This document shows, in pieces, positions 1 through 35,292 of a DNA stretch of 35,292 nucleotides (position 1 is its first letter; each line of letters begins with the position of its first letter). The notes beneath the pieces were generated by a model. That model did not search any database and was not told the origin of the DNA. It worked only from the letters and a program-made list of their open reading frames with translations. The position numbers and the translations under genes are program-made. Source of the stretch: a bacterium. Its GTDB lineage: Bacteria; Vulcanimicrobiota; Vulcanimicrobiia; Vulcanimicrobiales; Vulcanimicrobiaceae. The stretch lies in the NCBI GenBank assembly GCA_021806945.1, contig JAKAPQ010000008.1, positions 1-35,292 of the forward strand. Reading direction: 5' to 3'.

Positions 1-166
1 CTTGACCTCAGCAGCTTGAGGCGGTTTGGAATCCGCTCCTATCAGCTGATTCCGAGGGGCCCTCCCTCATCTCTCGTGTAGCATGGTCACCTCATTCTCC
101 TGAGGCTCCCTTCGTGACACACTGACCTACGGGTCATCCGATCGCCCGAAGTCGCGTCCTAGGGCT

Positions 167-997
167 TTATTTCGGCTCGGTTTTCGCCTTAGACCGGCGG
201 TGTGCGTCCGGAGCGTCCGTCGCACGCGGCTGATGCGTCTGCTGTTGCTGCGCGGTGCGTCTGCGATAGCTCTCCGCGTTCATCTCCAGGATCGTCGCGT
301 GGTGAACGAGCCGATCGATTGCGGCGAGCGTCATCGCTGGATCGACGAAGACATCGCCCCACTGTGAGAAGGGCGTGTTGGCGGTGATCGCGATGCTTTT
401 ACGCTCGTATCGTTCGGAGATCAGTTCGAACAGCACCGACGTTTCGGCCTGATCGCGGCGGACGTAGCTCAGGTCGTCGAGGATGATCAAATCGAAGCGG
501 TCGAGCTTGACAAGCTCTTGCGGCAGCCGCAGATCGCGCCGCGCGGCCTGAAGGCGTTGCACCAAATCGCTGCAACGCGTGAAGAGCACGCGTCTCCCCG
601 CATCGATCAGCGCGTGCCCAATCCCGCTAAGCAAGTGACTCTTCCCGCTCCCGGGCGCGCCAAAAGCCAAGAGGCAAGCGCCGCGATCGAGCCATTCGTG
701 CCCTTCGGTCAACGCCATGATCCGTGCGCGCGAAATCGTCGGCACCGCCGTGAAGTCAAAACTCGAAAGGCGCTTGTCGGGACTCAGGCCCGAGGCGGCG
801 CGATGCCGTTCGAAACGCCGAACCTCGCGTTCGTTCATCTCTTGCTCCAGCAGCCGCTCCAGCAACTGGCGTGCCGGCCAGCCTTCGTGGTCCGATTGAT
901 CGCACAGTTCGGTGGCGAGCCGCTTGATCGTCGGCAGCCGCAGTTCGGTCAGCATCATTCCGAGCCGACCGTCGGCGTTGAGCTTTGCGCCGCTCAT
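167..997 (-). CDS. istB: IS21 helper ATPase IstB
   Basis: 276-aa AAA+ ATPase that assists the IstA transposase in target selection and strand transfer. The N-terminal part (about 1-90) is the IstB N-domain. A Walker A motif GAPGSGKS lies at about residues 113-120, and a Walker B segment LIILDDLS at about 170-177. A DnaC/IstB-type segment (AITANTPFSQW) follows at about 203. Length matches the family (250-280 aa). It overlaps istA by four bases (ATGA), implying translational coupling. No disabling mutation is visible. The motifs are directly seen; the role comes from the family. Confidence 0.95.
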   Translation of the reverse strand: MSGAKLNADGRLGMMLTELRLPTIKRLATELCDQSDHEGWPARQLLERLLEQEMNEREVRRFERHRAASGLSPDKRLSSFDFTAVPTISRARIMALTEGHEWLDRGACLLAFGAPGSGKSHLLSGIGHALIDAGRRVLFTRCSDLVQRLQAARRDLRLPQELVKLDRFDLIILDDLSYVRRDQAETSVLFELISERYERKSIAITANTPFSQWGDVFVDPAMTLAAIDRLVHHATILEMNAESYRRRTAQQQQTHQPRATDAPDAHRRSKAKTEPK

Positions 998-2493
998 GAT
1001 GCCACCTCCAGAAGCGCATCGTACACCGTCAGCGCCGGCAGTGTTACGACAACGCGGGGGATAGCGCTCGGGCGCGGTGCAAGCCGCTGCGTGAGCGCGT
1101 CCAGATCCGGCAGCTCTTTGCGGGCGTGCAAGTGCTCCAGTTCGAGCGCGAGCGCTGATTCGTGGCCGTCAGCGGCCAATGCCAGCAGGCCGACGATGCT
1201 CTTGCACGCTTGCCGTTCGGGAAGTTGGGCGCTCAGGTTCTCCCAGGTCTGCCGGTAGATTGTGCGCGGGAAGACGTCATCGCGAAATACCCAGCGGGCA
1301 AAGGCTCCAGGCTTACGCTTGAGGTTCTCGACCAGATGGCGGTAATCGATGTGCCGTGCGTGGCGTTGCCCGGCCGGGCGAACCGCTCGCGGGCACTCGA
1401 ATACGCGTTGACCGCTGAGAAAGCATTCCACGCGCTCGGCGTACACGCGCACGCTCAAGCGATGACCAATGAGCCGGCTTGGCGCGCTGTACTGCTCGCC
1501 TTTCACGGTGAAGATGCCGTACTTGCTCACGCGTGCGGGTAACTCGTCGAACTCCGCCGTTCGGCGTGCCGGCAATGGGTGTAGTGCGGCGCGCTCGACA
1601 ACCAAGCGTTTCTCTACGCGCGCGTTCATGCGCTGCACAATGGTTTCGATGAACGCCTCGTAGGCCGGCCGATCGTCGAAATCGCTCGAACCGCGCAGCA
1701 GCAACGCTTGCCCCAGCGCCGTCTTGAGCGAGCCGTTGCGAGCTTCGACGCTCCCGTTCTCATGCGATTCGCCCGGATTGTTGCGAGACGGGCGCATCCC
1801 GTAATGCGCGCATAGTGCAGCGTACCGCTCGGTCCACTCGCGCCGTTCGGGCTCGGTCAGGTTCTTGAACGCCGCCGAGAGGCTGTCGGTGCGGTGCTCT
1901 TCGGGGGCGCCGCCTAAGCGCCAGAGCGCGCGTTGCAGGCCAGCCGAGAGCGCCTGGAAACTTTCGCCGCCCTCGACGACGTCGGCGCAGCGCCATCCCG
2001 AATGGGCCAGCGCATACTGGTAGAGCCGATGCGGGAACGCCATGCCCGCGATCGTCACGCCCAGGCCGCGGGCATCGGTGAAGTCGGAGAGGCCTTGGCG
2101 ACCCGGCGGATGTTCTTGCGCGAAGAAGACCGTGCGCTCGCGGCCGTGTGTCGCGCGCCATTGTCGGAGGCGTCGTTGGAGCGTGCGAAGCGTGCTGGGG
2201 CCGTACTCGCCCGGATGGCGGCGTTGAAGTTCCTCCAACAGCGTAACGGCGCTCAGGTGCGGGCTGGTCTGCAGCAGCGGCAGCAGCTCGGCTTCCCAGA
2301 CGGCCCCCAGCGGATCGGGGCGAGTTCGCCATTGCCGCGGCGGGCGTTGTGAGGGCAGCGATTCGAGAGATTCGATTCGGCGAGCGCTGCGCTCGCTGAT
2401 GCCGGCCTTGGCGGCTGCGGCGGCCTGGGTCTGCGCTCGGCGCTGGGCCTTGAATTTGAGCACTTGATGGTCGGTGATCCTTTTACCGGGCAT
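994..2493 (-). CDS. istA: IS21 transposase IstA
   Basis: 499-aa DDE transposase. A helix-turn-helix-like segment occupies about residues 7-45 (TDHQVLKFKAQ..., GISERSARRI). The rve integrase core starts at about 130. Candidate catalytic residues are D137 or D140 (in LSDFTDA), D203 (in RTDSLSAAF) and E250 (in NGSVEARNGSLK), with spacing and context typical of IstA. The C-terminal beta-rich region (about 330-400, KYGIFTVKGEQYSAPSRLIG) is also characteristic. Its upstream region carries the tandem terminal repeats at 2558-2603. The frame is open throughout, so it is probably functional together with istB. Confidence 0.95.
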   Translation of the reverse strand: MPGKRITDHQVLKFKAQRRAQTQAAAAAKAGISERSARRIESLESLPSQRPPRQWRTRPDPLGAVWEAELLPLLQTSPHLSAVTLLEELQRRHPGEYGPSTLRTLQRRLRQWRATHGRERTVFFAQEHPPGRQGLSDFTDARGLGVTIAGMAFPHRLYQYALAHSGWRCADVVEGGESFQALSAGLQRALWRLGGAPEEHRTDSLSAAFKNLTEPERREWTERYAALCAHYGMRPSRNNPGESHENGSVEARNGSLKTALGQALLLRGSSDFDDRPAYEAFIETIVQRMNARVEKRLVVERAALHPLPARRTAEFDELPARVSKYGIFTVKGEQYSAPSRLIGHRLSVRVYAERVECFLSGQRVFECPRAVRPAGQRHARHIDYRHLVENLKRKPGAFARWVFRDDVFPRTIYRQTWENLSAQLPERQACKSIVGLLALAADGHESALALELEHLHARKELPDLDALTQRLAPRPSAIPRVVVTLPALTVYDALLEVAS

Positions 2494-2557
2494 CCCACGA
2501 GTGTTCGACCTCGGGTCGGCGCTCGCGGCCCGCTCCTGGACCTTCCGGCCTAGGCCC

Positions 2558-2603
2558 TCAACCGGCCAAGATAGTTGTCGTCAACCGGCCAAGATAATTG
2601 TCG
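2558..2603 (-). repeat. Two tandem 23-bp terminal repeats of the IS21 element
   Basis: Positions 2558-2580 and 2581-2603 are head-to-tail copies of one 23-bp unit differing at a single base. On the istA sense strand the unit begins CGACAA(T/C)TATCTTGGCC. They lie just outside the istA start at the boundary with the interrupted tonB-like gene. Repeated transposase-binding sites at the ends are known for IS21 elements. The exact tip is inferred to be at or near 2603. Confidence 0.7.
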
Positions 2604-2849
2604 CCGGCCAACGCGGATTCGATGAGCCGCGACCGGCTGCGGCACCGCCGGCCGCGGTCTTGGCGTCGGTGTTGGCGGCGGCGTCGGCGGTGGCGTCGCT
2701 AGGCGAAAGATGTGGAGCGTCGTCGGATGCTGCGGAGGTGCGGCGCGCACCTGGCGCAGGCCATGCGTGGCGGCAGCAGCCACGACGTGTACGAGCATCG
2801 AAACCACGAATGCCCATTGCAGGATGCGGCGGTTCGCAGGCGCGTTCAT
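2604..2849 (-). pseudogene. TonB-like energy transducer, N-terminal stub cut by IS21
   Basis: The reading frame starts at 2849. It encodes a short cytoplasmic tail, one transmembrane helix (ILQWAFVVSMLVHVVAAAAT) and a proline-rich periplasmic stretch (TPPPTPPPTPTPRPRP). Inside the helix is the SxxxH motif (SMLVH), the hallmark of TonB helices that contact ExbB/ExbD. After about residue 82 the frame runs into the IS21 end repeats and stops inside the element at 2550. The C-terminal TonB domain that touches outer-membrane receptors is missing; it would lie beyond the other end of the IS and is not visible here. The protein is therefore probably non-functional. Confidence 0.75.
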
Positions 2850-3336
2850 ATTCGCGTAACACGCCGGTCGGCATGCGTGTGACGCGCGCTACCATCACGT
2901 TTGCGGTGCCGTCACAAAACGAAACGCACCGCGTTATAGCGTGCGAGGCGAGGGTCCAAACTGAATTTAAGTTCGTGTACCGTTGTCAAGCGTTGTGCGA
3001 ATTAAGTTGTTGTGATCCGATCTCACGAGTGACGAGTTCTCGCGTGTTCCTGCGGTCTCAGTTTCCGCCGTTGGTGCTCGTCCGCCCAGTCCCGAGATCT
3101 CGTGCCGCCGCTGATGGATTTACGTTTGAATGTCGAATGACTGATCTTCAGAGACAATGGCTGACGCGCCTTGGACGTGTACGCGCGGCCTCGATAGGGC
3201 CGATCTCCAAGCCGCTTCCGGAATTCATCAGCGCGCCGTCAAGAATGGCGAACCAACCTATCGTTCGTGGCTCACGCCGGCGTACGCCGACGGAAAAGCG
3301 GCAGTCTGAGATGGTCAGCTCGTCGCACGGAAGGCT
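2850..3336. other. Non-coding stretch between the tonB stub and the metallopeptidase-like gene
   Basis: I see no convincing gene in these 487 bases. The long plus-strand frame across 2474-3355 has no domain-like composition and is antisense to istA and tonB at its start. On the minus strand a TTGACA hexamer lies at about 2983-2988, with AT-rich bases (TAAATT) 14 bases downstream. This could be a promoter for the tonB-like gene, but the spacing is short and the match is weak. Confidence 0.4.
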
Positions 3337-4692
3337 TCATGGCGCCACCGTGTAGGAGCCCGGCTTCCTTGGGTTCGCAACGATCTTCGTTCTTGGGGCC
3401 AGCGTCAGCACCCATCCGGTGCCGCGCAGCGTCGAGCCAGAGAGGGACGATGGGCTCGCAACCGTGAGCGCACTGAAGTCGCCAGCGATCATCGCGTCGC
3501 CATTCGATACGACGATCGTGCCCCAGGGAGCGATAACCCTCACGTGATGATACACCGAACCGTAGCCACCGAAGGGTTCGACAGTGCTGGGATTAAAGTC
3601 GATCTTGAAGTGTTTCAACGGCAGACGCAGGGTCGGACCCGTGACGAACTCAGCGCGGTATTTTACGTCGCGCAGCGCCTGCCGCTCTGCACGCGCCGCT
3701 TCTGTTCGCTCAATTTCGGCGCCCCCGTAGCGTGCAAGGATCGCCCGGGCGCGAGCCGCCGACGGCGTCGCGACGGCAATTCCGTCGGCTCGTGCCGCGA
3801 GCGCGGCAATCGACGTCGTCGTCGTCACAGTGTGACGCCAGTTCGGCTCGATCGCATCGAGCAGCTCTGCGTACGCGGGGCCGATGGCGTAAAAGAAATT
3901 GCGAGCATAGCTCGATGCGCTTTCGGCAAACGCTATGTCGTGCAGTGTGTACGCAAGGCGCCGCGCTGAAGGCACTCCAATGTCGATGCCCGTGGACTCC
4001 GCGAGACCCTCCATGATGTCCAGCATGTGTTCCGGTGCGACGGTCGACGGAAGAATCGCATCGCGATAGGCGCGTATTGCGAGCGCATCGGCCAATGCCT
4101 TCTTACGCGCCGCGCCGCGCGAGGTCAAGGCAACGCGTAGTGCATGCATTTCACCGCGCAGCCATATGCGGCCCATTTCCGTGTCGAGTGCCGGGCTGCC
4201 CGAGATCGAAGCCGCGTTGTTCCGGGCGCCCTTGACGATAAAACCCAGCTGTGGTTGAATGCGATGAAACGATTCGTGCATGAGCGTCACGGCTTGTTCG
4301 TCAGCGCTGCCGGTGAGCGGCCACGTGACTTGCGCCCAGCGAATGCCGTCGTATTGGAACGGCGCGTTTGCAATCTGTGCACCAACTGGAAGCGTAAAGC
4401 GGTAATACTCGCCAACGGGCTTCGCGCCGGGCACAGACACGTTCGCGATCGCTGCGTGGGTCAGCGGGTCGGCGAGCATGAGCGGGCCGCAGAGTGTGAC
4501 ACCCCATAGGCGGCCGTCGTCGGCGCTACACAGCGCGTGCGCGCGTGCGAACACGGCGTTCGCGGCCTTAACAGGGATGGACGGAACGCCAGCCGTTGCG
4601 CTGGCTACCGGAAGCACCGTCAAGAGTGCCGTCAGGGCGGCTGCGCCCAGAGGTGGCGCCGGTTTTTTGGACACGGAATTGGCTCGCGTCAT
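3337..4692 (-). CDS. Secreted gluzincin-like zinc metallopeptidase, unknown family
   Basis: 451 aa from the ATG at 4692, chosen because GGAGAG lies about 8 nt upstream and a signal peptide follows (KK then a hydrophobic stretch, about residues 9-34, ending ATA-G). A zinc-binding HExxH motif (HESFH, 139-143) sits in LMHESFHRIQ. An EGLAES segment at 228-233 resembles the downstream glutamate ligand helix of gluzincins, so a zinc peptidase fold is likely. The C-terminal third is beta-rich (about 330-451, GTIVVSNGDAMIAGDFSAL). The start codon overlaps the stop of an IS3 transposase remnant (ATGA), so the native promoter has probably been replaced. Substrate unknown. The same frame is open upstream to 5214, but that part is transposon debris in the wrong frame. 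Confidence 0.7.
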   Translation of the reverse strand: MTRANSVSKKPAPPLGAAALTALLTVLPVASATAGVPSIPVKAANAVFARAHALCSADDGRLWGVTLCGPLMLADPLTHAAIANVSVPGAKPVGEYYRFTLPVGAQIANAPFQYDGIRWAQVTWPLTGSADEQAVTLMHESFHRIQPQLGFIVKGARNNAASISGSPALDTEMGRIWLRGEMHALRVALTSRGAARKKALADALAIRAYRDAILPSTVAPEHMLDIMEGLAESTGIDIGVPSARRLAYTLHDIAFAESASSYARNFFYAIGPAYAELLDAIEPNWRHTVTTTTSIAALAARADGIAVATPSAARARAILARYGGAEIERTEAARAERQALRDVKYRAEFVTGPTLRLPLKHFKIDFNPSTVEPFGGYGSVYHHVRVIAPWGTIVVSNGDAMIAGDFSALTVASPSSLSGSTLRGTGWVLTLAPRTKIVANPRKPGSYTVAP

Positions 4693-4955
4693 GTGATGGC
4701 TCTCCGAGTTATGCCGCCTTTGTGGCTCGGTTGATTGAAGTATACCGCATCCGGCGTGCGCCCGTCGAGCGCCGAGTGGGGCCGTTGCTGGTTGTAGAAC
4801 GTGACGTAGCGTCGGATGAAGTGCTTGGTTTCGGTCGCCGACTCGTAGGCGCGCAGATACACCTCTGCGTACTCGATCGATCGCCAGAACCGCTCGACGA
4901 AGACGTCGTCGCGCCAGGCGCCTTTGCCGTCCGTGCCGATCGCGATTCCATTTGC
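4689..4955 (-). pseudogene. IS3-family transposase (OrfB) C-terminal remnant
   Basis: The minus-strand frame encodes the end of an rve integrase domain: WRDDVFVERFWRSIEYAEVY, then YESATETKHFIRRYVTFYNQ and QRPHSALDGRTPDAVYF. The glutamate of the DDE triad (VERFWRSIEYAEVY) and the QRPH..L.G.TP tail are classic for IS3/IS150 OrfB. Everything upstream is missing: the frame is cut at about 4950-4960, where an ISL3 remnant begins. Its stop codon (4689-4691) overlaps the ATG of the metallopeptidase-like gene. Confidence 0.85.
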
Positions 4956-4961
4956 GGCGCT

Positions 4962-5759
4962 TCAGACTTTCGTGTGGGTCGGCAACGGATCGAGCCCGCC
5001 GAGCTGAAAGTGAATGGCACGCTCGAATCGGTCCGCATTCCGGTAACCTCGCGCTCGATACTTGATGAGCTGAATCTTGCTGTTGAGCCCCTCGGCGGCG
5101 GCGTTCGTGATTGGCTTGCGAAGGCAGGTCGGAATGTTGGCCAGATGGCGCTTGAGCATCCTGGCGAGTTTGATGAAGGGGGCAAGCCGCGAGTGAGTCG
5201 CCCAGAAATACCACCGCTTAAAGTGCTTGAGCGCCCAGGTTTCTGAGCGAAACTCCCAGAGTTTCTTGAAGGCCTGCACCGGCGACCATCCGCGACCGAG
5301 CGCAGCATACTCCTTCCGCAGGCTGTGGGATGCAAGATTCTTTGCGTGGGTCATGTTCTTCGGGTTGCGCAAGAGGGGCCAGCGGCGACCTTTGAGCTCG
5401 GTCCGATCGAGCGAGGTGTCTGCGGACACGCCCTTGCGGGTCTTATCCAGGGCCTCGCCGAGGTACCCGGCGATGCGATACTTGTCGAACACGACTTTAC
5501 TCTTGCCGGGGCACGTTGGCTACGACCGAGGAGAAGTATGGCTCCCACATCTCCATTGCGACCCCCTCGATGCCCGTACGCTGCTCTGCGGAGAGCGTTT
5601 CCCAAAAAGCATCGATCGTCCCACGCTCGCGCCCACGCCCGATCCACCGTGCGCGACCTGTACGTCGACGACCTGTTCTCCGACGTCCAGGTTCGCCTCG
5701 GTGACCTTCCATGGAGGGAGAGTGCCAAGAACGGTTGCGTAAAGTTCGATGTCGCGCAT
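4962..5759 (-). pseudogene. ISL3-family transposase, internally deleted and frameshifted
   Basis: Three pieces of one transposase are visible in different frames. The N-terminus (MRDIELYATVLGTLPPW..., from 5759) runs to about 5640. A catalytic-domain piece follows (GTIDAFWETLSAEQRTGIEG, ending VANVPRQE, about 5500-5620). The C-terminus begins FDKYRIAGYLGEALDKTRK and ends with LNSKIQLIKYRARGYRN and FQLGGLD (4962-5492). Between pieces one and two most of the zinc-finger/HTH region is missing. Between pieces two and three there is a small indel at about 5497. Intact members are usually about 400 aa or more, so this copy is dead. Confidence 0.85.
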
Positions 5760-5817
5760 ACCGGACTCTTACACGGCCGGCGGCTGAATTTCGTTCTTTC
5801 TACGCCTTCGGCGCAGC

Positions 5818-5872
5818 AGCAGGCCGGTGGGCGGGGTGAGTCAGGACGAGTCACGCCGCCCACCGGCCTGCT
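5818..5872. repeat. Long near-perfect hairpin (25-bp arms)
   Basis: Arms at 5818-5842 and 5848-5872 are inverted repeats with only two mismatches and a 5-nt loop; the core arm reads GCAGGCCGGTGGGCGG. It lies just upstream of the ISL3 transposase remnant start. It has no T-tract on either strand, so it does not look like a simple intrinsic terminator. It may be an extragenic palindrome or part of an IS end. Confidence 0.7.
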
Positions 5873-5923
5873 CGTACTGCTTTAACCCACACCGATTCCG
5901 TAAGCGCCTCCCAAAGAAACCCC

Positions 5924-6109
5924 TCAGGAAGATTTTCTGGATCCGACACGCCATCGATACCACACCGTCGCAGCGAGGCCCGTCAGCAGCACCGCCTGCG
6001 CAAGTGTCAACGGACCGCGACTACTATTAAAATAGACGATCCACATAATTGCAGCGAGGAATACTGCCGCTGCCGGCCAGATCCCCGAGTTCCCTTTCAG
6101 CGGTTCCAA
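5924..6109 (-). CDS. Small two-helix membrane protein, unknown
   Basis: 61 aa from a TTG start at 6109 preceded by a G-rich Shine-Dalgarno-like run (GGGGGG, about 9 nt upstream). Two hydrophobic segments are clear: IWPAAAVFLAAIMWIVYF (about 11-28) and LTLAQAVLLTGLAATVWY (about 34-51), followed by a basic tail RWRVGSRKSS. This predicts a small inner-membrane hairpin. It lies 15 nt after the extended frame of the upstream ORF (stop at 6125), suggesting one transcript. I recognise no family. Confidence 0.5.
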   Translation of the reverse strand: MEPLKGNSGIWPAAAVFLAAIMWIVYFNSSRGPLTLAQAVLLTGLAATVWYRWRVGSRKSS

Positions 6110-6124
6110 AGGCGGAAATCCCCC

Positions 6125-6598
6125 CTACTTGCAAGCAGCCCAGCCGTAGATGCCGAGCCCGACTCCGATAATGCCGCATACGACCGCCGCCGGCGCGATT
6201 CATATTGCGCCCAGAAAGAGACCCGCCGCATCAAAGGCTGTTGCGGTCATAGCCACGCCCTTCGCGTCGCACTCCTTCTGGCGACTTCCGGACTGAGTGC
6301 TGGTCGGCGAACCCAAAGTTGAATCCAGTGAACCGCTTGTGGGGCCGTCATACATGAACGACGACGTTGAACCGTTCATTTGAAACGAGACGCTCCAAAC
6401 CTGCCCGCTTGCCGATTTGAACGTTCCGTTGCCGTTGTAGTCGTCGGCCATTGTGCGAGTCAACGTCGACCCATCGGAGTAAACGGTTGTTTGGGCCGTT
6501 CCGAAAGCCGCCACCGTCGCAGGGCTGATGGCCGACATCGAATGACTGCTGAACCCGTCGTTCAGGGTTACACCGACGATCTTGTTTCCGCTGGACAT
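6125..6598 (-). pseudogene. Unknown protein with C-terminal membrane helix, split by an in-frame TGA
   Basis: ATG at 6598 with GGAAG about 8 nt upstream opens a 132-aa frame rich in Ser, Thr and Gly that stops with TGA at 6200-6202. The same frame continues past that TGA as IAPAAVVCGIIGVGLGIYGW to a TAG at 6125-6127, giving a hydrophobic tail that joins smoothly to the last residues before the stop (DAAGLFLGAI). The simplest reading is a nonsense mutation in a ~157-aa protein with a C-terminal hydrophobic, glycine-rich domain; the 132-aa form could also be the real product. No family recognised. The downstream two-helix protein is probably in the same operon. Confidence 0.5.
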
Positions 6599-6711
6599 CG
6601 ACAGGCTTCCAGTAAACCCGCGTTCGCCAGATGACTTCGCAAAGACTTCTGCGTCGTCGCGGTGATTTCGCTATAATGACAGTATGTTTTGCATGATCGA
6701 TCAGGGCTTAC

Positions 6712-8026
6712 ATGACGAACCCGGTGGGTGAAGCGCAAAACGGGACGCTTCGCGTAGAGTTTGACCGCCGTGTGACGTTGCAGTTCCGCGGCTCAGTTGT
6801 AACATCCGATGCGGGTCTGCTCGCCTATCGCGAACTCGATGAGGCGCTCGGTCTGAGCGCAGCGGCGGGCGATGCACTCGCCGATGCACGCACCGGCAGG
6901 AACGGTCGCCATGCGCTCGTCGGCGTGTTGCGCCAAGCAGTGTTCGGCCGCCTCGCGGGATAGGAGGATGTGAACGACGCTGAGCGCCTACGTCACGATC
7001 CAGCGATGCGCTGGATCGTCGGCGGTAACGCGGCTAAGGGCCGCGCAGCATCGCCGAGCCAGATGGGCCGGTTCGAAACGCAATGGCTCGCAGCACCTGA
7101 AAATCTCCGCACCCTCGCCGATCTCTGGAGGCCAATGGATCGACCGCGTTCGCGCGTGTCGGTCACCCCAGGAAGTCATCCTTGATATGGATGGATTCGA
7201 GCGTGAGCCCGACTCATGGCGAGCAAGAGCAAAGCGTCTGGACCGGGCATTTCGGCTGCACGTGCTATCATCCGCTCTTCGTGTTCAACCAGTTTGGCGA
7301 TCTGGAACGATGCGCGCTTCGAGCGGGCAACGTGCACAGCGCAGACGGCTGGGAGCAGGTCCTCAAGCCGGTCGTTGCGCGCTACCGAGGAACGGTGAGA
7401 CGCATCGCCTTTCGCGGTGACGCTGCCTTCGCTCAGCCGAACATGTACGAGTTCCTGGAAGCCGAAGGGATCGACTACGCGATCCGCCTTCCCGCAAACC
7501 AGGTATTACAGGAGCGCATCGGCGATCTGCTTCGGCGGCCGGTCGGACGACCGGCGCACTACGTGCAACGCTTCTATCGGAGCTTTCGCTACCAGGCCGC
7601 GAGTTGGAGCCGCCCCCGTCGGGTCGTTGCGAAGGTGGAGTGGCACCACGGGGAGTTATTCCCGCGCGTCGGCTTCCATAATAAGCGAGGCAGGTGCGAG
7701 CAATGGATAAAGGAAGGGAAGGCCGCGATCAAGTGGACTCGGCTCTCGTGCCGTTCGTTTGATGCCAACGCGGTCCGCCTTCAACTGCACGCGCTCGCGT
7801 ACAATCTTGGGAACTTCCTTCGCACGCTCGCAACGCCCGAGCCGATTCGCGGTCGCTCACGAGTTTGCGCGAGAAGCTCATCAAGATCGGCGCGAAGGTG
7901 GTCAGCCACGGCCGGTACGTTGCCTTCCAAATGGCGGAGGTCGCCATCTCCCGCAATGTGTTTGCGGACATCCTGCGGCTGGTCGCCACGTTGCGCGCGC
8001 CGCCGACTCCGGCGACGGCAATATGA
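6712..8026 (+). pseudogene. IS1380-family transposase, decayed
   Basis: The pieces together cover a nearly full-length DDE transposase. Segment 1 starts at ATG 6712 (LRVEFDRRVTLQFRGSVVTS) and is broken by TAG at 6961-6963, then continues in frame (VNDAERLRHDPAMRWIVGG). The frame shifts near 7130 and again at about 7190, where ATGG is duplicated within LDMDSS. The segment ILDMDSSVSPTHGEQE holds the catalytic region, and RIAFRGDAAFAQPNMYEFLE another. A third shift near 7850 restores the true C-terminus (LREKLIKIGAKVVSHGRYVA), ending at TGA 8024-8026. A TATAAT lies at 6672-6677. At least one nonsense and three frameshift lesions make it inactive. Confidence 0.85.
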
Positions 8027-8211
8027 GCGCCCCGCAAAGCGGGCGGGGAAATCAGCGGGAGATTTGTCCCCTTTTGACCTCGCAGTCAGGATTCCAGCTG
8101 CCCGGCGCCCCGACGCAGGCGCTATCTCGCACCGAACCGGCGGCTCGACTCGCCCGCCGCCCGGAAAAACCGGCGGAATCATCCGGTGACGGCTAGAAAA
8201 GGATCGTGTCG
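8027..8211. other. Unassigned stretch between IS1380 and the group II intron
   Basis: No gene is supported here. It presumably contains the 3' end of the IS1380 element and the 3' exon of the group II intron, but I could not identify terminal inverted repeats or a continuation of the interrupted neighbour. Confidence 0.4.
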
Positions 8212-8243
8212 GATAAATCAGCCATTACTGACTTTCATTCCCA

Positions 8244-8278
8244 CAGATCCCGGCGTGCAGAGTTACCGCACCGGGCTC
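8244..8278 (-). ncRNA. Group II intron domain V
   Basis: The 35-nt hairpin starts with GAGCCCGGTGC, has a GTAA (GNRA-type) loop and closes with GCACGCCGGG. The AGC triad at the base of the 5' strand and the GNRA loop are the conserved features of the catalytic domain V. It lies 31 nt downstream of the maturase stop, as expected. Confidence 0.85.
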
Positions 8279-8308
8279 TTCTGGAAGATGTCTTGTTGCT
8301 GCACCATC

Positions 8309-9691
8309 TCACGCTACGAGGCGTTCCGAGCGTTCGTGGATGACAGGAGTTGGCAGAGGAAATATCGTGAGCAGGCGCTCGAAGCGCTCCCAGGTCATTC
8401 CTGATCTCTGCCGACGACGACAAAGCGCGGTATACCAGAGGACCCGCACTTCGTGATAGAAGTCCGAGAGCGCCGGTAGGTTGGAAATGACGCCGTAATA
8501 GCCGTAATGCCCGCGCAACACCTGACTTAGCCATTGGTGCTGCGCCTGCATAGGACTATGCATGCGCCGTTTCATCTCCACCCGCATCGCTTTGAGCTTT
8601 GCGGTCATCCGCTTTCGTTGCGTCTTGCGTTTTACCGTGAACTTCCCACTTCGCAGCTTTCCGCAATAATGCGTTAAGCCGAGAAAGTCGAACGTTTCCG
8701 GTCGCCGCCGACCCCGCTCTTCACGATTCTGAGCGGCGAAGCGCCCAAACTGAATGAGCCGAGTCTTTGTCTCATTGAGAGCCAGGCCGAATTTGGCCAG
8801 CCGTTCTTTGAGATTGACGAGCATTCCCCGCGCCTCATCCTCGTACTGTAATCCAAGCACGAGATCGTCGGCGTATCTCGTCGCGATCATTTCGCCACGA
8901 GCATATCTCCGACGCCATTGCTCAAACCACAAGTCGAAAATGTAGTGTAGGAAAACGTTCGCCAAGAGGGGGCTGATCCCCGATCCTTGCGGCGTCCCTG
9001 TCTCCACCGCACGCCAACTGCCACTCTCCAGAACGCCTGCCTTCAACCACCGCTCAACGAGGCGGAGTATCCGACGATCGGCGATCCGGTGTGCCACCAT
9101 CCGCAGCAACCAACCGTGATCCACGGTATCAAAGAAGCTGCGGATGTCGACATCCAGGACCCAGCTCACCTTCCCGACTTTGATGTTTCGGTTCAATGCA
9201 CGCAGCGCCATATGCGGGCTGCGTTTGGGCCGAAAACCATAGCTGAAGTCGACGGAGTCCACTTCATATATGGCCGATAGCACCTCGGCGACCGCGCCTT
9301 GGACAATCTTGTCCTCCAGCACCGGTATCCCCAAGGGGCGTTTCCCACCATCTGCCTTCGGAATGTACGTGCGACGTACTGGCTTTGGCCAGTATCGTCC
9401 GCTGTGAATGCGTTCGTGCAGGTGCCGGAGATTGCTCTCAAGGTCCTGCTCATATTCCTTCACCGTCATCCGATCCACGCCGGGGCTTGCTGATCGCCGC
9501 TGACGGCGAAACGCTCGTTCGAGCGCTGCGACATCCACGTGATGCAGCAAGTTCGTGAACCGCAGTTGTCGTGCTTTCTGTGCCGCTTCATTCACACGCA
9601 CCAGGTGAGGCAGCGAGGGGCGCCAGCCTTGTATCTGGCACTCCGCCTTCTCGTGCGTGGTCTCTTCCAGCCGACCCCTTTTCTCCATCAC
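8309..9691 (-). CDS. ltrA: Group II intron reverse transcriptase/maturase
   Basis: 460-aa intron-encoded protein that supports intron splicing and reverse-transcribes the intron during retrohoming. Recognisable RT blocks in order: GVDRMTVKEYEQDL (RT1 region), RPLGIPVLEDKIVQ (RT2), VSWVLDVDIRSFFDTVDH with the first catalytic aspartate (RT3), GTPQGSGISPLLANVFLHY (RT4), RYADDLVLG with the catalytic YADD (RT5), and ETKTRLIQFGRF and FDFLGLTHYCGK (RT6-7). A basic thumb/maturase region follows (about 330-440). No HNH endonuclease domain is visible at the end, so retrohoming into single-stranded DNA is likely. The first codons are GTG-ATG with a weak purine-rich stretch upstream. Intact. Confidence 0.95.
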   Translation of the reverse strand: MMEKRGRLEETTHEKAECQIQGWRPSLPHLVRVNEAAQKARQLRFTNLLHHVDVAALERAFRRQRRSASPGVDRMTVKEYEQDLESNLRHLHERIHSGRYWPKPVRRTYIPKADGGKRPLGIPVLEDKIVQGAVAEVLSAIYEVDSVDFSYGFRPKRSPHMALRALNRNIKVGKVSWVLDVDIRSFFDTVDHGWLLRMVAHRIADRRILRLVERWLKAGVLESGSWRAVETGTPQGSGISPLLANVFLHYIFDLWFEQWRRRYARGEMIATRYADDLVLGLQYEDEARGMLVNLKERLAKFGLALNETKTRLIQFGRFAAQNREERGRRRPETFDFLGLTHYCGKLRSGKFTVKRKTQRKRMTAKLKAMRVEMKRRMHSPMQAQHQWLSQVLRGHYGYYGVISNLPALSDFYHEVRVLWYTALCRRRQRSGMTWERFERLLTIFPLPTPVIHERSERLVA

Positions 9692-10095
9692 CTCGTTACT
9701 TTCGGTGACTTCATCGATTGTATGGGTCGGTCCGACTTCCGGCAGCCAGCGAGCAGCTTCGGTCTTCCCTCGCTGTTCGCTCCCGGCGGCTCAGCACCGC
9801 CGGCAGCTGCCGGATCTCCCATGTTCCGATACAAGCCTTTCGTACGCGAACTGGCCTTAGACCCCGGCGGAGCGTCACCGTCTCGCATAGCGACGGCGCA
9901 CATGTTGCCTTCATTGCATATGACCAACTCGGCCTCCGCGAGTTTATTCATTACGTGGCTCAATCCCAATCCTCGCACGATCTCTGTCTACGCTTCAGAC
10001 GGTGCGTTACCGCACCGCCTGCAAGACTCGATACCAGCCTGTCCGCTACGACGCTAGCTGGGAGGGACTCGCACCCCCTGGTCTGTATCAGCTTC

Positions 10096-10671
10096 TCATG
10101 GCGCACCATATGGGGAATCCCGGTGAAAACCGGCGCGCGTGATTTCGACAAGTTCCGTAGGGCCGCAATCTTCGTTTTCTCTCGGATAACTTTCCCCGCT
10201 CTCGCTCTTGTAGGCGAACGGGTGGCAGAAGGGAGATCGGACTCCGAACTTGCCGAAAATAGCGTCGAAGTGCCGGTACTCGCGCATGGCAGAAAGGAAC
10301 GTGGCGACACCGCCCGGCAGAAACCATGCGTCGTCATCGAGCCAGAAGACATACCATTCGCGAGGCGTGAATGGGAACGGGTTATTCTGCCGATGGTCAA
10401 GGGCGATTTGTGCGAGCCGGTTGCGCGCCTGGATGACCGGCAACCTTCCCACGATGGCGATCGATGCTTGGATGCCCTTCATATTGTGGGACAGCGCGAG
10501 ATACGTCTCCCAGGTAATTTGGCCGCGCGTCGGCATGCACACGATCACGGCGTCCTGACCCGTGCATAGCTTCGACGTATCGACGCCGGCGTTCAGACAG
10601 CAGACTTTGTATTTGCGCCCGCTGCCGCATGGGCAGGGCGCGTTTCGGCTAGGACGACTGGTTGCAATCAC
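10096..10671 (-). CDS. SEC-C motif protein with glycosyltransferase-like domain (probably truncated)
   Basis: 191 aa from GTG 10671, with GGGAG a few nt upstream. The N-terminus is a SEC-C zinc motif (CPCGSGRKYKVCC, cysteines 13, 15, 24, 25), usually found at the tail of SecA and in many small proteins. It is followed by what looks like a glycosyltransferase GT-A-type domain: a beta-strand start AVIVCMPTRGQITWE (about 41) and an acidic WLDDDAWF (DxD-like, 112-114). The last 16 residues look abnormal. In the +1-type frame starting near 10116 the sequence reads TGIPHMVRHEKLIQTRG, which joins to the preceding ITRAG to give an AGTG-like glycosyltransferase continuation. A small frameshift and then the group II intron seem to have truncated the gene. 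Confidence 0.6.
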   Translation of the reverse strand: MIATSRPSRNAPCPCGSGRKYKVCCLNAGVDTSKLCTGQDAVIVCMPTRGQITWETYLALSHNMKGIQASIAIVGRLPVIQARNRLAQIALDHRQNNPFPFTPREWYVFWLDDDAWFLPGGVATFLSAMREYRHFDAIFGKFGVRSPFCHPFAYKSESGESYPRENEDCGPTELVEITRAGFHRDSPYGAP

Positions 10672-10690
10672 GCTGCTCCCGATCCTTCGA

Positions 10691-10718
10691 GAAGAAAAGC
10701 CCGAGGAAATCTTCGGGC
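10691..10718 (-). terminator. Rho-independent terminator-like hairpin upstream of the SEC-C gene
   Basis: On the minus strand GCCCGA, an 8-nt loop and TCGGGC are followed by TTTTCTTC. It ends 20 nt before the GTG start of the SEC-C gene, so it would stop transcripts coming from the right. No convincing minus-strand gene lies to its right. It may therefore be a leader attenuator or the end of a small RNA. Confidence 0.5.
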
Positions 10719-10968
10719 CTGGTCATGCAACGATTCGGCGAATTAGCGGACGCCGTCGGCCTTTGAGTATTTTCTCAAGCAGTCGCGTCGAGAAGTCACT
10801 ATGCCCGAGCGTTTATGCGCTGTCTCCCCGTTAATCGCAACGAGATCGCCTCGTGTTGCCGGCGGTCCAAGGGAATCGCAGTGACCTGGGCGCGGCATGC
10901 GGTCGCCGACACAAGCGCCGGGGAATCCTCTGCTGCGGCCAGATTCACGCGGTCTTCGACCGCCATCG
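10719..10968. other. Non-coding stretch before the DUF2085 promoter
   Basis: No supported gene. Short frames on both strands lack family-like features. A small stem TTGAG/CTCAA occurs near 10766-10781 (read from either strand). The region contains whatever produces the transcript that the minus-strand terminator at 10691-10718 would end. Confidence 0.35.
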
Positions 10969-10997
10969 ATACCATGCCCCTGCTCGTATGGTATAAT
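10969..10997 (+). promoter_or_regulatory. Promoter with overlapping palindrome for the DUF2085 operon
   Basis: A consensus -10 box TATAAT at 10992-10997 is preceded by TGG (near extended -10). It is overlapped by an inverted repeat ATACCAT (10969-10975) and ATGGTAT (10988-10994), which spans one side of the core promoter. This looks like an operator where a dimeric repressor could block RNA polymerase. No good -35 box is visible. Expected start of transcription is about 65 nt before the chosen gene start. Confidence 0.5.
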
Positions 10998-11070
10998 ATC
11001 GTCGGAACGCGCATGAGGATAGGAGATCTAGCCCGGTCCAGCGTTTCGGCTTTTGGAGGGTGGCTACTTC

Positions 11071-11598
11071 GTGTTTTTCTTTTCCACGGCTACTGATACA
11101 TCATTCGGGCAGATCAATAACATTGGCCTGCTGTCTGATCAGCAGAACGGAATCATCGCCGGAATGGGCCTCAGCGTCCTCGGGGTGATACTTCTTGTTG
11201 CGTCATCGCTCCGGCCCAGGGCGCTGGCAGCGCTGTCGGCCGAAGCGTCTAAGGTTGTAGCCGCAACGGCGGTTCTTCTATTCGTTGAAAACCCATATAT
11301 TCACAGTTGGCATTGCCACAGGCGGCCAGAGCGTTCGTTTTTCGTTCGCAATAGGCAGTTCCACGTCTGCGCGCGATGCACCGGAGTAATTACCGGCCTC
11401 CTGTGCTTGCCGGCGGCAATCGCTGTCGCTGCAATTCCGATAATCTGGGGTGCATCTGGCGTTGCAGTTGCAATAGACGGGGTGACACAGTTGATCGGCT
11501 GGCGTAAATCCAACAACGCCCTTCGCTTTGCCACGGGTTTTCTTTTCGGCATATCACTCGTCGGAGTCGCCGTAGCACTTATCGGAAAATTTGTGTGA
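11071..11598 (+). CDS. DUF2085 family membrane protein
   Basis: 175 aa from GTG 11071, chosen because GGAGGG lies 10 nt upstream; the frame is open back to a TTG at 11053. The DUF2085 signature is clear: HSWHCHRRPERSFFVRNRQF followed by HVCARCTGVITG (about residues 78-110), then DGVTQLIGWRKSNNALRFATG near the C-terminus. The Cys and His residues (HCHR, CARC) may bind a metal or form a redox pair. Four hydrophobic helices are predicted, two before the motif and two after. Function of the family is unknown. The next ORF starts at the base after the stop, indicating an operon driven by the promoter at 10992. Confidence 0.85.
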   Translation: MFFFSTATDTSFGQINNIGLLSDQQNGIIAGMGLSVLGVILLVASSLRPRALAALSAEASKVVAATAVLLFVENPYIHSWHCHRRPERSFFVRNRQFHVCARCTGVITGLLCLPAAIAVAAIPIIWGASGVAVAIDGVTQLIGWRKSNNALRFATGFLFGISLVGVAVALIGKFV

Positions 11599-11973
11599 AT
11601 GAAGCAGTTTGAAACGCTACGATTCTCAGCCGATGCAGAGGGGCAGAAGCGAAAGAACCTTACCCTGGGCTATTTATGTTCTCGCGGCTGGCGTGTTTTA
11701 TCTGAAACTATCGAAAAAGGCAACTTCAAAGGCGGTGAAGCCTGCTGCCTCGCGTTTATCTGTCTGCCTCTTGGATTCGCGGCAGGCCATGACCCAAATA
11801 TCTCAGTCTTAACCGTGGAACGCGATCAGCCGGAACGGGGCTCAATCGAGCCTCATAAGCCTAGGTGGATCGTTTTTGACGACGACCGCGTGGTCTGCGA
11901 CGATTGCCAGCTCATTTTCGACAAGAATGCAGTTGAAGTTGCCGTGATGCGTAACGGACTGCATCGTCCTTAG
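11599..11973 (+). CDS. Hypothetical protein, operon partner of DUF2085 gene
   Basis: 124 aa. The ATG begins directly after the TGA of the DUF2085 gene, so translation is probably coupled. The middle has a hydrophobic stretch (ACCLAFICLPLGFAAG, about 48-63), and the C-terminal part has a WIVFDDDRVVCDDCQLIFD segment with two cysteines in a CDDC pattern. I recognise no family. Base composition is less GC-biased than in the following gene. The stop TAG lies in the same frame as the downstream membrane-protein fragment, which has lost its own start. Confidence 0.5.
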   Translation: MKQFETLRFSADAEGQKRKNLTLGYLCSRGWRVLSETIEKGNFKGGEACCLAFICLPLGFAAGHDPNISVLTVERDQPERGSIEPHKPRWIVFDDDRVVCDDCQLIFDKNAVEVAVMRNGLHRP

Positions 11974-12690
11974 TTCGATACGCCGATCGCCGGGCAGAGT
12001 GCCAACGATCTCGAGAGCACGTTCCTTCGTTCCTGGCGACTGCTCTCGTCTAACTGGGCCATCGTCGTCCCCGGGCTCGTGATCGGCGTCATAGCCGGGC
12101 CTTTCGACGGCTTCCTCGCGCTCACAGGTGGGTTGGGCGGCGCCGCGCTGATCGGCGTCGGTGCCACCGGCGCCGGGTACCTCTCGGCCATTCTGGCCGG
12201 CTTGCTCGTGGGCTTGGTTTCGATGCTGGCGGCCATCCTCACGATCGCGTATACGACCGGCATGGCCGGAGCCGCTTGGGATCGCGGCACCGCCACGTTC
12301 GCCGACGGTGCGGCGGCCTTTAAGCGCGACGGCGCCCAAGCGCTCCTAGCCGTCGTTCTCCTGTTCGTCATCGGCGTGGTCGCGGCGATTTTGTCGATGG
12401 TTACCTTCGGGCTCGCCATGCTCGCCTACGTGATCTTTTTCATCTATACCATGGCGGCGGTGATCGTCGGCAACGCGCCCGCGATCGAAGGGATCGTCGA
12501 GTCGTCCCGTATCGCGGCGAAGAACTTCGTCACGACGCTGCTCCTCGTCGTGCTGATCTTTGTTATCTCGTTCGTGGGCGGCTTGGTCGGCGGAATCTTC
12601 CACGGCGTTCCGCTGCTCAACCACGTTATCGCGCTCGTGATCTCCCAGATCGTGCTGAGCTATGCGACGCTCGTCGTCGAGGATAGCAAT
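11974..12690 (+). pseudogene. Multi-pass membrane protein fragment, truncated at both ends
   Basis: The frame right after TAG 11971-11973 already encodes protein-like sequence (NDLESTFLRSWRLLSSNWAI, VVPGLVIGVIAG), yet contains no start codon until a GTG at 12079 inside the first helix. It continues with at least five long hydrophobic helices (for example AGYLSAILAGLLVGLVSMLA, TTLLLVVLIFVISFVGGLVG), separated by a cytoplasmic loop with ESSRIAAKNF. This resembles bacterial glycerophosphoryl-diester-phosphodiesterase-type or YciC-type membrane domains. At about 12685 it joins an oppositely oriented HTH gene, and the remaining plus-strand frame to 12915 is antisense junk. Both original ends appear lost by recombination. 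Confidence 0.6.
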
Positions 12691-12831
12691 GGTAACGTTG
12701 CTATCTCCTTGCTCGATCTTGGAGATGGTGGGGCGGCTGACGCCGGCGCGATCGGCCAGAGTAGCTTGCGAGAGGTGGGATTCGGCTCTTTTCCGGACGA
12801 CATTGCGGCGAAGCGCCTCCATAGCGTTCAT
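12686..12831 (-). pseudogene. Xre/Cro-type HTH regulator, N-terminal fragment
   Basis: From ATG 12831 the frame gives a classic HTH_3 start: ALRRNVVRKRAESHLSQATL then ADRAGVSRPTISKIEQG and SNVTI (about residues 6-48). The recognition helix SRPTISKIE is well conserved. After residue 48 the frame runs antisense into the membrane-protein fragment, so the last helices of the domain are missing. It lies 52 nt downstream of, and in the same direction as, the GNAT toxin gene. It could once have been a third gene of that operon. Confidence 0.65.
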
Positions 12832-12883
12832 TGTGTTTACGTGGCCCGGCCCCCGATAAGACGAGGTCCGCTATCTCGACGGT

Positions 12884-13477
12884 TTAGGCGAGAAAGTGCT
12901 GTGTTCCGAAGTTGATGTCGAGCATCTGGGGTTGGTTCTTGAACATCGCCACGACGTCGGGATTGTACCGGGCGAGCACCGCGGTCGGGATGTAAAGCCG
13001 TGACTGGCCCGCGATGAGCGAATTGAAGCCGTGCTTTTGGTAGAAGGCATCGGCGGCGGCGTTGATGGGATCGGTGATGATCGCCACGCCTCCGATCGAG
13101 AGCGCTGCGTGCAGCGAACGCCTCAGCGCCTCGCGTAGCAGCATGGCGCCGACGCCTCTACCCTGGTGCGCGATACCGATACCGAGCTGTCCCAGCAGAA
13201 TCATCGGAATGGAGCCCGTTAAGCCGCTGATCTTTAGCGCCTTTGCGGTCGTCGCGTCCATGGCGGGATCGCGGTACGTGTGCGCGACTAACGTATAGTA
13301 GCCGATGACCTCGCACGGCACCGGTCGTGGCTGCGGCGGCACGAGGACGTAGCTTTGCGAGGCGTGCTTCTCTGCGGCTTGACGGGCAACGGCTTGGAAA
13401 TAGCGGTCGACGCCTTCAACGCCGCAGCTGAAATCTTCGCGGTTGTGCTGGGCGGTGTCGAGCGGTTCGACCGGCAT
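12884..13477 (-). CDS. GNAT-family toxin (TacT-like acetyltransferase)
   Basis: 197-aa GCN5-related N-acetyltransferase. The acetyl-CoA binding P-loop is QGRGVGAMLLREAL (about 125-138), preceded by the beta4 strand MILLGQLGIG. The N-terminus (FSCGVEGVDRYFQAVARQAA) and C-terminus (FYQKHGFNSLIAG...RLYIP) match TacT/AtaT-type toxins. These acetylate the amino group of aminoacyl-tRNAs and block translation. The gene starts 3 nt after the stop of a DUF1778 antitoxin gene, the standard arrangement. Length (about 170-200 aa) fits. Intact; probably held in check by the antitoxin. The exact tRNA target cannot be told from sequence. Confidence 0.9.
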   Translation of the reverse strand: MPVEPLDTAQHNREDFSCGVEGVDRYFQAVARQAAEKHASQSYVLVPPQPRPVPCEVIGYYTLVAHTYRDPAMDATTAKALKISGLTGSIPMILLGQLGIGIAHQGRGVGAMLLREALRRSLHAALSIGGVAIITDPINAAADAFYQKHGFNSLIAGQSRLYIPTAVLARYNPDVVAMFKNQPQMLDINFGTQHFLA

Positions 13478-13480
13478 GGC

Positions 13481-13768
13481 CTAGAGGTCGTAGCCTTCCA
13501 GCGGCGGAGTGCTGAAGAGTCTTGCCAGCCGATCGTTGTTAGATGTGCTCAGGAGAGCCGCGTAAAACTCTTCACGGACTTGGTCGGTGACATCGGTGGT
13601 CTCATGCTCGCGGATGATGGCGCGTGCGGCGTCGACGGCGATGGCGGTTACCATGCGGCTGATGTCACCAGCGGTGCGTAAGAGCGCAGCTTCCTCGAGA
13701 AGCGTCCGCTCCTCCGGCGTGAGACGCAATTCCAGTCGGCGGCTGCGGCGCGGCATGGGGTGCGGCAT
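13481..13768 (-). CDS. DUF1778 antitoxin (TacA-like)
   Basis: 95 aa from ATG 13768, chosen for the AGGAGA 5-7 nt upstream and because the family core starts soon after. The ribbon-helix-helix part is RRLELRLTPEERTLLEEAALLR (about 8-29, written here as two motifs: RLELRLTPEER and LLEEAALLR), followed by a C-terminal toxin-neutralising tail (DDR-like segment NDRLARLFSTPPLEGYDL). Known members dimerise, bind the operon promoter and wrap around the GNAT toxin. A perfect palindrome about 95 bp upstream (13861-13876) is a likely operator. Confidence 0.9.
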   Translation of the reverse strand: MPHPMPRRSRRLELRLTPEERTLLEEAALLRTAGDISRMVTAIAVDAARAIIREHETTDVTDQVREEFYAALLSTSNNDRLARLFSTPPLEGYDL

Positions 13769-13860
13769 TGGGATTCTCCTACTTCTTCTTGTCGTTTCGT
13801 GGGCGATTCGTGGCCCTCGCGTTTGAGGGTACCACCTGGCACTTAAAGAGGTCAATCCTT

Positions 13861-13876
13861 CCGTACGCTCGTACGG
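13861..13876. promoter_or_regulatory. Perfect 16-bp palindrome, candidate toxin-antitoxin operator
   Basis: CCGTACG-CT-CGTACGG is a perfect inverted repeat lying upstream of the antitoxin start. On the minus strand a TTGACC (-35-like) follows 8 nt later, with an AT-poor -10 18 nt beyond. Ribbon-helix-helix antitoxins such as TacA bind short palindromes at this position. Assignment is inferred from position and symmetry. Confidence 0.5.
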
Positions 13877-14035
13877 TGTTTTCGAAACAAGGAACTGTTT
13901 GGTTGCACTGCTCGCGCTACAGTCTGCCAACCTTGGCGTGCGACGCGAACGTGCTCGTCTTTCCGCCCACGATAGCGCCTGTCGGGCATCGAGCGGTCAC
14001 GCGAGGCGCTCCCACCCTACCAAGAGCGCACCTCT

Positions 14036-14362
14036 TTAATCCCTCGGCGGACGCGAGCCGTCAGGCTCCGCCCGGTGTCCGATGGTGTAGAGCCACCAGC
14101 GGCTAGTGCCGCGGCGGGCTTGGCGTTCGAAATAGACTTGGGCGATGCGGCCATCTGGGAGCGCGAACTCGAACCAGTGGCGCTTGAGGTACGTATCGCC
14201 GCGATCCGTCTTCGTCGAGCGCCATGTGCGAAGTAGGTGCTGGACGCCGAGCTCCTCGCCGCGCCAGGTAAAGCGTGCCGGCAGCGGCGGCTCTCCGGCG
14301 GCGGCCGGGGTGACGTACGCGTCGCCTGCCGGCTCAAGCGGTTCGCTGACGAAGCGGCGCAG
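14036..14362 (-). CDS. DUF6504 family protein, apparent CTG start
   Basis: 108 aa. The start LRRFVSEPLEP matches the usual beginning M-x-RFVSEPIEV of DUF6504 proteins except that the first codon is CTG, with AAGG 6-9 nt upstream. The domain continues with PARFTWRGEELGVQHLLRTW, then LKRHWFEFALPDGRIAQVYF and SRWWLYTIGHRAEPDG, matching the conserved RFxWRG...RYWRVE...G..RWWLYR pattern. No ATG, GTG or TTG occurs in a suitable place. The family is often found near error-prone DNA polymerase or DinB/ImuB genes, but none is here. It starts 7 nt after the stop of a short MazE-like frame, so coupling is possible. Either a true CTG start or a 5'-damaged gene. Confidence 0.65.
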   Translation of the reverse strand: MRRFVSEPLEPAGDAYVTPAAAGEPPLPARFTWRGEELGVQHLLRTWRSTKTDRGDTYLKRHWFEFALPDGRIAQVYFERQARRGTSRWWLYTIGHRAEPDGSRPPRD

Positions 14363-14369
14363 GGCCGCC

Positions 14370-14489
14370 TTAGGGCAGATCGACCGAACCCAGCACGAAG
14401 AACTGCGCGCGTCGCCGGGCGCCGCCCGAGCACGGCTTGGGTATCACAAGAGATTGACGATTCCCAAGCCGGTGGAGCTGAGTTTTCAT
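14370..14489 (-). pseudogene. MazE/AbrB-type antitoxin stub
   Basis: 39-aa frame from ATG 14489. MKTQLHRLGNRQSLVIPKP is the first beta-hairpin of the SpoVT-AbrB swapped-hairpin fold as in MazE (typical M-x-TQLxKWGNSxAVRIPK). After residue 19 the sequence becomes unrelated and basic, ending LGSVDLP. The rest of the DNA-binding fold and the toxin-binding tail are absent, so it is most likely a truncated antitoxin fused to other sequence. No toxin partner is visible. Its TAA is just upstream of the DUF6504 start. Confidence 0.55.
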
Positions 14490-14544
14490 GGTAAGTAGTA
14501 ATATAACACGCGTGACCGAGAGTTCGCTCCACATGGAGGTCAGA

Positions 14545-15552
14545 ATGTTCCGTAACGCGATCGCCCCTATACTCGCCGCCGCTATGAGCCTTGCGCCGCT
14601 CGCGGTCGTTGCGGCCGAACCGGTGCACGTCGCCGCGGGCACGGTGCAAACGACTCCCGTCAAGGGGGTCTTCATCCTCGATCCCGGCGGCAGTCGCCGT
14701 GTGCTCGTAAGCGGCCGTCTCGTCTACCCGCAGCTTACGGCGACGGCGGTAGACGTCCTGGCGAACGCAACCACCATTGTGCCGCGTGTTAACTCTGTCT
14801 TGCATCGAGTAACGCCTCCGCGTTTCGTGCAGTGCCCGGCGCATCGCGAACGCACGAACGGGGTCGTTCTTTACGGCCCCGGCGACATCGTTGGTGTCGA
14901 CCCACACCACGTTATCCGGGTCTCGCCACCTAACTTTGGCACGAACGTTCGCCCCGATGCCGTTGTCGAGATCGATTTTGACGCGATCGATTTTCCTTGG
15001 CAATTTTCACCGTGTCCTCCAATGCCCTGGATAACCCTCGTGGTGCTGAAGACGAGTGAGTTCACGCCGGCGGCTGGCCAATATCGCCGGTTGCCGGCCA
15101 TTATAGTGACCAACGCGGCTTCACTGCCCGACTTAAGCGCGATGCCGGCATACACTGGGGTGCGCGATCGGACTACGGGGCAGGATCAAGCCGGGCCGCC
15201 TTCACCCGCAGTCGCGCAGCAGGTTATGGCGTCTCCAGCGTCTGCATTTTCGTATATCCGCAGCCCGCGCGTGCTCGCGCCGAACACGTCGTATGTTGCG
15301 TTCCTCGTGCCGGCGTTTTCCGCCGGCGTGCAAGCGGGCCTCGGCCAAATCACGGCCCAAAATTCGACCACGTCGACGGACGCATGGGTGCCGGGCCAGC
15401 GGAACGTGCTGTTGCCTTATTACTACACTTTCCGTTTCCAAACGCAGTCCTTGGCGCTACCAATGCGCCTGCCATATCGCGTCACGATACCGCACCGCCC
15501 GGGGAGCGCCGCTCCCGTGCCGTCGCCGGCGCCGCCGCGAGGCTCGCTCTAG
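14545..15552 (+). CDS. Secreted protein of unknown function
   Basis: 335 aa from ATG 14545, preceded by GGAGGT at 14535-14540. A signal peptide is clear (RNAIAPILAAAMSLAPLAVV, cleavage near AA-EP at about 24). The mature part is beta-rich with GVFILDPGGSRRVLVSGRLV and a conserved-looking segment SPRVLAPNTSYVAFLVPAF (about 240-262) followed by AGVQAGLGQ and LPYYYTFRFQTQS. Four cysteines are visible in all. The C-terminus is Pro-rich (PVPSPAPPRG). The LxPNTxYxAFLVPxF...AGLG...LPxYYxxxFxT pattern recurs in unannotated proteins as far as I recall, but I can give no function. The divergent MazE-like stub shares its AT-rich upstream region. Confidence 0.65.
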   Translation: MFRNAIAPILAAAMSLAPLAVVAAEPVHVAAGTVQTTPVKGVFILDPGGSRRVLVSGRLVYPQLTATAVDVLANATTIVPRVNSVLHRVTPPRFVQCPAHRERTNGVVLYGPGDIVGVDPHHVIRVSPPNFGTNVRPDAVVEIDFDAIDFPWQFSPCPPMPWITLVVLKTSEFTPAAGQYRRLPAIIVTNAASLPDLSAMPAYTGVRDRTTGQDQAGPPSPAVAQQVMASPASAFSYIRSPRVLAPNTSYVAFLVPAFSAGVQAGLGQITAQNSTTSTDAWVPGQRNVLLPYYYTFRFQTQSLALPMRLPYRVTIPHRPGSAAPVPSPAPPRGSL

Positions 15553-15616
15553 CGGGATGCCTTGACCCGAGCCGGTCGGCCGGTTCCGGGTCTCCCGTCT
15601 GGCGGTTACGATTGCG

Positions 15617-15639
15617 GCGAGTCAGGGAACCGGACTCGC
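15617..15639. other. Perfect 7-bp stem hairpin in an intergenic region
   Basis: GCGAGTC (15617-15623) and GACTCGC (15633-15639) form a stem with a 9-nt loop between the secreted protein and the 7-TM gene. There is no T-tract, so intrinsic termination is uncertain. Confidence 0.35.
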
Positions 15640-15676
15640 TCCCCAGAAGAGGTGCGGTAAGTGGGAGTGAGTACGC

Positions 15677-16363
15677 GTGATCGCAGTTCTCTCGTCGCTC
15701 GTCATTTCGCTCGCGTTGGCACTTCTCTGCCTCGCGATTCCGCGTCGGTTCCAACGTGTCTCGACCTGGCAAGTCGCGGTTGTATTCGCCGCCGGGTTGG
15801 CCCTTTGGATTCTCGGCGCGGCCTTTTCGCTCGGATGGTATCCGTGGACGAATGTCGCTGATTTCGTAGTGGCGGTGGGAGCAGGGATGCTGCTGGGCCG
15901 TGCCATACCGGCGAGGTTCTGGCCGTTCTTCATCTTCTTGCTGGTGATGAGCAGTCTCGATGTGGCGCAGATCCTGCTGTCGGCCACGCATGCGACCCAC
16001 TCGGCGGCGCAGAGCACAAATTTGCCGGCGGACGAGCTCTATGCGAATTTCTTTCTACGACTGCCGTGGGGAAAGTACAGCATCGGCCCCTTTGACTTGC
16101 TGATGCTGGCGGCGATCGGCGCGTACTGGTCCAGGCAAGGCGGCAGGCTCTTCGTGGCATTCGTCGGGATGGCGATCGGTTTCATCGCAGCATACGGGAT
16201 ACTGTATGCGGATCGCGGCCTAACCCTGCCGCTGATTCCTTTCCTCATGCTGGGCTGGCTGTGCAGTATCGGGATCGCTCGCTCTCGATCCGATCGCAGC
16301 CCTGCTGCCGGCTCCGGCGCGCGTTCCGGCACGATTTCGAAAATACGCCAAGAGGGCCAATAG
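15677..16363 (+). CDS. Polytopic membrane protein with presenilin-like motif order (tentative)
   Basis: 228 aa from GTG 15677 with GGGAG upstream. About seven hydrophobic helices are visible, starting with IAVLSSLVISLALALLCLAI. Intramembrane acidic residues occur at D95 (MSSLDVAQILL) and D140 (IGPFDLLMLAAIGAYW), followed by a proline motif LPLIP at 184-188. In order and spacing these recall the YD, GxGD and PAL motifs of A22 intramembrane aspartyl proteases, although GPFD replaces GxGD and SLD replaces YD. The assignment is therefore speculative and a plain integral membrane protein of unknown function is the safe call. The C-terminus is a short basic tail. Confidence 0.6.
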   Translation: MIAVLSSLVISLALALLCLAIPRRFQRVSTWQVAVVFAAGLALWILGAAFSLGWYPWTNVADFVVAVGAGMLLGRAIPARFWPFFIFLLVMSSLDVAQILLSATHATHSAAQSTNLPADELYANFFLRLPWGKYSIGPFDLLMLAAIGAYWSRQGGRLFVAFVGMAIGFIAAYGILYADRGLTLPLIPFLMLGWLCSIGIARSRSDRSPAAGSGARSGTISKIRQEGQ

Positions 16364-16588
16364 ATGGCACGGCATCAATTGCCACAAGCGACTTGCTGCG
16401 GCGGGGCGGTTTACGATTACAGCGACTACGATGCCGTGAAGGCGCTCACGCAGTTCGGAGCCACGCAGTCACATCGAGATATCATAGGAACTAGCGGCCG
16501 GAGCGGCTCCGTACGACCTTTTCGAAAAGACTCTGAAGGACGATTGCCTCGTTGCGTTCGGTATCTCTTGCGCCATAAACCAATGTGA
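16364..16588 (+). CDS. Short unrecognised ORF following the membrane protein
   Basis: 74 aa, its ATG immediately after the TAG of the membrane protein. The first about 41 residues (QLPQATCCGGAVYDYSDYDA, VKALTQFGATQSHRDII) look protein-like. The rest is antisense to the DUF488 gene and arginine-rich, so the frame may be the 5' remnant of a larger gene cut at about 16490. Low support. Confidence 0.25.
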   Translation: MARHQLPQATCCGGAVYDYSDYDAVKALTQFGATQSHRDIIGTSGRSGSVRPFRKDSEGRLPRCVRYLLRHKPM

Positions 16589-16874
16589 TCGTTTTGGTGT
16601 TCTCCGCGGCGTCAAGCAGGGCACCGATTACGCGAGCTGCATGACCATGCGTGAGTTCCGATCGATAGCGTTTGCGAAATTCCGTCCATCTCGCTGGATC
16701 GTGACCGAACCATTTTCGTAACTCCGTGCTAGGCGCCAACGTCTTTGCCCATAGGTCGAGGCGAATCTCTTCCTTCTTCACCCCGCGCGGCCATAGGCGA
16801 TCGACCAATATTCGGAAACCGTCTCTCTTCGCCGGTTTTTCGTAGGCCCGCTTCAGTTGAATCGTGAACGACAT
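16491..16874 (-). CDS. DUF488 family protein (YeaO-like)
   Basis: 127 aa, matching the compact DUF488/YeaO family in length and motifs: IQLKRAYEKPAKRDGFRILV then DRLWPRGVKKEE (the invariant DRLWPRG), LDLWAKTLAPSTELRKWFGH, a central RWTEFRKRYRSEL and the terminal TLVYGARDTERNEAIVLQSL. The (I/L)TLLY(G/A)A(K/R)D motif is conserved in the family. Biochemical role unknown; some relatives are linked to nucleic-acid metabolism, but that is not shown here. Monocistronic on the minus strand. Confidence 0.92.
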   Translation of the reverse strand: MSFTIQLKRAYEKPAKRDGFRILVDRLWPRGVKKEEIRLDLWAKTLAPSTELRKWFGHDPARWTEFRKRYRSELTHGHAARVIGALLDAAENTKTITLVYGARDTERNEAIVLQSLFEKVVRSRSGR

Positions 16875-17012
16875 GTCATCTCGGTATTGCCCGCGAGGCT
16901 ATTCACCTCGGCAACGATCGTGCAATCAAAGGCGCAGACGGGCGAGTAGGTGCTATCCGAACGCAACCCTGCCGATGCTTTCGGGAAATGGGAACTTCTA
17001 TCCCAATAGCTA

Positions 17013-17180
17013 ATGACCGACCGCATGATTATTCTTCTCGGGATTATCGTCCTCGTTGTCTTTATCCTCGGCCTTTTCATTGGCAGGCAAGAAGAAAAGA
17101 GGTGGATGCGATTGGGACTGACCGTTGCCGCATTTCTTCTCGTTGGAATCGGTCTCATCTATGAAGCGATCAAGCGATGA
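17013..17180 (+). CDS. Small two-helix membrane protein
   Basis: 55 aa from ATG 17013. Two hydrophobic helices, RMIILLGIIVLVVFILGLFI (about 4-23) and LGLTVAAFLLVGIGLIYEAI (about 34-53), are joined by a charged turn GRQEEKRWMR. The composition is clearly that of a membrane hairpin rather than a random frame. The Shine-Dalgarno is weak; an internal ATG at 17025 could also serve. No family recognised. Confidence 0.5.
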   Translation: MTDRMIILLGIIVLVVFILGLFIGRQEEKRWMRLGLTVAAFLLVGIGLIYEAIKR

Positions 17181-17355
17181 CCGACGTTGGTCGAACTGCG
17201 TCGTGCGTCTCCAGGGCCCAGGCAGTTAACGCTCCTTGATACCAGCGGGGTTGACCAGGCCGGTCATCCGGTGGCCTTGAGGTACGCGAGGCTCGACTGT
17301 GAGGTCGTCCGAGAAAACGAATACAGGGCGTACATGAGAGAGTTGCGAGAATATC

Positions 17356-17886
17356 GTGCAAATACCGCTGCAAATGACTTCGCGGCCACAGGTGGCCGTG
17401 GCCTTCGGTGCGCCAAACCTATCCGATCACTTTTACCTGACCGGTGAATCTACTCGAACGGCACTATCGTGGCGCATAATTCGCGGCTCACACGTATCTG
17501 ATAGAATCACATTCTTTCGGGAATTTGCGGCTGCTCTGCAGTTTCCTTACTATTTTGGTGCTAACTGGGATGCGCTAGACGAATGCCTTCACGATTTGTC
17601 GTGGCTTCGCGGTAACGGCGTTATCATTTTGCTGGATTCGTTTTGTGGATCTCTCCTGACCGTCGCGTACCTAAAACGACTAATAGGAACGCTCGACGAC
17701 AATAGGATCGACCCCGAAGACGGAACGAGCGAAGGTTCCCGGAGGCTGGCCGTCATCATTTGCGAGGATACAGACCGCGAGGTCTGTGTGGCGACAGTTT
17801 TAAAAGAATGCGGCGTTTCCTTAACCCACCAGACGTCACTTGAGACCTATGCCGCGCGGTATGCCGCCGATGAGGCCCTCGACTGA
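17356..17886 (+). CDS. Barstar-like ribonuclease inhibitor
   Basis: 176 aa with a barstar domain at about 45-125. Motifs are RITFFREFAAALQFPYYFGA then NWDALDECLHDLSWL, matching the family's hallmark FF..(A/L)..L.FP.YFG.NWDAL.ECL.D, then GVIILLD. Barstars bind and block barnase-type extracellular RNases or the RNase domains of polymorphic toxins. No RNase gene is next to it, so it may be an orphan immunity protein. The C-terminal 50 residues (RRLAVIICEDTDREVCVATV) continue the fold. Start is GTG at 17356 with an ATG at 17374 as an alternative. No obvious Shine-Dalgarno. Confidence 0.85.
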   Translation: MQIPLQMTSRPQVAVAFGAPNLSDHFYLTGESTRTALSWRIIRGSHVSDRITFFREFAAALQFPYYFGANWDALDECLHDLSWLRGNGVIILLDSFCGSLLTVAYLKRLIGTLDDNRIDPEDGTSEGSRRLAVIICEDTDREVCVATVLKECGVSLTHQTSLETYAARYAADEALD

Positions 17887-18004
17887 TTCCGCGCGCTTGC
17901 GGGGCCCAGACACCCGATTCCGTCGCCAGGCTGTGCTCCGCAAGCAGGGCAACCAGCATTTTGGGGCAGAAGAGGCTTGTTCATTCTATTTCGATCGTGG
18001 GTGG

Positions 18005-18490
18005 ATGCTCGTGAAAGTTCTGTTAACGCTCGCTGCGCTCGTAGCAATTATGTCCGCATCTGCGGCCGCGCAGTCTCCGATCCCGGCGAGTGCGCCGAGT
18101 ACCGCATTCGGCCCGAAGGACATGCGCGCGTTGTTACAAGCAGTTCATTGCGAACTGACGCCGCATTGTAAGCAAGTTCAGGTGCAGTTCAAGGCCGCCT
18201 CGCAGATGCCGCTGTACCATCCCGTCGTCCATTACGCAGGCTTGGGCGGCGATCCCCGCGTCGCGGTCCTCTGGGTCAATAGCGACGCGTCGAGCGCCTC
18301 CATGAAGGATGCGATTTTTAACGGTATGCTGCTGGCCTGCATGGACGACGGTGAAGCAGGTCCGAAATGGAAGACTTTTTACGACTTGGCTGCCGCTGCG
18401 GATGGCCGCCTGCCCGCGAATACTGCCGATCCCTACCTGAATCGGCACAAGCTCGTGCAGATCATCGATACCGCCGTCCATATGCACTGA
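18005..18490 (+). CDS. Small secreted protein of unknown function
   Basis: 161 aa from ATG 18005; the GTG at 18011 (KVLLTLAALVAIMSASAAAQ) would give an even more typical signal peptide, cleaved near AAAQ-S. The mature part has two or three cysteines (HCELTPHCKQV, LLACMDDGE). The Cys/His-rich start resembles nothing I can name. The C-terminus is mixed alpha/beta. Upstream 17887-18004 contains no gene. It stands alone before the outer-membrane-type protein. Confidence 0.6.
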   Translation: MLVKVLLTLAALVAIMSASAAAQSPIPASAPSTAFGPKDMRALLQAVHCELTPHCKQVQVQFKAASQMPLYHPVVHYAGLGGDPRVAVLWVNSDASSASMKDAIFNGMLLACMDDGEAGPKWKTFYDLAAAADGRLPANTADPYLNRHKLVQIIDTAVHMH

Positions 18491-18797
18491 TATGGAACGG
18501 CGTTCTCCTTTTCTCGCGACGCATGATGGCGTCTTTGCTGCCGGCCTCACCCGCGTAAAGACGTCGTATGCGTTTCTTTTCTATCCCGGCTCCGATGCGA
18601 TCGCTCGTGAGAGCGTTCCGATCTCCGAAGAACTACAGGGACTCTGCCGCGTATGGCTTGCTCGCGATCCAGCCTGGAGTGAATATGAATCCTTCCTTCC
18701 TGTACGCCGCTCCGTCGCGGAGCAAAGCCGGCGGAAGTCCTTAAGGCCGCCTCTGGGGAAGGTCAGGATCAAAGCGTCTTTACGGCACTGGCCGCAC
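18491..18797 (+). other. Upstream region of the CBM9/DUF5916 gene
   Basis: The frame of the downstream gene is open through this stretch but its content is arginine/serine-rich without a signal or motif. A second frame from 18569 gives a 59-aa ORF, and a third gives VLKAASGEGQDQ then SVFTALAAHGADLSHVAPLD. The last vaguely recalls the C-terminal part of RraB-like domains and may be a gene relic. None is supported well enough to call. Confidence 0.3.
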
Positions 18798-21032
18798 ATG
18801 GCGCCGACCTGTCGCATGTTGCTCCGCTCGACGCTTACCGCGCTCCTGCTTTTCGCGTCTCTACTCGGCCATGCGCAGGGGGCCATTGGCTCGAAGGATC
18901 GCTTCCCCGCCGTGAGAGCCAAAGCGCCCCTCACCCTCCACGTACGGGGGAATGCGGCACTCTGGAGGGCGGGCCAACTGCCGGTCGCAGCATGGACCGA
19001 CATCGTAACCAGACGCGCCGCGCCCGCACGTTTCGCCGAGCGAACGAGCATTCTCTATGACGATCGAAATCTCTACGTCCGCCTCCACGTCGATCAACGC
19101 AACACGCCGATCACAGCCAACGCACGAACCAACGATGTCGGTTTTGGGAGCGACGATTTCGTCGGCATAGGTATCGATCCAAGCCGCGATGGCTCGCGCG
19201 TCTACTACTTCGAAGTGACCCCCGCGGGCGTGCGTTATCAACAGGCCTCCGAGAATGCTCGTTATCGTCCACACTGGCGGGCCGTCGCCCGCATCGGGAA
19301 CGGTCAGTGGACCGCAATCGCAATCATTCCGCTCGCGGCCCTGAGCCTCTCTCCGAAAAAGGTGCAGAGCTGGCGCTTTAACTTCATTCGCTCGGTAGCA
19401 GCATCGAGTTCACGTTATACTTGGGCCTTCAACGGATTGATGAACGACGGGCAGTTCGGCCCGTGGCCCGATTTTACCGATGCGCGCTTCTGGCCGAGCT
19501 GGGGGCCTCTGGTGTTTGCTCGCTCCCAACGCGTTGCACGCCCCAAGCCACGTGTCGATATCTATACGTTAGAAAGTTTTGGGCGCGACCGCTCGCAGTT
19601 CGAGCAGGCCGATGGATCTTTTGCGCCCGAGGGCGTGCGAACCGCCGGCATCGATGTGAGCATCCCGGTTACGTCAACTTTGAATTTCGTCGGAACCCTC
19701 GCACCGGATTTCTCGAACGTCGAAGTCGATCAGCAAACCATCGCGCCACAAGAGTTCCGTCGCAACTTACAAGAGTATCGCCCCTTTTTCTCGCAGGGCG
19801 CCTCGTTCATTAATAACGATGCCGGCGGAAGCAGCATCCAAACATTTTATTCGCCGAATATCGGTGCGTTCGACCGCGGTGCCAAACTCGAGGGAACCTT
19901 TGGGCTGCAGCAAGTGGGTATCCTCACGTTTCGAGGCTTCGATCGGCTCACCGGCGATACGTTTGACGACATGGCCTTTGGTTACAAGCACGCGCTCCCC
20001 GACCGTAGTTTCCTCTATTGGGCAAATGGCGTCCTCGCCCACCACAGCATTGCGGGGAGCGACACCACGGTGCAGATCGGTACCGGCGGCCGTAATATCA
20101 AGAATGGCTTCGTCTGGGCGGTCGATGATTCGGTCGAACGCGGTAGTTGGGTTCCCAATGGTATCGCACATGCGGGCAACGCATTCCTCGACGTCCATCG
20201 TCCGAATTATGAGGTGAATCTCGGCTATCAAGCTATCTCGCCTACCTACAATCCGATCGACGGCTTCCTCAACGACGCCGATGTCCACGGATTCAACGCG
20301 TTTACGTTTTTGAGTGGCACCACCAAACAATTGAGGCACGTCGGGCTCTTTTTAAACGCGGATCGTTATTTCGATTCGTCTGGCGCGGTGCATCAGGCGG
20401 ATTTCGGGCTGGGCCTGAACCTAACAACGAAGTTCGGACTCTCACTCGACGGGGCCGGACCGAACGTCGGCGAGCTTCGCGAGTACGATCTCTTCGCAGG
20501 CCGCAACTGCAGCGGTGCCATTATAGGCACGACGACCTTAAGCGGCTTCCCGTGCTATCGAGGCGACGTCACGGAGCAATTTAACGTGATGGCGATTCCA
20601 GTCGGCTACCTCGATGGCACGAGCACCCCAACCGATGGGACGATTTCGTGGGGTGTGTTCGGCACGAACTATCTCCACCAGTACTCGCTGATTTCATCGC
20701 GGCCGCTGGGACACGTTCTGACCATCGCAGTAGAGTACGACGGCACCTTCGAGCGCGATATCATACGGGGAACGCCGAACTCCCAATGGCTGCGCCGCGT
20801 TACGCTCGGTGCAAACCTCACCCGTCATTCGAACGTTACGGTATCGCTGCGTTCGATTAACGGCTTGGGCGGGTTCGCGACGCAGACCGGTACGAACCTT
20901 GCACTTGCCTACCACCGGGCATTCGCCCACGGCGATCTCTACCTGAACTATGGGACGCCCGCTGCGGGAAGTACGCTCCATCGAATCATCGTCAAGTACG
21001 TCTTTCGCGTCAGCGGCGAGGCCGGCACCTAA
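18798..21032 (+). CDS. CBM9-like / DUF5916-type outer-membrane protein
   Basis: 744 aa from ATG 18798 (the ATG at 18816, LLRSTLTALLLFASLLG, is an equally good signal-peptide start). Residues about 45-215 match a carbohydrate-binding family 9-like beta-sandwich (ILYDDRNLYVRLHVDQ, DDFVGIGIDPSRDGSRVYYF, WTAIAIIPLAAL). Then comes a DUF5916-like barrel, with TLAPDFSNVEVDQQTI and the FRRNLQEYRPFFSQGASFI segment (about 300-345) typical of that family. The rest is strand-rich with aromatic ends (LYLNYGTP, IVKYVFRV), consistent with an outer-membrane beta-barrel. Family function is uncertain. The open frame continues upstream to 18492 but lacks family features there. Confidence 0.85.
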   Translation: MAPTCRMLLRSTLTALLLFASLLGHAQGAIGSKDRFPAVRAKAPLTLHVRGNAALWRAGQLPVAAWTDIVTRRAAPARFAERTSILYDDRNLYVRLHVDQRNTPITANARTNDVGFGSDDFVGIGIDPSRDGSRVYYFEVTPAGVRYQQASENARYRPHWRAVARIGNGQWTAIAIIPLAALSLSPKKVQSWRFNFIRSVAASSSRYTWAFNGLMNDGQFGPWPDFTDARFWPSWGPLVFARSQRVARPKPRVDIYTLESFGRDRSQFEQADGSFAPEGVRTAGIDVSIPVTSTLNFVGTLAPDFSNVEVDQQTIAPQEFRRNLQEYRPFFSQGASFINNDAGGSSIQTFYSPNIGAFDRGAKLEGTFGLQQVGILTFRGFDRLTGDTFDDMAFGYKHALPDRSFLYWANGVLAHHSIAGSDTTVQIGTGGRNIKNGFVWAVDDSVERGSWVPNGIAHAGNAFLDVHRPNYEVNLGYQAISPTYNPIDGFLNDADVHGFNAFTFLSGTTKQLRHVGLFLNADRYFDSSGAVHQADFGLGLNLTTKFGLSLDGAGPNVGELREYDLFAGRNCSGAIIGTTTLSGFPCYRGDVTEQFNVMAIPVGYLDGTSTPTDGTISWGVFGTNYLHQYSLISSRPLGHVLTIAVEYDGTFERDIIRGTPNSQWLRRVTLGANLTRHSNVTVSLRSINGLGGFATQTGTNLALAYHRAFAHGDLYLNYGTPAAGSTLHRIIVKYVFRVSGEAGT

Positions 21033-21114
21033 GCGCAAGCGATGTTTGCCGTCGCATAGTGGCGGTCGGATCGGCGAAACTATCAAATCGAGCTCTCAAC
21101 GCGAGCCAAGGGCA

Positions 21115-21410
21115 CGTCGGCATGTTTTGTCAATCCGTCTTCGGCAGACTTGCGGGATACGAAGACGTGAACGATGAGCTGCGCTTACGCCACGACCCCA
21201 TCATGCGCTAGATCATCGGTGGTAGAGCAGCGAAAGACTCGGGCGCGTCGCCAAGCCAAACAGGTTGCGAAGCGGCGCTCGTGCACACGCGTCGTGCTCG
21301 ATATGGATTCAAGCGTAGGCCCGACGCATGGCGAGCAAGAGGGCAGCCTCTGGAACGGACATTCCGCCTGCACCTACGACGACGACGAGGGCGCGCCGTT
21401 CTCGGTGCAC
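21115..21410 (+). pseudogene. IS1380-family transposase remnant (second copy)
   Basis: Clear pieces related to the copy at 6712-8026: QSVFGRLAGYEDVNDELRLR then HDPIMR, a TAG in place of tryptophan, IIGGRAAKDSGASPSQTG; then, after an internal deletion and frame change, VVLDMDSSVGPTHGEQEGSL followed by WNGHSACTY. The rest is gone. This copy keeps the tyrosine codon TAC where the first copy has TAG, and keeps tryptophan-to-TAG where the first copy is intact. The two decayed independently. Confidence 0.85.
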
Positions 21411-21476
21411 TTGAATGGGCGACGAAAGTGGACAGCGCTCGCTCGTAGGCGGGCTACAGCCGCGAAACCGGCGCGC

Positions 21477-22316
21477 CTAGGGCGCGGGCGGCCACTGCGT
21501 GCCGTCGGCGTAGCGCACGTGGAGGACGAAACAGTTGGCGTCGAGTAGCGGCGCGCCGGCTGGCCGGCTCATCCGCAGTAGGTTCCCCGGGAGTTTCCAG
21601 CGGCGATCGACGCTGGCGTTCGGGGCGACCGGCGCGGTGTCGGCGAACTTCTCGTAGATCGTTCCTTCGGCGGCAAGTCCCCAATCGACGCGTGAGGTCG
21701 GCTGCGCCGCGGTGTTGGTATAGGCGATCTCGACGGTCGATGTGACCGGCATATGGTTCTCGTCAACGCTCAACGAGCAGCTCGACATCGCGATCTGCGC
21801 GCCGGAGGGCTGCATCTGCATCGCCAGGTCCTCCCCCGGCGGCGGCGTGGCAACCGCGCGCAACGGCGTCGCAGGGCGGGGCCCGGTCCAAAACGTCCCG
21901 TCCGCGAGCTTTACGGAGAGGGCGTGGCACTCCGTATCGCCCAGCAGCCGGCCTTGCGGGAAGATGTCGTAGTTCAGCGGGTAGTGGTGGTCGGCGGTAG
22001 CCTGCGGCGCGAGCGCGCTCGTATCCGTGACGCGCGCGACGATCTTGTCGTTGACCGCAAAGCCCCACTCGATCCGAACGATGCGTTTGGACGAGAGGTT
22101 CTGGTACTCGATATCGAGCGTCGAGGTTCCGCGTGAGTGCGCAGTCGGTTTCCGGCCCTCGCCTGCTCCGCAACCGGTCACGCGGATCGGTGCGCTCGCA
22201 GTCGAGGTATCGGAACCCTGCGCGGGCGCGGGTGCGGTGAGGACGCAGAGCAGTCCCGCGGCGCAGAGGGACGAGGCGATCGCGAAAGCCGAGCGCGACG
22301 AAAGGCGTAAGCTCAT
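21477..22316 (-). CDS. Secreted protein with two tandem copies of an unnamed beta-domain
   Basis: 279 aa with AAAGGAG about 8 nt before the ATG and a signal peptide (FAIASSLCAAGLLCVLTAPA). Two homologous modules follow. Module 1 (about 45-150) has STLDIEYQNLSSKRIVRIEW, GFAVNDKI, DTSALAPQAT and CHALSVKLADGTFW. Module 2 (about 172-277) has STVEIAYTNTAAQPTSRVDW, GLAAEGTIYEKF, DTAPVAPNAS and CFVLHVRYADGTQW. Each module has a pair of cysteines placed alike (GCG/CSLS near the start, C before the last strand), suggesting a disulfide per domain. Role unknown. It is transcribed divergently from the NiCoT-like gene, with a shared AT-rich intergenic region. Confidence 0.7.
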   Translation of the reverse strand: MSLRLSSRSAFAIASSLCAAGLLCVLTAPAPAQGSDTSTASAPIRVTGCGAGEGRKPTAHSRGTSTLDIEYQNLSSKRIVRIEWGFAVNDKIVARVTDTSALAPQATADHHYPLNYDIFPQGRLLGDTECHALSVKLADGTFWTGPRPATPLRAVATPPPGEDLAMQMQPSGAQIAMSSCSLSVDENHMPVTSTVEIAYTNTAAQPTSRVDWGLAAEGTIYEKFADTAPVAPNASVDRRWKLPGNLLRMSRPAGAPLLDANCFVLHVRYADGTQWPPAP

Positions 22317-22460
22317 ATGGCGGCTCCTTTAGCGTCAGCGAAGGGAGTTGCCCCCGTTTCGTGGACTTTCCCGCATTAGCGCACCCGCCAGTTTTCATGG
22401 GGGCGAGCCTACGCGCCCTGGAGGGAATCTGGACGATGAATCTGAATATCACTCGCAAAT

Positions 22461-22466
22461 TATAAT
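22461..22466 (+). promoter_or_regulatory. Consensus -10 box upstream of the NiCoT-like gene
   Basis: TATAAT lies 33 nt before the ATG at 22500 within an AT-rich palindromic patch (AAATTATAATTTG when read on the minus strand). It could serve both the plus-strand transporter gene and the divergent secreted gene. No clear -35 is visible. Confidence 0.4.
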
Positions 22467-22499
22467 TGTGAAACCTCATCAGATTGGGGCCCGGCAGCC

Positions 22500-23384
22500 A
22501 TGATCGATCTCTGGAATCCGCAGGTGCAGGAGCTCGGTGGCGCCGCCGCCGTTCTCGGGACGGCTCTGGTCCTAGGCATGGTCCACGGCGTCACGCCGGA
22601 CGAACATACGTGGCCGATTACGTTCAGCTATGCAGTCGGGAGCTACAGCACGCGCGGCGGCATGCGCGCGGGCTTTCTCTTTTCGCTGGCGTTTGCGCTG
22701 CAGCGCGCCATCGCGTCGGAACTCGCCTATTTCGCGCTCGTCCGGCTCTTAGCGTGGAATCGATGGGAGTACTTCGTCTACGTTGTCGTCGGGCTTGCGA
22801 TGGCCGGATCCGGTTTCTACCTGCTCCGGCGAGGCCGGATTCCGCATCTCTTTCACACTCATTCAATGGACTCAGAGGCTCCGCCCCAGGTCGAGCCGGA
22901 AGGCTCGCCTCGATTCGTTCGTTTCATGCCCCTGATCCACGGTTTCATTGCCGGCTGGGGCACCGGCGCGTTTGCGCTGATCGTCTATGGAACGCTGGCA
23001 CCGGCGATGGGGAGCCCGTGGCTCGCGTTCTTACCCGGATTGTTCTTCGGCCTCGGCACGATGATCGTGCAGATCGCCTTCGGCGGCTTCATCGGCGCCT
23101 GGGCGGCCCGCCGCCGGTTCGGAGAGCGAGCAATGAAAGCGTTCGCACGCCGCGTGAGCGGAGAGACGCTCGCCTATGGCGGCATCGCCTTCGTGCTCGC
23201 CGGCGCTATCGGCTCGTTCGATCCCGTACTGTTCTCGTGGTCCCTTGCGACGGGGATCCGCGTGCACAATTTAGCGCACCTCGGTATCGGGTTTGTCCTG
23301 GTCGTCGCGGTCCTCATCGGCATAGCCGGCCGTGCCTTTTTCGGCGCGGTCCGGGATCTGGAGCGCACCGGCAAAGCGGCCTGA
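22500..23384 (+). CDS. NicO/NiCoT-like (UreH-type) metal transporter
   Basis: 294 aa, about seven hydrophobic helices. The second helix region has GMVHGVTPDEHTWP, with H29, D34 and H36: an HX4DEH variant of the HX4DH metal-binding motif of nickel/cobalt transporters and UreH/NicO proteins. A second glycine-rich helix pair with conserved His is HGFIAGWGTGAFALIVYG (about 148), and a late NLAHLGIGFVL (about 258). A histidine-containing cytoplasmic loop (PHLFHTHSMDSEAPP) sits in the middle. Best guess: inner-membrane divalent-metal (Ni/Co) or related exporter. The substrate cannot be decided from sequence. It is the last gene before tRNA-Thr. Confidence 0.7.
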   Translation: MIDLWNPQVQELGGAAAVLGTALVLGMVHGVTPDEHTWPITFSYAVGSYSTRGGMRAGFLFSLAFALQRAIASELAYFALVRLLAWNRWEYFVYVVVGLAMAGSGFYLLRRGRIPHLFHTHSMDSEAPPQVEPEGSPRFVRFMPLIHGFIAGWGTGAFALIVYGTLAPAMGSPWLAFLPGLFFGLGTMIVQIAFGGFIGAWAARRRFGERAMKAFARRVSGETLAYGGIAFVLAGAIGSFDPVLFSWSLATGIRVHNLAHLGIGFVLVVAVLIGIAGRAFFGAVRDLERTGKAA

Positions 23385-23398
23385 CTCGAGCCGGAACG

Positions 23399-23440
23399 CC
23401 TCGCCGAGGGTTGGCTCCTCGAGCGGTGAAATCAAGAGCT
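23399..23440 (+). repeat. 42-bp direct repeat upstream of tRNA-Thr (left copy)
   Basis: 40 of 42 bases are identical to 34004-34045. The core contains a CGAGG/CCTCG stem with loop GTTGGCT. Together with 23527-23578 it defines the left border of a duplicated tRNA locus. Confidence 0.85.
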
Positions 23441-23463
23441 GGCGGGAACGTCAAGTGCCGTAT

Positions 23464-23540
23464 GCCGACGTAGCTTAGCTGGCTAAAGCACCACTCTTGT
23501 AAAGTGGATACCGCCGGTTCGAATCCGGCCGTCGGCTCCA
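23464..23540 (+). tRNA. tRNA-Thr (anticodon TGT)
   Basis: 77-nt cloverleaf. Acceptor GCCGACG (23464-23470) pairs with CGTCGGC (23530-23536), with T discriminator and encoded CCA at 23538-23540. The D-arm is GCTTAGCTGGCTAAAGC. The anticodon stem CCACT/AGTGG encloses loop CTTGTAA with anticodon TGT at 23498-23500, reading ACA. The T-arm is CCGGTTCGAATCCGG. All arms pair well, so it should be functional. Confidence 0.96.
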
Positions 23541-23578
23541 GCGCTCGGTCCGAAACTCCGCCGAAGGCGCCTCATGCA
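23527..23578 (+). repeat. Direct repeat covering the tRNA-Thr 3' end and downstream flank (left copy)
   Basis: Matches 34061-34112 at about 45 of 52 positions, including GGCCGTCGGCTCCAGC and GAAGGCGCCTCATGCAA. In the right copy the terminal ATG is the start of the ferredoxin-like gene. Here it leads into the SARP-type box of the island. Confidence 0.8.
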
Positions 23579-23584
23579 AGGCAC

Positions 23585-23602
23585 CGTAACGCTCCCGTAA
23601 CG
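23585..23602 (+). promoter_or_regulatory. SARP/BTAD-type operator: paired CGTAACG heptamers
   Basis: CGTAACG at 23585-23591 and again at 23596-23602, separated by 4 bp (11-bp period), lie on the sense strand 21 bp before the start of the first beta-propeller gene. A possible -10 (TGTACT, 23612) is 9 bp downstream. Heptameric direct repeats with 4-bp spacers placed close to the -10 are the known recognition pattern of SARP regulators. An almost identical site, in the same relation to its gene, precedes the BTAD gene at 33892. Confidence 0.65.
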
Positions 23603-23623
23603 CCGACGTGCTGTACTGGAGGA

Positions 23624-24550
23624 ATGAAAACGTACGCATTTCGTGCGGCGTCGGCGATCGGCGTTCTCGCACTGGCCCTCGGTGCACACTCAGCCGCGAA
23701 GCCGGCGCCCAAACCGCAGTGGCTATATGTCTCAGATTCCACGCATACGGTCCGAATCTACAAACTGCCGCTCTCAAGCGCGCCGCGGGCCGGGGCCGTG
23801 CTGACGAATCCCGGCAATGGCCCGGGATACGGCATGGCGGTAGACCGCGCCGGGCGCGTGTATGTCGCGGAGGCAAACGCCGATCTCGTCGGGGTCTTTG
23901 CTCTCAATAAGAAGACCGACCGCATGGTGGAGCTGGCCTCGATTCAAACCGCGAAGCCGGCTTACGATGTTGCGGTCGATGCGGCGGGCAATCTGTACGC
24001 GGCCGAGCCGAGCGGAAACACTATTGAGGTATTTAAAGCGCCCGTCAAGAGCTCGAGCCGGGCCGCCTTCAGCATTACCGGCGGCATCGAGAGCCCCTAT
24101 GGGCTCGCATTCGGGCCGAAAGGCCTGTTGTTCGTTTGCAACGATCGTTCGGTGAAGGAGTACCGCCCGCCATTTCGGGCGAGCAGCCAGAGCGCCGGGA
24201 CGATCGCGGTCGCGGGCCAATCGCAGCCGGACTTTGGGCAAGGCATTGCCGTCAACACGCGAGGCGACGTCTTCTTCGGATACGGAACCATCGTCGAGGT
24301 GGCGAAACCGCCGTACCCCCGAGACCTCTCCAACGTCTACGATCTCGCACTTCCGCCGCATGCGACCGTGATGTACCTCACCTTCGATCGCAGCGGCGAT
24401 CTCTACGTTGCCGCGCAGTACGGCTCGGGGAATGCGCGCAACGGCGTCTACGTCTTCAACGCGCCGCTGAAGAGCGGTAAATCGAATGTCTATGCGCGAT
24501 TCATTCCGCTCGATCAGGCGACCGGCCTAACCGTAGCACCGAGACCTTGA
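23624..24550 (+). CDS. Secreted NHL/SMP-30-like beta-propeller protein
   Basis: 308 aa from ATG 23624 with GGAGGA directly upstream. Signal peptide TYAFRAASAIGVLALALGAH (cleavage near SAA-KP). Repeated blade motifs: GYGMAVDRAGRVYVAEANAD, YDVAVDAAGNLYAAEPSGNT, YGLAFGPKGLLFVCND, GIAVNTRGDVFFGYG and LTFDRSGDLYVAAQYGSG, each a (G/A)(V/L)AxDxxGxLYVA blade as in NHL and SMP-30 propellers. About 5-6 blades. It is probably periplasmic or extracellular and binds something unknown; catalytic metal ligands of lactonases are not obvious. First gene of a tRNA-bounded segment, behind the SARP-type box, so probably regulated by the BTAD protein(s). Confidence 0.85.
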   Translation: MKTYAFRAASAIGVLALALGAHSAAKPAPKPQWLYVSDSTHTVRIYKLPLSSAPRAGAVLTNPGNGPGYGMAVDRAGRVYVAEANADLVGVFALNKKTDRMVELASIQTAKPAYDVAVDAAGNLYAAEPSGNTIEVFKAPVKSSSRAAFSITGGIESPYGLAFGPKGLLFVCNDRSVKEYRPPFRASSQSAGTIAVAGQSQPDFGQGIAVNTRGDVFFGYGTIVEVAKPPYPRDLSNVYDLALPPHATVMYLTFDRSGDLYVAAQYGSGNARNGVYVFNAPLKSGKSNVYARFIPLDQATGLTVAPRP

Positions 24551-24605
24551 CCGCATGCTGCGTCCGATGACTCGCCGAATAGATGCTCTCTCAGAAAGGT
24601 TTACG

Positions 24606-27425
24606 ATGCGGCCATTGACGTGTTTTGCCATATTTGTAGGTCTGGCCATGACGCTAGGTATCGTTCCTCACCATCGCCCGCCTCAACGTCCAAGACCTCC
24701 AACGCCAACCGTGTTCGTGTCATCGATGTTGCGCACAATTCAAGGCTTCGCCCTCCCACTACACTCCGGTGAATCTGGCCCGACCGCACTGCGCGTTCGC
24801 AGCAGTGCCTCGGGAATGGCGATGGATAACCACAACGATCTCTTCGTCGCAGATACGCACGGGAGTGAGATCGATGAGTTTCATTGGACGTGCCATCCGC
24901 ACCGCGGTTGCGCCTGGGTTGAGAGCGGTTCGGTAGCCACGGAAAAGCCAGCCGAAGATGTTGCCGTCGATACGCATGGCACGGTCTACGCCAGTGAATC
25001 AACCAACGAGGCCATTCAGGTCTTTCACGCACCGCTACGTGCGGGAAGCCATGCAGTGTACGAACTTACATTCCCCGATACCGATACACCCAATGGTGTT
25101 GCGGTGGATGCGTCAGGGAATCTCTATGTCGCCGAAACCGAGCGCATCCTGAAGTACGATGCGCCAGTTAGGCCGGCATCGATACCGATGGTGCTGATGA
25201 CCAATCATACAGGAGCATCGGGCAACAGCCCTGACGGTCCTTACGCACGTGGCTTTGCGCCCAGCATCGCGGCATTCGGCGATGCCATCTTCATCGGGAT
25301 GAATCCGCTACCTCAAGATCGTGGGGAAATACAGGTGTTGATCCCACCGTACATCCATCCAATTGCACGCCTGATGTTGCCAGCAGGTGGGTCGGACGTG
25401 CAGTATTTGGCTTTGGACGCTACGGGAAGCATGTACGTCGCGGCACAGTACGGAAGTGGAACCGGAAAAGGCGGCGTATACGCATTTCATGCGCCGTTTG
25501 TCGGCGCGCTCTCGCCGTTTGCGTTCGTTCCAACCGATGACGAGGGCGCAACGGGCGTTGCGGTCGAGGGTGGGGCGCACCGTTTGGCTCTCGCTACGCA
25601 ATCACCACAACCACCACAAGCGATGGCTTACGGAGGATTTTCCCCACCACCTACGCCATCACCACACCCAATGCGCCTGATGAAGAACCCCTACGGGAAT
25701 ATCAGCACTGCATTGAAGCTGGCTACTCCCATGCCACAATCGGTACGTGCGAACATGAAGATTTCGCCACTTCAAATTCCCCGTGTTCGATCTACGCCAC
25801 TATTCACTATTCCGACACGCGGCCAACACATACCATCGAATAGTCTGTCATCGTATCCGACCATCGAAGTTGCTTTCAGCCAGCCGATTTCTCCAGATTC
25901 GATCCTCGCACCCGGAAAGTTCACCTTGACGGGACCCAACGGCCCCATCCCTGGAACGGTCACCCTTGGTAAACTACCGGGCGGCATGCTGAGCGGCGGA
26001 ATTGGGAGTACACCCACACCAAACGCGCTCGCGCAGTTCACTCCTAATAATCCACTCCCGTTGCATACATATATAAGATATACCGCAGATGTCTGTTGCG
26101 TTATAAGTGCCGGAAGCTCTCTTATGGCGCTACCTTATTCTTGGGCATTCACGACCGGCGAGGTCCCTATGCCTACGATCGTGGACGTAAGTCCGGCTAG
26201 TGGCTCAATATCGGGTGGCACCTCCGTTGATATCAGAGGGAATGGCACTAGTTTTTCCTCAAATATGAGGGTTTTATTCGGGGGGATTCCTGCGACGAAC
26301 GTCACGTTCATATCACCCACAGAGATGGCCGCCATCTCGCCAAACGCATACAAACCCGGCCCCGTAGACGTTCGGGTCGCGTTACCTGGTAGCAGTTCTG
26401 GTATTAGTGCTAAGACGCTTCCGGACCAGTTCCTATACATAAGCAACTGGCCTCCACCACCGACCAACCTTTCAGCTGATACGGATTTCCTTTTTATAGG
26501 TTGGACTCAGGTTAGTTGGCCTCAAACTAGCAATCCAAACGATTCATCCAGTAATCCAGGTGCGAAAAACGCGTGCTCTTCACCGACGAGTTACGAGATG
26601 CAGGTTTCTCTCACTCCAACGTTCGGCAGTTTGGGAACCCAAGATACCAAGATTCCCGACCATGGTCCCAATGTCACGTGGCCAGACTGCCAGAATGGGA
26701 CCGCGAGTTCGTTTGAGACCATAGCCCCCAAGGACATGCCGGCGACGTCGCAGCCGCGTCAACCGTTATACTGGCGAGTCGCGTCGCGGTTTTACGGTGA
26801 ACAGGGGCCGTGGTCTCAAGTGTCGTCATTTGTACCAATATGGGGCGGAAACGGAACTCCAGCACAAGCACCTCAACCAACGGCAACGCAAGCACCTCAA
26901 CCAACGCCAACGTCAGCGCCAACCCCGTCTGCGCGCATTATGCTAACAATGAATACGTACAACAATATAAGTTCGAAGTTTACTTTTGCGCTCCTCGGAA
27001 TGTGGCGGTCGAGTCTAAGGAACCCCACGACTCCAAGCGGCGGTGGCAAAACGTGTTTTGCGAAATATACCATGAACCTTCCTCCAGGACAATTTGTGGT
27101 TAATTTTCTCAAAACATGCAAACTAAGCTCTGCATCGAAAAAATTCACTAACGGGTCTGCATCAATATTAGAAAGTGGGTTAAAAGAAGGCTGGTGGAAT
27201 ATCTCTTTAATTCTCGAGAACGGCTGTCCTGTAGACAGATACTATTTACCTGTTCGCATTGTATCTGAGCCATCGAATAATGTTCTCATAAACACGTTGA
27301 CGGTTCAGGACCCACCAGTTAATCTCGCCAAGTATACTCGTTATAGTCGATCGCAAACTAACGCATCTGGAATGATGCCTGGTCCGTGGTTTTCCGTTAA
27401 ACCAATTCCAGGCCCGTGTCAGTAA
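24606..27425 (+). CDS. Secreted multidomain protein: NHL propeller, Big_5-like, IPT/TIG, FN3-like, unknown C-terminus
   Basis: 939 aa from ATG 24606 (AGAAAGG 6 nt upstream; an ATG at 24555 lacks this). Signal peptide with PLTCFAIFVGLAMTLGIV. Domains: NHL-type propeller about 32-338, paralogous to the previous gene (AEDVAVDTHGTVYASES, LALDATGSMYVAAQYGSG); Pro-rich linker; SbsA/Big_5 Ig-like domain about 416-518 (IEVAFSQPISPDS ... YSWAFTTGE); IPT/TIG about 521-610 (PTIVDVSPASGSISGGTSV); fibronectin-like about 615-745 (YWRVASRFYGEQGPWS); a linker of PQPT repeats about 748-775; then an unrecognised domain with several cysteines. The region from about 26450 on is visibly AT-richer than the start, suggesting the C-terminal half was acquired separately. 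Probably cell-surface or extracellular. Confidence 0.85.
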   Translation: MRPLTCFAIFVGLAMTLGIVPHHRPPQRPRPPTPTVFVSSMLRTIQGFALPLHSGESGPTALRVRSSASGMAMDNHNDLFVADTHGSEIDEFHWTCHPHRGCAWVESGSVATEKPAEDVAVDTHGTVYASESTNEAIQVFHAPLRAGSHAVYELTFPDTDTPNGVAVDASGNLYVAETERILKYDAPVRPASIPMVLMTNHTGASGNSPDGPYARGFAPSIAAFGDAIFIGMNPLPQDRGEIQVLIPPYIHPIARLMLPAGGSDVQYLALDATGSMYVAAQYGSGTGKGGVYAFHAPFVGALSPFAFVPTDDEGATGVAVEGGAHRLALATQSPQPPQAMAYGGFSPPPTPSPHPMRLMKNPYGNISTALKLATPMPQSVRANMKISPLQIPRVRSTPLFTIPTRGQHIPSNSLSSYPTIEVAFSQPISPDSILAPGKFTLTGPNGPIPGTVTLGKLPGGMLSGGIGSTPTPNALAQFTPNNPLPLHTYIRYTADVCCVISAGSSLMALPYSWAFTTGEVPMPTIVDVSPASGSISGGTSVDIRGNGTSFSSNMRVLFGGIPATNVTFISPTEMAAISPNAYKPGPVDVRVALPGSSSGISAKTLPDQFLYISNWPPPPTNLSADTDFLFIGWTQVSWPQTSNPNDSSSNPGAKNACSSPTSYEMQVSLTPTFGSLGTQDTKIPDHGPNVTWPDCQNGTASSFETIAPKDMPATSQPRQPLYWRVASRFYGEQGPWSQVSSFVPIWGGNGTPAQAPQPTATQAPQPTPTSAPTPSARIMLTMNTYNNISSKFTFALLGMWRSSLRNPTTPSGGGKTCFAKYTMNLPPGQFVVNFLKTCKLSSASKKFTNGSASILESGLKEGWWNISLILENGCPVDRYYLPVRIVSEPSNNVLINTLTVQDPPVNLAKYTRYSRSQTNASGMMPGPWFSVKPIPGPCQ

Positions 27426-27590
27426 CGACCGCGAGACGACCTGCGGTTACCGGCGCCGATGGTGGTGCGAGTCCTAATACACTCCATCTAACGCGTTCGC
27501 ACGTCGGTAACATCAATAGAATCGTGCCGGAAGGACCAGGGTAATGCCGCCGTTACCAGTCGGCTTTTCCGAAAGGACGAAGTACGTGCC
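27426..27590. other. Intergenic region between beta-propeller genes
   Basis: 165 bases without a gene. No terminator with T-tract and no second CGTAACG pair are visible. A single GTAACG half-site occurs at 27423-27428, across the upstream stop codon. AAAGGA at about 27571 is too far from the next ATG to be a good ribosome-binding site. Confidence 0.35.
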
Positions 27591-28895
27591 ATGAAGCGAA
27601 CCATCCTCATCTTTGCAACAGTGTTTGCTTTCGCCTGCCCGAGTCTCGCGGCGCGTGTGCCACTTGAGCGCGCCTATATTGCGACGCACGGGCATCTCGA
27701 AGAGTTTCTGATCGCTCCGAACGGTCTGATGTTTCCGGTCGGCTATAAGGGTCTGCCGAAGAACTTCAGCTCCTGGACGTTGCCTTCACGCGTATCCATA
27801 CCAACCTTAAAGCAGGCTGGCGCGGTCGTCGCAACGCCGAACGAGAAGTATCTCTACGTCGCAGGTTGCGCCCGGGATCGCACGCGGATCGTTTACGGTA
27901 GGCACCCTATTCTCGAGGAGATCGCGGCGTATCACATCGTGGGTGGTATTCCCCATGCGCTTGGTTCGCCGACACAGATCGATGATTGCCTCACGGGAAA
28001 TCAGGCACCCTATCAGACCCTCGCGGTCAGTCGTAACGGCGCGTTTCTTTTTGCGACGGGCGGGATAACATACCATACCACCGGCGATCCGGTATCGACC
28101 GCCGTTCGCTCCTTTGCGATTGCCGCAAATGGGATGTTGACGCCGATCTCAACGGTAAGGCTCACGGGCTCTCCTCTCGGCGCGTATACTGCGCATGATT
28201 CGACGGGGCGATGGCTGTTTGTCGCCGGCATCTCTGCGCGATATCAAGCACCATTGACATTGGCGGAGCTCCACGTCGCAGCGGATGGCTCGCTTACCCT
28301 TGCTGGAACGACGTCATTCGCGGGACGACTCGATGCTTTCACCGGTTTGGCAAGTGCTGCGCGGCGGCCGCTGCTATACGTTGCGGGGGAGAAAATCTCA
28401 AATACCGGTGTGCAGACCGAAGTTTTCGGTTACCGAATCGGAGCGGGTGGTGCGCTGACGCCAGTCCCCGGACCGGCCGCGACCAATACCGGCCTTACAC
28501 CGACCGATCAGCCGAACTACGCGAGCCTCGCGATCGCTCCGTCCGGCCATTTGCTCTACGTCCTGGGTGCAATGGCAAGTCGTGCCGATGGCGCACTCAT
28601 CCAATCATACGCGATCGGTGCCGCCGGCCGATTGCGCGTCGCGCATGGCTCAGCCGCCGAAACCAAGGCGGTTAAGCAGCCGCAGATGATCGTGCCCGAT
28701 CCAACCGGACGGTTCCTATATGAAATGGATCTTTCAGCCGGCTTCATGGGCGCACCGGCGATTGTCGAGTTCCGAGACTCTCCCGACGGAGCGATCGTTT
28801 CTAACATGCACGCATGTCTGAAGGGAGGCCCGAATTCAATCGTCATTTGCGGTCGCGTGCCGGCGTTCACCGGCCCAATCGCAATCTTAAAGTAA
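27591..28895 (+). CDS. Secreted lactonase-like (YncE/YVTN-type) beta-propeller protein
   Basis: 434 aa with a compact signal peptide (KRTILIFATVFAFACPSLAA). Blades follow the pattern of 6-phosphogluconolactonase-like propellers: VVATPNEKYLYVAGC, LAVSRNGAFLFATGG, AHDSTGRWLFVAGISA, YASLAIAPSGHLLYVLGAMA and IVPDPTGRFLYEMD, each separated by SFAIAANGMLTPIS-like stretches (FxIxxxGxLTP). The fold is clear; enzymatic activity is not, and catalytic residues of true Pgl enzymes cannot be confirmed. The cysteine pair near the end (NMHACLKGG, IVICGRV) may form a disulfide. Third propeller gene in the segment, 41 nt ahead of a BTAD regulator gene. Confidence 0.85.
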   Translation: MKRTILIFATVFAFACPSLAARVPLERAYIATHGHLEEFLIAPNGLMFPVGYKGLPKNFSSWTLPSRVSIPTLKQAGAVVATPNEKYLYVAGCARDRTRIVYGRHPILEEIAAYHIVGGIPHALGSPTQIDDCLTGNQAPYQTLAVSRNGAFLFATGGITYHTTGDPVSTAVRSFAIAANGMLTPISTVRLTGSPLGAYTAHDSTGRWLFVAGISARYQAPLTLAELHVAADGSLTLAGTTSFAGRLDAFTGLASAARRPLLYVAGEKISNTGVQTEVFGYRIGAGGALTPVPGPAATNTGLTPTDQPNYASLAIAPSGHLLYVLGAMASRADGALIQSYAIGAAGRLRVAHGSAAETKAVKQPQMIVPDPTGRFLYEMDLSAGFMGAPAIVEFRDSPDGAIVSNMHACLKGGPNSIVICGRVPAFTGPIAILK

Positions 28896-28936
28896 CATCT
28901 GCAGGACTATACCTTTCGCCCCATAACGCTCGGGCT

Positions 28937-31900
28937 ATGGCGGCGCCGCTTCGAGTAAAAGCGCTCGGGCAGTTCGACGTTCGCGACGCCGATGGCGGAC
29001 CTTTGCGCGAGACGCACCTGCGCCGCACTGCACCGCTGCTCAAAGAACTCATCAGCCGGGTTCCACACGCCTGGGATCGGGTAGGCTTGGCTGCAACATT
29101 GTGGCCCGGCTCGGCTGCAAAAACCGCAGCCGCGAATCTGCGTGTGATGCTGCACGCGCTTCGGGCGGCTCTGCGGGAGGCCAACGCTGCTGAAGCGCTG
29201 TCGGCAGATGGCGACCGAGTTGCCTTGAATTCAGAACTCTGGCAGATCGACGCGGACGATTTCGAGAGATCCACGATCTCCGCATTGCGTGAGGGCTCGG
29301 CCGACGAGCAGTTCGCGGCCGTGCTCCGTTACGCCGGCGCCTTTCTTCCGGACGATTTCGCCGAGAGTTCGGCCTTGCGTCGCACGGCGCTGGAGTCGCT
29401 GTATCGCTCGGCTCTCCTGCGCTGCGCGGCCACGATTTCCGACGGCGCACTCGAACGGCGGTTGTGGACGCAGTTTGAAGCCGATCGCGAGGATTGTGAG
29501 ATCGCGCGCGCCCTCTCACGCCATTGTGCTGCTCACGGCAACCACCTGGAGGCGGCGCGCGTCTTCACCTTTCATCAAGAGGCCGCTGCGCTCGCGCAAT
29601 GTATCTGCGCCGTCGACGAGACTCCTGCCGAAAACGGTACGCCATCGTTTGCATTCTCGGTGCCGACGCTCTGGGAGCGTACGCCTTTCCCGCCCTTCAT
29701 CGGGCGCGATATGGAGGTAGCCCAGCTCGGTGACATGCTTGACGACGCTATCGCCGGGCGCAGACGCACCCTCGTGCTGGTGGGCGAACCGGGAATCGGC
29801 AAAACGCGGCTCGCCGGCGAAATCATGGCCGAAGCACAGGATCGCGGTGCGTGCGTTTTTGTGGTTACATGCGGTGTCGCTCGGCAGACCCCATTGCGAC
29901 CGTTCATCCGCACGCTCGAAACCGTGCTCGACGCGATTCCCGATGCGGCCGCAGCCATTGCGTTCGCCTCCTTCGGTCCGGTGCTCGCACGCCTTTCACA
30001 AGCGATACGACGCCGCATCGATTTCCCCGAAAAGCGATCCGGGATCGACGTCGGGCGCGCCGTCTTCGCGGTGGCACGCACGGTCGAGAACCTCTGCACG
30101 ATGTGGCCCGTCGTCCTGCTCGTGGAAGATCTGCACTTGGCGGACGCTGCATCGCTCGCGGCGTTCAGTGCGCTGGCGGCTTCGCCGCTCGAACGCCGGC
30201 TGCTGCTCGTCGGCACCGCTCGCGAGGACGACCTCCGCACCTCTGTTGCGGGCGAGGTGCTGGAGACGGCGCGCGGCGAAACGTCACTGCTGCGCTTGGG
30301 ACCCCTCTCGCATGATGAATCGTTGATTCTGGCTCGGCGGCTCTGGGATTCGGGCGCCCGGCCCGAGATCGTCGCGCGCCGCGCCGGCGGCAATCCGCTT
30401 GGAATTCTCGAGTATTGTAAGGGTGGGCATCGCATGCGAAAGCTCGAATCGGCCATCGCCCAGCGCATCCAGCGAGAGCCGGCCGAACTACGGTCGGTTC
30501 TTGAAGTCCTTGCACTGGCAGAGCCGGTTCCGCTTTCCGAGGTCTCGCTGCGGCGCATGCTGCAGCGCCGTTCCATCTCCCAAACCCTCGAACGCGCGCT
30601 GAGCTCGCGCCTGCTGCAAAAACAACCTCTGGGCTACTGCGTCGCTCACGGCATTTTTACCGACGTCATCGAGAATCAGCTTACCACGGCGCGCGCCGAG
30701 ACGATCCATGCGCGGCTCGCGCTCTTGCCGGAGTTCCAAGATCATCCGGATACGCTAGCCTTTCATTATCTCTGCGCCGGACCGGGCTACCGGAGCGATG
30801 CGATTGCGGCTACGCTCTGCGCCCTGGACGAAGCAATGGCCGTCCGTAATCCGGCTGCCATCCTCGACATCCTGCGCAGGGCCCGCGGGATTATCGGGCC
30901 CGACGACGCACGCCTATTCCCCCTTGCATACGGTTTGGGGATTGCGGAGACGTTCGGCGGAGATGCGGCCTTGGCGCACCGAGCGCTCCGCGAAGCGCTC
31001 GCGGCTGCAAGAGATGACGGGCAGCGCATCGACGCCTACGTTGCACTCATTGGCCTTGCCGAGACCTCGATGCGTGTCGACGAAGGGCTGCAACTCTGCG
31101 ATGAGGCGGAGTCGATCGTTTCCGGCGCGAGCGATCCTCGCGCTCTTCCCATCGTTCAGCGGCGCGCATTTCTACTGCTCCTTGCCGGCCGGTACGACGA
31201 GGCAACGGTCGTTGCCCGGCTTCTCCTGCGCTCACCTCTGGCCGACGAGATCGTCCGCGTGAGAGCGCAGCTCGCGATCGCAATCGCGCTAGCATATCGC
31301 GGCCGGCGCCCCGACGCCATTGAATGGTTTCAGCGTGCAAGGCGCGCGGCCGACCGCCTAGGCGAGGCGCAAGAGTCTGCGCTGGTCGTCGTCAATCTCG
31401 CATCGGCACATTTTCATGCAGGTGCACTGGGCGCGGCACGAGACCTCTACGTGCGGGCGGCGGAATTTTCGCTCTCGCGCGGACGGCTCGCCAATGCCTC
31501 CATCAGCATACGCAACGCAGGCGAATGCGAATATTACATCGGCAATCAAGAGGCCTCCGCCTCGTACGTCGCCGTTGCGGAACGGCGCGCTGCACGAACC
31601 GGACGACCCATGCTCGTAGCCGAAGCGCAAATGTTGCGAGGCGCAATTGCCGGAGTGCGCGAAAGCCCTGAAGCGTTCCGGCAGTTCGAGGCCGCCGCGC
31701 AGGCGTTTGTCTCGCACAAGGACGCCAAACTTCATTCCGACGTTGCGGGTCACGCGCTCGTCGCGTGCCGGCACGCAGGCCGGCGGGAACAAGTCGAGTT
31801 GTGGGAGCAGCGTGGACTAGGCACCATCGATCGGTGCGCCGATGTCGACACGCGCTGCTTCTTTAATGCTGCGCGCGCAGCGGCGCGGGCGATGTGCGGA

Positions 31901-32143
31901 GATGCGGATATCGCGCGCGGAGCCCTCGACTTGGCGCTCGCCGATCTCGGCGCGGTCGGTGCGGCGACGCGCCGGATGGAAAATGCGGCACTTTGCTGCG
32001 AGGCGGCGATTGAGTTGCGGGCAGCGCACCACGCTCGCGCAGCACTTGCGTCGGTGAAAACAGTGCGCGAGGAGAGCGACGCACAGCGTCTGCGAGACTG
32101 GCTGAGCGCGCTCGAACGCTCGCTATCTGGCTTGACCCAGTAG
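28937..32143 (+). CDS. SARP/BTAD-type regulator with AAA-type ATPase and TPR repeats (AfsR-like)
   Basis: 1068 aa. The frame is open to 28814, but that part overlaps the previous gene, so ATG 28937 (MAAPLRVKALGQFDVRDADG) is preferred; it starts with the usual LGxF beta-strand of SARP winged-helix domains. Domains: winged helix about 5-95 (AAANLRVMLHALRAALRE); BTAD about 96-240; STAND/AAA ATPase with Walker A GEPGIGKTR (about 281) and Walker B VVLLVEDLHLAD (about 392); winged-helix/TPR region from about 500 to the end with many TPR-like helices (LRIRN..., EALAAARDDGQRIDAY). This is the AfsR/MalT-like switch design: ATP binding and a signal sensed by the TPRs control DNA binding. It ends inside the convergent BTAD gene by 21 bp. 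Confidence 0.88.
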   Translation: MAAPLRVKALGQFDVRDADGGPLRETHLRRTAPLLKELISRVPHAWDRVGLAATLWPGSAAKTAAANLRVMLHALRAALREANAAEALSADGDRVALNSELWQIDADDFERSTISALREGSADEQFAAVLRYAGAFLPDDFAESSALRRTALESLYRSALLRCAATISDGALERRLWTQFEADREDCEIARALSRHCAAHGNHLEAARVFTFHQEAAALAQCICAVDETPAENGTPSFAFSVPTLWERTPFPPFIGRDMEVAQLGDMLDDAIAGRRRTLVLVGEPGIGKTRLAGEIMAEAQDRGACVFVVTCGVARQTPLRPFIRTLETVLDAIPDAAAAIAFASFGPVLARLSQAIRRRIDFPEKRSGIDVGRAVFAVARTVENLCTMWPVVLLVEDLHLADAASLAAFSALAASPLERRLLLVGTAREDDLRTSVAGEVLETARGETSLLRLGPLSHDESLILARRLWDSGARPEIVARRAGGNPLGILEYCKGGHRMRKLESAIAQRIQREPAELRSVLEVLALAEPVPLSEVSLRRMLQRRSISQTLERALSSRLLQKQPLGYCVAHGIFTDVIENQLTTARAETIHARLALLPEFQDHPDTLAFHYLCAGPGYRSDAIAATLCALDEAMAVRNPAAILDILRRARGIIGPDDARLFPLAYGLGIAETFGGDAALAHRALREALAAARDDGQRIDAYVALIGLAETSMRVDEGLQLCDEAESIVSGASDPRALPIVQRRAFLLLLAGRYDEATVVARLLLRSPLADEIVRVRAQLAIAIALAYRGRRPDAIEWFQRARRAADRLGEAQESALVVVNLASAHFHAGALGAARDLYVRAAEFSLSRGRLANASISIRNAGECEYYIGNQEASASYVAVAERRAARTGRPMLVAEAQMLRGAIAGVRESPEAFRQFEAAAQAFVSHKDAKLHSDVAGHALVACRHAGRREQVELWEQRGLGTIDRCADVDTRCFFNAARAAARAMCGDADIARGALDLALADLGAVGAATRRMENAALCCEAAIELRAAHHARAALASVKTVREESDAQRLRDWLSALERSLSGLTQ

Positions 32144-33892
32144 CTTCCGCAGCCGGCGCCGGTACGAGTCGCGCCGATTGCGCGGCAGCGCTGCGAGCAT
32201 CACCGCTGCTACTGCCGACGGTACCATAAATCGGTCGTCTTCGGCACCCAGTAGGCCGATATCGAATAGCCGCACCTGCACTTGAGCAATTTCTTCCTCA
32301 GCGCTACCGGAAAGACACGCGAGCGTAGATGGACAAACCGGCTCTCCAACAAATGACATTGCCCGCAAGACCTCCAGCTCCGCGATCGGCAGCGAGCGCA
32401 GGCTGTGCTCGATTCGTGCGGTAAGGTCCCGCGGTATCAATGCATCTATCGGCGTTTCTACCGGTATCTCCCACGCGTACCCGCGCTGAACGAAGGGCGC
32501 GCTAAGGACGTGCCGAGCGGCGGCGATAAGGGCGCGAATGTCGCTTGGCCAGAGATCCGCTAGCGCTTGCGCGAGACGCGGCCCAACCGTTCCACCGAAA
32601 ACACCTTCAACAATCGCGACGCGATCTTCGAACTTCAGCGGTTTCAGAGCCATGTCATTCAACCAGGGGTGAGCCGGGCCGGCGCGCTTGCGCGCAGCGA
32701 ACAGCCACAGAATCGGAAGGTCGGCCGTCGCGCGGACGAGTGCGGCTACATCCTCGCCAAACGCACGCTCGTCCAGATCGGCATCGTCAATCGCAAATAC
32801 GCACGGCTGCACCGATGCCAGCGCATGAACGGTACGCACGAGAGGGTCGCGCGACGATGTCGGCGGCGCAATACCGTCGATGGCGCTGCGAACTGGCTCC
32901 AGTGCCATATGCGAATCAGCGACCCTGTAGCATCGGACGACACTCGTTGCGAAGCCTCGATGGGCGGCGATCCGAACGATCTCGTGAAGAAGAGCGGATT
33001 TCCCAGAAGCTGCGCCGCCGAGAATGCGTAGGGCGGCACCGCATCCACTAGCCACACGCTCCAAGACTTCTCCAAGGGCGGCAAGATCCTCGCCCCTGCC
33101 GATCAGCGAATCCCCCGTCGCAGGCTTGGCCACCGGCTCCCGAGCTAAGAGGTCCAGCGAACTCGAAAGTTTCCGCTTCGTCTTACTCGCAACGGCATCG
33201 CGGTGCGAGGCGAACGTCGCTCGGGCGGAATCGGCGTTGCCGGCCAGCGACAGACGCGCGAAAAGCAGCTCTGCCAGAGCTTCATCGTACGGGTAGCGCC
33301 GGAACGCAGGAACGAGGATCTCCAGCGCCTGTGCGTTCTTTTCGGCCTTGAGCAACCAGCACACCAACTGCGCACACAGCGCACGGTGCAAGCGCTGCAC
33401 GCGCTCGCGTATCGCCAGGACTTCGTCATGGCCCTCACCCGGCATGTACTCACCTGCGCAAAGCGCATTCAAGGCGATGGCACGTTCGCAAAACGTCTCG
33501 CCGCGTTCGCTGCCGGCAAGCAGCGCAATCGAATCGCGTTCGAATGTCAGTGCGTCGACCGCAGGCTCGTAAACCGGATTCACGCACAGGACCCCGGACT
33601 CCAGGAGCGCGATGCTGTTCGATTCGAAGACCGCCGGCTCAGCCAGCGTAAACGCCCGGCGCAAATCATGCAGGCGAACGCGCAGATTCGCCCTTGCCGC
33701 AGACGGATCGGAGTCCGGCCACAGTTCTTCGGCAACGGCGTCAGCGAAACAGCGAAATGCCGGTTTACGGAGGAGAATCTTGAGGACGGCCGCCGACCGC
33801 CTTCGGGAGTCTTCGAAAACGACGCGTCCGCGCCAGCGAACGGCAAACTGGCCGAGGGTCACGACATCAAGTCCGCTCTCATAGCCATTCAT
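32123..33892 (-). CDS. SARP/BTAD-type regulator with ATPase domain
   Basis: 589 aa from ATG 33892 (GGGAAGG 8 nt upstream; the frame is open to 33928). Domains: winged-helix DNA-binding about 8-85 (VVTLGQFAVRWRGRVVFEDS, ARANLRVRLHDLRRAF); BTAD about 105-250 (VDALTFERD, FRRYPYDEALAELLFARLSL); P-loop ATPase about 260-450 with Walker A GGAASGKSALLH (292-303) and Walker B PCVFAIDDADLDE (about 349). It lacks the long TPR tail of its convergent neighbour. A CGTAACG-N4-CGTAACG direct repeat lies 57-74 bp upstream of the ATG in the sense orientation, suggesting autoregulation. The same repeat precedes the first beta-propeller gene. Its 3' end overlaps the opposite BTAD gene. Confidence 0.85.
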   Translation of the reverse strand: MNGYESGLDVVTLGQFAVRWRGRVVFEDSRRRSAAVLKILLRKPAFRCFADAVAEELWPDSDPSAARANLRVRLHDLRRAFTLAEPAVFESNSIALLESGVLCVNPVYEPAVDALTFERDSIALLAGSERGETFCERAIALNALCAGEYMPGEGHDEVLAIRERVQRLHRALCAQLVCWLLKAEKNAQALEILVPAFRRYPYDEALAELLFARLSLAGNADSARATFASHRDAVASKTKRKLSSSLDLLAREPVAKPATGDSLIGRGEDLAALGEVLERVASGCGAALRILGGAASGKSALLHEIVRIAAHRGFATSVVRCYRVADSHMALEPVRSAIDGIAPPTSSRDPLVRTVHALASVQPCVFAIDDADLDERAFGEDVAALVRATADLPILWLFAARKRAGPAHPWLNDMALKPLKFEDRVAIVEGVFGGTVGPRLAQALADLWPSDIRALIAAARHVLSAPFVQRGYAWEIPVETPIDALIPRDLTARIEHSLRSLPIAELEVLRAMSFVGEPVCPSTLACLSGSAEEEIAQVQVRLFDIGLLGAEDDRFMVPSAVAAVMLAALPRNRRDSYRRRLRKLLGQAR

Positions 33893-33948
33893 GATTATGG
33901 CCTTCCCCCGCCGCAAGCAATATTGCATCCCCGAGTCTACAGCGCCGA

Positions 33949-33966
33949 CGTTACGGGAACGTTACG
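33949..33966 (-). promoter_or_regulatory. SARP/BTAD-type operator upstream of the 589-aa BTAD gene
   Basis: On the minus strand CGTAACG (33960-33966) - TTCC - CGTAACG (33949-33955), an exact copy of the two heptamers at 23585-23602 with the same 4-bp spacing and a spacer differing by one base (TTCC here, CTCC there). The bases after it are similar too (TCGGCG here, CCGACG there). A TAGACT hexamer lies 9 bp downstream as a possible -10. Confidence 0.65.
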
Positions 33967-34003
33967 ATGCGGAAAGCCACGCAACGTACATGCGCCACGG
34001 CTT

Positions 34004-34112
34004 CCTCGCCGAGGGTTGGCTCCTCGAGCGGTGAAGTCAAGAGTTCTCTAGCCGGCTAAAGGCCGTCGGCTCCAGCAGGCGGTCTCCAACTCCGCAGAAG
34101 GCGCCTCATGCA
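34004..34112 (+). pseudogene. Decayed direct copy of the tRNA-Thr locus (right border repeat)
   Basis: 34004-34045 repeats 23399-23440 (40/42). 34047-34060 keeps a D-arm relic (CTAGCCGGCTAAAG against the intact CTTAGCTGGCTAAAG). 34061-34112 repeats the tRNA 3' acceptor end with CCA (GCCGTCGGCTCCA) and the downstream flank. The 5' acceptor, anticodon arm and T-arm are missing, so no tRNA can be made. It forms the right border of the segment that begins at tRNA-Thr 23464, and its last three-plus bases include the ATG of the next gene. Confidence 0.8.
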
Positions 34113-34446
34113 ATCCGTCAAGCCCAAGTGGACCGAATCCGGACTCGTATTGGTATGCGAGCGCTGTTACAAGGAGCGCATCCCCGAGGAAGACCCGGAG
34201 AAAGCGGTCGAGATCGGCGCCTTTCATCTGCGCGAGTGGCTCAAGAAGCGCTTGAAAGAAGACGGCCACTGGGGCCGGGTGCGGGCGATCGCCACGGGCT
34301 GCATGGACGTCTGCGCGCGTCGCCGCGTCACCGTTTGCATCGTTCCGCAACGCCTGGACGAGATCGCCGAAATCCTCGTCGTAGACCCCGTCACGGAGCG
34401 TAACGCACTCTACCGGACGATCGTCGAACGGCTCGCCGGCCGTTAA
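34108..34446 (+). CDS. Small 2Fe-2S thioredoxin-like ferredoxin (DUF1636-like)
   Basis: 112 aa, AGAAGGCG shortly before the ATG. Four cysteines are arranged as CERC (about 18-21) and GCMDVC (about 64-69), with VTVCIVP just after: LVLVCERCYKERI ... ATGCMDVCARRRVTVCI. This is the pattern of thioredoxin-fold [2Fe-2S] ferredoxins and DUF1636 metal-binding proteins, with the cluster held by the two Cys pairs. The C-terminal half holds LDEIAEILV. Redox partner unknown. In the ancestral order it probably followed tRNA-Thr directly, because the repeat shared with 23527-23578 ends at its start codon. Confidence 0.75.
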   Translation: MQSVKPKWTESGLVLVCERCYKERIPEEDPEKAVEIGAFHLREWLKKRLKEDGHWGRVRAIATGCMDVCARRRVTVCIVPQRLDEIAEILVVDPVTERNALYRTIVERLAGR

Positions 34447-34450
34447 CCGA

Positions 34451-34614
34451 AGCAGGTTGCGGAAAAAGCCGCGTGCCAATATCCGCGGAGCGATTTTGGG
34501 CGATTTCGAAGCCCGAAGAAGGAGCAACGCCGTAGCGTTGTGACTGATGAGCAACGAAGAAAGCGTCCAAAATCGCCCGCGGGATTGGTGCGGGGATTTT
34601 TTCCGCAACCTGCT
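34451..34614. repeat. MITE-like 164-bp palindromic element between convergent genes
   Basis: Perfect 17-bp terminal inverted repeats: AGCAGGTTGCGGAAAAA at 34451-34467 and its complement at 34598-34614. Inside, the inverted symmetry continues imperfectly (GCGATTTTGG near 34490 and CCAAAATCGC near 34567), so the arms pair over about 60 bp. A perfect CAACGC-CGTA-GCGTTG hairpin sits near the centre (about 34529-34544). It begins 5 nt after the stop of the ferredoxin-like gene and ends within the stop codon of the sigma factor gene. No ORF is inside. It may be a non-autonomous transposable element, a bidirectional terminator or both. Confidence 0.7.
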
Positions 34615-35263
34615 AGGGCAGCTCGATCTCGGAGAGGTTCTTCTCGATCTTGCGCTTGACGCGCTGCAGAGCGTTGTCGATCGACTTTACGTGGCGGCCG
34701 AGGTCGCGGGCCATCTCCTGATAACTCTTGCCTTCGAGATACGATAGGAGTACTTGCGACTCGAGCTCCGAGAGGTTCTCCTGAATGCGCTCTTTGATAT
34801 CCTGAGAGACTTCCTGGTTGATTACGAGCTCTTCGGGATCGGAGGTCTTCTGCGAAGCCATCACGTCGAGCAGCGTTCGCTCGCTATCCTCATCGTAGAT
34901 GGGCTTGTTCAGCGAAATGTACTGGTTGAGCGGAATGTGCTTCTGCCGCGTAGCCGTCTTGATGGCCGTGATGATCTGGCGCGTGATACAGAGCTCGGCA
35001 AACGCACGGAAACTCGACAACTTGTCGGCTTTGAAATCGCGCACGGCCTTGTAGAGCCCGATCATCCCTTCTTGGATGATATCCTCGCGGTCCGCTCCGA
35101 TCAGGAAGTAGCTCTTGGCCTTGATGCGAACGAAGTTCTTGTACTTATTGAGCAGGAACTCCATCGCCAGGTCGTCGCCCGACTTCGCGATGGCAACGAG
35201 GTCCTCGTCGACCCGCTCGTGATATTCGACGCCATCCGCCGCGACGGGATGGGTTATTGCCAT
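34613..35263 (-). CDS. SigH-like (sigma-30 type) RNA polymerase sigma factor
   Basis: 216-aa group 3 sigma factor similar in length and motifs to SigH of spore-formers. Region 2: ALNKYK-like AMEFLLNKYKNFVRIKAKSY, then IGADREDIIQEGMIGLYKAV (2.2/2.3), then SSFRAFAELCITRQIITAIK (2.4). A linker carries RQKHIPLNQYISLNKPIYDE, and region 4 is LSELESQVLLSYLEGKSYQE then DLGRHVKSIDNALQRVKRKI (HTH). It lacks a separate ECF-type short linker, so it is a SigH/FliA-like rather than ECF factor. Targets unknown. Its stop codon lies within the end of the palindromic element. No promoter can be judged because only 29 nt upstream are in the window. Confidence 0.92.
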   Translation of the reverse strand: MAITHPVAADGVEYHERVDEDLVAIAKSGDDLAMEFLLNKYKNFVRIKAKSYFLIGADREDIIQEGMIGLYKAVRDFKADKLSSFRAFAELCITRQIITAIKTATRQKHIPLNQYISLNKPIYDEDSERTLLDVMASQKTSDPEELVINQEVSQDIKERIQENLSELESQVLLSYLEGKSYQEMARDLGRHVKSIDNALQRVKRKIEKNLSEIELP

Positions 35264-35292
35264 ATTTGCCTTGCCCTCAGGGGTCCGACGCG

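Follow-up and report, generated by a model that had tools for sequence, protein, structure and literature searches.

A five-gene block of 10,424 bp lies between a tRNA-Thr(TGT) gene and the ferredoxin-like gene that follows this tRNA in related bacteria, and it is bordered by an intact and a decayed copy of the tRNA-Thr stretch. One other species of the same uncultured Eremiobacterota genus (G051) shares the block, and another (G050) has an empty site in its place. We propose, at a probability of about 0.6, that this putative 10.4-kb regulon was inserted in an ancestor of G000 and G051 by homologous or unequal recombination, with duplication of a 181-bp stretch of the target. The window, i.e. 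the whole stretch of DNA that was analysed (35,292 bp), is one entire contig of G000, a 2.36-Mb MAG that is 87% complete. The sharing of the block with G051, the matching SARP-type promoters at its two ends and the paralogues of its genes in the same genome are observations that go beyond the first-pass annotation of this DNA.

The tRNA-Thr stretch and its decayed copy

The single tRNA that ARAGORN detects in the window is an intact tRNA-Thr(TGT) at 23464-23540 (+), which scores 71.4 bits against Rfam RF00005. It is part of the left copy of the repeat, T (23399-23579, +), a 181-bp stretch that comprises 65 bp of upstream DNA, the tRNA and 39 bp of downstream DNA ending in ATGCAA. The right copy, T' (34004-34113, +), is 110 bp long and retains a 40-bp part of the upstream DNA, a piece of the D arm, the acceptor end and the 39 bp downstream. 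Self-BLAST of the window returns them as a direct repeat in two pieces, one upstream (23399-23438 and 34004-34043, 40 bp, 98% identity, E 4e-12) and one downstream (23527-23579 and 34061-34113, 53 bp, 87% identity, E 5e-11). Global alignment reveals two internal losses in T', of about 38 bp from the upstream element to the D arm and of about 37 bp covering the anticodon, variable and T arms, so that the tRNA of the right copy is dead. Over the aligned bases the two copies are about 9% different, similar to the divergence of the flanks between G000 and G050. Sigma-70 and terminator scans of T and T' found nothing; that the duplicated 40 bp act as a shared promoter is no more than a conjecture.

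The first-pass annotation had described a repeated tRNA-Thr stretch. The repeat is real, with its limits shifted: the duplicated unit starts 65 bp 5' of the tRNA and ends 39 bp downstream of it, 6 bp into the ferredoxin-like gene. As the unit ends after ATGCAA, the left copy holds a six-base stub of that gene, corresponding to its first two codons. The complete gene (34108-34446, +) codes for a DUF1636-like protein of 112 aa, whose match to DUF1636 is below cut-off (E 0.071). The inserted DNA proper spans 23580-34003, and the G000 assembly, at 87% completeness, contains no second intact copy of the tRNA-Thr locus besides this one.

A MITE-like element of about 165 bp with terminal inverted repeats (AGCAGGTTGCGGAAAAA...) is present at 34448-34613; it is absent from this position in G051 and G050, and the genus harbours several copies of nearly full length, along with dozens of fragments. 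A sigma factor gene (34613-35263, -), whose product scores above the NCBIfam cut-offs for sporulation SigH, adjoins the ferredoxin-like gene in this Eremiobacterota MAG. Elsewhere in the contig, 6908-7261 and 21105-21373 are diverged copies of one stretch and look by eye like IS1380-type transposase remnants, the second of which is 2 kb upstream of tRNA-Thr. Two different matches to group II intron D1-D4 models (Rfam) were found at 9852-10071 (-) and 1-68 (-), the latter cut by the contig end. Since 3500-21000 matches its congeners in scattered pieces alone, on several contigs of G051 and G050, it is a highly variable region.

Ancestral order, empty site and shared block

The ferredoxin-like protein is present in 75 of the 99 family genomes, G000 included, and we compared the flanks of its gene in the 29 best family relatives that have it. 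tRNA-Thr(TGT) lies upstream of the gene and in the same orientation in 28 of them, and all 28, G050 among them, have one copy of tRNA-Thr at this place. The distance between the two genes is 8-92 bp at 22 of the 28 loci and 325-675 bp at the remaining six. Those six loci were considered as similar insertions and rejected, as by eye each gap contains one small gene (VOC-like, isoprenylcysteine-methyltransferase-like or YciI-like) and no tRNA repeat. The comparison shows that the ferredoxin-like gene is the ancestral neighbour of tRNA-Thr, as the first-pass annotation had supposed. It had also suggested looking for relatives in which tRNA-Thr(TGT) directly precedes the ferredoxin-like gene, with no block in between, and such relatives exist, including G050.

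Within the genus, G050 has no block and exactly one 181-bp unit (L035 1185-1365), and its left and right flanks are 91% and 92% identical to those of G000, respectively. G051 carries the block at 95% identity, together with a similarly decayed right copy of 109 bp. Its ferredoxin-like protein is 96% identical to that of G000, compared with 89% for G050, indicating that G051 is the closer relative. The block is found in two of the three sequenced species of the genus (G000 and G051), G050 being the one without it. Given the empty sites and the single tRNA copies in the relatives, the simplest reading is that the block was inserted between tRNA-Thr and the gene that ancestrally followed it.

The genomes of the genus are MAGs in many contigs. 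The G051 contig breaks inside the gene of the 956-aa propeller, at the apparent start of an IS3-type OrfA (VKRSRRNHTAAFK; family assigned by eye), and a search of the G051 assembly recovered neither the rest of the block nor the left flank with the intact tRNA. The left junction is thus read from G000 alone, and the right junction from G000 and G051. As both genomes have the block, its right end is unlikely to be a chimeric join.

Gene content of the block

Four of the five genes of the block, those for three propellers and the 1109-aa regulator, are oriented rightward, and the gene for the 601-aa regulator is oriented leftward. The rightward genes code for a secreted NHL/SBBP-type beta-propeller of 308 aa (23624-24550, +), an NHL propeller of 956 aa with an IPT/TIG domain (24555-27425, +), a secreted lactonase-like propeller of 434 aa (27591-28895, +) and a large SARP-type regulator of 1109 aa with an AAA_16/STAND ATPase and TPR (28814-32143, +). 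The leftward gene (32123-33928, -) codes for a medium SARP/BTAD-type regulator of 601 aa with a STAND ATPase. None of the five is an integrase gene, and as the block is nearly all coding, it has no room for one. Its GC content, 60.3% versus 58-62% in the flanks, is uninformative as a sign of foreign origin. Judging from its sequence, the block looks like a regulon complete in itself, with three predicted secreted propellers, two regulators and two matching promoters, one per end.

Several of these genes have paralogues in the genus. An unlinked paralogue of the 434-aa propeller (G000:C41) shares 49% identity with it and is encoded behind a promoter of the same kind. The 1109-aa regulator has a 47% identical paralogue at G000:C206, and the 601-aa regulator, which is 94% identical in G051, is about 40% identical to its own paralogue at that locus. 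The paralogues of both regulators form a convergent pair at G000:C206, which is also found in G050; at the paralogous locus of G051, just a fragment of the medium regulator is kept. The large regulator's best match from other genera, in 149 genomes of the phylum, is 35% identical. With such paralogues in the genus and so distant a match outside it, the block may represent paralogous material of long standing or, alternatively, may have been imported from a relative that has not been sampled.

SARP-type promoters and regulators

The left promoter, that of the propeller operon (23585-23617, +), consists of CGTAACG-CTCC-CGTAACG at 23585-23602 followed by the -10-like element TGCTGTACT at 23609-23617, 6 nt before the ATG (23624) of the 308-aa propeller gene. 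The right promoter (33966-33934, -) has the same layout, with CGTAACG-TTCC-CGTAACG at 33966-33949 and the -10-like element TGTAGACT at 33941-33934, 5 nt before the ATG (33928) of the 601-aa regulator gene, and it is conserved in G051 (L096 12457-12488). The exact CGTAACG-N4-CGTAACG motif occurs in the G000 assembly at the two block ends, once at each, and nowhere else. With up to three mismatches allowed, the window contains 14 matches versus 4.85 expected, a number reached in none of 100 shuffles. The box combined with an extended -10 is found five times in G000, three times in G051, twice in G050 and five times in the other 96 family genomes, counts that are partly circular because the first matches had served to define the pattern; the reversed-pattern control gave zero in G000, G051 and G050.

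Support for the promoters that is independent of these counts comes from the genes found behind boxes elsewhere in the genus, mostly exported (a propeller lipoprotein, the 434-aa propeller paralogue, a CsgG-family gene and an exported 249-aa protein), and from the paralogous locus. There, related divergent boxes flank the medium regulator in all three species, as SARP-type pairs at L093 15348 (-)/15384 (+), L094 12504/12540 and L095 352/388. This divergent arrangement persists in all three, despite the loss of most of the paralogous regulator from G051. We also considered the near-terminal boxes of the block as inverted repeats of a transposon and rejected this idea, since they lie 5 bp from one end but 37 bp from the other, face start codons and recur at other promoters.

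The documented operator of SARPs consists of heptamer repeats with 4-bp spacers, and SARPs include medium proteins of about 600 aa and large ones of about 1000 aa, with a STAND/NB-ARC-type ATPase and TPR (PMC10972967, PMC5930380). The regulators of the block are alike in size and in architecture, with a central NB-ARC/STAND-type ATPase in both and TPR in the large one. These assignments come from AAA_16 and TPR matches, that of AAA_16 in the 601-aa protein being just under cut-off. SARPs begin with a winged-helix DNA-binding domain and BTAD. Pfam searches with the two regulators gave no direct BTAD match; the C206 paralogue of the medium regulator has sub-threshold matches to Trans_reg_C (E 0.0015) and to BTAD (E 0.0049). 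The AlphaFold model of the medium regulator is weak (mean pLDDT 59, with a low-confidence N-terminus), and its retrieval of the NB-ARC proteins NRC3, CED-4 and APAF-1 is supportive at most. Neither the medium regulator nor its paralogue gave a match in sequence searches of the PDB. The medium regulator has one weak BTAD match and no close relative in the plasmid collection, and the large one found no match among viral contigs.

As in the SARP regulons of Streptomyces, the heptamer direct repeats of the block are separated by spacers of about 4 bp and placed just upstream of the -10. In contrast with those regulons, the predicted targets code for exported beta-propellers instead of antibiotic genes, the phylum is another one, the heptamer is CGTAACG and the -10 lies merely 5-7 nt ahead of several start codons, which gives the promoters a leaderless look. 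We propose that the block forms a regulon, in which one or both regulators would bind CGTAACG-N4-CGTAACG at the two ends and would thereby activate the propeller operon as well as the gene of the medium regulator.

Route of insertion

The comparisons establish which gene order is ancestral, that the block is inserted DNA with a 181-bp duplication around it, that the right tRNA copy has decayed and that G051 has the block as well. In our proposal, a common ancestor of G000 and G051 would have received the putative 10.4-kb regulon downstream of tRNA-Thr(TGT) and ahead of the ferredoxin-like gene, and the 181-bp target stretch would have been doubled around the incoming DNA. The duplication would have arisen by homologous or unequal recombination and not through an integrase, possibly with a circle or a transforming fragment bearing a copy of the tRNA-Thr stretch as the donor. 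After it, the tRNA and the beginning of the next gene would both have remained whole, and the spare tRNA copy would then have decayed. Recombination of this kind is favoured by the lack of an integrase, the extension of the repeat over the whole tRNA and both flanks, the presence of ComEC in the genus and the failure to find Ku in its three genomes. The repeated flank sequences are genus-specific, none being found in other genera among the compared family loci, which points to this genus as the source of the second copy. Neither a donor locus nor a circular form of the block was found, and among phages just one tRNA-Thr matched the tRNA-Thr stretch, over 56 bp.

The nearest experimental parallel is provided by the transformation-linked duplications of pneumococcus, generated by unequal or interchromatid recombination (PMC3784515). 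There as here, direct repeats border the added segment, and homology drives the event with no need for an element-borne enzyme. However, the pneumococcal duplications involve segments of about 100-900 kb bordered by IS repeats, whereas a 181-bp target surrounds foreign or paralogous DNA in our case, and the event is known from sequence and was not observed happening. Because the tRNA stretch is directly repeated, the block might also be imagined as an integrase-free mobile regulon that leaves as a circle and enters the tRNA-Thr locus of congeners by RecA, equipped with its own regulators and promoters, a scenario that we regard as distinctly doubtful.

Standard tRNA islands carry an integrase and leave a fragment of the end of the tRNA (PMC4383910). 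The block has in common with Islander-type tDNA islands an intact tRNA at one end, a remnant in the same orientation at the other, accessory genes in between and an empty site in a relative, here G050 (PMC4383910). It might be a degenerate island, installed by a tyrosine integrase from an attP whose copy of the locus was unusually long, and later deprived of the integrase gene, and IS activity subsequent to the insertion is indeed seen within the block in G051. Yet no integrase or remnant thereof is present in DNA that is nearly all coding, and searches of plasmid and viral collections with the regulators tested found nothing closely related to them. Furthermore, islands displace an end piece of the tRNA cut at the crossover, whereas T' also includes the D arm, 40 bp from upstream and 39 bp from downstream and became a remnant by internal deletions; the left copy likewise extends 39 bp beyond the tRNA. 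We consider this origin improbable, and the argument made in the first-pass annotation against an ordinary tyrosine-integrase island, based on the missing integrase and on a repeat that includes both flanks of the tRNA, holds.

Alternatively, the 181 bp may represent a target-site duplication, produced by a staggered break or an unknown transposase with the overhangs filled in on both sides. The direct abutment of both repeats on the inserted DNA and the lack of visible microhomology at the joins would fit, but this is unlikely given that no transposase was found, that the exact ends have no terminal inverted repeats (the boxes being 5 and 37 bp in), that Ku was not found in the three genomes and that casposon duplications, by comparison, are of about 15 bp (PMC9939771). 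It is also conceivable, if quite unlikely, that the insertion predates the split of the genus and that recombination between the repeats cleanly excised the block from G050. Such a loss is feasible with direct repeats, and the difference between T and T' is comparable to the divergence of the flanks between G000 and G050; nevertheless, an extra event is needed, G050 shows no trace of having held an insertion, and the gene order is the same at the 27 further family loci that lack the block. As for an old tandem array of tRNA-Thr genes with other genes between its members, for which the two locus copies of G000 might speak, it is refuted by the empty sites, with a single copy in all 28 relatives that have the tRNA and exactly one unit in G050. 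The first-pass annotation had named a segment and repeat shared by all relatives as the sign of such an array; instead, the block is present in G051 and absent from G050, in line with its preferred reading of an insertion with duplication.

With an empty site in a sister species, this locus clearly documents the states before and after a tRNA gene gained new neighbours, and it does so in the absence of integrase hallmarks. The acquired genes are predicted to form a regulon of the SARP type that governs exported beta-propellers, for which both an operator and leaderless-looking promoters can be named. Hardly any experimental genetics is available for this phylum, and the identification of the operator makes the predicted regulon directly testable.

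Follow-up and report, generated by a model that had tools for sequence, protein, structure and literature searches.

The palindrome at positions 34451-34614 of the window (the whole 35,292-nucleotide stretch of DNA analysed here) is best read as a non-autonomous, MITE-like element that inserts at TA within YTAR sites, is mobilised in trans and carries a core hairpin serving the element's own cycle, a reading to which we assign a probability of about 0.6. The element is multicopy, polymorphic by insertion behind a sigH-like gene and flanked by TA, and its covarying core is shared across phyla. The identity of the element is strongly supported; its mechanism and its partner we infer.

Results

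A palindromic element behind a sigH-like gene

The plus strand of 34441-34624 folds at -109.2 kcal/mol, compared with a mean of -60.6 for shuffled sequences (z -11.3; 0 of 200 shuffles as good), confirming that the palindrome is real and far beyond chance. As the original prediction had stated from the letters alone, the arms pair and the terminal inverted repeats form a perfect 17-bp pair (AGCAGGTTGCGGAAAAA at 34451-34467 on the plus strand and its partner at 34598-34614 on the minus strand). No open reading frame of 60 or more amino acids is contained in the element, those running into it being mechanical. Its placement between two convergent genes likewise stands: a 112-aa open frame (34108-34446, plus strand; no Pfam or NCBIfam match at E <= 0.001) precedes it, and a sigH-like sigma factor gene of 216 aa (34613-35263, minus strand), which exceeds the cut-off of NCBIfam equivalogs, follows. 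The sigma factor scores above the cut-off of the sporulation SigH equivalogs NF006148 (358.7 bits) and TIGR02859 (337.1 bits), and the lineage bearing it is probably not Firmicutes.

The right tip had been thought to supply bases of the sigH-like stop codon, so that insertion might have altered the last residues of the protein. The stop codon, TAG on the minus strand, lies however within a CTAG at 34613-34616 that is target DNA, because the same CTAG is present without the element in G002, a relative of the same genus; the sites read ...CTGCCCTAG GCTCCTAG CATG TTAACGG in G002 and ...CTCCCGTAA GACACTCGCGG TTAACGG in G001, also of the genus. The element proper, a 160-bp palindrome of the A1 type delimited by its fold, its repeats and the element-free site of G002, therefore spans 34453-34612 on the plus strand, with TA on its right side only and GAAG as its left flank. 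SigH was found in 23 of 25 genomes (E <= 1e-60) and is 100% identical over all 216 residues in G001 and G002, neither of which has the element at this site. Since the stop codon belonged to the target and comparison of the C-termini revealed no difference, an alteration of the C-terminus by insertion is not supported. Among the 23 sigH loci (330 bases downstream, inspected by eye), only that of the window's genome (G000) carries the element, which establishes presence/absence polymorphism at one orthologous site, G000 versus G002 and G001. A single-copy terminator conserved at this place, the outcome named in advance as fatal to a mobile element, is thus not what was found: the element is multicopy and occurs at one of 23 sigH loci.

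Two further observations concern these relatives. TAGGCTCCTAG occurs three times in 78.8 kb of G002 loci, with 0.03 expected, a post hoc reading of loci that had been chosen for elements or sigH; in G002 it may be the remnant of a B-type copy (see below) after deletion between short direct repeats in the tips. In the relative G012 (locus L140), a tandem array of a different repeat, GGAGCGATGCGCAGCATCGCGTCTCGAAGGGCGC, lies immediately behind sigH.

Copies and end types in the genus and family

Searched with a 186-base query, the assembly to which the window belongs (233 contigs, a draft of 2.36 Mb) gave 42 matches at E <= 0.001: the element itself, two near-identical full-length copies (contigs C93 and C85) and other copies on either strand, many of them partial. 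The 14-base A tip CAGGTTGCGGAAAA was found in 45 places of the genome at up to 2 mismatches (9 for the reversed control), and a second end type, B (TAGGAGGCTGTCGGAGTTGAGC), in 61 places at up to 3 mismatches (0 for the control). Among 41 genomes, the window's own and 40 relatives, nine contain an element match, including all three examined from the genus. A set of 93 two-tipped copies, mostly from the window's genus with some from other genera of the family or order, comprises 28 with A ends, 63 with B or B2 ends and two B/A chimeras. The search for further copies proposed at the outset thus yielded dozens within the genome, and the label MITE-like is borne out by copies that are short, dispersed, multicopy and devoid of a transposase gene, with terminal inverted repeats, TA/YTAR flanks and polymorphism at sigH.

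The ends tend to match within a copy. In 49 B copies longer than 80 bp, a deviation from consensus shared by the two tips of a copy was counted 19 times; random re-pairing of the tips gives 2.2 on average and 8 at most. One inherited variant accounts for seven of these 19 cases and one orthologous site for two, and 12 different changes are represented. The A copies (5 against 1.1, maximum 5) and the B2 copies (2 against 0.7, maximum 2) add little. Either the arms are corrected against each other, as in hairpin-templated repair, or they are selected together.

Several copies have unusual structures. The two chimeras (L052 on G000 contig C50 and L166 on G001 contig C170) join a B left end to an A right end through the core, and recombination or template switching at the shared hairpin could account for them. 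Miniature copies of about 35-57 bp consist of the tips and a short loop and keep their TA contexts (L067, L026 and L047 on contigs C151, C41 and C200 of G000; L189 on C112 of G008). Apparently orthologous B elements differ in length, 162-163 bp against 216-217 bp, between G000 and G002 (L009/L237 and L030/L222); the change goes in both directions, a 54-bp piece with hairpins of its own coming and going inside the core. On G000 contig C197 (L171, 2027-8309), about 6 kb of DNA between inverted repeats seemingly interrupts an A1 element. By eye, this segment contains a beta-propeller-like repeat ORF in two inverted copies and a regulator ORF of the AAA/LuxR-like type; inversion-duplication or a large insertion within the loop of the element may explain the arrangement.

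The palindrome had also been proposed to serve as a bidirectional terminator. On the plus strand the pattern is present: a terminator-like stem at 34576-34594 within the right arm is followed by GATTTTTT (34576-34600 in all), the inner stem leads into T6, and three terminator-like sites compare with 0.4 expected, so that termination may be a side effect of the element. Such a role is not needed, G001 and G002 having sigH without the element. That the palindrome is nothing but a bidirectional terminator, and no mobile element, would fit this pattern and the position between convergent genes, but is barely credible: copies occur at unrelated sites, the site behind sigH is polymorphic, and B-type copies lack the outer A5/T5 runs. 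As the sole explanation, termination is refuted by the copies at unrelated sites and by the polymorphism.

Insertion sites and stop codons

TA flanks both sides of 54 of the 63 B/B2 copies and 23 of the 28 A copies, mostly as CTAG, TTAA or TTAG. In all 63 B/B2 copies the first and last bases of the element are G and C, and the commonest context has C before and G after the TAs (39/54). The 23 A copies have TA in a YTAR context on both sides; some show identical asymmetric quartets (TTAG/TTAG three times, CTAA/CTAA once), and a 4-bp duplication of YTAR is therefore possible as well as one of 2 bp. Of 43 elements from the loci found by pattern match, with limits set automatically, 23 have TA within 3 bases of each tip, 13 have it so close to one tip only and 7 to neither.

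For 85 of the 93 copies (eight were skipped for short flanks or lack of a YTAR), the element-free site was modelled, genes were taken as open frames, and one rule was applied to copies and to control YTAR sites of the same loci. By this rule 29 copies fall at stop codons, 20 between genes and 36 inside an open frame, the last class being overstated because open-frame gene calls are crude in G+C-rich DNA; the 293 control sites divide into 24, 56 and 213. Stop codons are hence favoured over intergenic positions, 29/49 for the copies against 24/80 for the controls (Fisher p 0.0016). A position rule that was looser for elements than for controls gives 51/88 against 19/79 (p 1e-5) and places 57 of 76 core-bearing copies at stop codons; we prefer the weaker result of the single rule. 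Target choice, together with selection against insertions that disrupt genes, accounts for part of the preference. With gene calls of this crude kind, 26 of 86 copies lie between convergent genes, a modest excess over 8/63 (p 0.017), and 23 of 86 lie between divergent genes.

A conserved, strand-specific hairpin at the core

The centre of the element is a hairpin of about 50 nt in which tandem G·A pairs alternate with Watson-Crick pairs, laid out as GGCGAGGCGCGANGAGGGAGC, a variable stem-loop and GTGACCGANGAGCAACGAAGCC; the sequence upstream of the 3' half is also conserved. In the window, the 5' arm GAAGAAGGAGC (34515-34525), the tandem G.A side, leads into the apical stem-loop AACGC-CGTA-GCGTT (34526-34539) and the 3' arm GTGACTGATGAGCAACGAAG (34540-34559), all on the plus strand. 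A covariance model of the core, R1, matches 74 positions at 34494-34567 (plus strand) with 74.6 bits, a score that is not independent, the window core being one of the 42 sequences behind the model; the next-best match in the window has 13.7 bits.

The loci examined hold 246 core occurrences, many overlapping, which reduce to 57 distinct cores. In 38 of these a simple rule finds the 5' arm, and its free base N pairs with the 3' partner in 35 of the 38 (G-C 14, C-G 9, A-T 8, T-A 4). After 15 near-duplicates or cores without a 5' arm had been dropped by hand, the remaining 42 were aligned. The alignment has 19 invariant and 12 nearly invariant columns, and its Watson-Crick pairs are formed in 89.7% of cells, against at most 42.2% in any slid register. 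Cells with both sides changed number 181, compared with 63.4 +- 5.6 in shuffled alignments, and none of 500 shuffles reaches this value. Of the five covariation measures, those for pairs with a double change and for further pair types do not stand out clearly from the shuffled alignments (246 and 41 of 500). By eye, the replacement of CGAGGCGCGA by CGAGG/AAGCGA is accompanied by that of GAGCAACG by GAGCGACG in five of five rows. The remaining core positions are tandem G.A/A.G, and one pair is G-U in 37 cores, A-U in four and unpaired in one, never G-C. In 39 of the 42 cores the complement folds less well than the core strand, with RNA and DNA parameters alike. Since only one of the two strands can form the G.A and G.U pairs, selection appears to act on a single-stranded form of fixed polarity.

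Apart from a tRNA in L002, which lies outside the element, nothing in 1 kb of the window and 22 loci reached the gathering score of a family in Rfam 15. A hammerhead-like reading of CTGATGAG...CGAA was rejected, the A2 type having CCGAAGA there. Literature searches with core strings, mostly outside subscription journals, returned only papers that seem unrelated, judged by title and opening of the abstract; those on cross-phylum palindromic repeats, tandem GA motifs and MITEs of Eremiobacterota gave nothing describing such an element among the matches listed.

Distribution of the core across phyla

One genome from each of 84,980 species was scanned with the pattern of the 3' half, GTGACYGANGAGCRACGAAG, which matched at least 108 stretches, some by chance and without a 5' arm (L329 from Cellulomonas and L348 from Acidiferrales, for example). 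Among the matches listed, the core is present in records titled as seven phyla: Eremiobacterota (as Candidatus Eremiobacterota), Verrucomicrobia, Myxococcota (Myxococcales and relatives), Elusimicrobia, Planctomycetes (Planctomycetota), Bacteroidetes (Phaeodactylibacter, Chitinophagales) and Alphaproteobacteria (Sphingopyxis, Aureimonas, Qipengyuania). The ends of the window's element recur in records titled Candidatus Eremiobacterota. Elements of the other groups have ends of their own, mostly in CTAG or TTA contexts (e.g. CTAGTGCTGCGTAAAC, CTAGGCCGTGTTTTCA, TTAGACTATGTTGGGA and AGGGCCCGATCAGGAA), and lengths mostly near 97, 160-170 or 270 bp. A centre that recurs while the ends change from genome to genome hints at a common function.

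The covariance model was run on 16 genomes, 13 of them chosen as core bearers; the resulting counts are lower bounds and say nothing of prevalence, 150 candidates having been scored per genome and the genomes having been picked by the 3' pattern. Eleven of the 13 genomes reached through core-bearing loci hold at least 9 to 94 copies, and the other two at least 1 and 2. The counts are at least 94 in a Myxococcales MAG, 77 and 39 in Verrucomicrobia, 62 in a Chitinophagales MAG, 55 in G002, 41 in a Nannocystineae MAG, 31 and 28 in Elusimicrobia, 28 in Phaeodactylibacter xiamenensis KD52, 26 in a Planctomycetota MAG, 16 in a Bacteroidetes record, 9 in Aureimonas sp. ME7, 2 in an Akkermansia-titled MAG and 1 in Sphingopyxis. 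One weak match was obtained in G007 and none in G010, a one-contig relative. Viral contigs gave one match to the 3' arm pattern, without 5' arm or hairpin, and none to the 5' arm; plasmids, searched with two elements, and phages, searched with that of the window, gave no match.

Most core bearers are MAGs and GA-rich motifs could recur, and the cross-phylum core might accordingly reflect misbinned contigs or convergence instead of one family. We regard this as scarcely probable: P. xiamenensis KD52 and Aureimonas sp. ME7, neither of them titled as a MAG, hold their copies with ends of their own, and the invariant and nearly invariant columns and the covariation also speak against it.

Orientation to genes

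If the core worked at mRNA 3' ends, it should stand in sense orientation behind genes. In a first set of 76 core-bearing copies, a same-strand gene ends at the 5' tip alone in 21 cases and an opposite-strand gene at the 3' tip alone in 24; both arrangements occur together in 12 and neither in 19. The 43 elements sampled from the pattern-match loci, some of them in the window's genus, favour the sense orientation by 19 to 6 (two both, 16 neither), and nine genomes of other groups yield 11 against 11 with 35 neither, for 57 of 80 stretches, the other 23 lacking a recognised core, limits or sufficient flanks. There is no consistent orientation bias across the three samples.

These counts bear on the possibility that the core benefits the host as an RNA module, forming a hairpin that stabilises or terminates transcripts at mRNA 3' ends, and that different TA-targeting MITEs have captured it repeatedly because it makes their insertions tolerable or useful. 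The preference for stop codons over control sites, the modest excess between convergent genes, the strong RNA fold of the core, the sense bias of the one sample and the effect of ERIC on mRNA decay in Yersinia (PMC2229807) all speak for such a module; the two unbiased samples, the element-free sigH sites of same-genus relatives and the copies between divergent genes speak against it, and on balance we consider it unlikely. Because the orientation bias is inconsistent, a role of the core in the element's own cycle would be more likely than one in host mRNA.

Candidates for the mobilising enzyme

Matches to PF13358 (IS630-type) number four in G000, one in G002 and none in G001, which is nevertheless full of elements. 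No pairs of A, B or B2 ends were detected around the PF13358 loci of G000 and G002 or around the PF01609 (DDE_Tnp_1) loci of three of five genomes, and five of 21 transposase loci show weak, one-sided tip-like matches without pairs. A degenerate tip pattern found no IS-sized pairs in four other genomes. The autonomous IS with matching termini that the original prediction had proposed to look for was thus not found in the loci examined, an absence that is not final in draft genomes, where IS copies may be lost, decayed or unassembled; since the ends were found on no autonomous IS, we term the element MITE-like. The link to IS630 derives from target choice, the PF13358 loci being without these ends and G001 without PF13358. 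The window itself contains a transposase-like gene, a PF01609 match at 7173-7808 (plus strand; E 1.4e-23; locus L247) within a 362-aa open frame, with element ends absent nearby.

Three candidates for an autonomous partner were dismissed. At L066, B tips at an IS-like distance enclose ordinary-looking ORFs and the second tip is weak; on contig C51, one long ORF includes the first B tip in its coding frame and has the other behind it; and no transposase was recognised by eye in the 6-kb segment within the split A1 copy on C197.

A strand-specific hairpin would also suit an element of the REPIN/RAYT kind, in which a Y1 transposase mobilises the hairpin in single-stranded form, and Y1_Tnp is present in nine of 24 genomes searched. 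It was, however, not found in seven of eight element-bearing genomes of the window's family (G000, G001, G003, G008, G013, G019 and G020), nor in G047 and G048 with their 26 and 94 copies, and a Y1 transposase was on these grounds rejected as the general partner. Both core strands occur on single contigs (e.g. C9 of G002), and the elements have long terminal repeats and TA flanks, which are not known as REP features. We hold this mode of movement to be very improbable.

Discussion

The evidence points to a mobile element that inserts at TA within YTAR sites (CTAG, TTAA, TTAG), which are often stop codons in this G+C-rich genome; duplication of the TA upon insertion at a stop codon would leave the stop intact. 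A TA-specific DDE transposase acting in trans, IS630/Tc1-like to judge by the target, might move the elements. Their ends vary between families and genomes and tend to stay symmetrical within a copy, the central hairpin on its fixed strand being common to all. In the element's own cycle, the core could act as a single-stranded hairpin, of DNA or RNA, bound by a shared putative factor.

Among the closest known systems is the enterobacterial MITE ERIC (IRU, RU-1), a TA-flanked palindrome of 127 bp without a known transposase (PMC2229807, PMC10969869, PMC2759123). It shares with the present elements a small palindromic intergenic form, TA ends and target duplication (PMC2229807). Its centre, GGAGC-TTAC..GTAA-GTGACTG...GAGCG, resembles the apical part of the core, but its ends are different and, by eye, CCCC/GGGG replaces the second tandem G.A block. 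The core model scores 12.0 bits at the ERIC centre of one locus, the best value in that 1-kb locus; as 50 kb of E. coli DNA, taken as a control, contains two matches scoring at least 15 bits, the kinship is a lead and suggestive only.

YPAL (RU-2) of Yersinia, palindromic and at about 168 bp of similar length, reportedly lies close behind stop codons (De Gregorio 2006). It differs in having no TA termini, target duplications of 3-26 bp and internal repeats (PMC2229807). MITEs of the IS630/Tc1-mariner group, such as RUP of pneumococcus, share the TA target duplication, and IS630 prefers TA in CTAG (Tenzen and Ohtsubo 1991, as cited in PMC2170065). In contrast, the IS630-type loci of G000 and G002 are without the ends of our elements, and G001 has none. 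RUP itself is not known to have a core in common with MITEs of other species. REPINs resemble the elements as dispersed, hairpin-forming repeats; they differ in that no Y1 transposase was found in most bearers of the window's family, and in the long terminal inverted repeats and TA flanks seen here.

We tentatively propose, at somewhat less than even odds, that these elements belong to a previously unrecognised superfamily of mobile palindromes that crosses phyla and is defined by a strand-specific 'G.A zipper' hairpin; this would be recognised in single-stranded form by a conserved putative factor, the ends would be freely replaced, and ERIC may be a divergent enterobacterial branch. Because the core hairpin crosses phyla, a point missed in the original prediction, the finding is worth more than was held there. 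MITEs are normally recognised by ends copied from an IS, with the middle irrelevant, whereas in the present elements it is the middle that stays constant, across seven phyla, and the ends that change, and the covariation points to selection on a folded single strand. The question of what moves ERIC-like palindromes would thereby become testable, with the core as bait or as a model for finding the autonomous partner. For annotators, one covariance model may capture repeats present in up to dozens of copies in many genomes that have received little study.
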